Origin: Candidatus Wallbacteria bacterium
Lineage (GTDB): Bacteria > Muiribacteriota > JAQTZZ01
Reading direction: 5' to 3'
Assembly: GCA_028687545.1 (NCBI GenBank)
Contig: JAQTZZ010000019.1
Coordinates: forward strand, 1-64,000
DNA length: 64,000 nt
Shown here: one piece after another, positions 1 to 64,000 of the stretch
Numbering within the stretch: the stretch's first letter is position 1
Layout of the letters: each line of letters opens with the position of its first letter
The notes under the pieces: generated by a model
Database searches by the model: none
Told to the model about the DNA's origin: nothing
Seen by the model: the letters and a program-made list of their open reading frames with translations, nothing else
Program-made: the position numbers and the translations under genes

Positions 1-380
1 AATCCAACTCCGAACTGGCCGATCAGACGCATGTCAGTCCCTGCATCTTTCATTTTGGAAAGAAATGCCTTAGAGCCTGAATGGGCGATTGTACCCAGAT
101 TTTCCACTATTTCTTCAGCAGTCATGCCGATGCCTGTATCAGTAATGTTAAAAGTTTTGTTTTCTTCGTTGCAGCCGATCCGGATCTCGAGCGGCAGGTC
201 TTCTGACTTGTATGATTCGTCCACCAATGCCTGATGATGAAACTTTTCCAGGGCATCCGAGGCGTTCGAAATCAGCTCTCTGACAAAAATCTCTTTTTCC
301 GTATAAAGAGAATGGATCACAATGTCCAGCAGTTGCTTGACCTCTGCCTGGAATTCCATGGTTTTGACGGTTTCGTCCAT
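1..380 (-). CDS. htpG: Hsp90 chaperone HtpG, N-terminal part (runs off left edge)
   Basis: About 126 codons are visible from the ATG at 380; the rest lies outside the window. They form the GHKL ATPase domain of cytosolic Hsp90. The nucleotide-binding signatures ELISNASDA (about residues 35-43), DTGIGM (81-86) and GQFGVG (121-126) are all intact. A strong ribosome-binding site (AGGAGGA, complement of 384-390) sits just upstream of the start. Further upstream on the minus strand is a TTGACA box (complement of 452-457), with only a weak AT-rich -10 about 17-18 bp away, so the gene probably has its own promoter. HtpG folds and remodels client proteins with ATP. Nothing unusual is visible in the part present. 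Confidence 0.95.
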
Positions 381-457
381 TCTTCCTCCTTCAAGGCAAG
401 TTATTATTTGCTTTAATAGTTAATTAATTTTTAAAGCATATCATAGAATATTGTCAA

Positions 458-490
458 GAGTAATAAAAAAGGACCTGAATCAGGTCCTTT
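458..490 (-). terminator. Rho-independent terminator of the aldolase gene
   Basis: An 11-bp inverted repeat (AAAGGACCTGA at 468-478, complement at 480-490) is followed, on the minus strand, by a run of T (complement of 461-467). It lies about 110 bp past the aldolase stop codon and before the htpG promoter region, so it probably ends aldolase transcription. Confidence 0.8.
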
Positions 491-552
491 AATAGTTTTG
501 TTTGTGTTTTTTTAACATTCTCTAATCCTATTGCGCTTCGCACAACAGGATA

Positions 553-601
553 AACGACTGTAACGAAATCCTCGCAGTAGCTCGGATTTCTAACAGTCGT
601 T
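553..601. repeat. Imperfect palindrome at the 3' end of the aldolase gene
   Basis: AACGACTGT (553-561) pairs with ACAGTCGTT (593-601), and inside it GAAATCC (565-571) pairs with GGATTTC (584-590), giving one long interrupted stem. It overlaps the aldolase stop codon at 600-602. There is no T-run, so it resembles a REP-like extragenic palindrome or a 3' mRNA stabiliser more than a terminator. Confidence 0.5.
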
Positions 602-1880
602 AATCATCAAAATTCCCGGTCGCCTCGTTCTGCTTTTCCAGCAGTCTCTGGCCTTCCTTATTGATGTAATCGACAGTCCAGAATTTCTTGTCTTCCAGCA
701 CCTTGTCGAACAGCTTGATCTCAGGGGATTTGGCTTCCAGCAGGGCGTCCACAGCCAGGTCCGCGGTATTGCTGCTGTTGAAGATGTTCACGAACAGATT
801 GGTGACAAAATCCTCGACCCCCTTGACCATCCTGTCCTGGATATTCTTCGGCAACTTCTTCAGCTCAGGATCGATATCCTTGTTCAGGTTCTTGTAATCA
901 TTGCCTTTCCACCCCTTGGTTTTGGCGATCTCGATCATTTTCTGCCAGGCTTCGTCCGTGACCCCCAGATCTTTGATTTTGATGAAGTTCTTATCGCCGT
1001 CCAGTTCCGCATTGCCGAATTCATTGACTTTGAGTCCCCATGAAATCATCTGCAGGGCAGTAGCCACATTGGTTTTGGTTGTATTGGTCTTCTGCACAAT
1101 ATCGCGCAGCTTGTCGTAGTTGTTGCCGCTGGTGCCGTGCTGGGCGCCGTAAACGCCGTACTTCTGAATGGCTGCATGAATCTCTGCTGTGCGGCCGACA
1201 TGGATGTTCCCGCCTCCGACTTTCAGGCCATGCACTGTTCCGTTGTTGAGCGCGATCCAGACCGGAAAAATACCGTTGGCATTAAGGGCTTTGATATGGA
1301 AAAGAGCTTCTTCGACAGTGGAAAGACCGATGTCTCCCTTGATCTCGCCGACTTCGGTTTCCATGGACATCCAGGTGGGGATGATCTTGCCGAGTTCAAT
1401 GTTGTAAAGCACGTTCTGGTTGTGAGGCATGTGCGAGGCATCGATGGCAAAAGAAGTGGTGCCTGCCTCGATCAGCTTGGGAATATCTGTCTTGGCTTTG
1501 TTGAAGTCTTCTTCCTTCTTGATCCCGTAATGGTCGGCATGGATGGCTACCACTACCTGCAGCCCGAGTTTTTCCATCAGATTATTGACTTTCTGGGCCA
1601 GATTCAGGGAATTGACTTCGCAGTAGCCTGACTCAGACTTGGCGATCTCGATGATCACAGCGGAATTCGTCCTGGCCGCTGCGCGGAGCACGCCCTCGAT
1701 CACCCATTCATTACGTCCGTTAGCTGCGATTGCAGTGGCATGCTGCCCTTTTTCCCTCATTTTGAGCATGGCAGCGTGAACGGCCTTCCCGCTCACGATC
1801 AGAGCCTTGGATTTCGGAAACAGCTTCTGGATGTTTACCGGCCTGTACTGAAGAGCCTGTTCATACCTTTTCTTGTCCAT
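600..1880 (-). CDS. fba: Class II fructose-bisphosphate aldolase
   Basis: A 426-residue cytosolic zinc enzyme of glycolysis and gluconeogenesis that reversibly splits fructose 1,6-bisphosphate into DHAP and glyceraldehyde 3-phosphate. Class II hallmarks visible are HADHYG (about residue 114, zinc ligand and catalytic Asp), the ETEVGEIKGDIG metal/phosphate segment (about 176) and HGTSGNN (about 248). The protein is longer than the usual 280-360 residues, with an extended C-terminal half seen in one branch of class II aldolases. Its exact sugar preference is therefore less certain than the reaction type. An AGGAGG-type site precedes the ATG at 1880. It stands alone between a terminator at 458-490 and an upstream gene-free stretch. 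Confidence 0.88.
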   Translation of the reverse strand: MDKKRYEQALQYRPVNIQKLFPKSKALIVSGKAVHAAMLKMREKGQHATAIAANGRNEWVIEGVLRAAARTNSAVIIEIAKSESGYCEVNSLNLAQKVNNLMEKLGLQVVVAIHADHYGIKKEEDFNKAKTDIPKLIEAGTTSFAIDASHMPHNQNVLYNIELGKIIPTWMSMETEVGEIKGDIGLSTVEEALFHIKALNANGIFPVWIALNNGTVHGLKVGGGNIHVGRTAEIHAAIQKYGVYGAQHGTSGNNYDKLRDIVQKTNTTKTNVATALQMISWGLKVNEFGNAELDGDKNFIKIKDLGVTDEAWQKMIEIAKTKGWKGNDYKNLNKDIDPELKKLPKNIQDRMVKGVEDFVTNLFVNIFNSSNTADLAVDALLEAKSPEIKLFDKVLEDKKFWTVDYINKEGQRLLEKQNEATGNFDD

Positions 1881-2196
1881 TGATCCTCCTTGGGTTTATT
1901 GAAAACTCATGCACAAACAAATTCGTTACTTTCGGAAGATATTATATCATAATTGCATTTCTCTCAATATCACTTCAGATGAAATTCCGGTCTTTTGAAT
2001 TTCCTTGCAGCGGTGATATTATATTTTCAAACTTGTTGACCTTTGACTTGTTAATGAAACAGAAAAAGCATGGATGTGATGGGGTCAAGTCGTAATTGTG
2101 GCAAAAGATTGGGAACGACATTGACCCCGAACATCAGCTTCTTTTGTGAAGGCATAGGTCAATAATATTTTTCAGCAACATGCATGAGGTCCATCC
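1881..2196. other. Gene-free stretch between fba and hisC
   Basis: 316 bp between divergent genes. It must hold the promoters of the aldolase gene and hisC. It also contains a palindromic repeat at 2081-2128. A short open frame at 1880-2095 has no ribosome-binding site and no recognisable features and is not called. Confidence 0.6.
2081..2128. repeat. Dispersed palindrome, family 1, copy 1
   Basis: GGGGTCAAGTCGT (2081-2093) and ACGACATTGACCCC (2115-2128) form an almost perfect inverted repeat. The inner right flank TTGGGAACGACAT also appears in the copy at 12482-12529. Related palindromes lie at 29249-29295 and 30721-30781. The form resembles the REP palindromes mobilised by RAYT (Y1-family) transposases, but no such transposase is in the window. 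Confidence 0.7.
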
Positions 2197-3252
2197 ATGG
2201 TCAAAGCCCGCAAGCATCTGGACGCCTTCGCTCCTTACCTGCTGCCTTCAGGCACCTGGAAAGGCAAGCTCAGGCTGAACATGAATGAAAGCCACTGGCA
2301 CTGTTCGCCGAAAGCGCTGGAAGTGATCCGTAATTTCGATCCTGCGGATCTCAGTAATTACCCTCAATACGGCGAACTGGTGGAAAAGATTGCAGTCCAT
2401 CACGGAGTGGGCACGGATCAGGTCGTGGCAGGAAACGGGGCAGACGACGTGATCACCCTGATCATGGAAGCCTTCATTGAACCCGGCGACGAGATCGTGG
2501 CCCAGTGCCCGACCTATCCCATGTTCCCGATCATGGGCAGATTGAAGCAGGGAAAGATCATCGACGTCCCTTACGGTCTTGACCTGAAATTCCCTGTGGA
2601 GCGGATGCTCGACGTGATCAATGACAAGACCCGCATGGTGACAGTGGTCAATCCGGCCAACCCTGCCGGGACTTCAATTTCACGCCAGGATCTGATCAGG
2701 ATTTTCGAGAAAGCAAAGAATTCCATCCTGATCCTGGATGAAGCATACAGTCAGTATGCGGGAATTACTCACATCGACCTGCTGTCAAAATTCCCAAATC
2801 TGATCGTGATCTATTCATTCGCCAAGGTTTACGGCATGGCCGGCTTGCGCCTTGGCTACGCGGTTTCGCACAGGCAGAACATCGAAGCCCTGCAGAAAGT
2901 GGTGCTGCCGCTGGCAGTGAATTCGCTGGCAGTGAAGGCCGGAATTCAGGCGATCCAGGACCAGGATTTCGTGAAAAAAGTAGTGGCCGAGATCCGGTCT
3001 GAGAAAGAATTTCTGATTGCAGAAGCGGAAAAGATCGGATTGGAGACTGTCAGAAGCGATACCAATTTCCTGCTCTTCAAGTTTGGAAAGCACTGCCTGA
3101 CAATGCTCGCGGAACTGGAAAACAGGAACATCCTGGTGCGTAATACCTGCAAGTTCCCTGAACTCAAGGATTATCTGAGGGTCACAATCGGGCGCAGGAA
3201 TGAAAACATGCAATTCATCAAAGCTGTTGCGGAAATCATGAAAAAGCTGTAG
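2197..3252 (+). CDS. hisC: Histidinol-phosphate aminotransferase-like PLP enzyme
   Basis: 351 residues, fold-type I aminotransferase. It begins with the HisC-style opening LRLNMNESHWHCSP and has the NYPQYG substrate segment, GNGADDVI for PLP phosphate binding, NPANPAGTSI, ILDEAYSQYAG (PLP-ring Asp and Tyr), and SFAKVYGMAGLRLGY with the Schiff-base lysine at residue 210. HisC converts imidazole-acetol phosphate to histidinol phosphate. In many bacteria it also transaminates aromatic keto acids, and no dedicated aromatic aminotransferase is seen in this window. The gene is about 17 kb from the main his cluster and is followed after 2 bp by a nucleotidyltransferase gene. Related aminotransferases (CobD-like, aromatic) are the main alternatives. 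Confidence 0.8.
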   Translation: MVKARKHLDAFAPYLLPSGTWKGKLRLNMNESHWHCSPKALEVIRNFDPADLSNYPQYGELVEKIAVHHGVGTDQVVAGNGADDVITLIMEAFIEPGDEIVAQCPTYPMFPIMGRLKQGKIIDVPYGLDLKFPVERMLDVINDKTRMVTVVNPANPAGTSISRQDLIRIFEKAKNSILILDEAYSQYAGITHIDLLSKFPNLIVIYSFAKVYGMAGLRLGYAVSHRQNIEALQKVVLPLAVNSLAVKAGIQAIQDQDFVKKVVAEIRSEKEFLIAEAEKIGLETVRSDTNFLLFKFGKHCLTMLAELENRNILVRNTCKFPELKDYLRVTIGRRNENMQFIKAVAEIMKKL

Positions 3253-3254
3253 CT

Positions 3255-3575
3255 ATGGACAGAATTGACAAACACAGGATTTACGAATTGATCGATCAGT
3301 ATGTCGGCCTTCTGAAAATGAACGGGATTCCGCTCTGGCGGGTCTATCTTTTCGGCCCATCCGCAGGAGAAAGCCGGCAAACCGGCTGCGACATAGACCT
3401 CGCAATTTTCTGGGACCTCGAAACACTGGATGGAGTAGACGAGGATGTGATCCTGCGAAAATTCAAGCGGGAAATCGACCAGAGGATCCAGCCCTATTCC
3501 TTTGCCAGGACGGATTTCGACGAGACCCACCCTTTGATCAGAGATATCATTGAAAATGGGGAATGGCTATATTAG
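3255..3575 (+). CDS. Small nucleotidyltransferase-domain protein (MNT family)
   Basis: 106 residues. The motif LFGPSAGESRQTGCDIDLAIF (residues 31-51) matches the polymerase-beta-like consensus LFGSxARG...SDIDL, with the metal-binding Asp pair in DID. Such minimal nucleotidyltransferases often act with a HEPN partner as a toxin-antitoxin pair (the MNT AMPylates the toxin), but no HEPN gene is adjacent. The start follows the hisC stop by 2 bp, so it is probably co-transcribed with hisC. Its stop codon lies inside the left arm of a palindrome at 3574-3607. The target is unknown. Confidence 0.7.
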   Translation: MDRIDKHRIYELIDQYVGLLKMNGIPLWRVYLFGPSAGESRQTGCDIDLAIFWDLETLDGVDEDVILRKFKREIDQRIQPYSFARTDFDETHPLIRDIIENGEWLY

Positions 3576-3607
3576 TGGCTCTTACAATTACTGTTGTTAG
3601 AGCCACT
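3574..3607. repeat. Hairpin repeat, family 2, copy 1
   Basis: AGTGGCTCT (3574-3582) and AGAGCCACT (3599-3607) pair perfectly around a loop reading TACAATTACTGTTGTT. The copy at 12612-12644 keeps nearly the same loop (TCAATTACCGTTGTT) while both arms change together. It may also act as a terminator between the convergent nucleotidyltransferase and secretin genes. Confidence 0.7.
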
Positions 3608-3610
3608 TAT

Positions 3611-3657
3611 CCAAAGACCAAAGGTCTTTGGATTTGGTCTTTGGATTTGGTCTTTGG
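3611..3657. repeat. Short palindrome and three tandem copies of GGTCTTTGG
   Basis: CCAAAGACC (3611-3619) faces GGTCTTTGG (3623-3631), which is then repeated at 3636-3644 and 3649-3657 with a 13-bp period. The left arm can therefore pair with any of the three right arms. It lies at the 3' ends of two convergent genes. Confidence 0.75.
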
Positions 3658-3682
3658 ATTTTCCGTTATCTCAGTTTCATCT

Positions 3683-5035
3683 TCAATTCATGAAATACGG
3701 CGTAATGAAAATCATGATTTCAGTCTTGGTGATATTCCCACTGTGATCCCTGAAAAGCCTGCCGATTATCGGGATGCGTGACAGAGGCGGCTTAGTCTGG
3801 CGGGTATTTTCATCAAACTGATTGATGAGGCCTCCCAGGATTACTGTTTCTCCGTTCTTCAACCTGAGCTTGGTGTCAGCCTCCCTGGTCTTCAGTTCCG
3901 GGGCTCCGCTTTTGGTAGTGGTGCTGGTCGGAGTTGAAACCTCTGTTTTGACGGAAATTGTAACCTCATTCGAGGCATTGAACTGAAGCAATTCAGCTTC
4001 AAGCTTGATGCCTGAATCCACCCAGTCGATCCTGTTGTTCTGCCGATTTACTCCCTCTGCGGTTTCTGATGAGATGATTTCCACCGGAGTGTGAAGTCCG
4101 AGCCTGATCTTGGCGGTTTCCTTGGGCATCAGGATGATCTTGGGTCGAGCCAGTGTTTTCGTCGTGGTGTCACTTTTCACTGATTCATATACGAGATTTG
4201 GTGAAATTATGGTGAGATGTTCTTTTCCGGTTGTTCCGACTGGCTTGAAATCTGCCAGACTTACCTGGGCCAGCGGATCAGAGACAGAAAGCCCGAGTTT
4301 GTCGACTGTGGCGGAAGAGACTTCCAGCAGCTTCATGTCCAGCATCACCTGGGGTTTTTTCTGGTCCAGCTCCTTGATCAGTTTGTCAATCTGGACCATC
4401 TTGTCCTCAGGGGCAAACACGACCATGTAATTGGATTTTTCACTGACAAAGGCTTTCACAGTCCTGTCCACGGATTTTACTATCGCAGAAACCTGCGTCG
4501 CATCTGAATACTGGAGGATGAATGTCCTCTGAACTTCATCGCCCATGTAATTGGCGTCTTTCTGAGCAGGAAATATGAAGAGATTTTTCCGATCCACGAA
4601 TTTGTATTTAAGTCCATTGGAAATGCAGATGTTTTTCAATGCTTCCTTTGGCACCAGGTCCTTCACGATCAGCTGCACGCTTTTATCCGGTACCGCCTCA
4701 TCCAGGAAAAGGTTGTACCCGGCGAGTTCCGAAAGACTTTCCAGAACTTTCCGCAATGTGTTTTTGGAAAGGGAGAGCTGCGTGAAATTTTCACTCGCTT
4801 TAGTCCCGCTTTTCTTTGAATCACTTTTTTTTGGAGTCCCAGGCTGTATGAATTCGCTCACCGGCTCATTCCGGATGGCATCACTGCCTGCCGCTGGTGC
4901 TGAGCCAGCCTCCTGGGTGCTGCCGCTGCCGGGATTCAACAGTGAGTTGAAATCCTTGATTATACTCTCTTCAAGCTCCTCGGCCAGGACAGGCAGGGCT
5001 AAAATCAGGGCAAGCAGAATCGCAAGTTTATGCAC
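3683..5035 (-). CDS. Secretin of a type IV pilus / type II secretion system (PilQ/GspD-like)
   Basis: 450 residues with a Sec signal peptide (about 1-18), then a Ser/Pro/Gly-rich linker to about residue 80. An STN-like N0 domain follows (FTQLSLSKNTLRKVLESLSELAGYNLFLD onward), then an N1 domain with the typical TFILQYSDATQVSAIVKSVD segment. The C-terminal secretin channel domain ends with KLRLKNGETVILGGL, a PIIGRLFR segment and TEIMIFITPYFM. It would form the outer-membrane pore through which a pilus or substrate exits. It is at the downstream end of a minus-strand cluster, directly after a PilP-like gene (9-bp gap). At 450 residues it is short for the family, with few N-domain repeats and no AMIN domain visible. 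PilQ and GspD cannot be told apart firmly. Confidence 0.88.
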   Translation of the reverse strand: MHKLAILLALILALPVLAEELEESIIKDFNSLLNPGSGSTQEAGSAPAAGSDAIRNEPVSEFIQPGTPKKSDSKKSGTKASENFTQLSLSKNTLRKVLESLSELAGYNLFLDEAVPDKSVQLIVKDLVPKEALKNICISNGLKYKFVDRKNLFIFPAQKDANYMGDEVQRTFILQYSDATQVSAIVKSVDRTVKAFVSEKSNYMVVFAPEDKMVQIDKLIKELDQKKPQVMLDMKLLEVSSATVDKLGLSVSDPLAQVSLADFKPVGTTGKEHLTIISPNLVYESVKSDTTTKTLARPKIILMPKETAKIRLGLHTPVEIISSETAEGVNRQNNRIDWVDSGIKLEAELLQFNASNEVTISVKTEVSTPTSTTTKSGAPELKTREADTKLRLKNGETVILGGLINQFDENTRQTKPPLSRIPIIGRLFRDHSGNITKTEIMIFITPYFMN

Positions 5036-5044
5036 AGGTCCTCC

Positions 5045-5542
5045 TTATTCCAGGTCCAGATTGAATTTTTTTTTGGCTCCGTCTTTGATGTCTTCGATTT
5101 CCACTTCTTCTGATGCTGCAGACAGCACCTTGAAATGCTCAAACTCTTCTCCCACTCTGACTTTCATGATCATGTCGTCGTATTCCCAGAGCGTAATTTT
5201 TTTCCCGTGATCGCTGTAGATTCCCAGCAGGCTGAGTTTGCCGAAATCTCCTTTGGGGACAGGTGGCGGTAAAGGTTTAGGCAGTGGTTTGGGCGGTTCG
5301 ACTTTTTTCACTTCAGGAGTCGGATTAGCAGGTTTAGGAGGTTCGACTTTCCTGAAATCAAAGATATTCCGGATCTCATGTGTCGATTCCACAGCCTGAG
5401 TTGGAAAAGTTGCTTTCAGGACCGGGAGTGCTGGCATCTCAGCCCCGAAAATTCCTGCAGTATCCTGAAAATTTCCGATCAGCCTCTGCCCGAGTGTGAC
5501 GACCATTATTATCAAAAAAGACAGCATAAAAATATTTTTCAC
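5045..5542 (-). CDS. PilP/GspC-like inner-membrane periplasmic linker protein
   Basis: 165 residues: an N-terminal membrane anchor (about 1-20), a proline-rich spacer with repeated EPPKP units (about 66-96), then a small beta domain containing FGKLSLLGIYSDHGKKITLWEYDD. The same layout is found in PilP and GspC, which connect the inner-membrane platform to the secretin. Position supports this: it lies between a PilO-like gene (4-bp overlap) and the secretin. Sequence similarity to either family is weak by eye, so the call rests on architecture and order. Confidence 0.65.
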   Translation of the reverse strand: MKNIFMLSFLIIMVVTLGQRLIGNFQDTAGIFGAEMPALPVLKATFPTQAVESTHEIRNIFDFRKVEPPKPANPTPEVKKVEPPKPLPKPLPPPVPKGDFGKLSLLGIYSDHGKKITLWEYDDMIMKVRVGEEFEHFKVLSAASEEVEIEDIKDGAKKKFNLDLE

Positions 5543-6030
5543 TTTTTCAATATCAGAACCCCGCCGAATTTCAGGTTAACATTGCCTTCTCCGGAATCTC
5601 CCAGCTGATCTATGGTATCGATGATCATGAAGGGAAACTCTTCCTCAGCCTTGCGCACAATGTTTCTCACTTTTTCATAATCGCCGGAAGCTGTGATCAA
5701 AAAACGCCTGGTTCTGATCCTTGACCCTTCCCTGGCTTCCTGGTAAGTGATTTCGGAAGCGACAAGCCTGCTTTTTTCACACAATCCATTGAATCGGAAT
5801 CCGAAATCAATGAAGTTTTCCGCAGAAAGGAATTTAGCGGACAACCCCGTAAGCCTCGCTTCCAGCGTACCCAGGTCCTTGTTGTAATCAGCCCACTGCT
5901 CCTCACTGGTCTTTTTCTCCTGATTTTTCGCCTGCAGCGAAGAATGGTATTGATAGAAAGGTGCAAATATCTGCCAGTAATAACTGAGCGTGAATACGGC
6001 GAACAAGATGGTTATTTCTCTAAGTTTCAA
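5539..6030 (-). CDS. PilO/GspM-like inner-membrane assembly protein
   Basis: About 163 residues from a TTG at 6030. That start overlaps the stop of the upstream gene and gives a protein that opens LKLREITILFAVF, directly at the single membrane helix. The frame is open to an ATG at 6093, but that would overlap the upstream gene by 74 nt. After the helix come a coiled-coil stretch (about 30-65) and a ferredoxin-like periplasmic domain, the usual PilO/GspM plan. It would pair with the PilN-like protein and hold the alignment complex. The function is inferred from topology and order. Confidence 0.65.
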   Translation of the reverse strand: MKLREITILFAVFTLSYYWQIFAPFYQYHSSLQAKNQEKKTSEEQWADYNKDLGTLEARLTGLSAKFLSAENFIDFGFRFNGLCEKSRLVASEITYQEAREGSRIRTRRFLITASGDYEKVRNIVRKAEEEFPFMIIDTIDQLGDSGEGNVNLKFGGVLILKK

Positions 6031-6496
6031 AGCTGCACACCATCCTGAAAATGATCTTGTTTTCCAGCAATTTCTGGTTTTCCACCAGGGCATCTGAAAA
6101 CGGTTTCCGGCTCAATCGCTCAAGCAGCAGCTTGAGATCCACATTGGTTTTGCTCTCACCCTTCAGGCTGATCAGCCCTTTGGGATTCACGCTGACTTCC
6201 TTGATCAAAACACCATCTGGCAGTATTTTCTCAAGTTCCGAAAAAAGCGAACCCATCCGGAAACCGATACCTGGAATGAAATCATTGTATTCCTTGACCA
6301 GCAGGCTGATGGCTTCAACTCTTTTCAGGTCAGGCCTGAAAGGCTGTACTCCCTGACGGATTTCCCGGAAATAAATCCAGGTACACAGAATCAGGCAGCA
6401 GTCGGTCAGGATGAGCGCTCCCAAAACATAGGGAAGGAAGACCTCAGTGAAGTCCATTTTTTCTGCAGTCAGCAAGTTGAAACTGACTTTACGCAT
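6020..6496 (-). CDS. PilN-like inner-membrane assembly protein
   Basis: 158 residues. The N-terminus MRKVSFNLL resembles the conserved PilN start (INLLP-type) that docks onto the cytoplasmic actin-like protein PilM. One membrane helix (about 22-44) follows, then a short coiled coil and a periplasmic domain with PDGVLIKEVSVNPKGLISLKGES, typical of PilN/GspL. It overlaps the PilM-like gene by 8 bp and the PilO-like gene by 11 bp, which indicates translational coupling. Confidence 0.7.
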   Translation of the reverse strand: MRKVSFNLLTAEKMDFTEVFLPYVLGALILTDCCLILCTWIYFREIRQGVQPFRPDLKRVEAISLLVKEYNDFIPGIGFRMGSLFSELEKILPDGVLIKEVSVNPKGLISLKGESKTNVDLKLLLERLSRKPFSDALVENQKLLENKIIFRMVCSFET

Positions 6497-7148
6497 GGAA
6501 AATCTCCTTCAATACTGACTCGTTTTTCAGATCCATCGCTCCGTCCATAGCCGGCCCTGCAGTATAGACAAGCTTCCTGTCCGGATCAAAATTATAATAT
6601 GAAAGAGTGGCAAGAAGCTCCTGGCTAAGCCTCTCGCCTGTCTCGGCCTGGATTTTCCTTACAAAAACCGGAGCATGGTCGGAGATCCCGGCAAGCATGA
6701 TCTGTTCATGCGCAAAGATCAGCAGAATCCGCCCTGCTGACTCCATGGCTCTGCAGAGCAAGGGAGTGAGCATGCCGTCCAGTGCCAGCAGGACTCCGTA
6801 TTTGGCAGAATATTCGCTCCAGAACAGGATGGTTTTTTTTTCACAGGCAATCAGCAGAATGTTTGACTCAGAAAGCTGCTTCCAGCAGACGGCTGGATCA
6901 GACATGAACAGTTCCTGCTTCACAGTCCATTTGAAATATGCTGACAGCTCCGCTTTCTTCGCAGGCAGTCTGGCAGCCGGGAGCACCAGGTATTCTACCT
7001 CTGACGGCGGGAGATGCAGCCTGAACTTATGCCCCTGCTGGATCTGTCTGGACAATCCGGTTTCAGGTCTGTAGAAAACCAGTTCCCTGCCGGATAGTAT
7101 CAGCGCATCGCTGCCTTTATTTCTCAAAAGTGACACGATTGAGTTCAA
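6489..7148 (-). CDS. Protein in the PilM/GspL position, divergent
   Basis: 219 residues, no membrane helix and no signal peptide. It lies between the assembly ATPase gene and the PilN-like gene, where PilM (or the cytoplasmic part of GspL) normally sits. It is shorter than PilM (about 350 residues) and shows no clear actin-fold phosphate motifs, although the LSAYFKWTVKQELF segment resembles the PilM/GspL linker that precedes the second subdomain. The frame opens with a TTG at 7148 that overlaps the ATPase gene by 32 nt; a GTG at 7136 is an alternative. The role is inferred from position only. Confidence 0.55.
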   Translation of the reverse strand: MNSIVSLLRNKGSDALILSGRELVFYRPETGLSRQIQQGHKFRLHLPPSEVEYLVLPAARLPAKKAELSAYFKWTVKQELFMSDPAVCWKQLSESNILLIACEKKTILFWSEYSAKYGVLLALDGMLTPLLCRAMESAGRILLIFAHEQIMLAGISDHAPVFVRKIQAETGERLSQELLATLSYYNFDPDRKLVYTAGPAMDGAMDLKNESVLKEIFHA

Positions 7149-8757
7149 AAACAGTGGTCACTCCTTCCTTCAGCTTGCGAATTCCGGAATCCCTGATGCT
7201 TACTATGCCTTCCAGCCTTGCCTTGGCTTCAATCTCCAGCGGGGAAGTTTTACGGATGATCAGTTCCTTGACCGTGTCTGAGAGCGGAAAAACCTCCATG
7301 ATCGCTGTGCGTTCAAAATATCCGGTATAATTGCAATGTTCGCAGCCTGCACCCTTGAAGACATCGAATCCCATGTATTTTCCATCAGCCACCTTGCAGA
7401 ACGGGCAGATTTTCCTGACCAGACGCTGGGTAAGAATCAGGTTGAAAGCTGCAATAAACTGGTATGATTCGATGCCCAGGTTGATCAGACGGAAAATACT
7501 GTCAATGACATGATTGGCATGAATAGTGGAAAAAACGAGATGTCCGGTCAGTGCTGCGTTGATGGCAATGTCTGCAGTCTCAAAGTCGCGGATTTCACCC
7601 ACCATGATTTTATCCGGATCATGCCTGACTATTGATCGCAACCCTTTTTCGAATGAGAGGCCTTTCTTTTCATTGACCGGGATCTGAACTATGTCCGGCA
7701 GCTGATATTCAACCGGGTCTTCGATGGTGATGATCTTATCTTCAGTCCGCTTAATGAATTTGAGGGCTGAATAAAGTGTAGTGGTTTTCCCTGAGCCGGT
7801 AGGTCCTGCTACCAGTATCATTCCGTAAGGCAGACGCACATTTTTCTTAAACACTTCGAGCTGCTCAGGAAAAAAACCAAGCTGTTCCAGGTCAAGTGAT
7901 AGATTCTGCTTGTCCAGGATACGGATTACGATCACTTCGCCGAAAATGGAAGGCAGCACTGAAACACGGAAATCGACGCTGCGTTCCTTGAGGTTGATCC
8001 GGAATCTGCCGTCCTGGGGCGTGCGTTTTTCCGCGATATCAAGATTTGCCATGATCTTGATCCTGGAAACCAGCTGTTCGTGGATTGAGCGATCAAGGTC
8101 CCTGGCGATTTCCTGCAGAATACCGTCGATCCTGTATTTAACCTTGAGATTGTTCTCGTAACACTCGATGTGAATATCGCTCGCCCTTTTTTCCAGGGCA
8201 TTCAGGATCAGGCTGTTCACCAGCTTGATGATTGGATTCTCTATGTTTTTCAGATTTTCCACGATCACTTCGTTGTCTTCCTGGGTGGCAATGTGGCCCC
8301 CGAAATCCTTGACCATCTCGTCAATCACAGACTGGGCCGAAAAATTCAGGCGGATGGCCTTGAAGATCTCGTTTTCAATACCGGCCGCAGGTGTGATCCT
8401 CGATTTGAGCATCCGGCTCATGCGGTCCCTGCTTTTAACATCCAGAGGGTTGGCCATCACCAGAGTGACTGCATCGTCCCTGCGTTCATAGGGGATCATC
8501 TTCTCAGCGATCAGAAGTGAGGGATCAAGGTTTCGAAATTCTTCAGGAAGTATGATGTCTGAAAGCCTGATCAGCGGAATTTCAAGCGCTTCAGCCAGGG
8601 CGGCAGCCAGCTCTTCCGCAGTGAGATATCCCTGGTTGACGAAAAAATCGTAGAGTTTGCCTGCCGGCACTTCTTTGAAATACTCGAGCTGATTTCTGGG
8701 AATTATCCCTTTTGTCAGAAAATATTCCTTGATGCTGGAAGGTTTTTCAGTGCTCAT
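7117..8757 (-). CDS. Type IV pilus / type II secretion assembly ATPase (PilB/GspE)
   Basis: 546 residues. The N-terminal MshEN/GspE-N domain (about 1-150) contains LSDIILPEEFRNLDPSLLIAEK. The hexameric ATPase core follows: SDIHIECYENNLKVKYRIDG (about 193), Walker A GPTGSGKT (318-325), Asp box IEDPVEYQL, Walker B RHDPDKIMVGEIRD and the His box. A tetracysteine zinc site, CPFC and CEHC, is near residue 455. It powers extension of pilin or pseudopilin fibres from the inner membrane. The start overlaps the upstream small gene by 11 bp. No PilC/GspF platform, PilT or pilin gene is in the window. Confidence 0.93.
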   Translation of the reverse strand: MSTEKPSSIKEYFLTKGIIPRNQLEYFKEVPAGKLYDFFVNQGYLTAEELAAALAEALEIPLIRLSDIILPEEFRNLDPSLLIAEKMIPYERRDDAVTLVMANPLDVKSRDRMSRMLKSRITPAAGIENEIFKAIRLNFSAQSVIDEMVKDFGGHIATQEDNEVIVENLKNIENPIIKLVNSLILNALEKRASDIHIECYENNLKVKYRIDGILQEIARDLDRSIHEQLVSRIKIMANLDIAEKRTPQDGRFRINLKERSVDFRVSVLPSIFGEVIVIRILDKQNLSLDLEQLGFFPEQLEVFKKNVRLPYGMILVAGPTGSGKTTTLYSALKFIKRTEDKIITIEDPVEYQLPDIVQIPVNEKKGLSFEKGLRSIVRHDPDKIMVGEIRDFETADIAINAALTGHLVFSTIHANHVIDSIFRLINLGIESYQFIAAFNLILTQRLVRKICPFCKVADGKYMGFDVFKGAGCEHCNYTGYFERTAIMEVFPLSDTVKELIIRKTSPLEIEAKARLEGIVSIRDSGIRKLKEGVTTVFELNRVTFEK

Positions 8758-9178
8758 CGAGGATTTTTGTCTCCTGATTCAGTCTTTTTTCCAGCCTGGT
8801 GGTTTTTCTGGAAATGGTGTCGATTTTTTCAGGGAAAAGGGAATAGATGTCTTCAGCAAAGCAACTCAGCAGGTAAAGCAGATCTGTGAGGTCATCGAAG
8901 GTAAGAAAATATCCGAGCCCGTAATCCTTGATGTCATCGACCTTGATCAGGAGCGCTACAGAAATGATTGCCACATCCTTGCGGGTCAGAATCAGATCAG
9001 GTTTGTAAAATTCCTGCTTGCCGAGGAACTGCTTTTGATGGAAATTTCTGAGTATTTCGCTCTCACGCGCGTTCTCAGGTATCAGCTGCAGGATATCAGG
9101 AACATCAGCGTTTTTCTCTTCGCAGCTTATACGCGAAAACAGACAAAGCAAAAACAGAATGGCAAAAATCTTATACAT
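8747..9178 (-). CDS. Exported protein of unknown function at the head of the pilus/secretion cluster
   Basis: 143 residues with a clear signal peptide (MYKIFAILFLLCLFSRISC). The Cys at the end of the hydrophobic core could make it a lipoprotein. The mature part is helical and charged, with no family recognised. Its stop overlaps the start of the assembly ATPase gene by 11 bp, so it is almost certainly the first gene of that operon. A pilotin-like or platform-associated role would fit but is speculation. Confidence 0.6.
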   Translation of the reverse strand: MYKIFAILFLLCLFSRISCEEKNADVPDILQLIPENARESEILRNFHQKQFLGKQEFYKPDLILTRKDVAIISVALLIKVDDIKDYGLGYFLTFDDLTDLLYLLSCFAEDIYSLFPEKIDTISRKTTRLEKRLNQETKILDEH

Positions 9179-9272
9179 GGCAGAGATATTATCGGTTGAC
9201 TGGACTGAAACTTGAATGCATTAAAGATAGGAGGTTCGCTTTTCCAATGGATCATCTTCCACTATGTCTCTC

Positions 9273-9301
9273 TTGAATTTTCCATATTTCTTATGTAAAA
9301 T
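9273..9301 (+). promoter_or_regulatory. Sigma-70-like promoter upstream of the first toxin-antitoxin pair
   Basis: TTGAAT (9273-9278), a 17-bp spacer and TAAAAT (9296-9301), about 50 bp before the antitoxin start. Confidence 0.5.
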
Positions 9302-9352
9302 AAAGCTGGTGCATGGCTTAATAGCCGTGTCTCGGGGCTGGAGGTTTGAATC

Positions 9353-9562
9353 ATGTTGAAAATGCATAAGAAAATCGTTCTGGATGAGAATCAGATCCCA
9401 TTTGCCGTCCAGATCCCGATCGATGAATTCGAGCGACTGGAAGAAGTGATCGAAGACTATGGTTTGGCAAAGCTGATGGATGAGGTTCAGGGTGATGAAG
9501 TATTATCTCTGAAGGATGCCAAGAAACATTATCGGTCATTGAAAAAAAATGTGGAAGGTTGA
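9353..9562 (+). CDS. Type II antitoxin-like small protein (RelB/Phd type)
   Basis: 69 residues. The N-terminal segment KIVLDENQIPFAVQIPIDEFERLEEVIEDYG has the usual antitoxin pattern of a beta strand followed by a helix with an Ile/Pro-Asp-Glu-Phe-Glu-Arg-Leu motif. The C-terminus (LSLKDAKKHYRSLKKN) is basic. It precedes and overlaps (14 bp) a RelE-like reading frame, the common antitoxin-toxin order. With the toxin frame damaged, it may be an orphan. Confidence 0.65.
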   Translation: MLKMHKKIVLDENQIPFAVQIPIDEFERLEEVIEDYGLAKLMDEVQGDEVLSLKDAKKHYRSLKKNVEG

Positions 9563-9800
9563 ATTCACCAAACGATTCCTCAAAGAACTTGCAGAGCTCC
9601 CGAAAGAAATACGAATCAGAGTCGAAACCATTGTTTTTAAGGAATTGTCTGATAATAACCCCTTTGCGCTTGGTTACAATGTCGAGATGCATCCCCTGCT
9701 TTCCCGGTGTAAAAGCAGGGCAGACACCGGTATGTTTCCCGATAATCTTGATTTTTTCCCGAGAAACTAGTAAAATTATTAATCTGGCAGTGAGGATAAA
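9549..9800 (+). pseudogene. RelE/ParE-like toxin, probably frameshifted
   Basis: The first 45 codons (WKVEFTKRFLKELAELPKEIRIRVETIVFKELSDNNPFALG) match the start of RelE/ParE mRNA interferases. The frame then loses resemblance and ends at 9770 after 73 residues, where the family usually has 85-95. A second frame (roughly 9700-9790) reads PVCFPIILIFSRETSKIINLAVRIK, which looks like the RelE ending (YRV-I...IINILAV-R). A frameshift near 9690-9720 would explain both. The toxin is therefore probably inactive. A short sequencing error is the alternative. Confidence 0.5.
9748..9776 (+). promoter_or_regulatory. Putative promoter of the VapBC pair
   Basis: TTGATT (9748-9753), 17-bp spacer, TAAAAT (9771-9776), located in the tail of the damaged RelE-like frame and about 25 bp before the next antitoxin start. 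Confidence 0.45.
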
Positions 9801-10028
9801 ATGTATAAAGCGATACTCGCAATTTATGACAATGGCAAAATATTCCCGATCGACAATGAAAAGATCACTGTCAAGAAAGGCAAAGTTCTCCTTACTTTTC
9901 TTGATGATGCTGAGATTTCTGAAATACCGGCTATCACAACTCAGGAGATCCTGAAATTCAAAGGCACTCTAAAGAGCTTTCCCGAAGATTCGCTTCAGTT
10001 TCAGCGCGAGATCAGAAATGAGTGGTAA
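9801..10028 (+). CDS. Antitoxin of a VapBC-type pair
   Basis: 75 residues. It begins with a beta-rich segment (YKAILAIYDNGKIFPIDNEKITVKKGKVLLTFLDD) like the AbrB/DUF2281-type antitoxins that accompany PIN toxins. A C-terminal tail follows that could thread into the toxin. A GAGGA site precedes the ATG. It overlaps the PIN gene by 11 bp. By family behaviour it would neutralise the toxin and repress the shared promoter. Confidence 0.7.
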   Translation: MYKAILAIYDNGKIFPIDNEKITVKKGKVLLTFLDDAEISEIPAITTQEILKFKGTLKSFPEDSLQFQREIRNEW

Positions 10029-10395
10029 TTATCTCCTTGATACCAACGCCATCATTGACCTTCTCAAAGTTAATTCCATCTTTTCCAAACTGGAGAAATC
10101 AGCGAAATTCTCTCTTTCTTTCATTTCTGAACTTGAGCTTCTTTCCTATAAAAACATCGAACCTCTTGAAGAAAAAAGCATCAGAAATTTGATCGGAAAA
10201 GCAGGCATAATCGACATCAATGACAAAATCAAGGCGGAAACGATCCGTCTGAGAAGAAAATACAATCTGAAACTTCCTGACGCCATCATCTGCGCCACAG
10301 CTCTTTCCCATGATCTGACTTTGATCACTGCCGATGAAAAACTGAAAAACCTCCAGGAAATCAAATCATTATCTCTGAATGACATCTGTTCATAG
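10018..10395 (+). CDS. vapC: PIN-domain ribonuclease toxin (VapC family)
   Basis: 125 residues, one PIN domain. The acidic metal-binding residues are in place: Asp in LLDTNAIID (about residue 8), Glu in SELELLS (about 40), Asp in LPDAIICATAL (about 90) and Asp in LITADEKL (about 108). VapC toxins cut specific RNAs, often initiator tRNA or the sarcin-ricin loop. Order and overlap with the preceding antitoxin make a standard VapBC operon. The gene looks intact. Confidence 0.88.
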   Translation: MSGNYLLDTNAIIDLLKVNSIFSKLEKSAKFSLSFISELELLSYKNIEPLEEKSIRNLIGKAGIIDINDKIKAETIRLRRKYNLKLPDAIICATALSHDLTLITADEKLKNLQEIKSLSLNDICS

Positions 10396-10484
10396 GGATT
10401 TTCGGAACTCCCTATTGATAACCAATCAGCCCCGATTTCACTAACAGTCCGCTGCCTGGCAACTTCGCCGTTCTTCTCTCGGCT

Positions 10485-12116
10485 TCACGCAAAATAAATT
10501 CTGAGCAGCGCAATGCTCCACCCGGATAGTGCCATGATTGCTGAGCCTGATACTGCCAGTTTATTCCAGTTGTTAGAACAAGCCTCTTCCGGCATCCTTC
10601 TGCTGAAGTGACCAAGCAGCATAATCAAACCACCGACTGCGAACATGTATATCAAAAAGAAAATCGTGCAATTCATAAAAAGTTCAGCAGATGAAAAGTT
10701 GAAGTTTGGAAAAATAAAGTAAAGCTGCAATACAAGGGTTGTGATAATAGAAAAAGTTATTCCATGACCCATTGAGTAAAACAACGGTAGTTTCAATCCG
10801 AGAGACTCCTTTTCCTGGTCTTTTTGGCTGCAGCCAAGAGTTCCGAACAATCTCCAGAAAGATAACAACAGCATCAGAAGCATGAAACCTGCCATTTGTA
10901 AGTTAAACATAGTAGTTACGTAAAAGCGGCTTCTATTAATAAAGGATGAAAATGGTTTGATTTTACTTCGATAGCCTGTGCCTGAAAACCGCCAATCTTC
11001 ATGATGCAGCCAGGACCAATCGAATACAGGTGCATAATGAGCGCCTTTGCTGATCAGATATCTTGTAACTTCAGGAAATTTCGCGGGCAAGAACCAGGCT
11101 CCTCCATCATTCAATACATAAAGAATCGATTTATTTTCATCATCAACTGCACTGACATCAGCACCCGATTCCACCAGTGTTTTTACATAATCCAGAACCC
11201 CACTAAATTTCCCACCACGACAATAAAAAAGAGGAGTGCGTCCATTATCGTCTCTTGCATTTACATCAGCGCCATGTTCGAGCAGGCACTTTAAAATTTC
11301 CGTGTCATAGTATAGATTAAAAAAATTAGCCATCAAATGAAGTGCACTATATCCACCAAAGCATCTAAAATTAACATCTGCACCTGATTCGATAAGCAAT
11401 TTAGCAGCCATCTCATTATGAACACGAATTGCCATACTAAGAGGTGTTTCATCACAACCAGGGATGTTTGGCCCATTGGGATTTATACCAGCTTCTAAAA
11501 GTGACTTGAGTAGACTTGTATCAGATTTTATCCAATAGGTTTTTTGCAATCTGCTGTCCCATTTTTCTGGTGGGTCTGAAACGATAGAGCTAACACTAGA
11601 GGTATCGCTGGAGTTTCGATCATTGCCATAATATTCATAACTACCAGCAGATATTTCTTTTAAAAAAGGCCCAACTTTAAATACAAAAGGTAAATTTTTC
11701 AAATGTCGAGTAAACAAGCCCATGAAGCCTTGCTTGGACGAAAAATCTAGTATCATACTATATACGTAAGGATTTTCTAGAGTCATAGCAATATCCTTTT
11801 TACATGCCACTCTGTATAGAAAATAATATGTGTCATAATCACGGTCCAACAGCAGAGAGTACAATATTTTTTTCAACCTGTTGAAATCGTCTTCTGTATG
11901 AAAATCGCTATTGATCAAAGCAGTGAATTCCCTGATTGCTTCAGTCCTGTCTCTTTTCACAGGTTTTTTATTCTGGATCAAGTCACTGTATAAAGAGACT
12001 TCAGCAGAAGAAATGATGCAAAAACTATACTCAAATGGTTTGAAATCATGAGGTCTGATCAGAGAGGCCTCGGCATTAATTGAAATCAGTATGAGAATCA
12101 GAAAAATCTTTATCAT
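10485..12116 (-). CDS. Ankyrin-repeat protein with C-terminal membrane helices
   Basis: 543 residues. A hydrophobic N-terminus (about 1-17) is probably a signal peptide. A helical region extends to about 200, then four to five ankyrin repeats (about 215-380) with textbook motifs such as GCDETPLSMAIR, LLIESGADVNFRC, LLEHGADVNARDDNGRTPL and LVESGADVSAVDD. Four hydrophobic helices fill the C-terminus (about 425-540). With a signal peptide the repeats would face the periplasm, an uncommon arrangement. The gene is followed, in its own direction, by a palindrome-free 90-bp gap to vapC. A small membrane protein gene lies 9 bp upstream and is probably co-transcribed. The function is unknown. Confidence 0.75.
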   Translation of the reverse strand: MIKIFLILILISINAEASLIRPHDFKPFEYSFCIISSAEVSLYSDLIQNKKPVKRDRTEAIREFTALINSDFHTEDDFNRLKKILYSLLLDRDYDTYYFLYRVACKKDIAMTLENPYVYSMILDFSSKQGFMGLFTRHLKNLPFVFKVGPFLKEISAGSYEYYGNDRNSSDTSSVSSIVSDPPEKWDSRLQKTYWIKSDTSLLKSLLEAGINPNGPNIPGCDETPLSMAIRVHNEMAAKLLIESGADVNFRCFGGYSALHLMANFFNLYYDTEILKCLLEHGADVNARDDNGRTPLFYCRGGKFSGVLDYVKTLVESGADVSAVDDENKSILYVLNDGGAWFLPAKFPEVTRYLISKGAHYAPVFDWSWLHHEDWRFSGTGYRSKIKPFSSFINRSRFYVTTMFNLQMAGFMLLMLLLSFWRLFGTLGCSQKDQEKESLGLKLPLFYSMGHGITFSIITTLVLQLYFIFPNFNFSSAELFMNCTIFFLIYMFAVGGLIMLLGHFSRRMPEEACSNNWNKLAVSGSAIMALSGWSIALLRIYFA

Positions 12117-12125
12117 CGCAACATC

Positions 12126-12353
12126 CTAAGGATTTATAGGGGTTGTCATTATTGAATAAACCAGCATCCCTATAACATAAAATGTTATGCTCGAAACGAG
12201 AATCCAATAAATCGTTCTGTTTTTTATTTTAAAATTATCGAATAGTTTCGTAAAAAATGCTGCTGGCAAATTACTGAATACCCCGGCGCAAATCAGATTC
12301 AGAGCCAGAATAAATGCGATCATCAGCAACAAATAAACTACAGCAGGAACCAT
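12126..12353 (-). CDS. Small two-helix membrane protein
   Basis: 75 residues with two hydrophobic segments (about 5-26 and 48-68) joined by a short basic loop. No family is recognised. It lies 9 bp upstream of the ankyrin membrane protein on the same strand, so the pair probably works together. Confidence 0.5.
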   Translation of the reverse strand: MVPAVVYLLLMIAFILALNLICAGVFSNLPAAFFTKLFDNFKIKNRTIYWILVSSITFYVIGMLVYSIMTTPINP

Positions 12354-12481
12354 AAAGCCCTATAAAATGAAATTCTATATTTATTATTTCAGTTTACAGA
12401 AAATAAACAATAGCGGCAAGGTCATTGAGAATTCGCAGAGCTCGGGAACGCATGATTTGGATATTTCTTATCGCTATTGAT

Positions 12482-12529
12482 GGGGACACGTCGTGGCTTA
12501 GGAAAGGAGTTTGGGAACGACATGTCCCC
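12482..12529. repeat. Dispersed palindrome, family 1, copy 2
   Basis: GGGGACACGTCGT (12482-12494) pairs with ACGACATGTCCCC (12517-12529), one mismatch. The inner right flank TTTGGGAACGACAT matches the copy at 2081-2128. Confidence 0.7.
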
Positions 12530-12611
12530 TGTCCCTAACTTCATCTTCTCTTTTTCCCTACTTAACCCCTCTTAGCCGCTCCCAGATCTGGCGGGTCCCG
12601 CTCCGCTTTGT

Positions 12612-12644
12612 AGAGGCTCTTCAATTACCGTTGTTAGAGCCTCT
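12612..12644. repeat. Hairpin repeat, family 2, copy 2
   Basis: AGAGGCTCT (12612-12620) pairs perfectly with AGAGCCTCT (12636-12644). The loop TCAATTACCGTTGTT is almost identical to the copy at 3574-3607. Relative to that copy, both arms carry a matched change (T-A to A-T pair), so the palindrome is kept. Confidence 0.7.
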
Positions 12645-12665
12645 CATCCTTTAGGATGCTTCGGG

Positions 12666-12736
12666 GATTAAGAAGCTATAAATCTTCGCTACGCTCAGAT
12701 TAACAGCTTCTAATTTATCCCTGCTTTCGCAGGGAT
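12666..12736. repeat. Compound inverted repeats, REP-like
   Basis: GATTAAGAAGCT (from 12666) faces AGCTTCTAATT (from 12705). It is followed at once by a perfect hairpin ATCCCTGC (12717-12724), loop TTTC, GCAGGGAT (12729-12736). The last hairpin has the form of common REP/extragenic palindromes found in many bacteria. Confidence 0.6.
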
Positions 12737-12899
12737 GACGTAGTGTGCTGAGCGCTTAACGATAGGGTCAGGTCTTGAAAATTAGCGTTTAATTGTGGAA
12801 CAGAAATAGCAGACGCACTTGAACTGGCGACAAACACAGGTCAGTTGCAATTCTGCAGTAACCAGCGATATTATTGATAGTATCTGAATGAGAGGGGTC

Positions 12900-13373
12900 A
12901 TGAAATTAAAACTCTATCTTGATACTTCAGTCTGGAATTTCTTTTTTGCGGATGATTCACCGGATAAAATGGAAATCACCAAAAGGTTTTTCAAGAATAT
13001 CCAGAATTTTGACATTTTCATTTCGTCTGTTGTCATTGAAGAAATTGAACAATCGCCCAATGAAAAAAAGCTTCTTTTGGAAGAGCTGATCAAGAAACAT
13101 CAACCGTCAATCCTGGAAATTAATTCCGAAATCAGACGTTTGGCAAAATTATATGTTGCCAAAGGAATTATTCCTGCGAAAAGCATCAATGATGCTATTC
13201 ATATCGCTTGCAGCACATATTTTGGAATCGACGTATTGCTGAGCTGGAACTATAAACATCTCGCAAATATCTTCAAAAAAAGGAAAGTATCGATTTCAAA
13301 TCTTGAGGAAGGATATCTGAAACCTCTGGAAATAACGACACCAATGGAGGTCATAACCGATGAAAAAGAATAG
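12900..13373 (+). CDS. PIN-domain protein, probable toxin
   Basis: 157 residues from the ATG at 12900, chosen because GAGAGGGG lies just upstream; an in-frame ATG at 12888 would place that site inside the gene. PIN-fold acidic residues are visible: Asp in LYLDTSVWN, Glu in VVIEEIEQS, Asp in SINDAIHIACS and the SWNYKHL segment near the end. This PIN subtype differs from VapC proper. It is followed by an overlapping 59-residue gene, which may be the antitoxin, so the order is toxin first. Confidence 0.75.
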   Translation: MKLKLYLDTSVWNFFFADDSPDKMEITKRFFKNIQNFDIFISSVVIEEIEQSPNEKKLLLEELIKKHQPSILEINSEIRRLAKLYVAKGIIPAKSINDAIHIACSTYFGIDVLLSWNYKHLANIFKKRKVSISNLEEGYLKPLEITTPMEVITDEKE

Positions 13374-13539
13374 GTATCCAAAGTCTTTATGTGATGTCTG
13401 GAAATGGAAAGAAAAACTCATGAAAAAAACCGCTAAAATGAAGGATGTTTTCACTTTTTATGAAGATGATGCTGCAGAAATCATAAAGAAGCTCGGGCTG
13501 AAGAAAGTTTCCGACTTAAATTTTGGCGATAATTCATAA
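13360..13539 (+). CDS. Small protein paired with the upstream PIN gene, candidate antitoxin
   Basis: 59 residues, starting at the ATG at 13360 inside the end of the PIN gene (14-bp overlap), with a good GGAGGT site at 13347-13352. The N-terminus is basic and aromatic (WKWKEKLMKKT) and the C-terminus acidic (FYEDDAAEIIKKLG). There is no recognised family. Size, overlap and charge fit an antitoxin encoded after its toxin. Confidence 0.6.
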   Translation: MKKNRYPKSLCDVWKWKEKLMKKTAKMKDVFTFYEDDAAEIIKKLGLKKVSDLNFGDNS

Positions 13540-13576
13540 TATGGCAATTGCGTCCCGCGTGAGAAGTAGAATCGCT

Positions 13577-15097
13577 TTATTCCCATTCAATCGTAGCTGG
13601 GGGTTTGTTGCTGATATCGTAAACGACCCGGTTGATGCCTTTGACTTCGTTGATGATCCTGGTGGATACAGCTCCCAGAAACTTGTGAGGGAGCTTGCTC
13701 CATTCGGCGGTCATGCCGTCCTGGCTGTTGACTGATCTGATCGCCAGCAGTGATTCGTATGTACGCTCGTCACCCATTACACCCACGCTCTGGATAGGCA
13801 GCAGCACGCAGAATGCCTGCCAGACCTTGTCATAATTTCCGCTCTTCTTCAATTCCTGGATAAAAATGCCGTCCGCAGCCCTTAGAATTCTCAACCGCTC
13901 CTCTGTGACGCTGCCGATGACCCGCACAGCCAGGCCAGGGCCGGGAAACGGATGCCGCCGGATCAATTCAGGCAGGAGACCGATTTTCTTCGCCACTTCC
14001 CGCACTTCATCCTTGAACAATTCGCGGAAAGGTTCGATCAGTTTGAAGGAAAGACGCTCAGGCAGGCCCCCCACATTATGGTGGGATTTGATCTTGGCAG
14101 CCAGTTTATTGCCGCCCGCGGACTCGATCACATCCGGGTAAAGAGTACCCTGGGCGAGAAATTTTGCGTTTTTTACGCTTTTCGCTTCCTTCTCGAACAC
14201 CTCGATGAATGTATGGCCTATGATCTTGCGCTTTTCTTCCGGCTCAGTCACGCCGGCGAGGCGGGAGAGGAAAAGATTTCTCGCATCAGCCACCTTGATT
14301 TTGACTCCATATTCCTTTCTGAAAATCTCAGGTATCTTTTCATCTTCTTCCCTGAGCAGTCCAGTGTCGACCATGATGGGAAAAATCTGGCCTGGAATGG
14401 TCTTGTGCAGGAAAAGAGCCATTGTAGAGCTGTCCACTCCGCCTGAAAAAGCCAGGATCACGTTCCCGTCTTTCACAGTGTTGCATATCTCATCCTGCTT
14501 CTGGCGGATGAAATTCCCGATCTTCCAGTCCCTTGAAATCCCGCTGGCAGTCAGAAAATTGCGGAGAATCCTGACCCCGTTCTTAGTGTGCACTACTTCG
14601 GGATGGAACTGCAGCCCGTATATTTTCCTGGTCCTGCTCCTGATCACCGCATAGGGGCAGTTTTCCGTTTCGGCGATTGCCTCGAATCCTTTGGGAAGGC
14701 TTGTCACCTTGTCTCCGTGTGACATCCAGACTGTCTCACCGGATGAAAGACCCTCCAGGATGGGATCTTTTTTTACTCCCCGTAAGACAGCAAAACCATA
14801 CTCCCTCTTTTCCGATCGTTCCACCCGCCCGCCGAGCAGGTGGGAAACAAGCTGCTGCCCGTAACAGATGCCCAGAATCGGGATTCCCATTTCCAGAACA
14901 GCTTTTGGGAGCAGCGGTGAATCAGGATTATAAACGCTGGATGGTCCTCCTGAAAAGATCAGGGCTTCCGGCTTATATTCTGAAATGGCAGTAAGAATTT
15001 TGTCTGGAGTGATGATCAGGCAATAAACTCTGAGTTTGCGGATGTTACGGGCGATCAGCTTAGTGTATTGTGAACCAAAATCTACAATCAGTATCAT
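13577..15097 (-). CDS. guaA: GMP synthase (glutamine-hydrolysing)
   Basis: 506 residues, the normal length. The class I glutamine amidotransferase domain is first (nucleophile Cys78 in GICYGQQ; His-Glu in LQFHPEV). The PP-loop ATP pyrophosphatase domain follows (FSGGVDSST), then the dimerisation domain with RHPFPGPGLAVRVIG and the conserved ending PPATIEWE. It makes GMP from XMP in the cytosol. It begins 2 bp after purD, so the two purine genes form an operon. Confidence 0.97.
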   Translation of the reverse strand: MILIVDFGSQYTKLIARNIRKLRVYCLIITPDKILTAISEYKPEALIFSGGPSSVYNPDSPLLPKAVLEMGIPILGICYGQQLVSHLLGGRVERSEKREYGFAVLRGVKKDPILEGLSSGETVWMSHGDKVTSLPKGFEAIAETENCPYAVIRSRTRKIYGLQFHPEVVHTKNGVRILRNFLTASGISRDWKIGNFIRQKQDEICNTVKDGNVILAFSGGVDSSTMALFLHKTIPGQIFPIMVDTGLLREEDEKIPEIFRKEYGVKIKVADARNLFLSRLAGVTEPEEKRKIIGHTFIEVFEKEAKSVKNAKFLAQGTLYPDVIESAGGNKLAAKIKSHHNVGGLPERLSFKLIEPFRELFKDEVREVAKKIGLLPELIRRHPFPGPGLAVRVIGSVTEERLRILRAADGIFIQELKKSGNYDKVWQAFCVLLPIQSVGVMGDERTYESLLAIRSVNSQDGMTAEWSKLPHKFLGAVSTRIINEVKGINRVVYDISNKPPATIEWE

Positions 15098-15099
15098 GT

Positions 15100-16347
15100 T
15101 TACAACCCAATATCCTTGCGGTAATACATTTTTTCAAATTCCACGGACTTGATGGCTTCGTAAAGTACTTCTCTGCAGAAGTTAACGTTCTTGGCAGTGG
15201 TCACCAGGTTCAGGACACGGCCCCCGTTCACCAGGAGTTTTCCATCCTTCCGCTCAGTACCTGCATGGAACAGGAACACATCATCTGGAATCTGGCCGAG
15301 CTTGATCTCCTGCCCCTTATCGTATTGTTCCGGATACCCTCTGGAAGACATCACAACACCCAGGCTGACCTTGTTCTTCCAGGTCAACTTCATCTTTTCC
15401 AGATTGGAATGGATGGTGGCCAGGAACAGGTCCGCCAGGTCGTTCTCTAAAAGCGGCAGGATTACCTGGGTTTCAGGATCACCGAAGCGGCAGTTGAATT
15501 CCAGCACAAATGGTTCGCCGTCTTTGAAAATGATTCCTGCATAAAGGATTCCCTGGTAGATTATGCCTTGTGCCTTCAATCCCTGGATGACCGGCTGCAG
15601 GATTGTGCTGATGATTTTTTCCTGCATGTCCGGAGTGAGCAGATTCATGTCTGCGATTGCTCCCATGCCTCCTGTGTTCTTCCCCAGGTTCCCCTCCAGG
15701 GCACGCTTGTAATCACGGGCAGGCACAAGAGGAAGAATCGTATAACTGTCTGTCAGCGCAAGCAGCGAAACTTCTTCACCCTGGATGTATTCCTCTATCA
15801 CCACTGATTTTCCCGCCTCGCCGAACTTGCCGGCAACAATCATCTCTCTGAGGGCGTCCCTGCCGGACTCGATGTTCTCACAGATCACCACTCCTTTTCC
15901 AGCGGCCAGCCCGTCAGCTTTTACAACCAGCGGAAATTTCCGTCCCTCGAGATAGGTGCAGGCTTCCTTGTAATCCGAAAAAACAGCAAACTCTGCTGTT
16001 GGAACTTGATATTTGCGCATCAGTTCCTTGGAAAACACCTTGGATGCCTCGAGCCTGGCAGCGTCCTTCACAGGACCGAAAACCTTGACTCCCCTCTCCA
16101 TGAGATAATCCACAATTCCCTCTGACAGTGGAAGTTCAGGCCCCACAACTGTCAAGGTGATTTTCCGTTCCTGGATGATCTGATAAACTTGTTCAAAATC
16201 CATGGGATCAGCCGGGATATTTATACCTATATCTTCTGCCCCCCCATTACCAGGCAGAATGAAAATCTGGTCGACTTTCCTGCTCTGGGAAATTTTCCAG
16301 GCCAGGGCGTGTTCCCGGGCACCGCTTCCAATGATCAGAACCTTCAT
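15100..16347 (-). CDS. purD: Phosphoribosylamine-glycine ligase (GARS)
   Basis: 415 residues, ATP-grasp enzyme of purine synthesis that joins phosphoribosylamine and glycine. It starts with the hallmark VLIIGSGAREHALAWK and contains GPE at the substrate loop, the ATP-grasp segments KADGLAAGKGV and FVLEFNCRFGDPETQ, and the C-terminal domain. It is directly upstream of guaA. A GGAG-type site precedes the ATG. Confidence 0.96.
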   Translation of the reverse strand: MKVLIIGSGAREHALAWKISQSRKVDQIFILPGNGGAEDIGINIPADPMDFEQVYQIIQERKITLTVVGPELPLSEGIVDYLMERGVKVFGPVKDAARLEASKVFSKELMRKYQVPTAEFAVFSDYKEACTYLEGRKFPLVVKADGLAAGKGVVICENIESGRDALREMIVAGKFGEAGKSVVIEEYIQGEEVSLLALTDSYTILPLVPARDYKRALEGNLGKNTGGMGAIADMNLLTPDMQEKIISTILQPVIQGLKAQGIIYQGILYAGIIFKDGEPFVLEFNCRFGDPETQVILPLLENDLADLFLATIHSNLEKMKLTWKNKVSLGVVMSSRGYPEQYDKGQEIKLGQIPDDVFLFHAGTERKDGKLLVNGGRVLNLVTTAKNVNFCREVLYEAIKSVEFEKMYYRKDIGL

Positions 16348-16427
16348 GGAAACTCCATTCTCAAATTTTCCCTAATTATATGGGCAGGGAAAAAGTATTG
16401 CAAGAGGCACAATAGAACGGCTTGTTT

Positions 16428-17663
16428 TCAGTTCGTTAGCGAGTCTTTCTCTTTATCAATGCCAAAGGAATCTATCAGAGAACCGTCCTGTTTCAGAATT
16501 CTTACCGCAAGTTTGGCGTCAGTTGCCGTGATCACCACATAATCAGGCTGATCCTCAGGGTTGAAGAAAAAGTCGTCATGGCTGTTCTTTTCGAGATCGC
16601 CGTATATCTTGCCCCCGCTGCGCCCTGCGGTCAGATAAACCGTTCCCTGCGAAGGCCGCTCGACTGCTTTTCCATTTCTGAGCACCTTAGTCCTTGCCAC
16701 GCCATGGTCATGCCCGTTGATCACCAGGTCAGCGTGCCGCCCTTCAATCACAGGGCAGAATGCTTCCCTGACATCTTCAGTACTTCTGAATCTTTTCAGG
16801 CAGTAAGGATTTTTATGGAATACCACTATTTTCCAGGCTGCGCCGGATTTCAGGTCGGATTCAAGCCAGGCTTTCTGCGGCGTGAAAATGTCACCGGATT
16901 TCTTCTCCTCTGTCTGCTGACTGTCCAGCACAGCGATGTGCAGAGGTCCGTAATCAAAGGAATAGGCCTGTTCGGCAAGGACGGATGGACCGTTTTCCGG
17001 CAGGGTAAACTGGCTCAGAAAATATACTGGTCTGCCTCTGGTTCCCCCACCCATGGTCTCGTGATTCCCCTGCACTGCCATTTCCGGGATTTCGTCGATC
17101 ACACCTGCAGCCGCGTTGAACCAGGCGTTCCAGTGGGCTGCACTCTGGCCTTCATCCACCAGATCACCCACGTTCATTATAAATCCGGCATCCGGATTCG
17201 CCAGATATGCATTGTGCACTGTGTCATGCCAGGCACCGTATGGCTTGCTGCCCGACAGCCCGCTCTGGCTGTCGCCGAAAACCAGGAACTTTACTGCCTT
17301 CCTGCCGCCGGCAGTGGCAAAAGTGTGTTCACTGCTCCAGGATTTTCCGTCCCCCACTCTGTATTCGTATTTCGTCTCAGGTTTCAGGTTGCGGATTTCC
17401 GCCGAGTAGATAAACTCACTGCCCAAGCCTGTATAAAATCCCGTTCCAGCCGCCTGCATCGACTTCACTTCTGATGTGACTCCTGACTCCTTCCAGCTGA
17501 CAATGCCTTCGGCTGAATCGAGACTGCGCCAGGTGACGGTCATCGTGGTCACAGGATCCCCTGTCCAGGAGAGGGCGATATGGTCAGGCTGCCCTGCTTG
17601 GATGATAAACGAAGTCAGCATAAACAGCAGTATTGATTTGATCTTCAACTTCCTGCCCTTCAT
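16428..17663 (-). CDS. Secreted purple-acid-phosphatase-like metallophosphoesterase
   Basis: 411 residues. It has a signal peptide (about 1-23), an N-terminal fibronectin-III-like PAP domain (about 25-115, DHIALSWTGDPVTTMTVTWRS) and a calcineurin-like phosphoesterase domain. Metal-ligand motifs seen are GDSQ (130-133), GDLVDE (166-171), GNHE (199-202), His283 and GHDHG (317-321). Such enzymes hydrolyse phosphate mono- or diesters in the periplasm or outside the cell, often under phosphate limitation. The motif GDL lacks the following Tyr that gives true purple acid phosphatases their colour, so the exact subclass is open. It is divergently transcribed from proS. Confidence 0.85.
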   Translation of the reverse strand: MKGRKLKIKSILLFMLTSFIIQAGQPDHIALSWTGDPVTTMTVTWRSLDSAEGIVSWKESGVTSEVKSMQAAGTGFYTGLGSEFIYSAEIRNLKPETKYEYRVGDGKSWSSEHTFATAGGRKAVKFLVFGDSQSGLSGSKPYGAWHDTVHNAYLANPDAGFIMNVGDLVDEGQSAAHWNAWFNAAAGVIDEIPEMAVQGNHETMGGGTRGRPVYFLSQFTLPENGPSVLAEQAYSFDYGPLHIAVLDSQQTEEKKSGDIFTPQKAWLESDLKSGAAWKIVVFHKNPYCLKRFRSTEDVREAFCPVIEGRHADLVINGHDHGVARTKVLRNGKAVERPSQGTVYLTAGRSGGKIYGDLEKNSHDDFFFNPEDQPDYVVITATDAKLAVRILKQDGSLIDSFGIDKEKDSLTN

Positions 17664-17748
17664 CCGGATTGATTTGCCATCATCCTATCATCATCTCGGG
17701 AATGAGGCAATTCCGGGTATGAGGGGAAAGCCGTAATACTTACGCCCC

Positions 17749-17777
17749 TTTACTTGCTGACCCGGAAAAAGTACAAT
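17749..17777 (+). promoter_or_regulatory. Possible promoter of the proS-his-trp-aro operon
   Basis: TTTACT (17749-17754), 17-bp spacer, TACAAT (17772-17777), about 60 bp before proS. The -35 match is weak. It is the only reasonable box pair seen in this gap. Confidence 0.35.
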
Positions 17778-17840
17778 TAAGGGCAGGCCCTCTGAAGATG
17801 CAGGCCGTGATTTTTATATTGATCTCTATAGGAGGCTTTC

Positions 17841-19586
17841 ATGAGAATGAGCCAGCTGGTTGGAAAAAGATACAAGGAACGGCCGAACGAGGCCTCACTG
17901 GAGTCTCACGCATTCCTGCTGCGCGGAGGTTACATCCGCCAGCTGGCCAACGGGATTTTCTCCCTGCTTCCCCCCGGTGTCCGCGTCGTTTCCAAGATCG
18001 AAGGCATCATCAGAGAAGAAATGAATCGGATCAACGGCCAGGAAGTGCAGATGCCTGTAGTACAGACGAAAAACCTCTGGGACGAGTCCGGCAGGTATAC
18101 GGAAATCGACGAAACCCTCGTCCGTTTCAACGACAGGAACGGGCAGGAGCTGGTGCTCGCCATGACCCACGAAGAAGCAGTGCTGCATCTTTTCCGCAAT
18201 GAAGTCACGAGCTACCGTGACCTGCCATTCATGGTCTACCAGATCCAGACCAAGTTCCGCGACGAAATCCGCAGCAGAGGCGGTCTGATCCGCGTCAGGG
18301 AATTCACGATGAAAGACGGATATTCGTTCCACAGAACCCAGGAAGACCTGGAGCGTTATTATACTGAATGCATGAAGGCTTATCGACGCATATTTGCCAG
18401 AGTAGGGATACCTGAAGCAGTGATGGTCAGATCCGACAGCGGCTTCATGGGCGGGAAAATCGCCCATGAATTCATGCTGCTCACCGAGGTCGGAGAAGAC
18501 TCCCTTGTCTATTGCAGTAAATGCGGCACATACGCCAATGCCGAAGTGGCTGAAGTCAAGATCGAGCCTTATGTCGAAATTCAGGAAGGACTTCAGAAAG
18601 TCCATACACCGTCCACTGCCACAATTGAGGAGGTGGCCGAATTTTTGAAAATCACGCCAAAGCAGACCGCCAAGGTTGTTTTCTATGAGTCTGACATCAA
18701 CGGCAAACCGGTAATGGCTGTGATCCGTGGTGACCTTGAGATCAATGAAGCCAAGCTCGAGCACTTCATCGGAGTAATGCCGCAGAAAGCGTGTGAAAAA
18801 AGCATAGAGAGAACCGGAGCAGTGCCGGGATTCGCATCCCCGCTCGGATTGTCGCATATGAACGTACGTGTGCTCATAGATCACAGCATACGCACCTCCA
18901 GCAATCTGGTCTGCGGTGCCAACGAACGCGACTACCATTACCTGAATTTCAACCTGGAACGCGATCTGCCTGGCACCACTACAATCGACATCGCCCGAGT
19001 CAGGGAAGGAGACCATTGCCAGTGCGGTGGGAAAATCGAGCTGAAACGGGGAATTGAACTTGGCAACATTTTCCAGCTCGGCACAAAATATACCGGAAAA
19101 ATGGGGATGCGCTATCTGGATGAAAATGGCCAGGAAGGCACCCCGATCATGGGCTGTTATGGCATCGGAATCGGCAGGCTGATGGCCTCGGTGATAGAAG
19201 CCAGGCGCGACGAAAACGGTCCGATCTGGCCGATCTCCATCGCTCCCTGGCAGGTGCACATCAATGCCGTCAAAATCACGGATAAAGAAGTGGCTGACGC
19301 AGCTGAAGAGCTTTATTCAGACCTTCAGGATGCAGGGATCGAAGTGCTGTATGACGACCGCAATGAGAGGCCGGGGGTTCAGTTCGCAGAAGCGGACCTC
19401 CTGGGCACGCCGTTCAGATTTATTGTTGCCGAGAAAAACCTCAAGAATCATGAGGTGGAATGGAAATGCCGGGAAACCGGTGAGACAGGCAAAGTTCTTC
19501 TGGAAAATGCAGTAGCCTTCATCCGCCATAGAATCGGGATGGCAGTGAACAAGATTGAAGCAGAAGCCGACAAAATAATAATTTAG
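17841..19586 (+). CDS. proS: Prolyl-tRNA synthetase, bacterial type
   Basis: 581 residues, class II aminoacyl-tRNA synthetase. Motif 1 and 2 regions (RIDGQ-like MNRINGQEVQMPVVQ; TKFRDEIRSRGGLIRVREFTMKDGYSF) are intact. The inserted YbaK-type editing domain (about 235-385) removes mischarged alanine. Motif 3 (GCYGIGIGRLMA) and the anticodon-binding domain follow. An excellent AGGAGG site precedes the ATG. It heads the long his-trp-aro cluster (31-bp gap to hisG). Co-location with amino acid synthesis genes is unusual and may give shared control. Confidence 0.97.
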   Translation: MRMSQLVGKRYKERPNEASLESHAFLLRGGYIRQLANGIFSLLPPGVRVVSKIEGIIREEMNRINGQEVQMPVVQTKNLWDESGRYTEIDETLVRFNDRNGQELVLAMTHEEAVLHLFRNEVTSYRDLPFMVYQIQTKFRDEIRSRGGLIRVREFTMKDGYSFHRTQEDLERYYTECMKAYRRIFARVGIPEAVMVRSDSGFMGGKIAHEFMLLTEVGEDSLVYCSKCGTYANAEVAEVKIEPYVEIQEGLQKVHTPSTATIEEVAEFLKITPKQTAKVVFYESDINGKPVMAVIRGDLEINEAKLEHFIGVMPQKACEKSIERTGAVPGFASPLGLSHMNVRVLIDHSIRTSSNLVCGANERDYHYLNFNLERDLPGTTTIDIARVREGDHCQCGGKIELKRGIELGNIFQLGTKYTGKMGMRYLDENGQEGTPIMGCYGIGIGRLMASVIEARRDENGPIWPISIAPWQVHINAVKITDKEVADAAEELYSDLQDAGIEVLYDDRNERPGVQFAEADLLGTPFRFIVAEKNLKNHEVEWKCRETGETGKVLLENAVAFIRHRIGMAVNKIEAEADKIII

Positions 19587-19616
19587 GAATCCTCTAACTG
19601 ATTTTACGGAGTAGCT

Positions 19617-20468
19617 ATGAAATTGAAACTCGTAATACCTAAGGGACGCATGTTTGAGAAAATTTCCGCCCTGCTCAATGACATTGGTGCAGGCATTGAA
19701 CTTTCCGCCCGCTCCTATCTTCCTATGGTCGCAGATGGTGAGATCGAAGCCAAGATCATGAAATCTCAGAACATCCCAAAACTGCTGGAACTTGGCTCGC
19801 ACGATGCCGGATTCGCCGGACTGGACTGGATCCTGGAAACTGGAGCCGATGTCGTGGAAATCATGGATCTCGGATTCAACCCTGTGAAAATTGTAGCCGC
19901 TGTTCCGGAAAAAAGCCTGGATTCCGGACTGAAAAAACGCAGACTGGTTGTGGCATCCGAATACGAACAGCTTTCCAAGAAATTCCTGCAGAAGGAAGGA
20001 TATGATTATGTTTTTCTGCGTACATTCGGTGCCACGGAAGTCTTCCCGCCTGAAGACGCCGACATGATCATCGACAATACAGCTACTGGCCGCACCCTGC
20101 GCGAGCATGGCCTGTCCGTAATTAGTACAGTCCTGGAGTCAACCACCCGCTTCATCGCGAACCGCAAAGCATACGAAGACCCCTGGAAACGGGAAAAAAT
20201 GGAAAGACTTAAAACACTCATCAATTCAGTGCTGAATGCCCGTTCCAGGGTTATGCTGGAAATGAATGTCCCCAAAGACAGATTTGAGGAAATCGTGAAA
20301 ATCCTGCCCTGCATGCGCGCACCCACAGTTTCTCCTCTTTATGCGGACGAGGGATTTGCGGTCAAGGTGGCTGTGAAATCCTATGAAACATCACGTCTGA
20401 TCCCGCTCCTCAAAAAACTTGGCGCGACTGACATCCTGGAATATGACATCAGGAAGGTGGTCATATAG
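19617..20468 (+). CDS. hisG: ATP phosphoribosyltransferase, long form
   Basis: 283 residues, first enzyme of histidine synthesis (ATP + PRPP to PR-ATP). It has the catalytic domain signatures GRMFEKI, DAGFAGLDW and DNTATGRTLREHG (PRPP loop). A C-terminal ACT-like domain of about 75 residues makes this the long form, which is feedback-inhibited by histidine and needs no HisZ. The stop codon abuts the ATG of hisB. Confidence 0.95.
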   Translation: MKLKLVIPKGRMFEKISALLNDIGAGIELSARSYLPMVADGEIEAKIMKSQNIPKLLELGSHDAGFAGLDWILETGADVVEIMDLGFNPVKIVAAVPEKSLDSGLKKRRLVVASEYEQLSKKFLQKEGYDYVFLRTFGATEVFPPEDADMIIDNTATGRTLREHGLSVISTVLESTTRFIANRKAYEDPWKREKMERLKTLINSVLNARSRVMLEMNVPKDRFEEIVKILPCMRAPTVSPLYADEGFAVKVAVKSYETSRLIPLLKKLGATDILEYDIRKVVI

Positions 20469-21167
20469 ATGAGACACAAGGTAGAGACCTGCCATTGTAA
20501 AGGCGCGCAATGGCGCACCTCAACAATGGCAGGCCCTGGCGCATCTGGACAAAATAATCGGAGTCGAAAAGCTTCGATCCACAGAAAAACCAAAGAAACC
20601 GATATTTCGGTGGAACTGAACCTTGACGGCACCGGTGATTCTTCCATCTCTACTCCGGTCGGCTTCTTTACCCACATGCTGGAAAATCTGGCACGCCATG
20701 GCAGATTCGACCTGACAGTAAAGGCTGAAGGAGACCTGCACGTAGACCAGCATCATCTGTTGGAAGACTGTGGCATCGTGCTTGGTCAAGCTTTCAACAA
20801 GGCTCTGGGTAATAAAATGGGTATCAATCGGGCCGGTTTTTTCGTCTATCCTATGGATGAAGCTCTGGCAGTAGTGGCAGTTGATTTCGGCGGCAGACCG
20901 TTTTTACAGTATGACGCAAAATTCAAGCGCAGACTCTGCGGGGATCTGGACACAGATCTGCTGCAGGATTTCTGCCAGGCGCTGGCTGCCGGGATGGGAG
21001 CGAACCTGGTCGTACGCATGCAGATCGGCCGCTCAGACCACCATAAAATAGAAGCCATCTTCAAGGCCATGGCAAAAGCGTTGCAGATGGCCTGCAGCGT
21101 CGACAGCAGGCTGCTGGAATATATCCCGAGCACTAAGGGGGCAATCGGCGATGATAGCGATCATTGA
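20469..21167 (+). CDS. hisB: Imidazoleglycerol-phosphate dehydratase
   Basis: Up to 232 residues. The conserved protein starts near residue 33 (RKASIHRKTKETDISVELNLDGTG) and carries the two metal-binding motifs HHLLEDCGIVLG and DHHKIEAIFKAMAKAL. It is the monofunctional dehydratase, with no phosphatase domain. The first 30 residues are low quality and are encoded by a palindrome (20488-20533). An in-frame ATG at 20526 may be the real start, but neither it nor 20469 has a strong ribosome-binding site. Translational coupling from the hisG stop would favour 20469. Confidence 0.92.
   Translation: MRHKVETCHCKGAQWRTSTMAGPGASGQNNRSRKASIHRKTKETDISVELNLDGTGDSSISTPVGFFTHMLENLARHGRFDLTVKAEGDLHVDQHHLLEDCGIVLGQAFNKALGNKMGINRAGFFVYPMDEALAVVAVDFGGRPFLQYDAKFKRRLCGDLDTDLLQDFCQALAAGMGANLVVRMQIGRSDHHKIEAIFKAMAKALQMACSVDSRLLEYIPSTKGAIGDDSDH
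20488..20533. repeat. Palindrome inside the 5' end of hisB
   Basis: CCTGCCATTGT (20488-20498) pairs perfectly with ACAATGGCAGG (20523-20533). The 24-base interior contains a second small GCGC...GCGC palindrome (GGCGCGCAATGGCGCACC). It falls exactly where the conserved hisB protein has not yet begun, so it looks like an inserted REP-like element that was absorbed into the reading frame or sits just before the true start. Confidence 0.65.
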
Positions 21168-21747
21168 CTATGGCGCCGGGAATCTGGCTTCCGTAAAAAA
21201 GGCCTTTGATTACATCGGTGCTCCATCGGAAATTATTGTATCCCCGGAAGGTCTTTTGAATTGTGACAGGCTGGTGCTTCCGGGTGTGGGTGCTTTCGGA
21301 GCTGCTGTATCCAGATTGAAGGAAACCGGCCTTTTTCAGTCCGTGGAGTCCTGGCTTCAAAGCGGCAGACCGTTTTTAGGCATCTGCCTGGGGATGCAGC
21401 TTCTGCTGGAGGGCAGCGACGAGTCACCCGGAGCCTGCGGATTCGGTTTTTTCCGGGGGTTCTGCAGGAAGTTCACTCAGGGAAAAGTCCCTCAGATAGG
21501 CTGGAACACTGTCAAACCATCCGGCAGGTCAAATCTGTTTTCCGACGGAGAATATTTTTATTTTCTACACGGCTTTTTCGCCGATCCTGTGGACAGGTCT
21601 GCAATTGCAGCAGAAACAGACTATGGCATCGTCTATCCTTCAGCCCTCTTGTCAGGAAAAGTGCTGGGTGTCCAGTTCCATCCTGAAAAGAGCGGAGATC
21701 CGGGTCTGAATCTGCTGAAAGGATGGCTTTCCCATGATCACAGTTAG
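21151..21747 (+). CDS. hisH: Imidazole glycerol phosphate synthase, glutaminase subunit
   Basis: 198 residues, class I glutamine amidotransferase that feeds ammonia to HisF. Nucleophile Cys79 is in GICLGMQLL; the His-Glu pair is in VQFHPEKSG. The N-terminus [17 protein letters not shown] is typical. It overlaps hisB by 17 bp and hisF by 14 bp. Confidence 0.96.
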
Positions 21748-22486
21748 GATCATCCCCTGCCTTGATGTGGAAGCAGGCAGGGTGGTCAAAGGAGTCAAAT
21801 TCAAGAACCTGCGGGATGCCGGAGATCCAGTTGAAATGGCCAGGTTTTATTACGAACAGGGGGCTGATGAACTCTGTTTTCTGGATATCGGAGCCACACA
21901 TCAGAAGCGCGACATCCTGCTCGATGTAGTCGAGCGGGTTTCCAGGCAGGTTTTTATTCCATTGACGGTTGGAGGCGGGATCAGGAATGTAGATGACATC
22001 CGGAAAATTTTGGCCGCCGGGGCTGACAAGGTCTCCCTCTGCTCTTCGGCCATCAGGAACCCGGAATTGATTTCAGAAGGCGCAGGGATCTATGGTTCGC
22101 AATGCATGGTGCTTTCGATAGACGCAAAAAAGTGCGGCAGCTCCTGGCATTCCTATACCGACGGCGGCAGAACTGATTCCGGATTTGATGCGATTGAATG
22201 GGCGAAAAGAGGTGCCAGCCTCGGGGCAGGAGAAATTCTTTTGAATTCCATCGATCAGGATGGCACACAGTCTGGTTACGATCTCGAACTCACCAGGCTC
22301 GTCTCAGAAGCGGTGGATGTGCCTGTGATCGCATCAGGCGGTGCTGGTACCCTCGAACAAATGCACTCTGCTGTTGCTGAAGGTCGTGCTGAAGCGTTGC
22401 TGCTCGCATCCCTCTTGCATACCGGCAGATACACGATCCTGGAAATAAAAAAATTCCTCCGGGAGAAAGGAGTGAACATCAGATGA
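21734..22486 (+). CDS. hisF: Imidazole glycerol phosphate synthase, cyclase subunit
   Basis: 250 residues, (beta-alpha)8 barrel. Catalytic Asp11 is in [16 protein letters not shown] and the second Asp is in VLSIDAKK; phosphate sites GGGIRN and ASGGAGT are seen. It forms imidazole glycerol phosphate and AICAR together with HisH. The stop overlaps the start of the hisA/I/E fusion by 4 bp. Confidence 0.97.
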
Positions 22487-23721
22487 TTATCTCTTCGATA
22501 GACATCATGGGCGGAAAAGCCGTGCAGCTTAAACAGGGGTCTGAGCTTGTCCTCACCAGGGACAATCCTCTCGACCTGGCTGCGGATTTTAATCGCTTCG
22601 GGGAAATCGCAGTGATCGACCTGGATGCTGCACTGGGAAAAGGGGAAAACGAAGGCCTGATCCGGGAAATCTGCAACATTGCAGATTGCAGGGTGGGAGG
22701 AGGCCTGGACCTGGTGCGTGCAAAAAAAATGCTCACTTATGGTGCCACTAAAGTCATCATAGGGTCGAATGCTTTCACTGATTCCAGTATTGCCCGGGAA
22801 TTTCTGGCTGGTTTTACAAGCCAGATCTGCAAAGACAGGGTGATCATTGCCATAGATTCCAGAGCCGGTCGAATCGTGACAAAGGGCTGGAAGCATGAAA
22901 CCGGCATTCCTGTAGAGTCAGCCATTACAGAACTCGAACCTTTCTGTTCGGAATTTCTCTTCACCTGCGTGGAGCGCGAAGGCTGCCTGGGTGGAACTGA
23001 TCTGGAACTCTGCAATAGGTTGCGCAATCTCACTAAGAACTCTCTGACTGTCGCAGGCGGGGTGACAACCATTGATGAAGCCAGAAAGATCAGCCGATTC
23101 GGGGCGGACGTGCAGCTCGGGATGGCGTTGTACACAGACAGAATCAAGCTTCCTGATGCTTTCGCTGAATGCCTGAACTGGAAAGAGCCGCTGCTTCCCG
23201 CCATCACCTGCGACGAATCGGGTCAGGTTCTGATGCAGGCCTTTATGAATAAGGAATCACTCCTTCGGACATTTGAAACCGGCGAAGTCTGTTATTTTTC
23301 CAGATCAAGAAATTCACTCTGGCATAAGGGTGAAACTTCAGGCAATATCCAGAAATTCCTGAAAATCAGGACAGACTGTGACAGGGATTCTCTCCTCATC
23401 ACCGTAAGGCAGAGCGGGGCGGCCTGTCATCAGAACAGCTACTCCTGTTTCGGGGACCGCAGATTCAGCCTGTACGAATTGTATGACGTGGTCCGTGACA
23501 GATTCGAAAACCCTAAACAGGGATCCTATACATCTTCTCTCACTGCTGAAATGATTTGTGAGAAGATACTGGAAGAAGCTCAGGAAGTGGTAGAAGCAAA
23601 GAAGCGGGATGAGATAATCTGGGAAGCCGCAGATGTGCTCTACTTTGTCACTGCTCTGCTTGCCAAAAAGGGCGTCAGCATTGATGATGTGCTGCATGAA
23701 TTGAGAAGGCGACGCAGATGA
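22483..23721 (+). CDS. hisAIE: Trifunctional histidine enzyme: HisA isomerase + HisI cyclohydrolase + HisE pyrophosphohydrolase
   Basis: 412 residues in one uninterrupted frame. Residues 1-230 are a HisA barrel (Asp7 in [15 protein letters not shown]; second Asp in [13 protein letters not shown] and VAGGVTT phosphate loops) of a divergent HisA type. Residues 235-335 are HisI ([47 protein letters not shown], zinc and magnesium ligands). Residues 345-412 are HisE ([11 protein letters not shown]...[13 protein letters not shown]). One chain would thus do steps 2, 3 and 4 from PR-ATP to PRFAR. HisI-HisE fusions are common; adding HisA in front is not. It lies between hisF and trpD with 4-bp overlaps at both ends. 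Confidence 0.93.
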
Positions 23722-24728
23722 ACATCCGTGAAGCTATCAGAGCAGTCACAGAGCGACACGATCTGACGATTGAAGAAGCCTGCTCATCGGCGCTCGAAAT
23801 CATGGAAGGACATGCTACAGATGCCCAGATTGCAGCCCTGCTGATCGGCCTGAATATGAAAGGCATCCAGCCTTCGGAAATCACCGGCTTCGCCCTCGCC
23901 ATGCGGGACAAGGCTACAAAAATCGAAATTCCCCGTACCGATCTGATCGATACCTGCGGAACAGGCGGAGACATGTCAGGCACATTCAATATCTCCACTG
24001 TCTCGGCTTTTGTGGCGGCCGGGGCGGGATGCTGCGTGATGAAACACGGCAACCGCTCGGTTTCCAGTGGTTGCGGCAGCGCGGATCTCCTGGAAAAACT
24101 CGGAGTGAAACTGGATGCTTTGCCGGAAAAACTGAAAGCCTGCGCAGAAAATGCAGGCATCGCCTTTCTGTTTGCTCCGTCCCTGCATAAAGCCATGAAA
24201 TACGCGGTCGGACCTCGCAAGGAAATCGGAGTACGCACGATTTTCAACGTGCTTGGCCCTCTCACCAATCCGGCAGGTGCCAGACGCCAGCTGATCGGAG
24301 TTTTTAACAGGGACCTGACCCTGGTTGTGGGTGAAGTGCTCAAAAACCTGGGATCAGCTCATTGTCTGATCGTGCATGGCACAGACGGGCTGGATGAGAT
24401 CACCCTGACTGGCAATACTGCTGTCTGCGAGCTGAAAAACGGCGGAATCAGAGAATTCCTCATCAATCCGCTGGAATTCGGATTCGAACTGTCTGGGCGT
24501 GATGAACTGAAAGGCGGAGACAGCACGAGAAACGCAGAGATCACTCTGGAAATACTTTCGGGTAGACCGGGTCCTGCCAGAGACATTGTGCTTCTGAATG
24601 CCGGGGCCGCAATCTATGTAAGCGGAAAAGTGCCGGACATCGCCCGGGGAGTCGAAGCTGCCAGGGTTTCCATTGACTCCGGCAGAGCAGCGTTTGCTCT
24701 GAAAAAACTCCGGGAGCTCTCCAATTGA
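23718..24728 (+). CDS. trpD: Anthranilate phosphoribosyltransferase
   Basis: 336 residues. PRPP-binding signature DTCGTGGDMSGTFNISTVSAFVAAGAG and the HGNRSVSSGCGSADLLEKLG anthranilate segment identify it. It couples anthranilate to PRPP in tryptophan synthesis. The start overlaps the upstream fusion gene by 4 bp and the stop overlaps trpC by 4 bp. The domain order is normal and there is no fused trpG. Confidence 0.96.
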   Translation: MNIREAIRAVTERHDLTIEEACSSALEIMEGHATDAQIAALLIGLNMKGIQPSEITGFALAMRDKATKIEIPRTDLIDTCGTGGDMSGTFNISTVSAFVAAGAGCCVMKHGNRSVSSGCGSADLLEKLGVKLDALPEKLKACAENAGIAFLFAPSLHKAMKYAVGPRKEIGVRTIFNVLGPLTNPAGARRQLIGVFNRDLTLVVGEVLKNLGSAHCLIVHGTDGLDEITLTGNTAVCELKNGGIREFLINPLEFGFELSGRDELKGGDSTRNAEITLEILSGRPGPARDIVLLNAGAAIYVSGKVPDIARGVEAARVSIDSGRAAFALKKLRELSN

Positions 24729-25501
24729 ATATTCTGGAAGAAATCATTGCCCATAAAAAGGAAGAAGTGGCCGAACAGCGCAGACTGCTGCCGCTCGAAT
24801 CTATTAAATCTACGATTAAGCCGGTAACGAGCAGGTTCGGAGAAATCCTGTCCTCAAAATCTTCGATCAGGATCATCGCTGAAATCAAGCGTAAATCTCC
24901 CACTGCAGGCATCATCAGGGATGACTTCGATCCGGCTGAACTGGCTTTACTTTATCAGTCTGGAGGAGCTGCCGCGATTTCAGTGCTGACCGACGAGTTG
25001 TTTTTCGGGGGTAGTCCGGCAGTTTTCAAGGAGATCCGGAAAACATCCATCCTGCCGCTTTTACGGAAGGAATTCATCATCGATGAATACCAGATCTATG
25101 AGTCCTGCCTGCTCCAGGCTGATGCAGTGCTGCTGATTGCAGCTATTCTTGAGGGTCCTGTACTCCGCCATTTCATCACTCTGGCGAATCAGCTTGGTCT
25201 CTCCTCACTTGTAGAAGTTCATGATCCGGCTGAGCTTCAGAAAGCCCTGCACTGCGGTGCCAGGATCATCGGGATCAACAACCGCGACCTGAAAACATTC
25301 CGGACTGACCTGAAAATCTCCCTGAAACTTAAGAAGCTGATTCCGCCGGGTTTCATTGCAGTCAGCGAGTCTGGTATCAAAGACAGGTCCGATCTGCTGG
25401 AACTTGAAAAGGCCGGATTCCAGGCTGCCCTGATCGGTGAAACCCTGATGAGATCTGAAAACATTCCCAAGACCTTGTCGGAATTGCTGGGGGCAACATG
25501 A
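24725..25501 (+). CDS. trpC: Indole-3-glycerol phosphate synthase
   Basis: 258 residues, (beta-alpha)8 barrel. Signatures are EIKRKSPTAGII (catalytic Lys), SVLTDELFFGGS, LRKEFIIDEYQIYES, GINNRDLKTF and VSESGI. It starts with TTG at 24725, overlapping the trpD stop. It is not fused to trpF, which lies further down the same operon after tyrA. Confidence 0.95.
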   Translation: MNILEEIIAHKKEEVAEQRRLLPLESIKSTIKPVTSRFGEILSSKSSIRIIAEIKRKSPTAGIIRDDFDPAELALLYQSGGAAAISVLTDELFFGGSPAVFKEIRKTSILPLLRKEFIIDEYQIYESCLLQADAVLLIAAILEGPVLRHFITLANQLGLSSLVEVHDPAELQKALHCGARIIGINNRDLKTFRTDLKISLKLKKLIPPGFIAVSESGIKDRSDLLELEKAGFQAALIGETLMRSENIPKTLSELLGAT

Positions 25502-26583
25502 CAAAGCTGGAAGAATTGAGAATAAAAATCCGCGAAATCGACAAGGAACTCGTAGGTCTGATCTCGGAACGACTGAAACTGGCTTCGGAAATCGGAGAAA
25601 AGAAGCAGAAACATGGCATCCCTTTAAGGGATTTCACTGTGGAAAAAAACGTGATAGATAACGCCGCAGCCGAAGCCTGTAAAAAGAACGTCCCTGACGA
25701 ACTCGTGAAAAACATCATGCAAATGCTGATCAGTGAATCGTGCATCAGGCAGGAGCAGCTTCATTATTCGGCATACAGCGGCGGCAGGGAAAAAATTCTC
25801 GTGATCGGAGGTCTTGGAGGGATGGGGAGATGGCTCTGCCATTTTTTCCAGAGCCAGGGCCACAGTGTTACAGTCTATGACCTGCAGAAAAGCGATTCGG
25901 AATTCCGGCAATGCGATTCTATGGAAGAAGGCCTGGAAAATTCCACATGTGCAGTGCTTTCAGTATCCATCGACGCCACCCCGGAGCTGATCAAAAAAAT
26001 CACTGATTTCAAGTACACCGGCGTGGTCTTCGACATCACCAGTCTCAAAGCTCTTCTGCTGGAACCTATTACGGAAGCAGTCCGAAAAGGGATCGCCTAT
26101 ACCAGCATTCACCCGATGTTCGGTCCGAATGCCAGGACCCTGTCGGACAAGATAATCTGCTTCTGCAGATGCGGAAGCAGCGCAGCAGACAGAAAAGTAG
26201 AAGGATTTTTCGCGGAAACATCTGTTTCCAGAATCCAACTGCCTCTTCTTGAGCACGACCGTCTGGCAGCCTGCGTGCTGGGGCTTTCCCATATCATCAA
26301 CATCATTTTTGCGAAAACTCTGCTGAATTCCGGTTTCACCCATGCCGAACTTTTGAAAATTGCCAGTACCACCTTTATCTCCCAGATGGTTACGACTGAA
26401 AGTGTAATCAGGGAAAACCCGGAATTGTATTATTCGATTCAGAAGAACAACCCGTTCAGAAGCGAACTTTACGATCATCTGTCCAGCGCTGTGGCAGAAG
26501 TAACCGGAACAGTTCAGGACGGGCGCAGGGAAGAATTTGTCCGCATCATGCAGGAAGCCAGGGCCTGGATGGAGAACTCATGA
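25498..26583 (+). CDS. tyrA: Chorismate mutase / prephenate dehydrogenase (T-protein)
   Basis: 361 residues. The N-terminal AroQ-type chorismate mutase (about 1-88) has LRIKIREIDKELVGLISERLKLASEIGEKKQKHG with catalytic Arg and Lys in place. The NAD-binding Rossmann domain starts at VIGGLGGMGRWL (about 100). The C-terminal helical domain of prephenate dehydrogenase includes SIHPMFGPN. It converts chorismate to prephenate and then 4-hydroxyphenylpyruvate, the tyrosine branch. It interrupts trpC and trpF, overlapping each by 4 bp. The same architecture is known from enterobacterial TyrA. Confidence 0.93.
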   Translation: MTKLEELRIKIREIDKELVGLISERLKLASEIGEKKQKHGIPLRDFTVEKNVIDNAAAEACKKNVPDELVKNIMQMLISESCIRQEQLHYSAYSGGREKILVIGGLGGMGRWLCHFFQSQGHSVTVYDLQKSDSEFRQCDSMEEGLENSTCAVLSVSIDATPELIKKITDFKYTGVVFDITSLKALLLEPITEAVRKGIAYTSIHPMFGPNARTLSDKIICFCRCGSSAADRKVEGFFAETSVSRIQLPLLEHDRLAACVLGLSHIINIIFAKTLLNSGFTHAELLKIASTTFISQMVTTESVIRENPELYYSIQKNNPFRSELYDHLSSAVAEVTGTVQDGRREEFVRIMQEARAWMENS

Positions 26584-27179
26584 CCAGGGTCAAGATCTGC
26601 GGAATCACTTCGGTAGAAGATGCCCTGTTCTGTTCCGAAGCAGGGGCAGACGCCTTGGGATTCATCTTCGCACAATCCAGGCGCCGGATAAGTCCTGAAG
26701 CCGCTGCGTCCATCATCAGAAAACTTCCTCCCCTGATTACGGTTGTCGGAGTATTCCTGAATCAATCTCAGGATGAAGTGAAAAAAACCTCCGCAATCTG
26801 CGGCCTGGACGTGATCCAGCTGCACGGCGATGAAAACCCCGAGTTCTGTGCCGGGCTTGGCAGGAGAGTGATCAAGCGCATCGCTGTGGCGGAAATCGAT
26901 TCCAGTCCTGAACTACTTAAAAAAATCAAGAGCTATTCCGGATGCACTATCCTGCTTGACCCTGGCTGTGGAGACGGCAGGTTATTCGACTGGAAAAAAG
27001 CTGAAAACCTCGAAGTCCCGGTCATAATAGGCGGTGGCCTTACCCCTCAGAATGTCGGATCAGCAATCAGGGCTCTTAAACCCTATGGGGTTGATGTGGC
27101 TACAGGCGTAGAAAAATCACCGGGCGTTAAGAATCCGGAACTTGTCAGAAGCTTCATCGCGGAGGTCAGAAAATGGTGA
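26580..27179 (+). CDS. trpF: Phosphoribosylanthranilate isomerase
   Basis: 199 residues, (beta-alpha)8 barrel. Catalytic Cys is in KICGITSVEDA, Asp in LLDPGCGDG, and the phosphate loop in IIGGGLTPQNV. It follows tyrA with a 4-bp overlap. Its stop codon (27177-27179) directly abuts the left end of a structured repeat (27180-27314). Confidence 0.95.
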   Translation: MTRVKICGITSVEDALFCSEAGADALGFIFAQSRRRISPEAAASIIRKLPPLITVVGVFLNQSQDEVKKTSAICGLDVIQLHGDENPEFCAGLGRRVIKRIAVAEIDSSPELLKKIKSYSGCTILLDPGCGDGRLFDWKKAENLEVPVIIGGGLTPQNVGSAIRALKPYGVDVATGVEKSPGVKNPELVRSFIAEVRKW

Positions 27180-27314
27180 CACTTGCAAAACTCGATTTTC
27201 AGTATGATACTGATCGTTACAAGCTACTTCGATGTATGAGTTTTGTTAGTGCTCCAAGAGCCTCTAACAAAATATCCATCCAAGATATAGCGAATAAATA
27301 CATTTTGTAAGAGG
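27180..27314 (+). promoter_or_regulatory. Four-segment alternately pairing element upstream of aroE (copy 1)
   Basis: Segments: A CACTTGCAAAACTC (27180-27193), B GAGTTTTGTTAGTGC (27238-27252), C GCCTCTAACAAAAT (27260-27273), D ACATTTTGTAAGAGG (27300-27314). A pairs with B, B with C (nine perfect pairs capped by GCTC/GAGC), and C with D. D contains the aroE ribosome-binding site AAGAGG (27309-27314), so C:D pairing would hide it and B:C pairing would free it. A second copy is at 60154-60286. It could equally be a dispersed palindromic repeat; the structure is seen directly, the regulation is inferred. Confidence 0.6.
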
Positions 27315-27318
27315 CTCT

Positions 27319-28098
27319 ATGCTCTACACAGGCATCATAGGTTATCCCCTTGCAGTGACTTTTTCACCTGTCATGCAGCAGGCAGCCTTTTCCCATCTAG
27401 GGATTGAAGGCGTCTACCAGCGCTTTCCCGTGCCGGCCCAGAAACTGAAAGACGCTGTCTTTGGTCTTGCGGCTTTAGGCTTCCGAGGGGTAAACGTGAC
27501 TGCCCCGCATAAGGAAGCTGTGTATCGGTTACTTCAGCTTCTTAGTCCTGAAGCTGAAGCTGTCGGTGCAGTGAACACCATCCTTTTTGGCGAGCGGATG
27601 CAGGGATTTAACACTGATGTCCATGGATTCCGCGAATCGCTGAGAATCATGGATATTGGTCTGCAGGGCAGGTCGGTTCTGCTGATCGGCTCCGGAGGTG
27701 CGGCCAGGTCCTGCGGTTATGTGATCAAAAATCTGAAGCCCGCGAATTTCATGATCACCAACCGCACAGCTTCCCGGGCTAAAAATCTGGCTTCAGCTCT
27801 TTCCGCCGAACCTGTTCCGTATGATCTGCTTGACTCATGCGCGTCCCATGCCGACCTGGTGGTGAACTCCACTTCTGAGGACATGCTGGCAATGATTAAG
27901 AAATTCAAGTCAGGCGCTGTCTATTATGACTTGAATTACAGGTTCCCGGCACGGGACTGCAGGGGATTCAGGGCAGTGAACGGACTATTGATGCTGGCAC
28001 TTCAGGGTGCGGAGTCGTTTCGCATCTGGACTGGACAGCCGGCACCGCTCGAAATCATGAAAAAAGCATTGGAGAGTGTATCATGCTCAGATTTTTGA
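27319..28098 (+). CDS. aroE: Shikimate dehydrogenase
   Basis: 259 residues. The N-terminal substrate domain has GYPLAVTFSPVMQQAAF, the catalytic Lys in NVTAPHKEAVY and GAVNTI. The NADP-binding domain has GSGGAARSC and NRTASRAKN. It reduces 3-dehydroshikimate to shikimate. The ribosome-binding site AAGAGG lies in the right-most arm of the structured element at 27180-27314. It overlaps aroC by 16 bp. Confidence 0.94.
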   Translation: MLYTGIIGYPLAVTFSPVMQQAAFSHLGIEGVYQRFPVPAQKLKDAVFGLAALGFRGVNVTAPHKEAVYRLLQLLSPEAEAVGAVNTILFGERMQGFNTDVHGFRESLRIMDIGLQGRSVLLIGSGGAARSCGYVIKNLKPANFMITNRTASRAKNLASALSAEPVPYDLLDSCASHADLVVNSTSEDMLAMIKKFKSGAVYYDLNYRFPARDCRGFRAVNGLLMLALQGAESFRIWTGQPAPLEIMKKALESVSCSDF

Positions 28099-29225
28099 CA
28101 GCCGGCGAATCTCACGGAACTGGTTTGACGGTAATTGTGGAAGGTCTTCCTGCAGGTCTGCCTGTCTCCGCTGAACTCATCGATAATGAACTCAGGCGCA
28201 GGCAGCTCGGTTACGGTCGGGGCAAGCGCATGGAAATCGAACACGATGCCGCGCTGATCCAGTCCGGCGTGCGGAATGGTTTAACCCTCGGTTCGCCTGT
28301 TTCCATCTTCATCCAGAACCTGGATCACGGTAAATGGACTGAAATAATGAAAGTCTCCGAAGGTATCTCAGGAGTTCCTGTTACTCTTCCCAGACCTGGC
28401 CATGCGGATCTTGCCGCAACCCTGAAATACGGTTTTACAGATATCCGCAATTCCCTGGAACGGGCTTCAGCTCGTGAGACTGCGGCCAGAGTAGCTGCTG
28501 GTGCTGTTTTCAAACAGCTGCTGTCGCAATTCGGCATCACTGTAAGTTCCCACACTGTTAAAATCGTAGACACAATTATCAGGGAAGTGAAATTGAGCTT
28601 CAATCAGGCTGAAGATTCGCTCCTTCGCTGTCTGGATCCGGATGCAGAGCTCGAAATGATTTCAGCCATTGATAATGCCGCGAAATCAGGCGACTCTTTA
28701 GGCGGGGTTTCGGAAATATCGGCTGCTGGAATGATTCCTGGACTCGGCAGTCATGTGCATTTCGACCGCAGGCTGGACAGCCGCATCGCAGCAGCCCTGA
28801 TGTCGATTCCATCCGTCAAGGGCGTGGAAATCGGACCTGCCTTTGAAAATGCCGGAAAATGCGGTTCTGAAGTACATGATGAGATCTTCCATGACAGGCA
28901 GAAAGGATTTTTCCGCAGACAGAATCGCGCAGGCGGAGTTGAAGGCGGAATCTCCAATGGCGAACCGATCGTAGTCCGCCTGGCAGTCAAGCCGATTCCG
29001 ACGCTGCAAAAACCGCTGGCTACTGTTGATATCAAGACCCTGGAACCGGGCAAAGCCTTCCGCGACCGGGCCGACACCTGCGTAGTCCCTGCAGTAGGCG
29101 TGATCGGTGAAGCCATGCTCGCCTATGTCCTCGCAGACGCCTTTTTGGAAAAATTCGGCTGTGACTGCCTGGAAGATATCAAAAAAGCCTATGACAGCTA
29201 TCTGAAGCGAATCGCTTCAGACTGA
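28083..29225 (+). CDS. aroC: Chorismate synthase
   Basis: 380 residues. It converts EPSP to chorismate with reduced FMN. Family signatures are FLTAGESHGTGLTVIVEGLPAGL at the N-terminus, RPGHADLAATLKYG (His and Arg in the active site) and the R-SARET segment. It ends the long plus-strand operon that begins at proS, and a family 1 palindrome follows at 29249-29295. Confidence 0.96.
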   Translation: MLRFLTAGESHGTGLTVIVEGLPAGLPVSAELIDNELRRRQLGYGRGKRMEIEHDAALIQSGVRNGLTLGSPVSIFIQNLDHGKWTEIMKVSEGISGVPVTLPRPGHADLAATLKYGFTDIRNSLERASARETAARVAAGAVFKQLLSQFGITVSSHTVKIVDTIIREVKLSFNQAEDSLLRCLDPDAELEMISAIDNAAKSGDSLGGVSEISAAGMIPGLGSHVHFDRRLDSRIAAALMSIPSVKGVEIGPAFENAGKCGSEVHDEIFHDRQKGFFRRQNRAGGVEGGISNGEPIVVRLAVKPIPTLQKPLATVDIKTLEPGKAFRDRADTCVVPAVGVIGEAMLAYVLADAFLEKFGCDCLEDIKKAYDSYLKRIASD

Positions 29226-29248
29226 AGACAAAGCCGCATACTAAGTCC

Positions 29249-29295
29249 GGGGTCTGGTTGTACCCAAAATCACACCCAAGCCACAACCTGACCCC
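29249..29295. repeat. Dispersed palindrome, family 1, copy 3
   Basis: GGGGTCTGGTTGT (29249-29261) pairs with ACAACCTGACCCC (29283-29295), one mismatch. The downstream flank CTTCAAACATCAAATCC (about 29311-29327) is shared with the copy at 30721-30781. It lies just after the aroC stop and may act as a transcript end. Confidence 0.7.
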
Positions 29296-29398
29296 GTCAC
29301 TATGGGTTAGCTTCAAACATCAAATCCAATTTTCTCATGCGTTTCATGCAATACAGAATTGTTTCCAGTGAGAAATTCGGGTCACTTTGCATATCAGA

Positions 29399-29427
29399 TT
29401 GCAAACCCGTTTCCTTGAAGTTATAAT
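29399..29427 (+). promoter_or_regulatory. Sigma-70-like promoter of the M28 peptidase gene
   Basis: TTGCAA (29399-29404), 17-bp spacer, perfect TATAAT (29422-29427), 36 bp before the ATG at 29463. Confidence 0.65.
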
Positions 29428-29462
29428 AAGCACGTATTCAGTCTTATTCAGTGGGGAGCCGT

Positions 29463-30695
29463 ATGAAATACCTGTTCTTTTTCTGTGCAGTCGTTTCATT
29501 CACCGCATATGCTTCGCAGCAATATCTATACACCGCCAGCCCTGACGATTTTGACGCATTGACCAGGTCCTGCCCGGCGTGGGTCGAACTCGGGGACAAA
29601 ATGCTGATCTTAGGGGATGGTCCTGACATGCTGATTCCATCATGCGGGTCAAAGCAGCAGGTGGAAGCGCCCCTGTATCTCGCCATGAGCAAGGACAGGC
29701 CAGTGGCTGATTATCTCTCTTCCGCCAAAATCTACGCCGCATATCGATGTTTCGCCGTTTTCTCAGCAGACCCATCAGCGCTGCAGGACATTTTGCGGAC
29801 CCAGAGCTACCTGTTCAGGGTTCAGGCCCTGGAATTCGGGCAGACCGTCGTAACCCGCAGAGCGGTCAGGTCTCAGGAAAAAGCCGACCCGGAAATTCAG
29901 GCAGTCCTGGATGGAATCAACAAGGACATTGTCAGGGATACCCTTCAGAAGCTCGTCGACTATGCGACAAGGCATACATTTTCCACAAAGGCCGGGACAA
30001 TCGCCAATGACATGAGGGCTGCTTTCGAAGCCCTGGGATACAAATCCGAAGTCGTGGAATTCACGAGCAGCGGCAGGACCGGTTACAGCATCATCGCCAG
30101 AAAACCCGGAACAGGCCAGAAGAAAATTCTGGTCACTGCGCATCTGGACAGCACCTCTTCCGGGGACGCGGCCAGACTGGCACCCGGGGCAGACGACAAC
30201 GGCAGCGGATCAGCAGGAGTGCTGACCATTGCCAGGGCTGTCAGGGACATGAAGCTCAACCAGAACGTGGAATTCATTCTTTTTATGGGCGAGGAGCAGG
30301 GCCTGCTCGGGAGCCGCGCCTATGTGGCGAAGCTGGCTGAAGACGGTGCCATTGCAGGGGTTCTCAACATGGACATGATCGGATATTACGGAAACGATCC
30401 GGACACAGTGATGCTTGAATCTCTCAGGTTCGCCGACCCTCTTGTGCAGGAGCTGAAGGCGTCTGCCGAGCAGTATGCGGGTATGAAAACCGAGATAAGC
30501 TACAATGCCTGGGGATCAGACCATGAGCCGTTCCTGAGCAGGAACATTCCGGCAGTGCTCACCATCGAAAATGAATGGGACAGCAATCCCGGATACCACA
30601 ATCCCAAAGATACGATGGAAAACATCAGGCCAGACTTCATGCTCAAGCTGATCAAAATCAATCTGGCGACTCTGCTGAAACTCGATCAGAAGTAA
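29463..30695 (+). CDS. Secreted M28-family zinc aminopeptidase
   Basis: 410 residues from the ATG at 29463, chosen because GTGGGGAG lies just before it; an in-frame GTG at 29451 is part of that site. It has a signal peptide (MKYLFFFCAVVSFTAYA), an N-terminal region of about 140 residues of unknown role, then the M28 catalytic domain. Zinc ligands and catalytic residues seen are His and Asp in VTAHLDST and GADDNGSG, Glu-Glu in FMGEEQGLLGS, Asp in NMDMIGY and His in GSDHEPF. Such enzymes release N-terminal residues from peptides outside the cytoplasm. It has its own promoter. Confidence 0.9.
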   Translation: MKYLFFFCAVVSFTAYASQQYLYTASPDDFDALTRSCPAWVELGDKMLILGDGPDMLIPSCGSKQQVEAPLYLAMSKDRPVADYLSSAKIYAAYRCFAVFSADPSALQDILRTQSYLFRVQALEFGQTVVTRRAVRSQEKADPEIQAVLDGINKDIVRDTLQKLVDYATRHTFSTKAGTIANDMRAAFEALGYKSEVVEFTSSGRTGYSIIARKPGTGQKKILVTAHLDSTSSGDAARLAPGADDNGSGSAGVLTIARAVRDMKLNQNVEFILFMGEEQGLLGSRAYVAKLAEDGAIAGVLNMDMIGYYGNDPDTVMLESLRFADPLVQELKASAEQYAGMKTEISYNAWGSDHEPFLSRNIPAVLTIENEWDSNPGYHNPKDTMENIRPDFMLKLIKINLATLLKLDQK

Positions 30696-30720
30696 AAACT
30701 CATCAATCCAATACAGGGTT

Positions 30721-30781
30721 CGGGATCAAGTCTTTCACTATAGCCCAAACCCAAATTATGACTTGATCCCGTTGGTAGGGA
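30721..30781. repeat. Dispersed palindrome, family 1, copy 4
   Basis: CGGGATCAAGTC (30721-30732) pairs perfectly with GACTTGATCCCG (30770-30781) across a 37-base interior. The following CTTCAAACATTAAACC matches the flank of copy 3. Confidence 0.75.
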
Positions 30782-30827
30782 GATACTTCAAACATTAAAC
30801 CAAATAGAAATCGAGGCAAAAGACAAT

Positions 30828-31031
30828 GTGGCAGTGGTTAAAGTAATAGTCCGCCTGATCCGCTCAAACGGCAACATTCTCGAAGAAGGCCAGGCAGTTA
30901 ACACATCTTCCGACCAATACATTTACACAGCCCGGAACTACAGACGCTCTTCCAAACTGACCATCGAAATCATTGCTTATGGGCTGTCGGACGATGAAAC
31001 CAGAATAAAGCAAAATCTCGAAAACTGCTGA
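30828..31031 (+). CDS. Small hypothetical protein
   Basis: 67 residues with a GTG start. The sequence is a plausible beta-sandwich fragment (VVKVIVRLIRSNGNILEEGQAV ... YTARNYRRSSKLTIEIIAYGLSDDETR), like small exported-domain or phage-type beta proteins, but no family is recognised and no strong ribosome-binding site is seen. A GC-rich hairpin (31049-31070) follows its stop, which supports a real transcription unit. It may be a remnant of a longer gene. Confidence 0.4.
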   Translation: MAVVKVIVRLIRSNGNILEEGQAVNTSSDQYIYTARNYRRSSKLTIEIIAYGLSDDETRIKQNLENC

Positions 31032-31048
31032 AAGCCTATGATATTCCA

Positions 31049-31070
31049 AGGGCGGGGGTAACCCCGCCCT
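31049..31070 (+). terminator. GC-rich hairpin, terminator-like
   Basis: AGGGCGGGG (31049-31057), loop GTAA, CCCCGCCCT (31062-31070), followed by the pyrimidine stretch CTTCTATT. It closes the peptidase/small-protein unit and marks the left edge of the AT-rich accessory region. Confidence 0.65.
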
Positions 31071-31393
31071 CTTCTATTCCCCTGTTCAGCCACCAGGTTT
31101 ACCTGCAAAGATGATTGCACAGGAGTAAAATCACTATACAATTAATGTGTCGGAAAAAAGGGGTAACCGTGACTGAATTGAAACATAACATCTCTTCTGG
31201 ACTTGCTGGTGGACAGATTTCTCAACTGTCTTTGAAGATCAAAAGATTGCATACCATGAATGAACTGTAGAAAAAGGCATATGGTGGTAAATTGTATTTT
31301 AAGATTGCAGAGTATAGACTATTTTACGGTCATGTGTATTTGACTATGTTTATAACAATTTGTAGCTATTCGTAATGCTTAATGGAGGAGAAA
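31071..31393. other. AT-rich gene-free stretch at the left edge of the defence island
   Basis: About 320 bp with no credible gene. Base composition drops to clearly AT-rich from about 31.1 kb on. It presumably holds the promoter of the ATPase gene at 31394; a TTGACT box at 31340-31345 is present but lacks a convincing -10. No attachment site or direct repeat was recognised. Confidence 0.5.
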
Positions 31394-32710
31394 ATGTCTC
31401 CAGTCCCGAGAATATCAGGGCTTACTGTAAAAGGCTTTAAATCGATCAATCTCGAAAAAAGTATTGAGATTCGTCCTTTGACGATTCTTGCCGGAGCAAA
31501 CAGTTCTGGTAAATCCAGCTTTTTACAACCTTTGCTATTGTTGAAACAAACACTGGAAGCTTCAGGTGATCCAGGACCTCTGCAATTGTTTGGCAATCAC
31601 GTGCGTTTTACTTCGACAGACCAACTTCTTTCTCGTTCTAGTAGTAAAAAACAGTGTAATACATTTTGCATCACGATTAAATTAAGCGGTGGTGAATCAC
31701 TAACCAACCATTTTGTAAAAGAAGATGGTAAGAGTCTTGAACTGAACTGCATGGAATATAAATCAACAAATGAGAATTTCAAAATCAAAATGAATATGTC
31801 TAACGAAGATATTCTAAAGATTATCCCAGAGCCTTGGAAAGACTATCAAAAAACTATAAAAGACAATGAAGTAAAATGGACTGTTGTGCGCGACAGATGC
31901 TTTTTAGAATTTGCTATGGTTAAGGATGAGGCATCTAAACACAGATTTCACTATGGTCCTGGTATTTCACCAAGCACATTGTTTCTACCACATATTCTAA
32001 GTTTGATTCACCTGCCAGGTTTACGAGGTAATCCTCAACGAACTTACTCTAAAACCACAGGTGGTCCAAATTTTCAAGGGAGTTTTGAGCAGTATGTTGC
32101 CAGTGTAATCGCTCAGTGGGCTGTAGAAAAAAGCGCAAAGCTAATTAAATTAGGAGATAATCTCGAAGAACTTGGTCTTGCCTGGAAAGTTACAGCCAAA
32201 CACATAGATGACGCCAATATTGAGTTGAAAGTTGGTAGACTTCCACACAGCAAACAAGGTGGCGCACAAGATTTAGTCAATATTACAGATGTCGGTTTTG
32301 GCGTCTCTCAGTCTTTACCAGTGGTTGTAGCTTTATTGGTTGCTAAACCAGGCCAACTTGTCTATTTAGAACAGCCTGAGATACACTTACATCCTCTTGC
32401 CCAGCGTAGATTAGCCTATATCTTGCGTGATGCTGCAAAACGGGGCGTAATTACTGTTGTTGAAACTCATAGTGCATTGCTGCTTCGAGAAATTCAGACT
32501 CTTGTAACGAAAGAACAAATATCTAAAAATGACGTGAAACTGCATTGGTTTACACGTGATGAAGACGGTTATACGACAATCTCATCTTCTGATCTGGATG
32601 AATTTGGTTCTTATGGGAAATGGCCGGAAGACTTCGATCAAACTGAGCTTGATGCTGAAAAAGAATATCTCGATGCCGTGGAAATAAAACAATATAATCA
32701 TGATGGTTAA
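31394..32710 (+). CDS. AAA-type ATPase of the OLD/DUF3696-like defence class
   Basis: 438 residues from the ATG at 31394, preferred over 31382 because GGAGGAG (31384-31390) lies between them. It is an ABC/SMC-like ATPase: Walker A GANSSGKS (34-41) after LTVKGFKSINLEKSIEIRPLTILA, signature-like GFGVSQSLPVVVALL, Walker B LVYLEQPEIHLHPLAQ and the switch His in TVVETHSALLLREIQ. An insert of about 180 residues lies between the halves. There is no C-terminal Toprim nuclease, unlike OLD proteins. Instead the next gene, overlapping by 11 bp, is a PIN-fold nuclease. An ATPase plus nuclease pair of this type is typical of phage defence, with the ATPase as sensor. Confidence 0.8.
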   Translation: MSPVPRISGLTVKGFKSINLEKSIEIRPLTILAGANSSGKSSFLQPLLLLKQTLEASGDPGPLQLFGNHVRFTSTDQLLSRSSSKKQCNTFCITIKLSGGESLTNHFVKEDGKSLELNCMEYKSTNENFKIKMNMSNEDILKIIPEPWKDYQKTIKDNEVKWTVVRDRCFLEFAMVKDEASKHRFHYGPGISPSTLFLPHILSLIHLPGLRGNPQRTYSKTTGGPNFQGSFEQYVASVIAQWAVEKSAKLIKLGDNLEELGLAWKVTAKHIDDANIELKVGRLPHSKQGGAQDLVNITDVGFGVSQSLPVVVALLVAKPGQLVYLEQPEIHLHPLAQRRLAYILRDAAKRGVITVVETHSALLLREIQTLVTKEQISKNDVKLHWFTRDEDGYTTISSSDLDEFGSYGKWPEDFDQTELDAEKEYLDAVEIKQYNHDG

Positions 32711-33164
32711 AACAACCAAATTATTAGTTGTCGATACATCGGTAATCAGAGCAGCAGGTGAGACAAACCACCCGGTTTCTTCATCTTGCCGGGGAATATT
32801 AGATCAGATTCTCAAAATCTGCCATCGGGTGGTGGTCACGGATAGTATTCGGGCAGAATGGATTAGACATCTAAGCAGGTATTCTCGCAAATGGTGGCGT
32901 TCCATGGCTGCCCATCACAAGGCAACCGAAAAAATAGAGCTGATTCCAGTCATTATTAACGAAACGGATGTTACTGAAAGTGACCTTGCTGCGATTAAAA
33001 AGGATCTACATTTGATCGAAGCTGCATTAGCAGCAGATAAAATCATCATCACGCATGACCTTGCATTACAAAAATCATTAGGAAGTTCAAAAAATACCGT
33101 GGAACTCTTAAATTCAATAACATGGATAGACCCAGTGACTCAACCAATATTGAAAATAAAATAG
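32700..33164 (+). CDS. PIN-domain nuclease paired with the upstream ATPase
   Basis: 154 residues, one PIN-like domain. Acidic residues are Asp12 in LLVVDTSVIRAAGE, Glu in IRAEWIRH, Asp in KKDLHLIEAALAADKIIITHD and the final Asp of that segment. The start overlaps the ATPase gene by 11 bp, so the two are translated together and probably form one complex. It is inferred to be the effector that cuts RNA or DNA when the ATPase senses infection. Confidence 0.75.
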   Translation: MMVKTTKLLVVDTSVIRAAGETNHPVSSSCRGILDQILKICHRVVVTDSIRAEWIRHLSRYSRKWWRSMAAHHKATEKIELIPVIINETDVTESDLAAIKKDLHLIEAALAADKIIITHDLALQKSLGSSKNTVELLNSITWIDPVTQPILKIK

Positions 33165-33277
33165 CGGGAACTGTATGCTGTGTAGGGAAGTGACGAGAGA
33201 GATAAAATTAACTGTAAGTCACAAAATACCTTGATTCTGAAAAATAAGCATATATAATGAGTTTATATGTTGATGTG

Positions 33278-33499
33278 AAGTTGTGCATCCTTACTTCCGC
33301 AACAGTGTTTTACTCTCTGCTATTGTTAGCTGTACATGTCATGCAACGGTCCTGTATGCAATCCTCAGCGTAGAGCAATGGACGAAAAAAACAGGAGGTA
33401 AAACAATGAAATGTATTAAATTAGCAATGGCTGTGTTAGTGGCTCTTGTGTGGAGAGGAAATGTTGAACTACCACAGACATAGATAGGATGCACAACTT
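33278..33499. repeat. 222-bp unit with perfect 13-bp terminal inverted repeats
   Basis: AAGTTGTGCATCC (33278-33290) and GGATGCACAACTT (33487-33499) are exact reverse complements. They enclose a single short open frame. It looks like a MITE or a tiny cassette. No clear target-site duplication is visible. Confidence 0.55.
33406..33483 (+). CDS. Possible 25-residue hydrophobic peptide
   Basis: ATG at 33406 follows a full AGGAGGT site (33393-33399) at good spacing. The peptide begins MKCIKLAMAVLVALVW, a short membrane or signal-like helix, and ends NVELPQT. It may be a small membrane toxin, a leader peptide, or the beginning of a lost secreted protein. The strong ribosome-binding site is the main support. 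Confidence 0.35.
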   Translation: MKCIKLAMAVLVALVWRGNVELPQT

Positions 33500-33518
33500 T
33501 ATACATACCGGAGCCAAA

Positions 33519-33540
33519 AGAGGGGGTCAACTCCCCCTCT
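33519..33540 (+). terminator. GC-rich hairpin after the short peptide frame
   Basis: AGAGGGGG (33519-33526) pairs with CCCCCTCT (33533-33540). There is no T-run, so termination is uncertain. Confidence 0.45.
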
Positions 33541-33601
33541 CCATACCAATCAATACACCATGAAGTTTATATGTCCCTGTTTATCTAATCAGGAGTAAAA
33601 T

Positions 33602-34507
33602 ATGTCACTATTGACTGAAATCCATGATGCCTCTGTAAACGCGGGTAGCGATCTGGGAACAATCCTCAGAAAATGCAAAGTTTTAGCATCAAAATTAAAT
33701 TGCTCCGAGTTGGGGGATTGGCTGATTTGGGAGTCGAATGGGTATCCAGAAAATGTCGAAGTACCGAACTACAGAATATGGCGACTTGAAATGAGAGGGC
33801 ATTTCTCAGGTGTTTGTGGTTCTGGTCTTAGAAATGCCCCCGTCCCTATGGTCTCACTCCCGGAACACATTCGTGCATCTTACGAAAGATATAAGTGTCG
33901 TAATAGTATTTCGAATATTGAAGCTACTTTACAGGGTTTAAAATCAGCTAAAACATTACAAATCAGCACGGGTGATCTAAATCTTGTTTTAGGAAAAACT
34001 GTTTACCAGTATATGAATTGCTTAGAAGTGTGGGGCGAATTCAACTCACTTGAACTTGTCGAAGTATTGAACACCGTCCGCAATAGAATTCTCGACTTTA
34101 CTCTGAAATTTGAAAAAGAAATTTCTACAGAGAATGGTGAAATTGCAATTAGGCGTTCAGAACAAAGTGATAATAAGATAGCTCATATTTTCCATACGAC
34201 TATTTATGGAGGGTCTCCTACAATTGGAACATGTGACTATTCTCAAAATTTAAACATCACATACCTTAGCCCGGATTCTCTTGAAAAGGAACTAATACGA
34301 AATCATGTTCCGCAGGATGATATTAAAGAACTACTGAAAGCAATCAATGAAGATGTCCTACCTGCTGAAAAGAAAAACCCTGGTCCCAAAGTCACAGATT
34401 GGATATGCAATATGATGAAAAAGGCTGCAGATGGAACTTGGAAGGTCAGCTTGACTGTTGCAGGGAATGTTCTGACACAGGCTGTAATGAAATATTATGG
34501 ATTTTGA
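33602..34507 (+). CDS. AbiTii-domain protein
   Basis: 301 residues. The N-terminal 190 residues match the AbiTii layout: LTEIHDASVNAGSDLGTILRKCKVLASKLNCSELGDWLIWESNGYP, followed by VPNYRIWRLEMRGHFSG. The family is named from abortive-infection loci; its biochemistry is not established. The C-terminus (about 235-301) is a separate region ending in a weakly hydrophobic helix (TVAGNVLTQAVMKYYGF). An AGGAG site precedes the ATG. The TIR gene starts 25 bp downstream, so the two probably form one operon and one system. Confidence 0.75.
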   Translation: MSLLTEIHDASVNAGSDLGTILRKCKVLASKLNCSELGDWLIWESNGYPENVEVPNYRIWRLEMRGHFSGVCGSGLRNAPVPMVSLPEHIRASYERYKCRNSISNIEATLQGLKSAKTLQISTGDLNLVLGKTVYQYMNCLEVWGEFNSLELVEVLNTVRNRILDFTLKFEKEISTENGEIAIRRSEQSDNKIAHIFHTTIYGGSPTIGTCDYSQNLNITYLSPDSLEKELIRNHVPQDDIKELLKAINEDVLPAEKKNPGPKVTDWICNMMKKAADGTWKVSLTVAGNVLTQAVMKYYGF

Positions 34508-34531
34508 ATTCATCCTTTTAAGAGGTCTAAA

Positions 34532-35662
34532 GTGGATCAATTAAGCAAACCGATTATTTTCTTCAGCCACTCTTCAAAAGATAAAGATGTTTTATGCCGC
34601 CTTAAAGATTTGTTTGTCGAAAAAACTGGTGGATCTATTGATGTATTTCTATCGAGTGACGGACAAAGCATACCACTAGGGAAAAATTGGGTGCATAAGG
34701 TCGAAGAAGCGCTAAATCAGGCTAAACTGATGTTCATTTTTATTACACCTAATTCTGTACGGTCAAGCTGGGTTTGTTTTGAAGCGGGTTTTGCTTATTC
34801 AAAAAAGATTCGAGTTGTTCCTGTAGGATGCCTTGGTACAGATATTGCAGCTATGAATCCGCCACTCAGCCTGCTTCAAGGTTTCAACATTTCTAACAAG
34901 GACGGTCTTGATAATTTAATCGCAATTTCAAATGATGAGTTTAAGCACAAACACAATTTATTTTTTTCCGAGAATGAATACAAAGAGTTTATGTCAAATA
35001 GTAGTGGTTCTTCATCTCATCCATTAGGCAACTATTTACAAATTGTTGAAGATATTAGTGTGCTAATAAACGTAAGAGATTTCTCCTTATTATGCGGAGA
35101 ATCAGATGTTTTAGAAAGAGCCAAATCATCGTTCAAGAATTTTGCTCTTGAATCAAAAGATTGTATTAACGGCATTGAAAGTTTTGGAATTTCGATAAAA
35201 ACATATGAAGGCTCTTTTCCAAAACCGATTGATTTTATTCTCGACCCTAATACTATAGACAAAACTCTACCTTGTTTGATTGAAATATTTAAAGCCATTA
35301 GAGCGGATGGAATAAATTGTATTCCGATAAATTTTGTTTTTTCTGATGGAATTACTTGCATTGAAAAAAGACATAAACTTACTGCTCGCTTAATTGATAC
35401 TGATGTAGTATTAGAAACAGAAGACTTCCTTGGGTTTAAAAACTATTCCTTTTTACTTTCACACTTTTCAAAAAAAGTTCCGTTTAGTAATCCCCAGAAT
35501 CCACTATATGAAAGAGGAGCGACCTATATCTCTATTTTTCCAAAAAAAAATAATATTTATCTAGAAGATGTAAAAGAACTTTTAGATTTACTTTTCAGTA
35601 AAGGAGTATTTTTTGATCGGCTTGGTAAGGAAATTTGGAATATTGATCACTACTCGACATAG
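34532..35662 (+). CDS. TIR-domain protein, probable NAD-consuming defence effector
   Basis: 376 residues, GTG start preceded by AGAGGT. The TIR domain occupies about 1-150: IIFFSHSSKDKDVLCRLKDLF, FLSSDGQSIPLGKNW, MFIFITPNSVRSSWVCFEAGFAYSK with the catalytic Glu84. The C-terminal 220 residues have no recognised family and may be the sensor. Bacterial TIR enzymes split NAD or make cyclic ADP-ribose signals during phage infection. No SLOG/SIR2 partner (ThsA) is adjacent, so this is not a standard Thoeris locus; the neighbour is an AbiTii protein. Confidence 0.85.
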   Translation: MDQLSKPIIFFSHSSKDKDVLCRLKDLFVEKTGGSIDVFLSSDGQSIPLGKNWVHKVEEALNQAKLMFIFITPNSVRSSWVCFEAGFAYSKKIRVVPVGCLGTDIAAMNPPLSLLQGFNISNKDGLDNLIAISNDEFKHKHNLFFSENEYKEFMSNSSGSSSHPLGNYLQIVEDISVLINVRDFSLLCGESDVLERAKSSFKNFALESKDCINGIESFGISIKTYEGSFPKPIDFILDPNTIDKTLPCLIEIFKAIRADGINCIPINFVFSDGITCIEKRHKLTARLIDTDVVLETEDFLGFKNYSFLLSHFSKKVPFSNPQNPLYERGATYISIFPKKNNIYLEDVKELLDLLFSKGVFFDRLGKEIWNIDHYST

Positions 35663-35673
35663 AGTGACCTAAC

Positions 35674-38421
35674 ATGGTTGAAATTAAAATCAAACAAGAC
35701 AGGCGATCAACTGTTCCTTTGAGCATTAACGAGATCAGAAGTCGCGCGTTAGCATTTTCCAAAGAATGGGCAGAAGAAAAAAGTGAAAACGCTGAAGCTC
35801 AGACTTTTTGGAATGATTTTTTCCATGTGTTTGGTTTTAACCGCCGAAGGCTTGCAAGTTTTGAAGAACCTGCAAAAAAGTCTGATGGGCAAGGCGGCTT
35901 TATCGACCTGCTCTGGAGAAGCGTGCTGTTGGTTGAACACAAATCGCGTGGGAAGAATCTTGATAAAGCTTTTAACCAAGCACTTGATTATTTCCCGGGG
36001 TTGAAAGACCGAGATTTGCCTCGCTATATTCTGGTGTCAGATTTTGCCAGATTCCGGCTTTATGATCTTGAAAATAAAGCACAACACGAATTCCAGCTAT
36101 CCGAACTTTATAAGAATATTAAGCTATTTAACTTTATTGCAGGATATAGAACAGAGGCCTTAAAACCGGAAGATCCTGCTAACATTGAAGCAGCCGAACT
36201 CATGGGGAAGCTCCATGATCAACTAAAAGAGGTAGGATATGCTGGGCATCACCTTGAAGTGTATCTTGTACGCTTGCTTTTTTGCCTGTTTGCAGATGAT
36301 ACAGCTATTTTTGAAAGAGGACACTTTCAGGACTACATTGAGACTAAGACGCAAGAGGATGGAAGCGATCTTGCTCAACACCTTAGCACAATTTTTTATA
36401 TTCTAAACACGCCAGAGGAGCAGCGATTGACGAATCTTGATGATCACTTGGCTTCTTTTCCTTATGTGAATGGCAAACTTTTTTCAGAGCAGCTGCCCCC
36501 TGCTGCCTTTGATTCAAAGATGAGACAAATACTTCTCGAATGTGCTGCATTGGATTGGAGCCGTATCAGTCCGGCTATATTTGGTTCGCTGTTTCAGTCT
36601 GTCATGATTCCCGAACTGCGGAGGAACCTTGGTGCGCACTATACTACTGAGCAGAACATTCTGAAAGTCATTCACCCTCTATTTTTAGACAAGTTAATAG
36701 GTGAATTCAACAAGTTAAAGACTAAGCGCAGCAAGGCAAAGTTGGAAGAATTCCACAAACGTCTTGCAAAGTTGAAGTTTCTTGATCCAGCATGTGGTTG
36801 CGGAAACTTTCTTGTTATCAGTTATCGTGAGTTGAGAATGCTGGAATTGGAAGTGTTAAGAGAGATTTACAAGAAGGAAAAAAATGCTGTGTTGGAGATT
36901 TCGCATATAGTTTTGCTGGACGTAGATCAGTTTTTCGGGATTGAGATTGAGGAATTTCCTGCCCAGATAGCTCAAGTTGCGCTCTGGATGACTGATCATC
37001 AAATGAACATGCGCATCAGCGAGGAGTTTGGACAGTATTTCAGCCGTCTTCCACTTACAAAAGCACCAAGCATTGTTTGCGGTAATGCATTACAAATAGA
37101 TTGGTCCACAATTATCAAACCTACAGAACTATCCTTTATTCTTGGAAATCCTCCATTTATTGGGCACCATCTCCAGATTCCATCACAGAAAGCTGAAATG
37201 CTGGCAATTTATGGAAAAGAAGAGAAATCAGCAGGAGTGATGGACTATGTCACAGCCTGGTATTGCAAAGCAGTTTCATACATTAAAGGTACTGCTATAA
37301 AAGTTGCCTATGTTTCTACAAACTCAATCACTCAAGGGGAGCAAGTTGGCATACTATGGCGCGCCCTCTTACGGCACAATAAGGTTTCAATACATTTTGC
37401 ACACCGCACTTTTAAATGGACCAGTGAGGCAAAAGGAAAAGCAGCGGTTTACTGTGTAATAATTGGCTTCGCTGAATTTGATTCTGATAAAAAATGGCTT
37501 TATGAGTATGAAAGTCCAGATGGAGAGCCACATAAAATCAAGGTCAAAAATATTAATGCATATTTGGTTGACGCACCATGGATATTGCTTGATAACCAGT
37601 CCAAAAACCAATTCGGAATGCCGGAAATGATGTATGGCAATAAACCAACTGATGGAGGGCATTTCCTTTTTACAGATAGCGAAAAAGAGGCTTTTCTTTT
37701 AGATGAACCCTTAGCAGCTCAATTTATAAAGCCCTTTATTAGCGCTAAAGAATATTTACATGGAGAAAAAAGGTGGGTTGTCTGGCTTGTAGGTGCATCA
37801 CCAAGTGAAATCAGTTCTATGCCAAAAGTAAAAGATAGAATTAAAGCTGTTGAAGCTTTCCGTAAATCAAGTAAGGCTCCAACCACACAAAATTATCCTT
37901 ATCCATCACTATTCAGACAAGTGACTCAACCAGAAGAAAAGTACGTATTAATACCACGACACACTTCCGAAAATCGTGTATATATCCCATTTGGTTTTTT
38001 TGATAAAGAGAATATCGTTGCAGATAGCTGTCTATCACTTCCAGGTGCGACACTTTTCCACTTTGGAATCCTTCAGTCAGCCATGCACATGGCCTGGGTA
38101 AGAGCAGTTTGTGGCAGACTGAAAGGCGATTACCGATATTCCAAAGATATCGTATACAACAATTTCCCCTGGCCAGAAACATCTGAGAAAAATATACTTG
38201 AAATTGAAAAGGCGGCTCAGCAAGTGCTTGATGCTCGTGCTCAGTTTCCTGAAAGCTGCCTGGCTGATCTTTACAATGTACTCACAATGCCGCCAGTGTT
38301 GATGAAAGCTCATAAAGAACTCGATAAAGTCGTGGATGCGGCCTATGGGAAAGTCAGATTTAACAGTGAAGCGGAGAGGGTGGCTTTTTTGTTTGAAATG
38401 TATAAGGAAAAGAGGAGTTAG
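35674..38421 (+). CDS. MmeI-like type IIL restriction-modification enzyme
   Basis: 915 residues, the usual length of single-chain MmeI enzymes. The N-terminal nuclease domain has Asp78 and Glu88-His-Lys90 in the D-X9-EXK arrangement characteristic of MmeI. A helical spacer (about 150-320) follows. The gamma-class N6-adenine methyltransferase has motif I LDPACGCGNFL (about 370) and motif IV GNPPFIGHH. Then come a target-recognition domain and a C-terminal helical part. One protein both methylates one strand and cuts downstream. It follows the TIR gene by 11 bp. The recognition sequence cannot be read from sequence. All key motifs are intact. Confidence 0.9.
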   Translation: MVEIKIKQDRRSTVPLSINEIRSRALAFSKEWAEEKSENAEAQTFWNDFFHVFGFNRRRLASFEEPAKKSDGQGGFIDLLWRSVLLVEHKSRGKNLDKAFNQALDYFPGLKDRDLPRYILVSDFARFRLYDLENKAQHEFQLSELYKNIKLFNFIAGYRTEALKPEDPANIEAAELMGKLHDQLKEVGYAGHHLEVYLVRLLFCLFADDTAIFERGHFQDYIETKTQEDGSDLAQHLSTIFYILNTPEEQRLTNLDDHLASFPYVNGKLFSEQLPPAAFDSKMRQILLECAALDWSRISPAIFGSLFQSVMIPELRRNLGAHYTTEQNILKVIHPLFLDKLIGEFNKLKTKRSKAKLEEFHKRLAKLKFLDPACGCGNFLVISYRELRMLELEVLREIYKKEKNAVLEISHIVLLDVDQFFGIEIEEFPAQIAQVALWMTDHQMNMRISEEFGQYFSRLPLTKAPSIVCGNALQIDWSTIIKPTELSFILGNPPFIGHHLQIPSQKAEMLAIYGKEEKSAGVMDYVTAWYCKAVSYIKGTAIKVAYVSTNSITQGEQVGILWRALLRHNKVSIHFAHRTFKWTSEAKGKAAVYCVIIGFAEFDSDKKWLYEYESPDGEPHKIKVKNINAYLVDAPWILLDNQSKNQFGMPEMMYGNKPTDGGHFLFTDSEKEAFLLDEPLAAQFIKPFISAKEYLHGEKRWVVWLVGASPSEISSMPKVKDRIKAVEAFRKSSKAPTTQNYPYPSLFRQVTQPEEKYVLIPRHTSENRVYIPFGFFDKENIVADSCLSLPGATLFHFGILQSAMHMAWVRAVCGRLKGDYRYSKDIVYNNFPWPETSEKNILEIEKAAQQVLDARAQFPESCLADLYNVLTMPPVLMKAHKELDKVVDAAYGKVRFNSEAERVAFLFEMYKEKRS

Positions 38422-38429
38422 AAAACATA

Positions 38430-39101
38430 ATGGGAAGCAAAAAGCACAACATACTCAATTTTTTAAACTCAATTCTCGTTTTAATCATCCTTGTTTGGGC
38501 TGCCATCTTGTTTTTCATCCCGCGAGAATCATCTGTATTATGGAGTTTTACATATCCACTGACCGGTGATGATACACTCCAGACTATTACGGTAGAAATC
38601 AATATTACAAGTAAATATGTAATTTCAGATCAAATCCCAGCTTTTATTTGTATTAATATTCAAACTCCTATTATTGACACTTTTGAAGTTACCATACAAC
38701 ACACTAAGTTTACAGCAACTGCACCCATACTTGTCTCTTCCCTACACAAAGAAGGAACTCTTTTTACAGGCAAGTATTATGGGAAAATCCTCTTCACTAA
38801 CCCCGGTTTAGCCTCTCTCGAAGGTAAACTTCATAGTTTGTATAATAAAAAGCCTTTTGAAAAAGAATTTCGATATTTTGGACAAATTGAAACTCAAAGA
38901 TATATGGATTATCAGATGGTGCACTTGACTAACATTCTTGCAGCACTAACTTTATTAACTTTTGGCCTAACGTTCTTACTGGCAAAACAAGAGCTGAGAG
39001 AAATAGTGGCTTGCATTGGTTGCTTTTCTAAAATATCTAAGTCTGTCTATGGTTATCTCATTTCTTTATTCTGTAAGAATAAGCAGAAAGTGAAAAAATG
39101 A
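38430..39101 (+). CDS. Two-helix membrane protein within the defence island
   Basis: 223 residues: an N-terminal helix (about 10-30), an extracytoplasmic beta-rich domain (about 40-165), a second helix (about 168-190) and a basic cytoplasmic tail. No family is recognised. It begins 8 bp after the MmeI-like gene and overlaps darT by 4 bp, so it is transcribed with both. It may be an accessory of either system or a separate membrane-acting effector. Confidence 0.6.
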   Translation: MGSKKHNILNFLNSILVLIILVWAAILFFIPRESSVLWSFTYPLTGDDTLQTITVEINITSKYVISDQIPAFICINIQTPIIDTFEVTIQHTKFTATAPILVSSLHKEGTLFTGKYYGKILFTNPGLASLEGKLHSLYNKKPFEKEFRYFGQIETQRYMDYQMVHLTNILAALTLLTFGLTFLLAKQELREIVACIGCFSKISKSVYGYLISLFCKNKQKVKK

Positions 39102-39715
39102 CTGAAAAAAAAAGCATCAGAGATCAGAAATTAATTTACCATCTCACGCCATTGGAAAACCTGCCGTCAATTGCTGAAAATGGTCTGTTGCCCCGTTCCA
39201 AAGTACAGGCGCTTGAACTTGAATACACTGATATTGCAGATCAGGAGATTATAGCATCCAGGGTTCCCTACAATCTTGATCAATTCGTTCCCTTTCACTT
39301 TTTCGCTAAAAATCCTTTCCAGGGAGCGGTTATTAAAAAACATCCTGGTGAAAGTTTTATCCTGATAACAATACATAGGAACTTTGCCCGCAAAAACAAT
39401 TTCAAAATCCTGGATAAGCATCCGCTTTCCCTGCAACCTTTTGAAAAACCGGAATTAATTGACTATGCTGAAGGCTTTGAAAAGATTGATTGGAAAGCCA
39501 TGGATAAGCGTGATTATACTGATCCCAACTGCAAGCAAGTATGCATGGCTGAATGTTTGTCTCCTGTATCATTGAAAATTACTGACTTTCACAGTATCTA
39601 CACTGAAACAGAGGAAATCCAGCTTGAAATTTACAGGTATTTCAGATCAAAGCATATACATTATAATGATGTCCTTTTCTTTCCTAATATGTTTGTGAAA
39701 GTGAGCGAGCAGTGA
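39098..39715 (+). CDS. darT: DarT-family ADP-ribosyltransferase toxin
   Basis: 205 residues, DUF4433/DarT fold. The NAD-binding start LIYHLTPLENLPSIAENGLLPRS, the VPFHFFAKNPF segment (family form VPFYFxxRxPM) and the catalytic Glu in CMAECLSP are visible. DarT attaches ADP-ribose to bases in single-stranded DNA and blocks replication, including of phage. It overlaps the DarG gene (GTGA overlap), the normal toxin-antitoxin order for this family. Confidence 0.85.
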   Translation: MTEKKSIRDQKLIYHLTPLENLPSIAENGLLPRSKVQALELEYTDIADQEIIASRVPYNLDQFVPFHFFAKNPFQGAVIKKHPGESFILITIHRNFARKNNFKILDKHPLSLQPFEKPELIDYAEGFEKIDWKAMDKRDYTDPNCKQVCMAECLSPVSLKITDFHSIYTETEEIQLEIYRYFRSKHIHYNDVLFFPNMFVKVSEQ

Positions 39716-40764
39716 TTTTTTATAAAAAAGGCGACATCCTCGAAGAAAAGACCCAGGCGCTGGTGAATACTGTCAATTGCGAAGGCTATATGGGCAAGGG
39801 TATTGCCTATAAATTCAAGTGCAGATTTCCTGAAAACAACGCAGATTATCAGAAAGCCTGCAAGAGCAAGACGCTGACTATCGGGACATTACATTGGTTC
39901 AAAGAAAACGGACAGTTGATCATCAATTTCCCTACGAAAGACAAGTGGAGAGAAAACTCGAAACTTGAGTATATCGAAAAAGGCATGGCTGAACTCGTAA
40001 AACTGATCAAGGAGCTGGGAGTCAAATCCATTGCTATCCCACCCCTTGGTTGCGGCAATGGCGGCTTGAGCTGGAATGATGTGTTGAAAATTGTCGTGAA
40101 ACATATCAAACCCTTACAGGAAGAAATTGATTTTGTTGTTTATGAGCCTTTTCAGCCTGCACGCATTATTAATGTAGATGATGCACTATCCAAAGCACCG
40201 AAACTGACAATCTCGCATTATTTCCTGATCCAGATTAAAAAGAGGCTCAAGAAATTCACCAAGACCAGGCTTCAAAAAGCCGCTTTTTTCATGAATTATT
40301 TCTCCAGGCAGGACTTTTTCAAATTCGATGGATATTTATACGGGCCGTATGCTCATTCTATTGACATTCTATCCACGCAGATCAAGGAATATCAGGATTA
40401 CTACAAGGTAAAATCAGCGACAGCCGCAGAAAATCTTAAGGACACACTGATAAGCAACCAGACGCATGATAAAATGGAGTTTTTTGAGCCGTTTATTTCA
40501 AAGGCTGCTGAATTTATCGACTCACTGACTGTAGACCGTGACCTTGAGCTATATTCCAGTATCTGCTATCTGGTGAATAAGTCCAAATCTGCTTCAGCCA
40601 AGGAGATATTCAACTCCCTGCAGAAATGTTCGCCTGAAAAAGCCGCCAAATTTACCTGGCAGGATGTGGAAGCAGCCATCAATGTTTTGACTGACAGAGG
40701 CATACTCACAACTGAACTCATGACAGTGTCTGTGCCGGAGCAATTCATGCTGAAGGCATTATGA
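39712..40764 (+). CDS. darG: DarG antitoxin: macrodomain plus C-terminal toxin-binding domain
   Basis: 350 residues, GTG start in the overlap with darT. The N-terminal macrodomain (about 1-150) has the hydrolase signatures ALVNTVNCEGYMGKGIAYKFK and IPPLGCGNGGLSW. It removes ADP-ribose from DNA. The C-terminal part (about 165-350, starting at TISHYFLIQIKKRLKKFTKTRLQKAAFFMNYFSR) is the DUF4065-like domain that binds DarT. All expected parts are present, so the pair looks active. Confidence 0.9.
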   Translation: MIFYKKGDILEEKTQALVNTVNCEGYMGKGIAYKFKCRFPENNADYQKACKSKTLTIGTLHWFKENGQLIINFPTKDKWRENSKLEYIEKGMAELVKLIKELGVKSIAIPPLGCGNGGLSWNDVLKIVVKHIKPLQEEIDFVVYEPFQPARIINVDDALSKAPKLTISHYFLIQIKKRLKKFTKTRLQKAAFFMNYFSRQDFFKFDGYLYGPYAHSIDILSTQIKEYQDYYKVKSATAAENLKDTLISNQTHDKMEFFEPFISKAAEFIDSLTVDRDLELYSSICYLVNKSKSASAKEIFNSLQKCSPEKAAKFTWQDVEAAINVLTDRGILTTELMTVSVPEQFMLKAL

Positions 40765-40947
40765 GCTGTGATCTTAAAACCAGTTTGATCGTGAAACTTT
40801 TGCAAAGATTAGGTCTTAAGTGAGATAAAAATTCAGATCCTTGACGATTCTCGTGACAGCTTTAAATGGGACTAACGTGATGGTTTGTTAACTCGAAATA
40901 AATCTTCCCAGCATGATTGGAGAATGAATAGGGCACGCTGTGACTGC

Positions 40948-41889
40948 TCAACGACCAAGAAGTTGATGATACTTAGCGTACACTTTCTGTTTTGTGGCTT
41001 CGTCCACGCGATACATTTCCAGAGGGGACAACGTTTCGGCAACATTGGATTCCATCCATCTGACCCAGACTTTTTTGTCGCAATACATATCTATGCGGTT
41101 ATTTGAAGACTCGAAATGACCACCCGTGTCGTGAGCAAACCAGTAGCCGTCGTGTGCTTCGCCATTGGGAAGCTTCAGATTTCTCGTTTTTGGGATGTAA
41201 TACACTCCTTCATAAGGTATTTCTTTCTCATTTACAGCCAGAGTGTGGAAGGGGACCATCCAATAGCGTCGGGCAGTGATGCCTTTGCATCCGCTGGGCA
41301 ATATATTAAAGCGGTAACCTTCAAACTTCACACAGCTGCCATCTTTTAGAATTCCACTGCCTGTCTTACAGAGCACCATGAAGAATTTACTGCTCACTCT
41401 AGCAATCACCTTTCCTGAAGTGGACATAACTGGCCTGGCGCTACCTGTTGGAAAATCACTCTCTTTGGGAATATTGATGTCCTTACAACCATTGGGTTTA
41501 ATGCTGAAGCAACGATTGGCAAAGTTCAAGCACAGATTGTTTTTATTGAGAATTCCGCTGCCTTCCATGCAGAGAGCCTTGTAAAATTTACTGCTCACTT
41601 TGGCAATCTCCTTGCCAGTGGTTCCCAAAACCTGTGAGTCGCTACTAACTGAAAAATCAGACTCCCTGGCTGTAAAGTAAAAGCTCACCTTCTGGTCCTC
41701 TATCCTGCTAAATGCACTTATATTGGGCGGGATTTCGTTGGAAGAGATTCTGGGTGCTGGAGTGTTGATGGATGATGTTTCTTTTTGCTCTGCTCCGGTA
41801 CCACGCTCCGTCGTAGTTAATCTATCTTTTTGAGATGTAGATCTGGCTTTTTCCTCACCGATATCAGGTGGAGACTTTGGTCCTGACAT
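40948..41889 (-). CDS. 3D-domain peptidoglycan-lytic protein with a shared N-terminal tag
   Basis: 313 residues, no signal peptide. Residues 1-55 are a polar, disordered tag (KARSTS, DRLTT, RGTGA, NTPA) also found in the next gene upstream (42805-41966). Residues about 85-200 hold two tandem copies of a segment (SSKFYKALCMEGSGIL... / SSKFFMVLCKTGSGIL...), each ending CFSI or FNI with GC. The 3D domain (about 205-285) carries the three aspartates in HDGYWFAHDTGG and RIDMYC. 3D/MltA-like folds act on peptidoglycan glycan strands. The missing export signal suggests delivery through a dedicated apparatus or a holin-like route. Confidence 0.75.
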   Translation of the reverse strand: MSGPKSPPDIGEEKARSTSQKDRLTTTERGTGAEQKETSSINTPAPRISSNEIPPNISAFSRIEDQKVSFYFTARESDFSVSSDSQVLGTTGKEIAKVSSKFYKALCMEGSGILNKNNLCLNFANRCFSIKPNGCKDINIPKESDFPTGSARPVMSTSGKVIARVSSKFFMVLCKTGSGILKDGSCVKFEGYRFNILPSGCKGITARRYWMVPFHTLAVNEKEIPYEGVYYIPKTRNLKLPNGEAHDGYWFAHDTGGHFESSNNRIDMYCDKKVWVRWMESNVAETLSPLEMYRVDEATKQKVYAKYHQLLGR

Positions 41890-41965
41890 AAAAAATGTTC
41901 CTTTCTAAAATTTATTGGTAAGATGATTTATGATTAAATTAAATCGTTGTTTAAAATAAATCTTC

Positions 41966-42805
41966 TTATTTGCCATTGTCAGTAGGATGATAAACCCAAT
42001 ATTGTGTAGTAGGATTTTTAATAGATTCCCTAAGAGGGCGCCCATATTCATAGTTATTGGTACCAGCTTGAGCAACTGCAGGCCCATCTGGCAATGCTAT
42101 TTTTTTCTGGGGATTCTTTTTTTTGTGTGCTTTTCCACTTTTAACGAGAGCCTTCCGATCATTTCCATTACTATTTAGTAAAACATTCTTAGTGGTTTCG
42201 TCGTCTGGAGTAAGGTAGTTTCTGCCTAGCGTTAATGCAACCGCTTTTAGTAAACTCTCTTTTTCATTATCTTTCGGACGCACAACCCACACATGACTAT
42301 TATGAGCAGCCCTTAACATTACACCAATGGCAGGATAACCATCATCAGCTTCTGCCTGAGCACGTTTCCAATCCACTTTAATCCAGCCACGCTTCTTACC
42401 CCAACCCCTGAGCCAATACCATAGACAATTTGCTTTTATATCAGGGTAAATTGCTTCCCCCTCATGTTCTGATATTTTAAGACCCATATTTTTCATGACG
42501 TCACGTGCGAAGTAATTGCAAAAAGTATTTACCCCGTCTGATTGATATTTTTTTGTGACATGACAATCAAGTATCGCTTTTAAATATTTATCTCTGCGTT
42601 CATTACTTTGTTGGACAGTTTGCTTGACTTGTTGAGTACTGTTTTCAGTAAGTTTTGGACTTGTGCTTGTTGCTCTGGCTGGAGTATTGTTGGCCACAGT
42701 TTTTTGCTGACCTGCTCCAGTACCTCGCGCTTCAGTTGTCATTCTATCTTGTGGTGACGTTGATCTGGCTTTTTCTACGCCAGCATCATTTGGAGGATTT
42801 GACAT
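41966..42805 (-). CDS. Cysteine-peptidase-like (CHAP/NlpC-type) protein with the shared N-terminal tag
   Basis: 279 residues, no signal peptide. Residues 1-50 repeat the tag of the 3D protein (EKARSTS, DRMTT, RGTGA, NTPA). The middle domain has Cys96 in NTFCNYFARDVMKNMG and His171 in NSHVWVVRP, the spacing and context of CHAP/NlpC-P60 amidases, including cell-wall-cutting effectors of type VI secretion. The C-terminus (about 215-279) is basic and polar. The predicted substrate is the peptide part of peptidoglycan. No immunity gene is recognisable beside it. The enzyme class is inferred from the Cys/His pattern. Confidence 0.65.
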   Translation of the reverse strand: MSNPPNDAGVEKARSTSPQDRMTTEARGTGAGQQKTVANNTPARATSTSPKLTENSTQQVKQTVQQSNERRDKYLKAILDCHVTKKYQSDGVNTFCNYFARDVMKNMGLKISEHEGEAIYPDIKANCLWYWLRGWGKKRGWIKVDWKRAQAEADDGYPAIGVMLRAAHNSHVWVVRPKDNEKESLLKAVALTLGRNYLTPDDETTKNVLLNSNGNDRKALVKSGKAHKKKNPQKKIALPDGPAVAQAGTNNYEYGRPLRESIKNPTTQYWVYHPTDNGK

Positions 42806-43001
42806 GAAATGTACCCTTTTTGTTATTTATAGTTTGGAAGTGTCCCGCCATAGTTGCCTAAAACCTTAATTACTGGCGGAACTTGCTTTAGTGCAACTTA
42901 TTCTCTCTTTCTGCAGACGCAGTGTGTAAAAAGGTGCACTTGGACACCCCACGTGGATTTCAGCGCATCTCCTTGACTGATTTGCCAAAATCAAATATCA
43001 A

Positions 43002-45929
43002 TTATTGGTTGGGGTCAATCGATATACCTACACCTTTATCTACCAATATCCGACGCTCGATTTCCGGGTCTTCAAGCTCACCGGCCACCAATCGGGCTGC
43101 CAGACGCAAATTTTCCAATTCCGCATGCCTCACTTCAGCTTTCACCTTGCGCACATCTTCAACCCGATGTAACAGTTTGAAATCCTCTAGCAAAGGATGT
43201 GAACCTGGCAGTGCTTCAATAAACAATTGACCCACAGGAATACTAATATCGTCCCAGGTACGCCTGGCTGCCGTCAAATAGTCCAACAACTCAGCACACA
43301 GATTATGTCGTTCCCTTTCACTAGCTGCTTGCCATCTAGAATCAAACTTCACCCAATCAAATTCAACAGCCTGGTCAGGATCGCGCACCCCCAGATAATC
43401 ATCAACAAAATCCTGGAGCATAAAATCAGTTAGATCGGTATTTTTCTTTAAGGGAAAAATCATGTAATTACCCTTATATCCAATGGGATTGTCCAAATCA
43501 GCGATCTCGTTAAGTTGAACTTTATCTTTAGGTAATGGAAGAACTCCTCCCCCCTTATAATCCCCCTGAATTGTAATATACTTTTGAAATTGCTTAACTG
43601 CATCTGGAATCGTTACTTTTTGATCACCAGCAAGCACTGGATGCTGTGGTTTTGCTACCGCAGACCCGGAAACCACTGAAAAATCCGAGAGTTCTGGATT
43701 AACCCCGGGGCATGTAATTTCTTGTTTATAAAGCCTGAAGAATCTTTGGTCAGGTGGTTCATGATCCCATATCGCCTGCATGTAATACAAAATATTTTGT
43801 TTGACATGAATACGGAGCTGATCAATTGCCACATGGCGGTTATACTGCTGCTGGAGGGCTGCCTCATATTTCTGGGTAGCTTTTTCATACGCATCGGTTG
43901 TCTGTTTTAATCTGTCCTGAGCATCCGCAAGGGCTGCTTCGGCATATTCCAGGCGAGTTTTAATTGCCTTGCGGTATGCCTCCAGTTTGTCTGCCTCTAA
44001 TTCCTCAATCTTACCCGCTACTCCAAACGAAAATATCTTTGCAACAGTAGGTATATCACTTGCAGCAGCTTTTACAAGATCTTCTTTTTCAGTTGTATCA
44101 GTCAGCCAGTTGCGAAGTGTGTCACGCATGTCGATTTGAGCATTAACTTTGCTCTCCAAAGCTTTTGCAAGTCCCAACTGATTTTTCCAATGCGCTTTTA
44201 AAACTTCAATTGATACTTCATCGCCTGCCATTCCCGATGTAAGATACTCAAGTGCCGGTCTGAAAGAATCATCCAACAAAACTCGAGATAGAATCCATTG
44301 ATATTTAATCAACCAGGATTCATCAATTTCATTGGGGGCAGGGACATCTTGTGCTACTAAAATAACAGCCTGGGCGCGGTAAATAGATTCACTAATTCGA
44401 TATCTACGCTGCAATTCATAAAATAAATAAGTAACAGTAATTTCATTGTTTGGGTTGGAAATCTCTCCGGAAGTGGTTTCTTCTGTTTCAGTTGATGAGA
44501 TGCAGTCAACTTCAACCGATCTTTCAAGGCGATATTCTTGTGCTGCCTTTAGGGTGGCTTCATGGAATTCTTTCTTGTTCGCGACAGATTCCGTGGCTTG
44601 ACTAAGTGAATATTCGGAAGACGTATCCATACTTCCTATGCCTATATTAAACGAACCATGCGCAGTCATCTTGAAATTTGTAGCAGTATTCGCTTTTTGC
44701 ATGATGTCAGCTTCGGCACGGCTTGTTTCTGAGGATTGTTCGGAGTGGGAAGACATGGATTTTTCCAGCTCCTTAACCGCGCGGGAGGTCTTTACATTTA
44801 CTTTCTTAGAATATTTACGCGTTTCTCCTGGCGCCAGAGGGATAGTGGCAACCAAGTCTCCTGCCTGGTATTCACCTGGTTCCCATTTTTGCCGATAGGT
44901 GAGCATAACCCCAAAATTGTAAGATCCAGGAGCGAAAACATCGAATGCATATGGCTCGGATATTGATTTTCCGATCTCTCTGATCAGTTTCTGTAGACGG
45001 CCTCCCTGCGTTTTAGCAGACTCAATAATATTCGCAACGGTATTCTTATCTGTTTCACTAACTTCTGATGGTGCTGACCAGCTAGTATAACCACCTCCAA
45101 CTGAACCATCGGCTGCCGGACTTGTGTAAGAATAATGTTGCTCTTGATAATACTTCGCTGCTATCCGGATAATGGCTAGACGCTGCTCATCATTCATGAT
45201 ACTCCAATAAGGTTCCGCATCAGGGAATATTAAACGGACAGCGTGTGGCATCGGTGGTATAGATGATGTAATCATATTTTCAACATCTCTGATAAATTCA
45301 TTAAGATCATCTATGTCCATTTCGCTTTCATCATCGCTTTTACATGGATTTAATAAAAAACCGGGCAATTGGATTCCGAGATTGTGACATCCTATTACAG
45401 CTTCCCGGAATAATTGTTCAACCTGTTTTTTTAAGCTGGCATCAAAGGCATGAACCCAGATATTTTCAAAGGCAAGTTGAAGAACATGAAAATCATGAAA
45501 AGAAGTTGCATCTGCCGGACCGCCCTTGAGGTTTTTTATTGCTTGGAGATCGCCTAGAACAGATTCGACATCTGGGCGAGACGGCAAAAGTTTCATGACT
45601 TGTTCGGACACACTGAGTAAAATTGCATTGCGCGGATCATCGGGTGTTGCAGAAGCAGCCATCAATTTACAAAGCGTATCAAGATGACCCAACGCTTCGC
45701 CTGCATCTTGCAGCTTGATTGTACCTTTGTTAACTTCCGTAAATTGATCAATAATCGCAACCAATATCGGAAGTGCTGTGCTATCAGCAGGACTGTTAAG
45801 AAAGCTTTTAAGGTCCTTTAGTTCGGTTAATACAGCATTTATCCCTGTCTCTTTAAAGATAGGAGTCTGTAATTCTTTGATTTGTTCAACAACACAATCC
45901 ATCACTGCCTGATTATTATTAATTGGCAT
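43002..45929 (-). CDS. Large coiled-coil protein of unknown family, possible structural or delivery component
   Basis: 975 residues, no signal peptide or membrane helix. The N-terminal 220 residues are helical. Next is a globular part (about 225-420) with YSYTSPAADGSVGGGYTSW and FAPGSYNFGVMLTYRQKWEPGEY, then LAPGETRKYSKKV, a phrase like those of structural proteins that attach filaments. A Ser/Glu-rich coil (about 390-470) and a long coiled coil (about 640-740, EAALADAQDRLKQTTDAYEKA) follow, then a C-terminal domain. It lies 48 bp after the transthyretin-like gene on the same strand, with the two tagged enzymes further downstream. The function is unknown; size and context suggest a scaffold or translocator. 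Confidence 0.6.
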   Translation of the reverse strand: MPINNNQAVMDCVVEQIKELQTPIFKETGINAVLTELKDLKSFLNSPADSTALPILVAIIDQFTEVNKGTIKLQDAGEALGHLDTLCKLMAASATPDDPRNAILLSVSEQVMKLLPSRPDVESVLGDLQAIKNLKGGPADATSFHDFHVLQLAFENIWVHAFDASLKKQVEQLFREAVIGCHNLGIQLPGFLLNPCKSDDESEMDIDDLNEFIRDVENMITSSIPPMPHAVRLIFPDAEPYWSIMNDEQRLAIIRIAAKYYQEQHYSYTSPAADGSVGGGYTSWSAPSEVSETDKNTVANIIESAKTQGGRLQKLIREIGKSISEPYAFDVFAPGSYNFGVMLTYRQKWEPGEYQAGDLVATIPLAPGETRKYSKKVNVKTSRAVKELEKSMSSHSEQSSETSRAEADIMQKANTATNFKMTAHGSFNIGIGSMDTSSEYSLSQATESVANKKEFHEATLKAAQEYRLERSVEVDCISSTETEETTSGEISNPNNEITVTYLFYELQRRYRISESIYRAQAVILVAQDVPAPNEIDESWLIKYQWILSRVLLDDSFRPALEYLTSGMAGDEVSIEVLKAHWKNQLGLAKALESKVNAQIDMRDTLRNWLTDTTEKEDLVKAAASDIPTVAKIFSFGVAGKIEELEADKLEAYRKAIKTRLEYAEAALADAQDRLKQTTDAYEKATQKYEAALQQQYNRHVAIDQLRIHVKQNILYYMQAIWDHEPPDQRFFRLYKQEITCPGVNPELSDFSVVSGSAVAKPQHPVLAGDQKVTIPDAVKQFQKYITIQGDYKGGGVLPLPKDKVQLNEIADLDNPIGYKGNYMIFPLKKNTDLTDFMLQDFVDDYLGVRDPDQAVEFDWVKFDSRWQAASERERHNLCAELLDYLTAARRTWDDISIPVGQLFIEALPGSHPLLEDFKLLHRVEDVRKVKAEVRHAELENLRLAARLVAGELEDPEIERRILVDKGVGISIDPNQ

Positions 45930-45977
45930 ATTCTCCTTCTCCTTTACTTAGTTAATTTTGCCTGAGTTTGCATGAAA

Positions 45978-46919
45978 TTATTTTTCATGCTCTGCGATGT
46001 ATTTATTCACAAGGTCTTCCGCGGATGGGATGTTAATATCACGGACCCGGATAAGGTCAGTCACGCCGCGATTAGCTTCAAACTTTTTTTTCAGCTCGTC
46101 TTTCTCGATTCTTCCTGTAATTTTACCGTTATCAATTTTTAACCCAATCGTTTGTAAATCATCTTCGCTAAGAGTCAGACGAAATTTGCCTTGAATCTCA
46201 TTGAAACGCTCACAGCTCTTAATTATGACCTCGTTCTGCATACGTTCAAGGTGAGAGGGATCCTTGAGAAGTCGCTTACGATTCTTTAAGTGCTTTGGAA
46301 TAGCTGATAAGTTTTTAAATTTCTCTTTTGCCGATGCCCTTATTTCTGCCGCTTTATCTGATTCAACTTGCATTCTAGGTGCTAATTTGACCTTTAAGTT
46401 ATCGCGAAAAATATAGGCTTGTTCAATCGCATTAAACAAATGCAGACTGGCAGTTTCACTCTTGTTATCGATTCTCTGGGAAGTATTTGATGGAATTTGA
46501 TGTTCATCAAGTTGTGCCTGTAATAACCGGATGATATAAGCTTCTTCTGAACCGGCATCATTTCTAGGTATTGATGATATATAGAGTATTCGCTGCTCTG
46601 GAGGCAATGGATAAGGGCGCTTAACGTCTCGAATATCTTCAGGGGCGAATACTACAATAAGCAGATCAGGACGTGTCTCATTGCCGGAAAAATCTAGCTC
46701 ATCACTGCTAAAGGCAAATACCCCATCCTGATTTGTCAAAACCGATCCAATTCTTTTGCCTAAATGCCCCAGACTTTCTGGCATAGATTCTCGAAGATTT
46801 AGGCTGCTAATAGAAGCAATTCCTTGTGTGGTTCTATCTGAGTCATAAGCTGCAATCACTAAATTGGGGATACCTGCATTGGACTCTTTTACCAGTACAC
46901 GCCCATAAATTTTCTTCAT
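45978..46919 (-). CDS. Protein with N-terminal transthyretin/carboxypeptidase-regulatory-like domain
   Basis: 313 residues. The first 110 residues have the pattern of a transthyretin-like beta sandwich: KIYGRVLVKESNAGIPNLVIAAYDSD, IGSVLTNQDGVFAFSSDEL, PDLLIVVFAPED. The rest is helical and charged with no recognised family. It is the first gene of the minus-strand cluster with the 975-residue protein and the two tagged enzymes. Similar beta modules occur at the N-terminus of some insecticidal-toxin-like and surface proteins, which is suggestive only. There is no signal peptide. Confidence 0.6.
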   Translation of the reverse strand: MKKIYGRVLVKESNAGIPNLVIAAYDSDRTTQGIASISSLNLRESMPESLGHLGKRIGSVLTNQDGVFAFSSDELDFSGNETRPDLLIVVFAPEDIRDVKRPYPLPPEQRILYISSIPRNDAGSEEAYIIRLLQAQLDEHQIPSNTSQRIDNKSETASLHLFNAIEQAYIFRDNLKVKLAPRMQVESDKAAEIRASAKEKFKNLSAIPKHLKNRKRLLKDPSHLERMQNEVIIKSCERFNEIQGKFRLTLSEDDLQTIGLKIDNGKITGRIEKDELKKKFEANRGVTDLIRVRDINIPSAEDLVNKYIAEHEK

Positions 46920-47110
46920 AGATTCACCTCAACTTTAGATTTTGTGAACTGATCAGGGGAATTTCAACCCAGTCAATCATAGAATCGGACGGGACACTCA
47001 CTCGCTATCTTTTTTTATCAGCAAACATGATGCTACTTAGTCTATACTGGGTTTGAATGTATTGCAAATCATACTCAATAGCTGTTGCTGTCAACCCAAC
47101 GTAGGCCCAA

Positions 47111-47139
47111 TTGCTAAACAAACACAAAATCTGTATGAT
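47111..47139 (+). promoter_or_regulatory. Promoter of the aroKB-aroQ-trpBA operon, leaderless arrangement
   Basis: TTGCTA (47111-47116), 17-bp spacer, TATGAT (47134-47139) with a TG one base upstream. The ATG at 47146 is seven bases past the -10 box, where transcription would begin, and no ribosome-binding site is present. Confidence 0.55.
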
Positions 47140-47145
47140 ACTTCC

Positions 47146-48714
47146 ATGCCTGGAAACATCATACTCACCGGTTTTTTCGGCAGCGGCAAAAAAACGATCG
47201 GCAGGATCCTGGCCGAAAAATGCGGCTTTTCTTTCCTCTCCACCGACCTTTTCATGGAACTTGAAGAGCGAGCCATACTCGGCGATGCTTTTTTTCCGGG
47301 CGAGGAAATCCTCTATCATCCCTGTTCCCTCGAACTTGCTGAAAAAATTTCCCCTCTCTCAGGGACTGTGATCGCCTGGGGCAGCCGCGCACCGTTCGAT
47401 GAGGAATACAGGAAGCTGTTTTCGAAAAGCGACCGGATAGTCTACCTTCATGTTGATCACGATATTTTTCTGGACAGGGTCGAGCACCGCCTGCTGCCGC
47501 TTGAATGGGACAGGCAGAAGCTCTCAGACCTTTATCAGGAACTGTCGGAATCGCATGTGCAGGCGGACCATACCTGCGATACCTCGATGCGCGAAGCCGG
47601 ACAGGCAGCAGAGGAGATCGCATCAGCTCTCAATCTTCCCAGGGCTTCTGAAGAAACTTATTCAGAAGACATCAAAACCGATGCCTCAGGGAAGCATGTG
47701 ATCCAGGTAGGAAACAAGCTGTCTTCTTTCCTGTCCGATCGAGTGAAAGAGTTAGCTCCCAGGAAAGTCGCCATCATCTCCAACCCGCTGGTAGCCTCCC
47801 TTTTTTTCAACAAGATCGCCGGCCTTTGCGGGGAGACCGAAATTCAGGCCTTTTGCGTGCCTGACGGCGAAGAATTCAAAACCCTTTCTACTGCTGAGCG
47901 CATTTACGGTTTCCTGCTCACAGAAGGTTACTCCAGGTCAGACCTCCTGATCGCGCTGGGCGGAGGTGTAATCGGCGACCTCTGCGGCTTTGTGGCCTCT
48001 ACCTATAAGCGCGGAATGCCGGTGATTCAGATTCCCACCACACTGCTCGCTCAGGTGGATTCCGCGATCGGCGGCAAGACTGGAATCAATCACTCCAGGG
48101 GCAAGAATATGATCGGCACCTTTTACCAGCCTGAAATGGTGATTTCAAGCACAGCTTTCCTCCAGTGCCTGCCTGAGCGTGAATTTCGGAACGGCCTGGC
48201 AGAAGTGATTAAATACGCAATCATCCGTGATCATAAACTTTTCTCGTTTTTAGCGGACAGAAAATCAGACATCCTGGCGAGGAAACCGGAAACTCTGCAG
48301 CAGATCGTTTCCTGCTGCTCGAAAATCAAGACCTGCATAGTATCAAAGGACGAACGCGAAGAACTCGGCATCAGGGAAGTGCTGAATTTCGGGCATACAG
48401 TAGGTCATATGATCGAAACCCTGACCGGTTATACCCGCTATAGACATGGAGAAGCCGTGGCGATCGGCATGGCTGTGGAAGCTCAAATCTGCAGAGACAA
48501 GGGATTTTTGAAGAAAAAAGACTGTGAGAAAATCCTGACCCTGATTTCTGATTATTCGCTTCCTGTCTCAATTCCTGAAGATATTGATTCCACAAGATTC
48601 AAGGAAATGCTCACCCAGGACAAAAAAGTCAGGCAGGACATGATCAGGCTGCCTGTGCCGGAAAAGATCGGCAGAGCGGAAGTGAAGGAGGTAGAATGCG
48701 GAAAATTCTTGTAA
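47146..48714 (+). CDS. aroKB: Shikimate kinase-like domain fused to 3-dehydroquinate synthase
   Basis: 522 residues from the ATG at 47146; the frame is open to a TTG at 47053 but only the later part is conserved. Residues 1-165 resemble shikimate kinase with P-loop GFFGSGKKTIGR and an STD motif. The usual substrate Arg after the GE motif (FR..E) and the GGG loop are not seen (VIAWGSRAPFDEE instead), so kinase activity is doubtful. Residues 185-522 are AroB: PDGEEFKTL, GGGVIGDLCGFVASTYKRG, PTTLLAQVDSAIGGKTGINH, NGLAEVIKYA, and zinc-ligand histidines in NFGHTVGHMIE and RHGEAVAIGM. It overlaps aroQ by 19 bp. Confidence 0.9.
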   Translation: MPGNIILTGFFGSGKKTIGRILAEKCGFSFLSTDLFMELEERAILGDAFFPGEEILYHPCSLELAEKISPLSGTVIAWGSRAPFDEEYRKLFSKSDRIVYLHVDHDIFLDRVEHRLLPLEWDRQKLSDLYQELSESHVQADHTCDTSMREAGQAAEEIASALNLPRASEETYSEDIKTDASGKHVIQVGNKLSSFLSDRVKELAPRKVAIISNPLVASLFFNKIAGLCGETEIQAFCVPDGEEFKTLSTAERIYGFLLTEGYSRSDLLIALGGGVIGDLCGFVASTYKRGMPVIQIPTTLLAQVDSAIGGKTGINHSRGKNMIGTFYQPEMVISSTAFLQCLPEREFRNGLAEVIKYAIIRDHKLFSFLADRKSDILARKPETLQQIVSCCSKIKTCIVSKDEREELGIREVLNFGHTVGHMIETLTGYTRYRHGEAVAIGMAVEAQICRDKGFLKKKDCEKILTLISDYSLPVSIPEDIDSTRFKEMLTQDKKVRQDMIRLPVPEKIGRAEVKEVECGKFL

Positions 48715-49124
48715 TCCACGGTCCTAATCTGAATCTGCTGGGAGAAAGAAAACCTGAAATTTACGGCAATCTGACCCTGGATCAAATCAACCGGAAAATC
48801 GAACAATCAGCGAAGCAGTTCAAAATCTCTGTCCTGATTCTGCAGTCAAACAGCGAAGGGGAAATCATCGATGCGATTCAGACTGCCGGAGACTGTGCTG
48901 GATTAATAATCAATCCTGGCGCATACACCCATTATTCCTATGCGATCCGCGACGCCATCGAAGCCATCAAAATCCCCACAATCGAAGTGCATCTAACAAA
49001 CATCCACGCCAGGGAACCCTTCAGGAGTGAATCGGTGATCGCTCCGGTCTGCACTGGTCAGATCAGCGGACTTGGATGTAAGGGCTATCTGCTGGCTCTG
49101 GACTGTCTCGCCAAAGGCCTCTGA
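48696..49124 (+). CDS. aroQ: 3-dehydroquinate dehydratase, type II
   Basis: 142 residues, dodecameric type II enzyme making 3-dehydroshikimate. Signatures are [18 protein letters not shown] (catalytic Tyr and Arg loop), [30 protein letters not shown] (catalytic Asn region) and [14 protein letters not shown] (catalytic His). A GGAGG site sits inside the end of aroKB. One base separates its stop from the trpB ATG. Confidence 0.96.
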
Positions 49125-49125
49125 A

Positions 49126-50307
49126 ATGAAACGGCAGACTCCGGACAAGTCCGGCTACTTCGGGAACTTCGGTGGCAGATTCGTACCTGAAACGCTGATG
49201 GGAGCCCTGTCTGAACTGGACGAGGCATTCAACTGCCTGCGGAGCGATAAAAAATTCAATCAGGAATTCAAAAACCTGCTGGCTGAATATGTAGGCCGTC
49301 CTTCCCCGCTTTATTTTGCCGCCAGGCTGACCGAAGAAGCTGGAGGCGCGAAGATTTACCTGAAACGCGAAGACCTTCTGCATACGGGTGCGCACAAAAT
49401 CAATAATGCAGTCGGTCAGATACTCCTGGCTCGCGCTATCGGCAAAAAAAGAATTATCGCCGAAACAGGGGCCGGCCAGCATGGAGTAGCTACAGCTACA
49501 GCCTGTGCTCTGATGGGGTTGGAATGCTGCGTTTACATGGGATCTGAAGACATCCGCCGCCAGAAAATGAACGTTTTCCGGATGAATCTGCTCGGCGCAA
49601 GGGTAATTCCTGTGGATTCAGGCACAAAGACACTCAAGGACGCCATCAATGAAGCAATCCGGGACTGGGTGACCAACGTAGGAAACACGCACTACTGCAT
49701 CGGCTCTGTGGTCGGTCCTCACCCTTATCCATTCATGGTACGGGAATTCCAGTCTGTGATCGGGAAAGAAGCCAGAAAGCAGATCCTCAAACTGGAAGGA
49801 CGACTGCCTGATGCTGTGATCGCCTGCGTAGGCGGAGGCAGCAATGCGATGGGTATTTTCCACCCGTTTGTAAACGACAAGGTCCGCCTGATCGGAGTAG
49901 AAGCAGGGGGAAAAGGCCTTTCCACAGGAAAACATGCCGCTACGCTTGCGACAGGCAGAATCGGAGTGCTGCATGGCGCCAGAAGCTACCTGATGCAGGA
50001 TCAGGACGGGCAGATACTTTCCACTCATTCGGTCTCAGCAGGACTGGATTATTCAGGAGTAGGCCCGGAACATTCTTATTACAAAGATTCCGGACGGGCT
50101 GATTACACTTCAGCAACTGACAAGGAAGCTCTGCAGGCTTTCAGGACTCTCTGCCGGCTGGAAGGCATCATCCCGGCTCTGGAGAGTTCCCATGCAATCG
50201 CCCATGCCCTGAAGACAGCCAAAACCTTCCGAAAAAACAGCATTCTCATCGTTAATCTCTCAGGCAGAGGCGATAAAGACCTTGAAATCATGGAAGGCCT
50301 GGCATGA
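49126..50307 (+). CDS. trpB: Tryptophan synthase beta chain
   Basis: 393 residues from the ATG at 49126; an upstream in-frame start at 49072 lies within aroQ and encodes nothing conserved. It has [14 protein letters not shown], the PLP lysine Lys91 in [21 protein letters not shown], the serine/phosphate loop GGGSNAMG and [13 protein letters not shown]. It condenses indole with serine. It is the canonical TrpB1 form that works with TrpA. Its stop overlaps trpA by 4 bp. Confidence 0.97.
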
Positions 50308-51068
50308 AAATCAGCGAAAAATTTCAGGAACTCAGAAAAAAAAGAGCAAAAGCCTTTATTCCATATTTCACGGCCGGCTTTCCGGATCTTAAAAAAAGTC
50401 TTTCACTCCTCCGGATGGCCGCTGCAAACGGTGCAGACATCATTGAAATTGGCTACCCTTTTTCAGACCCTGTGGCAGACGGGAAAACCATCCAGCAGTC
50501 TTCACAGTCCGCACTTGAATCAGGCATTACCTTACCAGCGCTTCTATCAGGCGTCAAAAAGCTCAAGATGACTGTCCCGCTAATTCTGATGTCATACCTG
50601 AATCCTCTGATGGCTTATGGAGAAAAGCGGATTTTCGGCGATCTTCAGGCAGCGGGCTTTTCAGGGCTGATCATTCCAGACATGCCGCTTGAAGAAACCT
50701 CAGACTGGGCTCTGAAAGCTGAGAAAAGCGGAATCGCACTGATCCTTCTGGCTGCTCCTAATTCCACACCGGAAAGGATCAAGAAAATCGCTGATATTTC
50801 GCAGGGTTTCATTTACTGCGTCAGCATCACTGGAGTGACCGGAGGAAGGAAAACGCTTCCCGCAGGACTCCGCGATTTCCTGCTGCAGGTGAAAAAATGC
50901 ACGGACAAAGCGCTCTGTCTTGGTTTCGGTATCTCAAATCCTGATCAGGCTGCGAAATTTTCCCCTCTGGTGGATGGAGTGATCGTGGGCAGCAGGCTGG
51001 TGGAAGCAATAAAAAAAGGCGAAGACCTGGAAAAACTGATCAGGGAATTCAAGAAGGCTCTGCTGTAA
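50304..51068 (+). CDS. trpA: Tryptophan synthase alpha chain
   Basis: 254 residues, (beta-alpha)8 barrel that cleaves indole-3-glycerol phosphate. Catalytic Glu48 is in [17 protein letters not shown], with the second catalytic Asp in that same segment (residue 59). [19 protein letters not shown] and GFGIS, the phosphate loop, are present. It ends the aroKB-aroQ-trpB-trpA operon. Confidence 0.97.
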
Positions 51069-51153
51069 TCTTTCCTACAATTTATTAATCCCTTCCGATT
51101 ACTCGGCATTTTTCATTTACCCCATCTGTCTTCCGTTGAGGAAATTCTAATGA

Positions 51154-51159
51154 TATAAT
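51154..51159 (+). promoter_or_regulatory. -10 box giving a leaderless transcript for the nucleotidyltransferase gene
   Basis: A perfect TATAAT ends seven bases before the ATG at 51166; the -35 region (TTCCGT, 51131-51136) is weak. No ribosome-binding site is visible. Confidence 0.45.
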
Positions 51160-51165
51160 ATTCCC

Positions 51166-51705
51166 ATGAATTTTAAAGAACTGCTTTCTCAGCTTGCCTT
51201 TGCTTTGGGATCTCAGAAAGTCGATTATGCCTTGATCGGAGGAGTCTCCCTCGGATTCTGGGGAGTGAACCGCTCCACCTTAGACCTTGATTTTCTGATC
51301 AATTCAGATGACCTGGGAAAGGCCGAATCAATACTCTATGATCTGAAATACAAGTCGTTTTATAAGACGGAGGAAGTGGCCCAGTATCTGCCGGAGGCGG
51401 GTGGGGTCGCAGTGGACATCCTCATCGCCAGGCGCAAATACACGCTGGAAATGCTGAAACAGTCTGAAATACATCATGTTTCCGGATTCAGCCTCAAAGT
51501 GCTCAGACCTGAAGGCATCATCGGCTTGAAATTGCAGGCTATGGGCAACGCGCCTGAAAGGGAGGCGCTTGAGCTTTGCGACATTGAGAGTCTGCTGAAG
51601 AGTAATCCGGGCTTAGACTGGAATCAGTTGAAAGAATATTTCCTTCTATTCAAACGCGAGGATTTGTTTCAGGAACTGAAGGCAAAATATGAAGCTGACA
51701 GATGA
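51166..51705 (+). CDS. Nucleotidyltransferase-fold protein (AbiEii/MNT-like), possible toxin-antitoxin member
   Basis: 179 residues. ALIGGVSLGFWGVNRSTLDLDFLI matches the GG...G..R.T.DLD signature of nucleotidyltransferases related to AbiEii. VAVDILIARR supplies the third acidic residue. A small basic protein gene overlaps its end by 17 bp, suggesting a two-gene unit. The target is unknown. Confidence 0.7.
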   Translation: MNFKELLSQLAFALGSQKVDYALIGGVSLGFWGVNRSTLDLDFLINSDDLGKAESILYDLKYKSFYKTEEVAQYLPEAGGVAVDILIARRKYTLEMLKQSEIHHVSGFSLKVLRPEGIIGLKLQAMGNAPEREALELCDIESLLKSNPGLDWNQLKEYFLLFKREDLFQELKAKYEADR

Positions 51706-51886
51706 AATGAAGCGCGAGATGCTCGAAGATATGGCATCTCAGTCCCGCAGATATGATTTTGAGAGGCTGCGCAGGAAACACACTGTCCCGGTCGAAGTGT
51801 TTCTCGATTTCTGCAGTCAATGGCATAGGCTGTTAGGCGGGAGATTCGAGCACAGGAAGATAAAGGCTGACAAGAACTTGCTTTGA
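51689..51886 (+). CDS. Small basic protein paired with the nucleotidyltransferase
   Basis: 65 residues, highly charged (MKREMLEDMASQSRRYDFERLRRKHTV...), no family recognised. The start lies inside the end of the nucleotidyltransferase gene (17-bp overlap) with a GGAAC-type site only. It is a candidate regulator or antitoxin of that protein. Confidence 0.5.
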   Translation: MKLTDEMKREMLEDMASQSRRYDFERLRRKHTVPVEVFLDFCSQWHRLLGGRFEHRKIKADKNLL

Positions 51887-51929
51887 AGAAGCTGTTGCTT
51901 GAAATCTATCTTGATCAACCGGAGACGAA

Positions 51930-52736
51930 ATGAAATGTTTTATTCTCTTTCTGCTGAATGTCTTCATTCTGTCCGCAGTGACAGCATCCGCAGCTGAAAC
52001 CATGAACACCGCTGAAATCACCCGGGCCTCGTCATCGGATATCTGCTTTTCGGCAGAAGTATTCTTCTTTGGCGGGCACAGCCTTCCATACAGAATTCAC
52101 GTGCCTCTGAACGGAACAAAATCCGGACTGCCGGTGATCCTTTTCCTGCACGGTTCAGGCGAGCGGGGCAGTGATAACCAGATCACTCTTGTGAATGGCC
52201 CGCTCAAGATCCTGGAATTCACCATCAGGAAGAAAATGCCGGCTATCATCATTGTCCCGCAATGCCCGGCTGATCTCAGGTGGGTCGACGTGGACTGGGC
52301 TACCGACACTCACGAAATGCCGGTCAATATCTCCTGGCCGCTCGATCTGGCCGTGAAACTTGCGGATAGCGTGATCGAAAGCCGGCAGGCTGATAAGTCC
52401 CGCTTCTATCTGACCGGACTTTCCATGGGCGGTTTCGGCACCTGGGACCTGCTGCAGAGAATGCCGGAAAAATTCGCGGCAGCCCTGCCTCTCTGCGGAG
52501 GTGGAGACACGAAACTGGCCGCGAAAGTCGCCACAGTACCGGTCTGGGCCTTCCACGGAAGCGTTGATACCACCGTAAAACCAGTCCGTTCCCGCTCCAT
52601 GGTGGAGGCTGTAAAGGGAGCGGGTGGCAGCATAAAATACACTGAATATCAGGGAGAAGGGCACAATGTCTGGGCGCAAACCTATGCTTCCAGCGAAGTC
52701 CTGCTCTGGCTCTTTGATCAGAAGTTAAAAAAATGA
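51930..52736 (+). CDS. Secreted alpha/beta-hydrolase (phospholipase/esterase-like)
   Basis: 268 residues with a signal peptide (about 1-22). Alpha/beta-hydrolase features: LPVILFLHGSGERGSDN (oxyanion hole), nucleophile Ser in TGLSMGGFGTWDLL, Asp in FHGSVDTTVKP and His in GEGHNVWAQTY. The pattern matches the predicted-peptidase/esterase group often annotated as phospholipase/carboxylesterase. The substrate is unknown. A GGAG-type site precedes the ATG. Confidence 0.85.
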   Translation: MKCFILFLLNVFILSAVTASAAETMNTAEITRASSSDICFSAEVFFFGGHSLPYRIHVPLNGTKSGLPVILFLHGSGERGSDNQITLVNGPLKILEFTIRKKMPAIIIVPQCPADLRWVDVDWATDTHEMPVNISWPLDLAVKLADSVIESRQADKSRFYLTGLSMGGFGTWDLLQRMPEKFAAALPLCGGGDTKLAAKVATVPVWAFHGSVDTTVKPVRSRSMVEAVKGAGGSIKYTEYQGEGHNVWAQTYASSEVLLWLFDQKLKK

Positions 52737-52756
52737 AACTGGGTTCAGTTACTTTC

Positions 52757-52765
52757 TGGTATAAT
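52757..52765 (+). promoter_or_regulatory. Extended -10 promoter of the aroF-aroA-trpE unit
   Basis: TGGTATAAT (52757-52765): a perfect TATAAT with an extended TG. No good -35. The transcript would have a leader of about 60 nt before the ATG at 52832. Confidence 0.55.
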
Positions 52766-52831
52766 TCTTAACCGACAGCTAAGCGCTCTCAGAGGCGCCC
52801 TGTCCAATATCGAACCTGTCAGGAGAACCAA

Positions 52832-53860
52832 ATGCTTATAGTAATGCAGGTCAAAGCTACTGAAGAACAGATTAACCGCGTCTGCGAGTCCATTCGTGAG
52901 ATGGGTCTTACGCCTCACCCGATCCCCGGCTCTCTGCGCGTGGCGATCGGAATCACAGGCAATAAAAGCCGGATCGACGAAGGCCGGATTATTTCGCTCT
53001 CAGGAGTTACGGAAGTAATTCATGTCACTCAGGAATATAAGCTCACCAGCAGAGAAATGAAACCTGAAGATACTGTGGTTAAAGTTGGCGGAACCAGTTT
53101 TGGTGACGGAAAGATCGCAGTGATTGCCGGGACCTGCGCAGTAGAGTCACTGGATATCACCATGGAAGTGGCTGAAGAAATCAAAAAAATGGGCAGCGTC
53201 ATGCTGCGGGGCGGGGCCTACAAACCGCGGACCTCACCCTATTCCTTCCAGGGACTTGGGGAAGAAGGCTTGAAAATCCTGGCTCAGGCACGCGAACGGA
53301 CCGGACTGCCCATCGTAACTGAGGCAGTGGATACAGACACGTTCGATGTGGTGGCCGAGTATGCGGACCTGGTGCAGATCGGAGCCCGCAACATGCAGAA
53401 CTATTCCCTCCTGAAAAAAGCCGGCAGATCAGCAAAGCCGATTCTATTGAAACGCGGCATTTCCGCCACGATCAAGGAATTCCTCCTGGCCGCTGAATAT
53501 ATAATGTCTGAAGGAAATTACAATGTGATCCTCTGTGAACGCGGGATCAGGACATTCAGCGACTATTCCAGGTATACCCTGGATATCAGCAGTATTCCTG
53601 AATTGAAGATGCTGACGCATCTGCCAGTGATCATTGATCCGAGCCATGCGGCAGGCCGCTGGGGAATGGTGCTGCCTCTGGCCAGAGCTGCGATTGCAGC
53701 CGGGGCTGACGGCCTGATCGTGGAAGTGCACCCCCATCCGTCCAAAGCCCTGTCCGACGGAGCCCAGTCGCTGAAACTGGATTCGTTCCAGCAGCTGATG
53801 CAGGAAGTGAAACGGGTCGCTTATGCCATAGGCCGGGAAATGGGTTCTCTTGGAAATTAA
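52832..53860 (+). CDS. aroF: 3-deoxy-D-arabino-heptulosonate 7-phosphate synthase, type I-beta
   Basis: 342 residues, first step of the shikimate pathway (PEP + erythrose 4-phosphate). An N-terminal ferredoxin-like regulatory domain of about 70 residues (MLIVMQVKATEEQINRVCESIREMG) is followed by the barrel: IAGTCAVES, RGGAYKPRTSPYSFQGLGEEGL, EAVDTDTFDVV, IDPSHAAGRWGMV and EVHPHPSKALSDGAQSL. The N-terminal domain is the one through which Thermotoga-type enzymes are inhibited by tyrosine. A CAGGAGAA site precedes the ATG. It is followed by aroA after 41 bp. Confidence 0.96.
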   Translation: MLIVMQVKATEEQINRVCESIREMGLTPHPIPGSLRVAIGITGNKSRIDEGRIISLSGVTEVIHVTQEYKLTSREMKPEDTVVKVGGTSFGDGKIAVIAGTCAVESLDITMEVAEEIKKMGSVMLRGGAYKPRTSPYSFQGLGEEGLKILAQARERTGLPIVTEAVDTDTFDVVAEYADLVQIGARNMQNYSLLKKAGRSAKPILLKRGISATIKEFLLAAEYIMSEGNYNVILCERGIRTFSDYSRYTLDISSIPELKMLTHLPVIIDPSHAAGRWGMVLPLARAAIAAGADGLIVEVHPHPSKALSDGAQSLKLDSFQQLMQEVKRVAYAIGREMGSLGN

Positions 53861-53901
53861 TTGTTGTCTCCAGCGTGAAGTGATAAAGGAATTTTAAGAT
53901 T

Positions 53902-55206
53902 ATGAAGGTCAGAATAAAGGGTATCAACAGCGCTTCCGGTAAAATCATGCTGCCCGGAGACAAATCGATTTCCCACCGTGCAGCCATCATTGGAACAATT
54001 GCGAATGGTGTGACTGAGATAAGCAATTTTGCAAGCTCTGCCGACTGCGCCAGCACTTTGAAATGTCTGAAAGCCCTGGGTGTGAATTTTGAGCGGACCG
54101 ATAATTTCGTACGCATCAAAGGCGTTGGATTGCACGGCCTGAAAGAACCGACTGCTGTGCTGGACTGCGGCAATTCAGGTACAACCACCCGGCTTCTCAC
54201 AGGGCTCCTGGCAGCGCAGCCATTTCTCAGCGTTTTATCCGGTGACGAGAGTCTCAACAGCCGTCCCATGGCCCGAGCTATCGAGCCATTGCGCAAAATG
54301 GGTGCCAATATCTCAGCCCGTGAAGGCGGCAAATACGCGCCAATTGTAGTTCAGGGCAGTACTGCTCTCACAGCCGGGAATTTCGTGATGCCTGTTCCCA
54401 GCGCCCAGGTTAAATCAGCCCTGATTCTGGCCGGACTTTACGCTGAAGGATCACAGAAAATTTCAGAACCCAGCCTGTCCCGCGATCATACTGAGCGTAT
54501 GCTTCAATATTTCGGGGTCGACATTCAGACAGAAGGACTCCTTGTAGCTCTTGGAAAGCACAGGCAACCGACTGGACGGAAAATGTCTGTCCCAGGCGAC
54601 ATCTCCGCAGCAGCATTTTTCCTGGTGCTGGGAGCGTTCAGAGGAGATGGGATCATATTGTCTGATGTGGGAGTCAATCCCACCAGAACCGGAATTCTGG
54701 AATATTTTCAGAGTGCCGGGGCAAGCTTCAATCTCGCTGGTCAGCGCGATACCTGCAATGAGCCTGTGGCAGACATTGAAATCAGCAGATCAAGGCTTTC
54801 AGGATCCAAAATTTCAGGTCCCCTGATCCCGCTCCTGATCGACGAACTTCCTGTTCTGGCTGTGGCAGCCACCCAAGCTCTGGGACTGACAGAAGTCAGG
54901 GATGCTGCTGAACTGCGGATTAAGGAATCAGACAGGATCAAAGCCATTGTGTCCCAGCTGCAAAAATTCGGGGCCGACATCAGCGAATGCCAGGATGGAT
55001 TCACAGTGAACGGCCCTGTGCAGCTGAAGGGAGCCGAATGCGAAGGCTTCGACGATCACAGAATCGTGATGGCCCTCACCATTGCCGGGCTTCTCGCATC
55101 AGGGGAAACAGTGGTCAATGGCTGCGAATGCGTAAACATTTCTTTCCCGGAGTTTTTCGACCGGATCAGGGAGATCTGCGGGCATGAATGCATCAGCTTT
55201 GAGTAA
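53902..55206 (+). CDS. aroA: 5-enolpyruvylshikimate-3-phosphate synthase
   Basis: 434 residues. Signatures are LPGDKSISHRAAIIG, DCGNSGTTTRLLTGLL, the PEP-binding Arg in SRPMARAIEPLR, the Lys/Ser in PSAQVKSALILAGL, and KESDRIKAI near the C-terminus. It adds enolpyruvate from PEP to shikimate 3-phosphate. It overlaps trpE by 23 bp. Confidence 0.96.
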   Translation: MKVRIKGINSASGKIMLPGDKSISHRAAIIGTIANGVTEISNFASSADCASTLKCLKALGVNFERTDNFVRIKGVGLHGLKEPTAVLDCGNSGTTTRLLTGLLAAQPFLSVLSGDESLNSRPMARAIEPLRKMGANISAREGGKYAPIVVQGSTALTAGNFVMPVPSAQVKSALILAGLYAEGSQKISEPSLSRDHTERMLQYFGVDIQTEGLLVALGKHRQPTGRKMSVPGDISAAAFFLVLGAFRGDGIILSDVGVNPTRTGILEYFQSAGASFNLAGQRDTCNEPVADIEISRSRLSGSKISGPLIPLLIDELPVLAVAATQALGLTEVRDAAELRIKESDRIKAIVSQLQKFGADISECQDGFTVNGPVQLKGAECEGFDDHRIVMALTIAGLLASGETVVNGCECVNISFPEFFDRIREICGHECISFE

Positions 55207-56581
55207 ACATCCTTTTTACAGGAAACTTCCGCTCAAGTCTTTTCCTGTTTCAGCCTATTCTCTGCTTTATTCGCAGGAGGAATACAGCTTCATCTATGAA
55301 TCCCTGGAGTCGAGCGGAGAGCGCGGCAGGTATTCGTTCATCGGCGGACGGCCGTTTCTGATTTTCAGAAGCACAGGAAACAAAATTGAACTGGAAGTTG
55401 ACGGAGTAAAATCGGAACAAGCAGGAAACCCGCTTGATCTTCTTCGAGAGCTCACGGGTAAATACAAGGGGCTGCCTGAAATCCCGGTCTTCTCCGGCGG
55501 AGCGCTCGGCTATATCAGCTATGACGCGATCCGGCTGATCGAGAAGATTCCGGATAAAAACCCGGATGAACTCGGCATTTCTGACACTTTTTTCATATTT
55601 CCCTCAGAAATCATCCTTTTCGACCATCTGGAAAATACAGTGACCCTAGTACTCTACGCCGAAACCGAGCCAAAGGATCGCTTCGGTGAAATCGTGACAG
55701 TGCTGGCAGGCTGCCTGGACGAGTCAGGTTACAAATCCCAGAAATCCACGAAAACCTGCACCTTTTCCAGTAATTTCACCCAGTCCGGGTTCGAAAAAAT
55801 TGTGGAAAAATCCAAGGAATATATCCTGTCAGGCGACATCTTTCAGGTGGTTCTTTCGCAGCGCCTGTCCTTTGATCTTGATGCAACCCCTTTTTCAGTT
55901 TACAGAAGCCTGCGCAAATCCAATCCCTCGCCATACATGTATTTTCTGCGCCTCTCTGACATGCATATACTGGGTTCATCGCCGGAAACACTGATCAAGG
56001 TGCATGACGGCATTGTCGTGTCCAGGCCTCTGGCAGGAACCAGGCCCAGAGGTGAAACCGAGGAGCGTGATTTGGAACTGGAGCAGGAACTGCTGGCTGA
56101 TGAGCAGGAGAGGGCAGAGCATGTAATGCTCGTGGATCTGGCGAGGAACGACATCGGACGGGTCTGCGAATATGGCAGTGTAAAAGCCACTGAACTTTTC
56201 CAGGTGGAACGCTATTCCAGGGTGATGCACATAGTCTCCAATGTTGTAGGCAGACTCGCATCCGAGAATGACATGTTCGACCTGTTCCGCGCCTGCTTCC
56301 CTGCAGGCACTGTTTCCGGAGCTCCCAAAGTACGGGCCATGGAAATCATTGATGAGCTGGAAAACAGGCGGCGCGGAGTCTATGCAGGCGCGATCGGCTA
56401 TTTCAGTTTCACAGGTAATATGGATGTCTGTATCGCCATCCGCATGATCCTGATCAAGGGAAAAAAAGGCTACATCCAGGCCGGAGCCGGAATTGTGGCA
56501 GATTCAGTACCTGAGCGCGAATATCAGGAAACGCTGAACAAGGCCAAGGCTTTGCTCAAGACCATAGAGGCTTCGCAATGA
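55184..56581 (+). CDS. trpE: Anthranilate synthase component I
   Basis: 465 residues. The N-terminal domain carries the SFIGGRPFL region for tryptophan feedback binding. The chorismate-binding C-terminal domain has GDIFQVVLSQR, GSSPETLIK, RPLAGTRPRG, LVDLARNDIGRV, AGTVSGAPKVRAMEIIDELE and QAGAGIVADS. It makes anthranilate with TrpG, encoded 228 bp downstream beyond a palindromic insertion. The TrpE/TrpG interval is much longer than the overlaps elsewhere in these operons. Confidence 0.95.
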   Translation: MNASALSKHPFYRKLPLKSFPVSAYSLLYSQEEYSFIYESLESSGERGRYSFIGGRPFLIFRSTGNKIELEVDGVKSEQAGNPLDLLRELTGKYKGLPEIPVFSGGALGYISYDAIRLIEKIPDKNPDELGISDTFFIFPSEIILFDHLENTVTLVLYAETEPKDRFGEIVTVLAGCLDESGYKSQKSTKTCTFSSNFTQSGFEKIVEKSKEYILSGDIFQVVLSQRLSFDLDATPFSVYRSLRKSNPSPYMYFLRLSDMHILGSSPETLIKVHDGIVVSRPLAGTRPRGETEERDLELEQELLADEQERAEHVMLVDLARNDIGRVCEYGSVKATELFQVERYSRVMHIVSNVVGRLASENDMFDLFRACFPAGTVSGAPKVRAMEIIDELENRRRGVYAGAIGYFSFTGNMDVCIAIRMILIKGKKGYIQAGAGIVADSVPEREYQETLNKAKALLKTIEASQ

Positions 56582-56618
56582 TGCTTACTATACTTTCGCC
56601 GTGCCCGCGGCGCTATGG

Positions 56619-56787
56619 TTTGGCAAATTTGCATTTTTGAGTCGCAAAAGCTTTGTGGGGTGGCCAGTGGGAACTTTTAGGCGCACTGAGCAAAGCGAAG
56701 GAGAATAAAAGTTGCCACAGGACAGGACCCGCCACAAATCAATGCTGACGCACTCCCTGTGGCTGCACACCACAGAAATTTGCCAAA
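56619..56787. repeat. Large nested palindrome between trpE and trpG
   Basis: TTTGGCAAATTT (56619-56630) pairs perfectly with AAATTTGCCAAA (56776-56787). Nested inside are AACTTTTA (near 56672) with TAAAAGTT (near 56706) and partly complementary TTTGTGG and CCACAAA arms. The whole 169-bp unit could fold into one branched structure. It reads as an inserted MITE-like repeat or, less likely, an attenuator-like leader for trpG. No T-run and no Trp-rich leader peptide were found. Confidence 0.6.
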
Positions 56788-56809
56788 GCCAGGAAATGGA
56801 GTTAATTCA

Positions 56810-57370
56810 ATGATCCTGATGATCGATAATTACGACTCCTTTGTCTATAACATCGTGCAGTATCTAGGCGAGCTGAAACAGGAGATCCGCGTTTTCCGTA
56901 ACAATGAAATCACGCTGCAGGGCATCGCTGATCTGAAGCCGTCGCATATCTTCATTTCTCCAGGCCCATGCTCGCCTTCAGAAGCAGGGATCAGCCTGGA
57001 AACCATCAGGGAATTCGCGGGAAAAATCCCTGTTTTCGGTGTCTGCCTTGGCCATCAGTCCATCGGCCAGGTGTTCGGAGGCCGGGTGATCAGGGCAGGA
57101 GCAGTTGTGCATGGCAAAGTGCACAGGATTTTCCACGACGGGAAAAGCATTTTCAGTGGTTTGCCGTCTCCTTTCCATGCAACCAGATATCATTCGCTGA
57201 TCGTGGAACGAAAAAGCCTGCCTGACTGCCTGGAAGTCTCGGCCTGGACAGAAGACGGCCTGGTCATGGGTTTAAGGCACAAACAATTTAAAGTTGAAGG
57301 CGTGCAGTTTCATCCGGAATCTGTGCTCACAGAGCACGGCCACTCGATTCTGAAAAATTTCCTGTCCTGA
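56810..57370 (+). CDS. trpG: Anthranilate synthase component II (glutamine amidotransferase)
   Basis: 186 residues from the ATG at 56810, preceded by AATGGAG; an in-frame start at 56759 lies in the palindromic region and is not conserved. [23 protein letters not shown]-type start, SPGPCSP, nucleophile Cys79 in [12 protein letters not shown] and the His-Glu pair in [11 protein letters not shown] are present. It supplies ammonia to TrpE and possibly also to PabB. Confidence 0.95.
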
Positions 57371-57458
57371 TGCCCAAAATCGCCAGCATGTATTCATCAA
57401 GTACAGGAACTTCAGATCTCTTGACTTGCAGTTGAATGAATTTTCAATGCTTAAAATC

Positions 57459-59399
57459 TCATTTAGTCCGAAACCGATTCTTGATCCTGTCATTATCATA
57501 ATGCAATCTATCGAGTTCCCTTAGCAGTTCTTCAGCCTCAAAGGCCCGGACGTCACCGGCAATTTTCAAAGCACTCACCTGCTTGTCGAACCAGATTAAC
57601 GCATCCTCCTCAATCTCGTTGATCTCTTTCTTCTGCGGAGATTTCAGGAAATAGTCGACAGCCATAGGCACAAGCACTTTCAATGCCTGAAGGTTGTCAG
57701 CCAGTATCAGCCTGGTCAGGCTGTCCTCGTGAAACAGCCAGAGATCGATCCTGGAAAGGTCTCCCTCTGCTTCAAGCATGAGATAGGCATTAAGCCGCAG
57801 ATTACCTGACTTGGTCTGAACAGCCCATTCAGGTAAAGATTTGTCGATTTCAGCTTTGAAACTCACGCGCAGAAATTCAGCAGCCCGGGCAGGGAGGTCG
57901 CCTAAGTAGCGCAGGATCTCCACAGTATGGATTTCAGCTGATCCTGCCTCTGCTTTGACTGATTCCCAGCCCGGATTTCCGGACTGATCGATGAAAAAAG
58001 AGAGGTTTTCTGAAAGAGCAGACTCGGTTTCAGCTGTGTCTGGAGCATGGGTCAGCAGTTGATGAAAACGGCAGCGCACTTCCTCTGTGAAGCTGAGATC
58101 TCCGCTATTTTTCAGAAGCCTGAAGATTCTCACCTGAAAAACCGGCTGATCTGCAATGAGTGCTGCCTTGAGATATTGCATCCACTGGGGATACTTATTC
58201 CTGATCAGGAAAAATATCTCTTCTGCCCGGCCTTGTTCCGCAGTTTCCATCAGGGAAACGAGTGCCCTCTTGGTGCCTAAGTCGTCAGGAGCAATTGAAT
58301 TCTTGGCCACGAAAAAGACTGCTTCCCCGGCCAGTTTCTCTGCTTCAGGCGGTGCGCCTGTCCTGCTGCATGCTTGATAAATGTGCCTGTTCAGTTCCAG
58401 GTTGTCCGGGTACTGCAGATGAAGGTATTTGTATATTCCCAGAGCAGTGTCATGCCTGCCAACCTGAAACAGAAAATCAGCTTCTGCAGAACAAGCATAG
58501 ATTTCCAGGCTTCCGGTATTGATTTCTGGAACTTCCTGTTTCCAGGTCTTGATGAGCCGGGCCGCTTCCTCAAAGGACTTTTCTGAAACTGCGTGTGTTA
58601 CCCCGGCTGTCAGGCATTTCATGGATTCCTCAAAGGTCAGCGGATCTCCGGGATATTTTTCACCCATTGCATCGAGTTCCAGAAATGCCTCAGTCAGCTT
58701 GTTCTCAGCCAGATCCTTTTCGATTCTGGCTGCAAAATCCTCCTGAGTGTCGCTTAGAAGATTTAAAGCAATTATAATTATTCCTGCTATGATGCTGACT
58801 CCAGCCGCAATTTTCCACTTCTGACTCCTGCACTTCGGCGGCTGAATCTTTAGCTTCTGCAGCAGGTCCTTGTAGCCTGTCAACTTGATGTCCCGCAGAA
58901 CCCGGAACACCTTGACCTGTTCAGGGATTCCTTTGAAGACCCGGAAACCGACCTCGCAGGTCGGTACTTCGGATTTGTTCATAGCCAGGTAAACTGATTC
59001 CGTGAAATATACTTCTCCAGGGTCTGTGATCCCTTCCAGCCTGGACGCCAGATTCACAGCTTCGCCAAAAACATCATTGTCCCGGATCTCCACCTCACCG
59101 GAACTCATGGAAACCCTGACAAATATTTTGTCTTTTTCCAGCCTGTTTGTGTTGTAGCCTGCCAGAGTTTCCTGAATCATGATTCCGCAGAGAATGGCGT
59201 CAGTCGGAGATTCGAAGCTGATCAGCAGCGCATCGCCGATCGTCTTGATCAAGGTGCCATGAAATCTGGATACAACAGGCAGCAGGAGCTTCTCGTGGCT
59301 CTCCAGCAACTGATGCAGGTTCTCCCTGGAGGAACCGGAGGTTTTTTCAGTAAACCCCTTGATGTCTGTAAACATGATGGTCAGTACTTTACTCGTCAT
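57459..59399 (-). CDS. Class III adenylate/guanylate cyclase with membrane helix and TPR/HEAT-like C-terminus
   Basis: 646 residues from the ATG at 59399, chosen because GGGAG lies five bases upstream; the frame is open to 59450. The N-terminal class III cyclase domain (about 1-165) has the metal Asp in IMFTDIKGFTEKT, IKTIGDALLISF with the second Asp, and FGEAVNLASRLEG. One membrane helix follows (about 195-215, AAGVSIIAGIIIIALNLL). The remaining 430 residues are helical repeats that look like TPR/HEAT units, placed outside the cytoplasm if the helix is single. It would make cAMP or cGMP, or bind nucleotide only. The regulator is unknown. Confidence 0.82.
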   Translation of the reverse strand: MTSKVLTIMFTDIKGFTEKTSGSSRENLHQLLESHEKLLLPVVSRFHGTLIKTIGDALLISFESPTDAILCGIMIQETLAGYNTNRLEKDKIFVRVSMSSGEVEIRDNDVFGEAVNLASRLEGITDPGEVYFTESVYLAMNKSEVPTCEVGFRVFKGIPEQVKVFRVLRDIKLTGYKDLLQKLKIQPPKCRSQKWKIAAGVSIIAGIIIIALNLLSDTQEDFAARIEKDLAENKLTEAFLELDAMGEKYPGDPLTFEESMKCLTAGVTHAVSEKSFEEAARLIKTWKQEVPEINTGSLEIYACSAEADFLFQVGRHDTALGIYKYLHLQYPDNLELNRHIYQACSRTGAPPEAEKLAGEAVFFVAKNSIAPDDLGTKRALVSLMETAEQGRAEEIFFLIRNKYPQWMQYLKAALIADQPVFQVRIFRLLKNSGDLSFTEEVRCRFHQLLTHAPDTAETESALSENLSFFIDQSGNPGWESVKAEAGSAEIHTVEILRYLGDLPARAAEFLRVSFKAEIDKSLPEWAVQTKSGNLRLNAYLMLEAEGDLSRIDLWLFHEDSLTRLILADNLQALKVLVPMAVDYFLKSPQKKEINEIEEDALIWFDKQVSALKIAGDVRAFEAEELLRELDRLHYDNDRIKNRFRTK

Positions 59400-59502
59400 G
59401 GCACTCCCGGATGACGGATTCAGCTTGTAAATATTATTCGCAATCTGCAAGTCTTCATATGATAACTATAAACAATCAACTCGTCGAACAATCATCAGGT
59501 CA

Positions 59503-60162
59503 TCAGGAAACATAGATCAGAATTGTAAGATAATGGCAGAGGCTGCCTGCCAGCACGAATAAATGCCAGATCCCATGAAAATGCTTTACTTTTTTATCCA
59601 GGCAGTAAAAGATCACTCCGCTGGAATAGAATATTCCTCCAAGGAGAAGCCAGGTAAAGCCTGCTGCCGGCAAAGCCCTCAGCAACGGTTTCAAGGCAAT
59701 CGTGATCACCCAGCCCATAGAAAGGTAAATTGCCACTGCAAAATATCCGCGCTTGTTTCTCAAAAACAGTTCCAGCATCACTCCAAGCAGCGCCAGACCC
59801 CAGATCACCCCGAAGATGGACCAGCCCCATCCGCCGCGAAGAGTCACCAGAGTAAATGGCGTATAAGTTCCTGCGATCAGAAGATAGATCGAGTAATGAT
59901 CAAGCTGCCGGAATATCTGCTTTGCCCCACCCTGTGTACAATGATAACAGGATGAAAATAAATACAGCGCTACCAGGCTGACGCCGTAAATACTGAAACT
60001 GACAATCTTCCACGGATCACCCTGCCTTGAAGCTGCATAAATTAAAAATGAGCACCCTGCCAGGGCCGCCACCAGTCCGATCAGATGGCTGATGCTGTTA
60101 AAACGCTCACCTTTAATCAACAAATGCTCCATTTCCTGGATTATTTCATGGGGCACTTGCAA
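59503..60162 (-). CDS. TrhA / hemolysin III family membrane protein (PAQR-like)
   Basis: Up to 219 residues, seven membrane helices. The family motifs are SSCYHCTQGGAKQIFRQLDHYSIYLLIAGTYTP (metal-binding His and Asp) and HGIWHLFVLAGS near the C-terminus. Bacterial members affect membrane energetics; the hemolysin name is historical. The open frame starts with a TTG at 60162 inside the structured repeat; the ATG at 60129 (MEHLLIKGERFN) is the more likely start, although its ribosome-binding site is poor. Confidence 0.88.
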   Translation of the reverse strand: MQVPHEIIQEMEHLLIKGERFNSISHLIGLVAALAGCSFLIYAASRQGDPWKIVSFSIYGVSLVALYLFSSCYHCTQGGAKQIFRQLDHYSIYLLIAGTYTPFTLVTLRGGWGWSIFGVIWGLALLGVMLELFLRNKRGYFAVAIYLSMGWVITIALKPLLRALPAAGFTWLLLGGIFYSSGVIFYCLDKKVKHFHGIWHLFVLAGSLCHYLTILIYVS

Positions 60163-60286
60163 AACTCGAATTTCAGCATGATAATATTCTAATCAAGCAG
60201 GTTCGATAAGAGTTTTGTTAGTGCCCCATGGGCCTCTAACAAAATGTCTACCCAAGATATAGCGCAAAAAAACATTTTGCAAGAGG
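60154..60286 (+). promoter_or_regulatory. Four-segment alternately pairing element upstream of hisD (copy 2)
   Basis: A CACTTGCAAAACTC (60154-60167), B GAGTTTTGTTAGTGC (60210-60224), C GCCTCTAACAAAAT (60232-60245), D ACATTTTGCAAGAGG (60272-60286). A:B, B:C and C:D can each pair. The cap of B:C is GCCC/GGGC here and GCTC/GAGC in the copy at 27180-27314, a compensatory change. D again ends in AAGAGG, here four bases before an ATG that opens a 12-residue frame (60290-60328), with TATAAT at 60293-60298 overlapping it. Confidence 0.6.
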
Positions 60287-60337
60287 ACCATGTATAATCC
60301 AATAAATCAATTAAAGAGACTCAAGTGAGAAATTAAC

Positions 60338-61624
60338 TTGAAGATATATAGATACGCTGATCTTACGGATGATTTTTTTAGACATCGAGATGTCCCGGAA
60401 CTTGATACAGTGAAGAAAATCCTGCTGCGCGTTTCCATGGACGGCGATGAAGCACTGACTGAATATACCCGTCGCTTTGACGACGTTGAAATTGAAGATT
60501 TCAGAGTCGGGCCTGAGCAGATCAGGGAAGCTTTTCTTGCAACAGGATCCGAAATCATCCACACTCTAAAAACATGTGCTGAAAATATCGAAAAATTCGC
60601 TCTACTTCAGCTGGATCAGTGCAGAAGTTTTGAAGCAGAGCTTCTACCCGGGGTTTTCACTGGGCAGAAAGTGATTCCGATCGGACGGGCCGGCATCTAT
60701 GTGCCTGGAGGAAATTATCCGCTCGTTTCCACGCTTCTGATGTGCTCGATACCGGCCAGAGTGGCTGGAGTCGGAAAAATTGCAGTTTTTTCCCCGCCTT
60801 CATACGAAGGTTCAGTCCATCCCTTGATTCTTGCTGCCGCTGAGCTGGCGGGAGTGGATGAAGTTTACCGCTTAGGCGGTGCTCAGGCAATTGCTGCCAT
60901 GGCGTATGGAACAGCTTCCATTCCAAAAGTTGATCTGATCGCCGGTCCTGGAAACAAGTATGTGACTGCAGCGAAGAAACTTGTCTATGGAAGTGTAGGG
61001 GTAGACATGATCGCAGGACCGACAGAAGTGCTGATCATTGCCGATGATTCAGCTGACCCTGCCCTCCTGGCAGCTGATCTTCTCGGCCAGGCCGAACACG
61101 ACCTGGAAGCAACACCTGTGCTGGTGACAGACTCGGAAACCCTTGTGGCTTCAGTCAAACTGGAAATAGAACAGCAGCTTTGCAAGCTTCAAACAGAGCA
61201 GATCGCACGAAAATCGATCGCAGAAAACGGTATAGTGATCCTGGTTGACGACCTGTTCGAGGCAGTGGAAGCGGCCAACCGGAAGGCCCCCGAGCATCTT
61301 GAACTGCAGGTGCGCGAACCGGACAGATACATCAGCGGATTGAGAAATTATGGTTCGCTCTTTATCGGAGAATTTGCGGCGGAAGTTCTGGGCGACTATT
61401 CCAGCGGGCTGAATCATACTCTTCCCACCAATGGTGCTGCCAGATTCACAGGAGGCCTTTCAGTGAGGAATTTCCTGAAATTCCAGACCACGCTGCGCAT
61501 GGAGAGAAAAGGGCTGTCCGTGATCGGCCCGGCAGCGCAGAAAATGGGTGGGATAGAAGGCCTTGCAGGTCATGCGGAATCCGTACGGAAAAGACTGGAA
61601 AAAGCAGGCCTGTCTGAAAAATAA
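60338..61624 (+). CDS. hisD: Histidinol dehydrogenase
   Basis: 428 residues, TTG start at 60338. Signatures are GRAGIYVPGGNYPLVSTLLM, YRLGGAQAIAAMAYGT, DLIAGPGNKYVTAAKKLVYG, GPTEVLIIADDSADP, and zinc and catalytic residues in LLGQAEHD and APEHLEL. It carries out the last two oxidations of histidine synthesis. It stands apart from the main his cluster and has a structured element and a 12-codon open frame directly upstream. The ribosome-binding site before the TTG (GTGAGAA) is weak. Confidence 0.95.
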   Translation: MKIYRYADLTDDFFRHRDVPELDTVKKILLRVSMDGDEALTEYTRRFDDVEIEDFRVGPEQIREAFLATGSEIIHTLKTCAENIEKFALLQLDQCRSFEAELLPGVFTGQKVIPIGRAGIYVPGGNYPLVSTLLMCSIPARVAGVGKIAVFSPPSYEGSVHPLILAAAELAGVDEVYRLGGAQAIAAMAYGTASIPKVDLIAGPGNKYVTAAKKLVYGSVGVDMIAGPTEVLIIADDSADPALLAADLLGQAEHDLEATPVLVTDSETLVASVKLEIEQQLCKLQTEQIARKSIAENGIVILVDDLFEAVEAANRKAPEHLELQVREPDRYISGLRNYGSLFIGEFAAEVLGDYSSGLNHTLPTNGAARFTGGLSVRNFLKFQTTLRMERKGLSVIGPAAQKMGGIEGLAGHAESVRKRLEKAGLSEK

Positions 61625-61704
61625 ACCCGATTTTTGAGAAGTCACCATAACACTCAGTTTCACGCATCATGAACTTAATGAAAATTAATGAAACTTCATA
61701 TATG

Positions 61705-61732
61705 TTGACAAATGAATTACCCTGAATATAAT
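61705..61732 (+). promoter_or_regulatory. Near-consensus sigma-70 promoter
   Basis: TTGACA (61705-61710), 16-bp spacer, TATAAT (61727-61732), 28 bp before the ATG of the repeat protein. Both hexamers are perfect, the strongest promoter in the window, implying high expression. Confidence 0.8.
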
Positions 61733-61760
61733 TAACAAAAGAAGACAAGGGGGAGATACC

Positions 61761-62462
61761 ATGAAAACACTACTGATACTGATGATGACCGCACTGATAA
61801 TCACCGCTGCCTGCGCTGATTCAATCAAGGAGATCAACGATAGAATCGGAGAAAGAAATGGCGTTTCGATTGACAAAGCCAGTCTGGATACGGAAGCTTC
61901 CAGATGCCATAACAATTATCATCCGAATGTTCATCCCACTGTTTATCCCCAGAACCAGATACATCATAACAATAATGTCCATTATCCGACCAATGTAGTC
62001 CATTACCCGACCAATGTCGTAAATTATCCGACTAATTATTATTATCCCACCAATCCTTACTACCCAAATAACAATTATTATCCCACCAACAACTACCCGA
62101 ACAATCCTTACTATCCCAACAACAACTACTATCCTACTAACAACTATTACCCCACCAACAATTACTACCCGAACAATCCCTACTATCCCAGCAATAACTA
62201 CTATCCTACTAATAATTACTATCCAAACAACAACTACCATCCGAACTATCCAACTTATCCTACCAACAACTATACCCCGGTCACCCCTGCTCCTGCTCCC
62301 CAGGTGATCAACAACATCCCGGCTCCCACACCAGGTCCTGTGACTCCCCCGGTCACCCCGGTCCCAAGTGTCAACCCAATGCCCCAGAATAATCCTGCTA
62401 CACCTCATACCCCGACAGCTCCTGTAGTCCCTGGCCAGCATGTGCCGAATACTCCTCATTAA
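61761..62462 (+). CDS. Secreted Tyr/Asn/Pro-repeat protein
   Basis: 233 residues. A signal peptide (MKTLLILMMTALIITAACA; the Cys could allow lipidation) is followed by a short charged segment. About residues 70-175 are imperfect tandem repeats of NNYYPT, NNYYPN and NPYYPN. The tail is Pro/Thr/Val-rich. No known domain is present. Tyrosine- and proline-rich exported repeats suggest a surface, matrix or spore/envelope-coat material, possibly crosslinked through Tyr. It has a strong ribosome-binding site (GGGGGAG), a near-perfect promoter and its own terminator, so it is a single-gene, probably highly expressed unit. Confidence 0.8.
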   Translation: MKTLLILMMTALIITAACADSIKEINDRIGERNGVSIDKASLDTEASRCHNNYHPNVHPTVYPQNQIHHNNNVHYPTNVVHYPTNVVNYPTNYYYPTNPYYPNNNYYPTNNYPNNPYYPNNNYYPTNNYYPTNNYYPNNPYYPSNNYYPTNNYYPNNNYHPNYPTYPTNNYTPVTPAPAPQVINNIPAPTPGPVTPPVTPVPSVNPMPQNNPATPHTPTAPVVPGQHVPNTPH

Positions 62463-62480
62463 TAAGATACCCATTCCGAT

Positions 62481-62511
62481 AAAAAAAGCCGGTGAACTCA
62501 CCGGCTTTTTT
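62481..62511. terminator. Bidirectional terminator
   Basis: GCCGGTGA (62488-62495) pairs with TCACCGGC (62498-62505), with A-run on the left and T-run on the right. It can end the repeat-protein transcript (plus) and the histidine-kinase operon (minus). Confidence 0.9.
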
Positions 62512-62536
62512 ATTTCTGCTGTAAAATTACGCGATA

Positions 62537-62725
62537 TCAGGAAGGAATTTTCCAATGATTCTTCAAAGTCTTTTCATAAAGTCCACTAAGATTTCCTGAA
62601 TTTTTTTCCGGTTGCGGATGATTAAGGCTCATCTGAATCCAATCATAAGCCTGTCCAGCTGCTGCAAGATCGCCGGATTTCAAAGCAGCTCCAAGGTCCA
62701 GCCACTTCTGATGAATTGGATTCAT
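62537..62725 (-). CDS. Small protein coupled to the sensor kinase
   Basis: 62 residues from the ATG at 62725, which overlaps the kinase stop codon (ATGA). A GTG six bases earlier is possible. It is soluble and mostly helical: a WLDLGAALKSGDLAAAGQAYDWIQMSL segment resembles a single TPR-like unit. No family is recognised. It is the last gene before the terminator. It may be an accessory of the two-component system. Confidence 0.55.
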   Translation of the reverse strand: MNPIHQKWLDLGAALKSGDLAAAGQAYDWIQMSLNHPQPEKNSGNLSGLYEKTLKNHWKIPS

Positions 62726-64000
62726 ATGCACTCGACATTTTCAAGAGGCAGTTTCATTTCTACGATCAGTCCGCCACCCTTGGCGTTAAGAGCTCTGATT
62801 TTCCCGCCGTGCAGGCATACGGAACGTTCAGTGATTGCGAGGCCGAGCCCGGTCCCGCCTGTCTGCCTGTCACGGGCAACAGAAACCCGGTAAAAAGGGC
62901 GGAATAGATTGGAAAGCTCAGCTTCCGGGACTCCAGGGCCATGATCGCGGACAGTGACAACTGCAGATGCCATTGACTGCTCTTCGACTCTGCTGATATC
63001 TATTTCGACTTCTGTCTGTTCATCTGTGTATCTGATGGCATTCCGCACTACATTCTCAATCGCCCTGCGTAAAAGCTCAGCATTTCCGTGAACAGTGCAT
63101 TCCGCACTTCCCTTGAGCACTACACTCCTGTCACTTCCCTTGGCCTCGAAATTTCCGTCTTCAGCAATGCCCTGCACAAGTTCCATCAGATTCACATGTG
63201 TCAATTGAATCTTATCGAAGCCACCCTCCAGGCGTGTGAGCATCAGAACCTGGCCGATCATCTGGTTCAGGGATTCCGCTTCCTGCTCAATCCTGTCCAG
63301 GATTTTGGCTGCCTCAGGCCCGGTCTGCTTCCTGGCAAGTTCCAGCGCTACATTGAGTCTTGCCAGCGGAGACCGCAGTTCATGTGAAATGTCTCCCAGC
63401 AGCTGCCTCTGCAGGGTCAGAAGAGACTCAATGCGCTCAGCCATCCGGTCGAAATCCGCGGCCAGCTCGGACAGCTCATCTTTCCGGCCCCCGTATTGCG
63501 ATCCAATGCGTACTTTCAGATCCCCTCCCGCAAAACGTCCGGCCATCTCACGCAGGGAAATTACCGGTGAAGTCAGGTAGCCGGCCAGCCAATAGCAGAC
63601 TGCTCCGGAAGTCAGCAGTATGATGAGGAGACTGAACACCGGGTGCATCGGCATGCCCCTGGGTTTTCCGGGAGGGCCAGGGTGCGGGCCATGGTGGAAA
63701 GCAGGAGACAAATCGCATAGAGCGACATATTTTATTCCGTCGATTCCAGTGAAAGGAACCGCAGTCCACATCTGTTCACCAGGTGGAGCAACTTCAGTTG
63801 TTCCACTCTCAATAGCTTTGACAGCCAGATCCATTCCTTTTTCAGGAATCAGCCTGCTGGAGATTTCCTGCCTGTCCTGATTGAGAATCAAGATTGACAG
63901 GCCAGGCGATTTTTCCAGTTGAGCGGATATTTCTTCCAGGGCAGCTTGATTTCCACTTAAATGACAGCCGAGCATGGCCTGACCATAGATTGGCAGAGTT
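62722..64000 (-). CDS. CpxA-like sensor histidine kinase (5' end outside window)
   Basis: At least 426 codons; the frame is open to the right edge, so the N-terminal membrane helix is missing. In order, the visible parts are a periplasmic sensor domain with a Pro/His-rich loop (HHGPHPGPPGKPRGMP), a membrane helix (about VFSLLIILLTSGAVCYWLAGYL), a HAMP linker (AGRFAGGDLKVRIGSQYGGRKDELSELAADFDRM), the HisKA dimer helix with the phosphorylated His in DISHELRSPLARL, and the HATPase domain with NVVRNAIRYT, DHGPGVP and GGTGLGLAI. It would phosphorylate a response regulator, presumably encoded just off the edge. Confidence 0.9.
   Translation of the reverse strand, partial: TLPIYGQAMLGCHLSGNQAALEEISAQLEKSPGLSILILNQDRQEISSRLIPEKGMDLAVKAIESGTTEVAPPGEQMWTAVPFTGIDGIKYVALCDLSPAFHHGPHPGPPGKPRGMPMHPVFSLLIILLTSGAVCYWLAGYLTSPVISLREMAGRFAGGDLKVRIGSQYGGRKDELSELAADFDRMAERIESLLTLQRQLLGDISHELRSPLARLNVALELARKQTGPEAAKILDRIEQEAESLNQMIGQVLMLTRLEGGFDKIQLTHVNLMELVQGIAEDGNFEAKGSDRSVVLKGSAECTVHGNAELLRRAIENVVRNAIRYTDEQTEVEIDISRVEEQSMASAVVTVRDHGPGVPEAELSNLFRPFYRVSVARDRQTGGTGLGLAITERSVCLHGGKIRALNAKGGGLIVEMKLPLENVECI

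What the first reader, a model, noticed from the sequence alone, without database searches (positions are those of the whole stretch)
40948..46919. Four-gene cluster with two unrelated cell-wall enzymes that share one N-terminal tag
Seen: a 3D-domain protein and a CHAP/NlpC-like protein, different folds, both begin with the same polar segment of about 45 residues (KARSTS, DR-TT, RGTGA, NTPA), and neither has a signal peptide. They lie downstream of a 975-residue coiled-coil protein of unknown family and a transthyretin-like protein, all on one strand in an AT-rich accessory region. Known: packaging or targeting tags are N-terminal in several contractile and other secretion systems. Inference: the tag sends two peptidoglycan-cutting effectors to one delivery device, of which the large protein may be a part.
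Basis: partly seen in the sequence, partly recalled or inferred. Interest (0 to 1): 0.82.

Follow-up and report, generated by a model that had tools for sequence, protein, structure and literature searches.

The report
Carrier protein with tagged toxin cargo
A rare gene module scattered across bacteria and archaea pairs one large protein of no known family with ever-changing toxin-like proteins encoded right behind it, many of which start with the same kind of short repeated tag, so it looks like an undescribed way of carrying toxins.

Summary
The four genes and the shared N-terminal tag are real (52% identity over 57 residues, E about 1e-10; purifying selection, dN/dS about 0.2-0.3). Two corrections. 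First, the "transthyretin-like" and 975-residue proteins are halves of one protein: most homologues are single ~1,060-1,370-residue chains, and the split is shared only with the sister sequence. Second, the tag is one version of a wider pattern. Homologues of the large protein ("carrier") are rare and scattered over at least eight bacterial and archaeal phyla. In 24 of 24 loci a same-strand gene follows the carrier within 200 nt (background 41%, p = 4e-10). These "cargo" proteins differ; some carry pre-toxin TG or M15/extensin-like peptidase domains, two share only their N-terminal repeats, and many begin with disordered tandem RG[T/I/L/V] motifs (12 of 25 with two or more copies, against 4 of 423 other ORFs). 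There is no signal peptide, no link to contractile systems, and no family match in Pfam, NCBIfam, PADLOC or PDB sequences. Best explanation: a polymorphic-toxin system with its own carrier, here loaded with two probable peptidoglycan enzymes. Binding, release and translocation are inferred; the tag is not universal; the carrier model is only medium confidence.

The parts
45978..46919 (-). N-terminal (transthyretin-like) part of the carrier, encoded as a separate gene here
   Evidence: Aligns to the N-terminus of single-chain carriers in L003, L004, L005, L009, L012, L013, L017, L021, L022 and others; separate gene also in sister L002
43002..45929 (-). Main part of the carrier (975 aa, family in no library searched)
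   Evidence: Homologues in bacteria and archaea; no Pfam/NCBIfam/PADLOC/PDB-sequence family
43704..45074 (-). Carrier residues 286-742: four long antiparallel strands with a helical insertion, then a two-helix coiled-coil hairpin ending near the conserved MQAIWDHEPPDQRFFRLY
   Evidence: AlphaFold2 models m042bdf75f270 and md8d2f92f4f08, mean pLDDT 58.7 and 69.8; alignment A3
43995..44096 (-). Tip loop of the coiled-coil hairpin (residues 612-645), hydrophobic in many homologues
   Evidence: Hydropathy per homologue; inferred membrane-contact site
41966..42805 (-). Cargo 1: 279 aa, putative papain-like (CHAP/NlpC-like) enzyme
   Evidence: Core 42272-42550 matches a Paenibacillus plasmid protein with TTYCNVFA...HGHVVVVRP
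42641..42805 (-). N-terminal tag of cargo 1 (55 aa)
40948..41889 (-). Cargo 2: 313 aa with C-terminal 3D (lytic transglycosylase-type) domain, about 41077-41244
   Evidence: Pfam 3D E 0.0028, below cut-off; three Asp motifs in the sequence
41737..41889 (-). N-terminal tag of cargo 2 (51 aa)

Best explanation
The cluster is one copy of a mobile polymorphic-toxin module. A large carrier (transthyretin-like N-terminus plus the 975-residue body) is made together with one or more cargo proteins from the next gene(s). In many systems the cargo begins with a disordered, repeated Arg-containing tag that most likely docks on the carrier. The carrier-cargo complex leaves the producing cell without a Sec signal, probably by lysis or vesicles, and the carrier's hairpin-rich body contacts a target envelope and hands the cargo over. 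In this window the cargo are two probable peptidoglycan enzymes, so the target would be a bacterial wall. Shown: carrier-cargo gene linkage in every locus, diversity and toxin signatures of cargo, a recurrent repeated tag, absence of signal peptides, exchange between domains of life. Inferred: tag-carrier binding, release, target contact, delivery.
For: In 24/24 loci a same-strand gene starts within 200 nt of the carrier's end, against 41% of background pairs, p = 4e-10. Cargo are mostly unrelated to each other: BLAST links only a few pairs, and L065/L066 and the window pair share only tags. Toxin signatures: PT-TG in L003, L021, L022 above cut-off and weakly in L083; extensin-like/M15 in L003b and L012. 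L021 and L083 share a trunk but not their C-termini, as polymorphic toxins do. RG[TILV] motif: 32 in the first 150 aa of 25 cargo against 6.8 in shuffles (maximum 16 of 2,000), and two or more copies in 12/25 against 4/423 other ORFs. DRxT[TS]..R occurs in 4 of 521 ORFs, all of them cargo N-termini of the window, L002 and L064 carriers, which fall in one supported carrier clade of seven. The tag is under purifying selection. The carrier+cargo unit sits at otherwise unrelated sites in two Sinorhizobium plasmids as a 5.5-kb, 93%-identical block. Archaeal carriers fall in at least three places in the tree.
Against: About 10 of 25 cargo have no RG motif in the first 150 residues, so either recognition is not by the tag alone or several adaptor types exist. 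The motif was named after looking at the sequences; of the loci fetched later L064 and L084 show it, while L065, L066 and L083 lack a comparable tag of that type. The carrier has no solved relative, its model is of low to medium confidence, and no pore-former or translocase matched. No immunity genes were recognised. No experiment links carrier to cargo.
Confidence: 0.6

Rival explanations
1. The carrier is an adaptor or chaperone that loads the cargo onto a known machine encoded elsewhere (contractile injection system, T6SS or other), and does not itself deliver anything.
For: Disordered polar N-termini are the known loading signal of extracellular contractile systems (PMC11297309); a protein with transthyretin-like repeats sits in a cyanobacterial locus together with DUF4157-type proteins (L070).
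Against: A contractile sheath is found in 10 of 22 carrier genomes and in 22 of 38 controls, and not at all in the window's own 97%-complete genome. The methanogen and Methanophagales carrier genomes tested had no sheath hit. Other secretion systems were not searched.
Confidence: 0.2
2. Intracellular toxin-chaperone or phage-defence module: the carrier holds the toxin inactive inside the cell and releases it on infection.
For: No signal peptide on either protein; the window copy lies beside DarTG in an AT-rich island.
Against: Peptidoglycan enzymes (3D, M15-like, probable CHAP) have no substrate in the cytosol; PT-TG is a domain of exported polymorphic toxins (general knowledge); no PADLOC match.
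Confidence: 0.1
3. The shared tag is only a duplicated disordered linker and the RG motifs reflect composition; the co-located genes form an adhesin or envelope-remodelling set without delivery.
For: Tags are low-complexity; a third or more of cargo lack the motif; the carrier has a long coiled coil and a transthyretin-like domain, common in surface proteins.
Against: Motif counts exceed composition-preserving shuffles about five-fold; tag dN/dS about 0.2-0.3; cargo include pre-toxin TG proteins; no signal for surface export.
Confidence: 0.1

Closest known systems
Polymorphic toxin systems (Zhang et al. 2012, PMC3482391)
   Same: Variable C-terminal toxins, pre-toxin TG domain, patchy distribution, lateral exchange
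   Different: The trafficking partner is a carrier family matching none of the libraries searched, and is not one of the export routes named there; present in methanogens and a haloarchaeon, where that paper calls classical polymorphic toxin systems scarce; no recognised immunity gene
Extracellular contractile injection systems (PVC/Afp) and their effectors
   Same: Effectors lacking Sec signals with polar, disordered N-terminal loading segments (PMC11297309)
   Different: No sheath found in the window genome and no enrichment in carrier genomes; a repeated sequence motif here, whereas for the eCIS signal that paper reports no conserved sequence
Streptomyces umbrella toxin particles (PMC11062931)
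   Same: Large protein with long coiled coil, linked to variable toxins
   Different: UmbC carries a TAT signal, ALF repeats and the toxin on the same chain and assembles with UmbA/UmbB; here the toxin is a separate chain and no ALF repeat or signal was found
Tc toxins and other binary toxins with separate carrier and enzyme chains (from general knowledge)
   Same: Carrier and variable enzyme made as separate chains from adjacent genes, no Sec signal
   Different: No sequence or fold match of the carrier to any solved toxin

Membership tests
Polymorphic toxin system | Variable toxin regions behind conserved trunks or trafficking segments | tested here: met
   L021/L083 share residues ~70-370 but not C-termini; L003b/L012 share the peptidase part behind different N-termini
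Polymorphic toxin system | Known pre-toxin or toxin domains | tested here: met
   PT-TG above cut-off in L003, L021, L022; extensin-like_C in L003b; window cargo itself: only 3D, below cut-off
Polymorphic toxin system | Immunity gene next to the toxin | tested here: inconclusive
   No immunity candidate beside the window cargo (next gene is convergent DarG-like); downstream neighbours elsewhere were inspected only by eye
Extracellular contractile injection system effector set | Sheath/tube/baseplate operon in the genome | tested here: not met
   Sheath PF04984 absent from G000; 10/22 carrier genomes against 22/38 controls; tube and baseplate not searched
Umbrella toxin (UmbC) | ALF repeats and TAT signal | tested here: not met
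   No ALF match in Pfam for carriers or cargo; no signal-like N-terminus
3D-domain lytic enzyme (PF06725) | Score over Pfam cut-off and three catalytic-site Asp motifs | tested here: inconclusive
   18.3 bits against cut-off 23.8; three Asp motifs present in the sequence
CHAP/NlpC-P60 peptidase | Profile match | tested here: not met
   No match in Pfam, PHROGs, NCBIfam or PDB sequences; only a Cys...His layout shared with a Paenibacillus protein, so it may work like one without being shown to be one
Transthyretin-like / carboxypeptidase regulatory-like fold | Profile match of the N-terminal domain | tested here: inconclusive
   No Pfam match in the window protein; one carrier matches CarboxypepD_reg at 0.0011; other proteins sharing the domain match TTR-52/CarboxypepD_reg

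The most novel reading that the evidence does not exclude
A self-contained protein-delivery device not described before: one large protein, exchanged between bacteria and archaea, that recruits unrelated toxins through short repeated Arg-Gly-type tags and carries them across target envelopes without any contractile or membrane-embedded secretion machine.
Probability: 0.35. Interest if true: 0.88.

Novelty: new variant of a known kind. Interest (0 to 1): 0.7.

Why it matters
If right, it adds a trafficking route to polymorphic toxins, one also present in methanogens and a haloarchaeon, where toxin delivery is poorly known. It also offers a short, modular loading tag that can be tested directly. 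The carrier gene is a handle for finding new toxin domains, because a variable gene follows it in every locus examined.

Tried and rejected
Carrier against PDB by sequence and by fold: only coiled-coil or low-TM matches (IpaB coil, Smc, Wzc; Tpp/Cry78 hits aligned at rmsd over 20 A), not accepted. Fold search of viral proteins: two Yasminevirus proteins at E 1e-4 and 5e-4 but TM below 0.35, left as a lead. Viral contigs and phages: no carrier relative and no cargo relative. Contractile-system dependence tested and not supported. Other genomes of the window's phylum: 0 of 39 carry it, so no close relatives to compare. Tag search in the own genome: only the two known copies. Literature searches found no description of such a pair. 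L011 was dropped as independent evidence because its contig is nearly identical to L007. Toxin calls by eye (nuclease-like and HExxH-like C-termini in L009, L023, L065, L066) were not confirmed by Pfam and are not counted.

Full report
CHECK OF THE OBSERVATION. The two downstream proteins share only their first ~55 residues (52.6% over 57 columns, E about 1e-10). At the DNA level the tags differ mostly at silent sites (dS about 1.1, dN about 0.30; core 0.91 and 0.15), so the peptide is being kept although the copies are old. The sample is short, so these ratios are rough. Neither cargo nor carrier has a signal peptide-like segment. The 3D label is plausible but below Pfam's cut-off. The CHAP label rests only on a Cys...His layout shared with a 149-aa protein on a Paenibacillus plasmid.

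WHAT THE LARGE PROTEIN IS. Scans of 85,000 species genomes and of plasmids found about two dozen relatives at 28-48% identity in Pseudomonadota, Thermodesulfobacteriota, Myxococcota, Bacteroidota, Cyanobacteriota, Chloroflexota, Acidobacteriota, methanogenic and methanophagal archaea and a haloarchaeon. In nearly all of them the transthyretin-like protein and the 975-residue protein are a single chain. The exceptions include the window and its sister L002 (Burkholderiaceae), which share the split. The family is rare: 1 of 40 genomes in the window's phylum, 5 of 35 in one myxococcal order with full-length copies, 3 of 186 in a methanogen order with long copies, and 2 of 391, 2 of 399, 1 of 342 and 1 of 392 in four other orders, where most of the hits are the seeds themselves. 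The tree needs at least three changes between archaea and bacteria, so the gene has most likely moved between domains. No library knows it.

WHAT FOLLOWS IT. In 24 of 24 carrier loci the next gene lies on the same strand within 200 nt, most often within 35 nt, against 41% of background pairs (p = 4e-10; ORF calling was mechanical). These next genes are mostly unrelated to each other. Three carry the pre-toxin TG domain above cut-off, in a betaproteobacterium, a haloarchaeon and Sinorhizobium, and a fourth weakly. Two carry an extensin-like/M15 peptidase end behind different N-termini. L021 (haloarchaeon) and L083 (Cytophagales-type order) share a trunk but not their C-termini. This is the anatomy of polymorphic toxins (PMC3482391). 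Two Sinorhizobium plasmids hold carrier plus cargo as a 5.5-kb block, 93% identical, at otherwise unrelated sites.

THE TAG. Many cargo open with a polar stretch holding copies of a short Arg motif: SQRGTFSRGTMSRGTE (L007), PARGTSSRGTNRGTQQ (L012, at residue 92), GSRGIANRGIS (L020), SNRGIQNRCVGNRGTA (L008), LEQRGVSDRGTTDRFG (L002), LDRGTSDRGRDDRATG (L064), ARGTGA and ERGTGA in the window. In the first 150 residues of 25 cargo, RG[TILV] occurs 32 times against 6.8 in shuffles (maximum 16 in 2,000). Twelve of 25 cargo have two or more copies, against 4 of 423 other ORFs. The motif was chosen after seeing the data; loci fetched later gave it in L064 and L084 but not, as a tandem tag, in L065, L066 or L083. 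L065 and L066, from two myxococcal genomes, instead carry PNPAT-type repeats and share only that 27-residue segment, repeating the window's situation. The sub-pattern DRxT[TS]..R is found in 4 of 521 ORFs, all cargo of the window, L002 and L064, whose carriers lie in one supported clade of seven. That is what co-inheritance of tag and carrier would give, though the pattern was derived from the first two of these. About ten cargo have no RG motif, so the tag is common, not universal.

HOW IT MAY WORK. AlphaFold models are of medium confidence (pLDDT 58.7 for the whole 975-residue part, 69.8 for residues 286-742). They show four very long antiparallel strands with a helical insertion, then a long two-helix hairpin whose tip is hydrophobic in many homologues, then a conserved C-terminal domain. 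No solved fold matched. The simplest reading is a carrier that binds cargo through the tag and touches a target membrane with its hairpin tips. Binding, exit from the cell and handover are all inferred. A contractile machine is not required: its sheath is missing from the window's genome and not enriched with the carrier.

VERDICT. It is best filed as a polymorphic-toxin system with a new carrier. Whether the carrier is a translocating device of its own remains open.

Noticed in passing
window 39098-40764 (+): DarT-type ssDNA ADP-ribosyltransferase followed by a macro-domain protein (DarG-like), a DarTG toxin-antitoxin pair convergent with the cluster; a large methyltransferase-type ORF lies further upstream at 35674-38421.
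   Followed up: partly
L022 8409-13917 and L097 4408-9908: Carrier plus cargo as a 5.5-kb block of 93% DNA identity at otherwise unrelated sites of two Sinorhizobium plasmids, as if moved as a unit.
   Followed up: partly
L024 (Sinorhizobium medicae pSymA) 8001-8090: A 30-residue remnant of the carrier's most conserved motif persists on many S. medicae symbiosis plasmids not far from nif/nod genes; probably a decayed copy.
   Followed up: no
L088, L089, L091: Archaeal neighbourhoods pairing a short transthyretin-like protein with a protein holding HYDHGS...CQSASG (clan CD peptidase-like by eye); in L088 and L091 a third, PqqD-like protein follows.
   Followed up: no
L084 1085-4360: Carrier gene of a genome in the Methanosarcinales-type order interrupted by one in-frame TAG with the frame continuing; could be a pyrrolysine codon or a nonsense mutation.
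   Followed up: no
L014, L019, L065: A formylglycine-enzyme-like (SUMF1-type, by eye) gene follows the cargo with no gap in myxococcal genomes.
   Followed up: no
L070: A protein with two transthyretin-like/carboxypeptidase-regulatory repeats sits beside DUF4157-like (eCIS-type, by eye) proteins in the cyanobacterium that also has carrier L013.
   Followed up: no
L011 and L007: A contig labelled Desulfobacterales is nearly identical to one labelled Methanophagales, so one of the two assemblies is contaminated.
   Followed up: partly
model md8d2f92f4f08 (window 43704-45074): Weak fold matches of the carrier's central region to two uncharacterised Yasminevirus (giant virus) proteins, E 1e-4 and 5e-4 with low TM-scores.
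   Followed up: no
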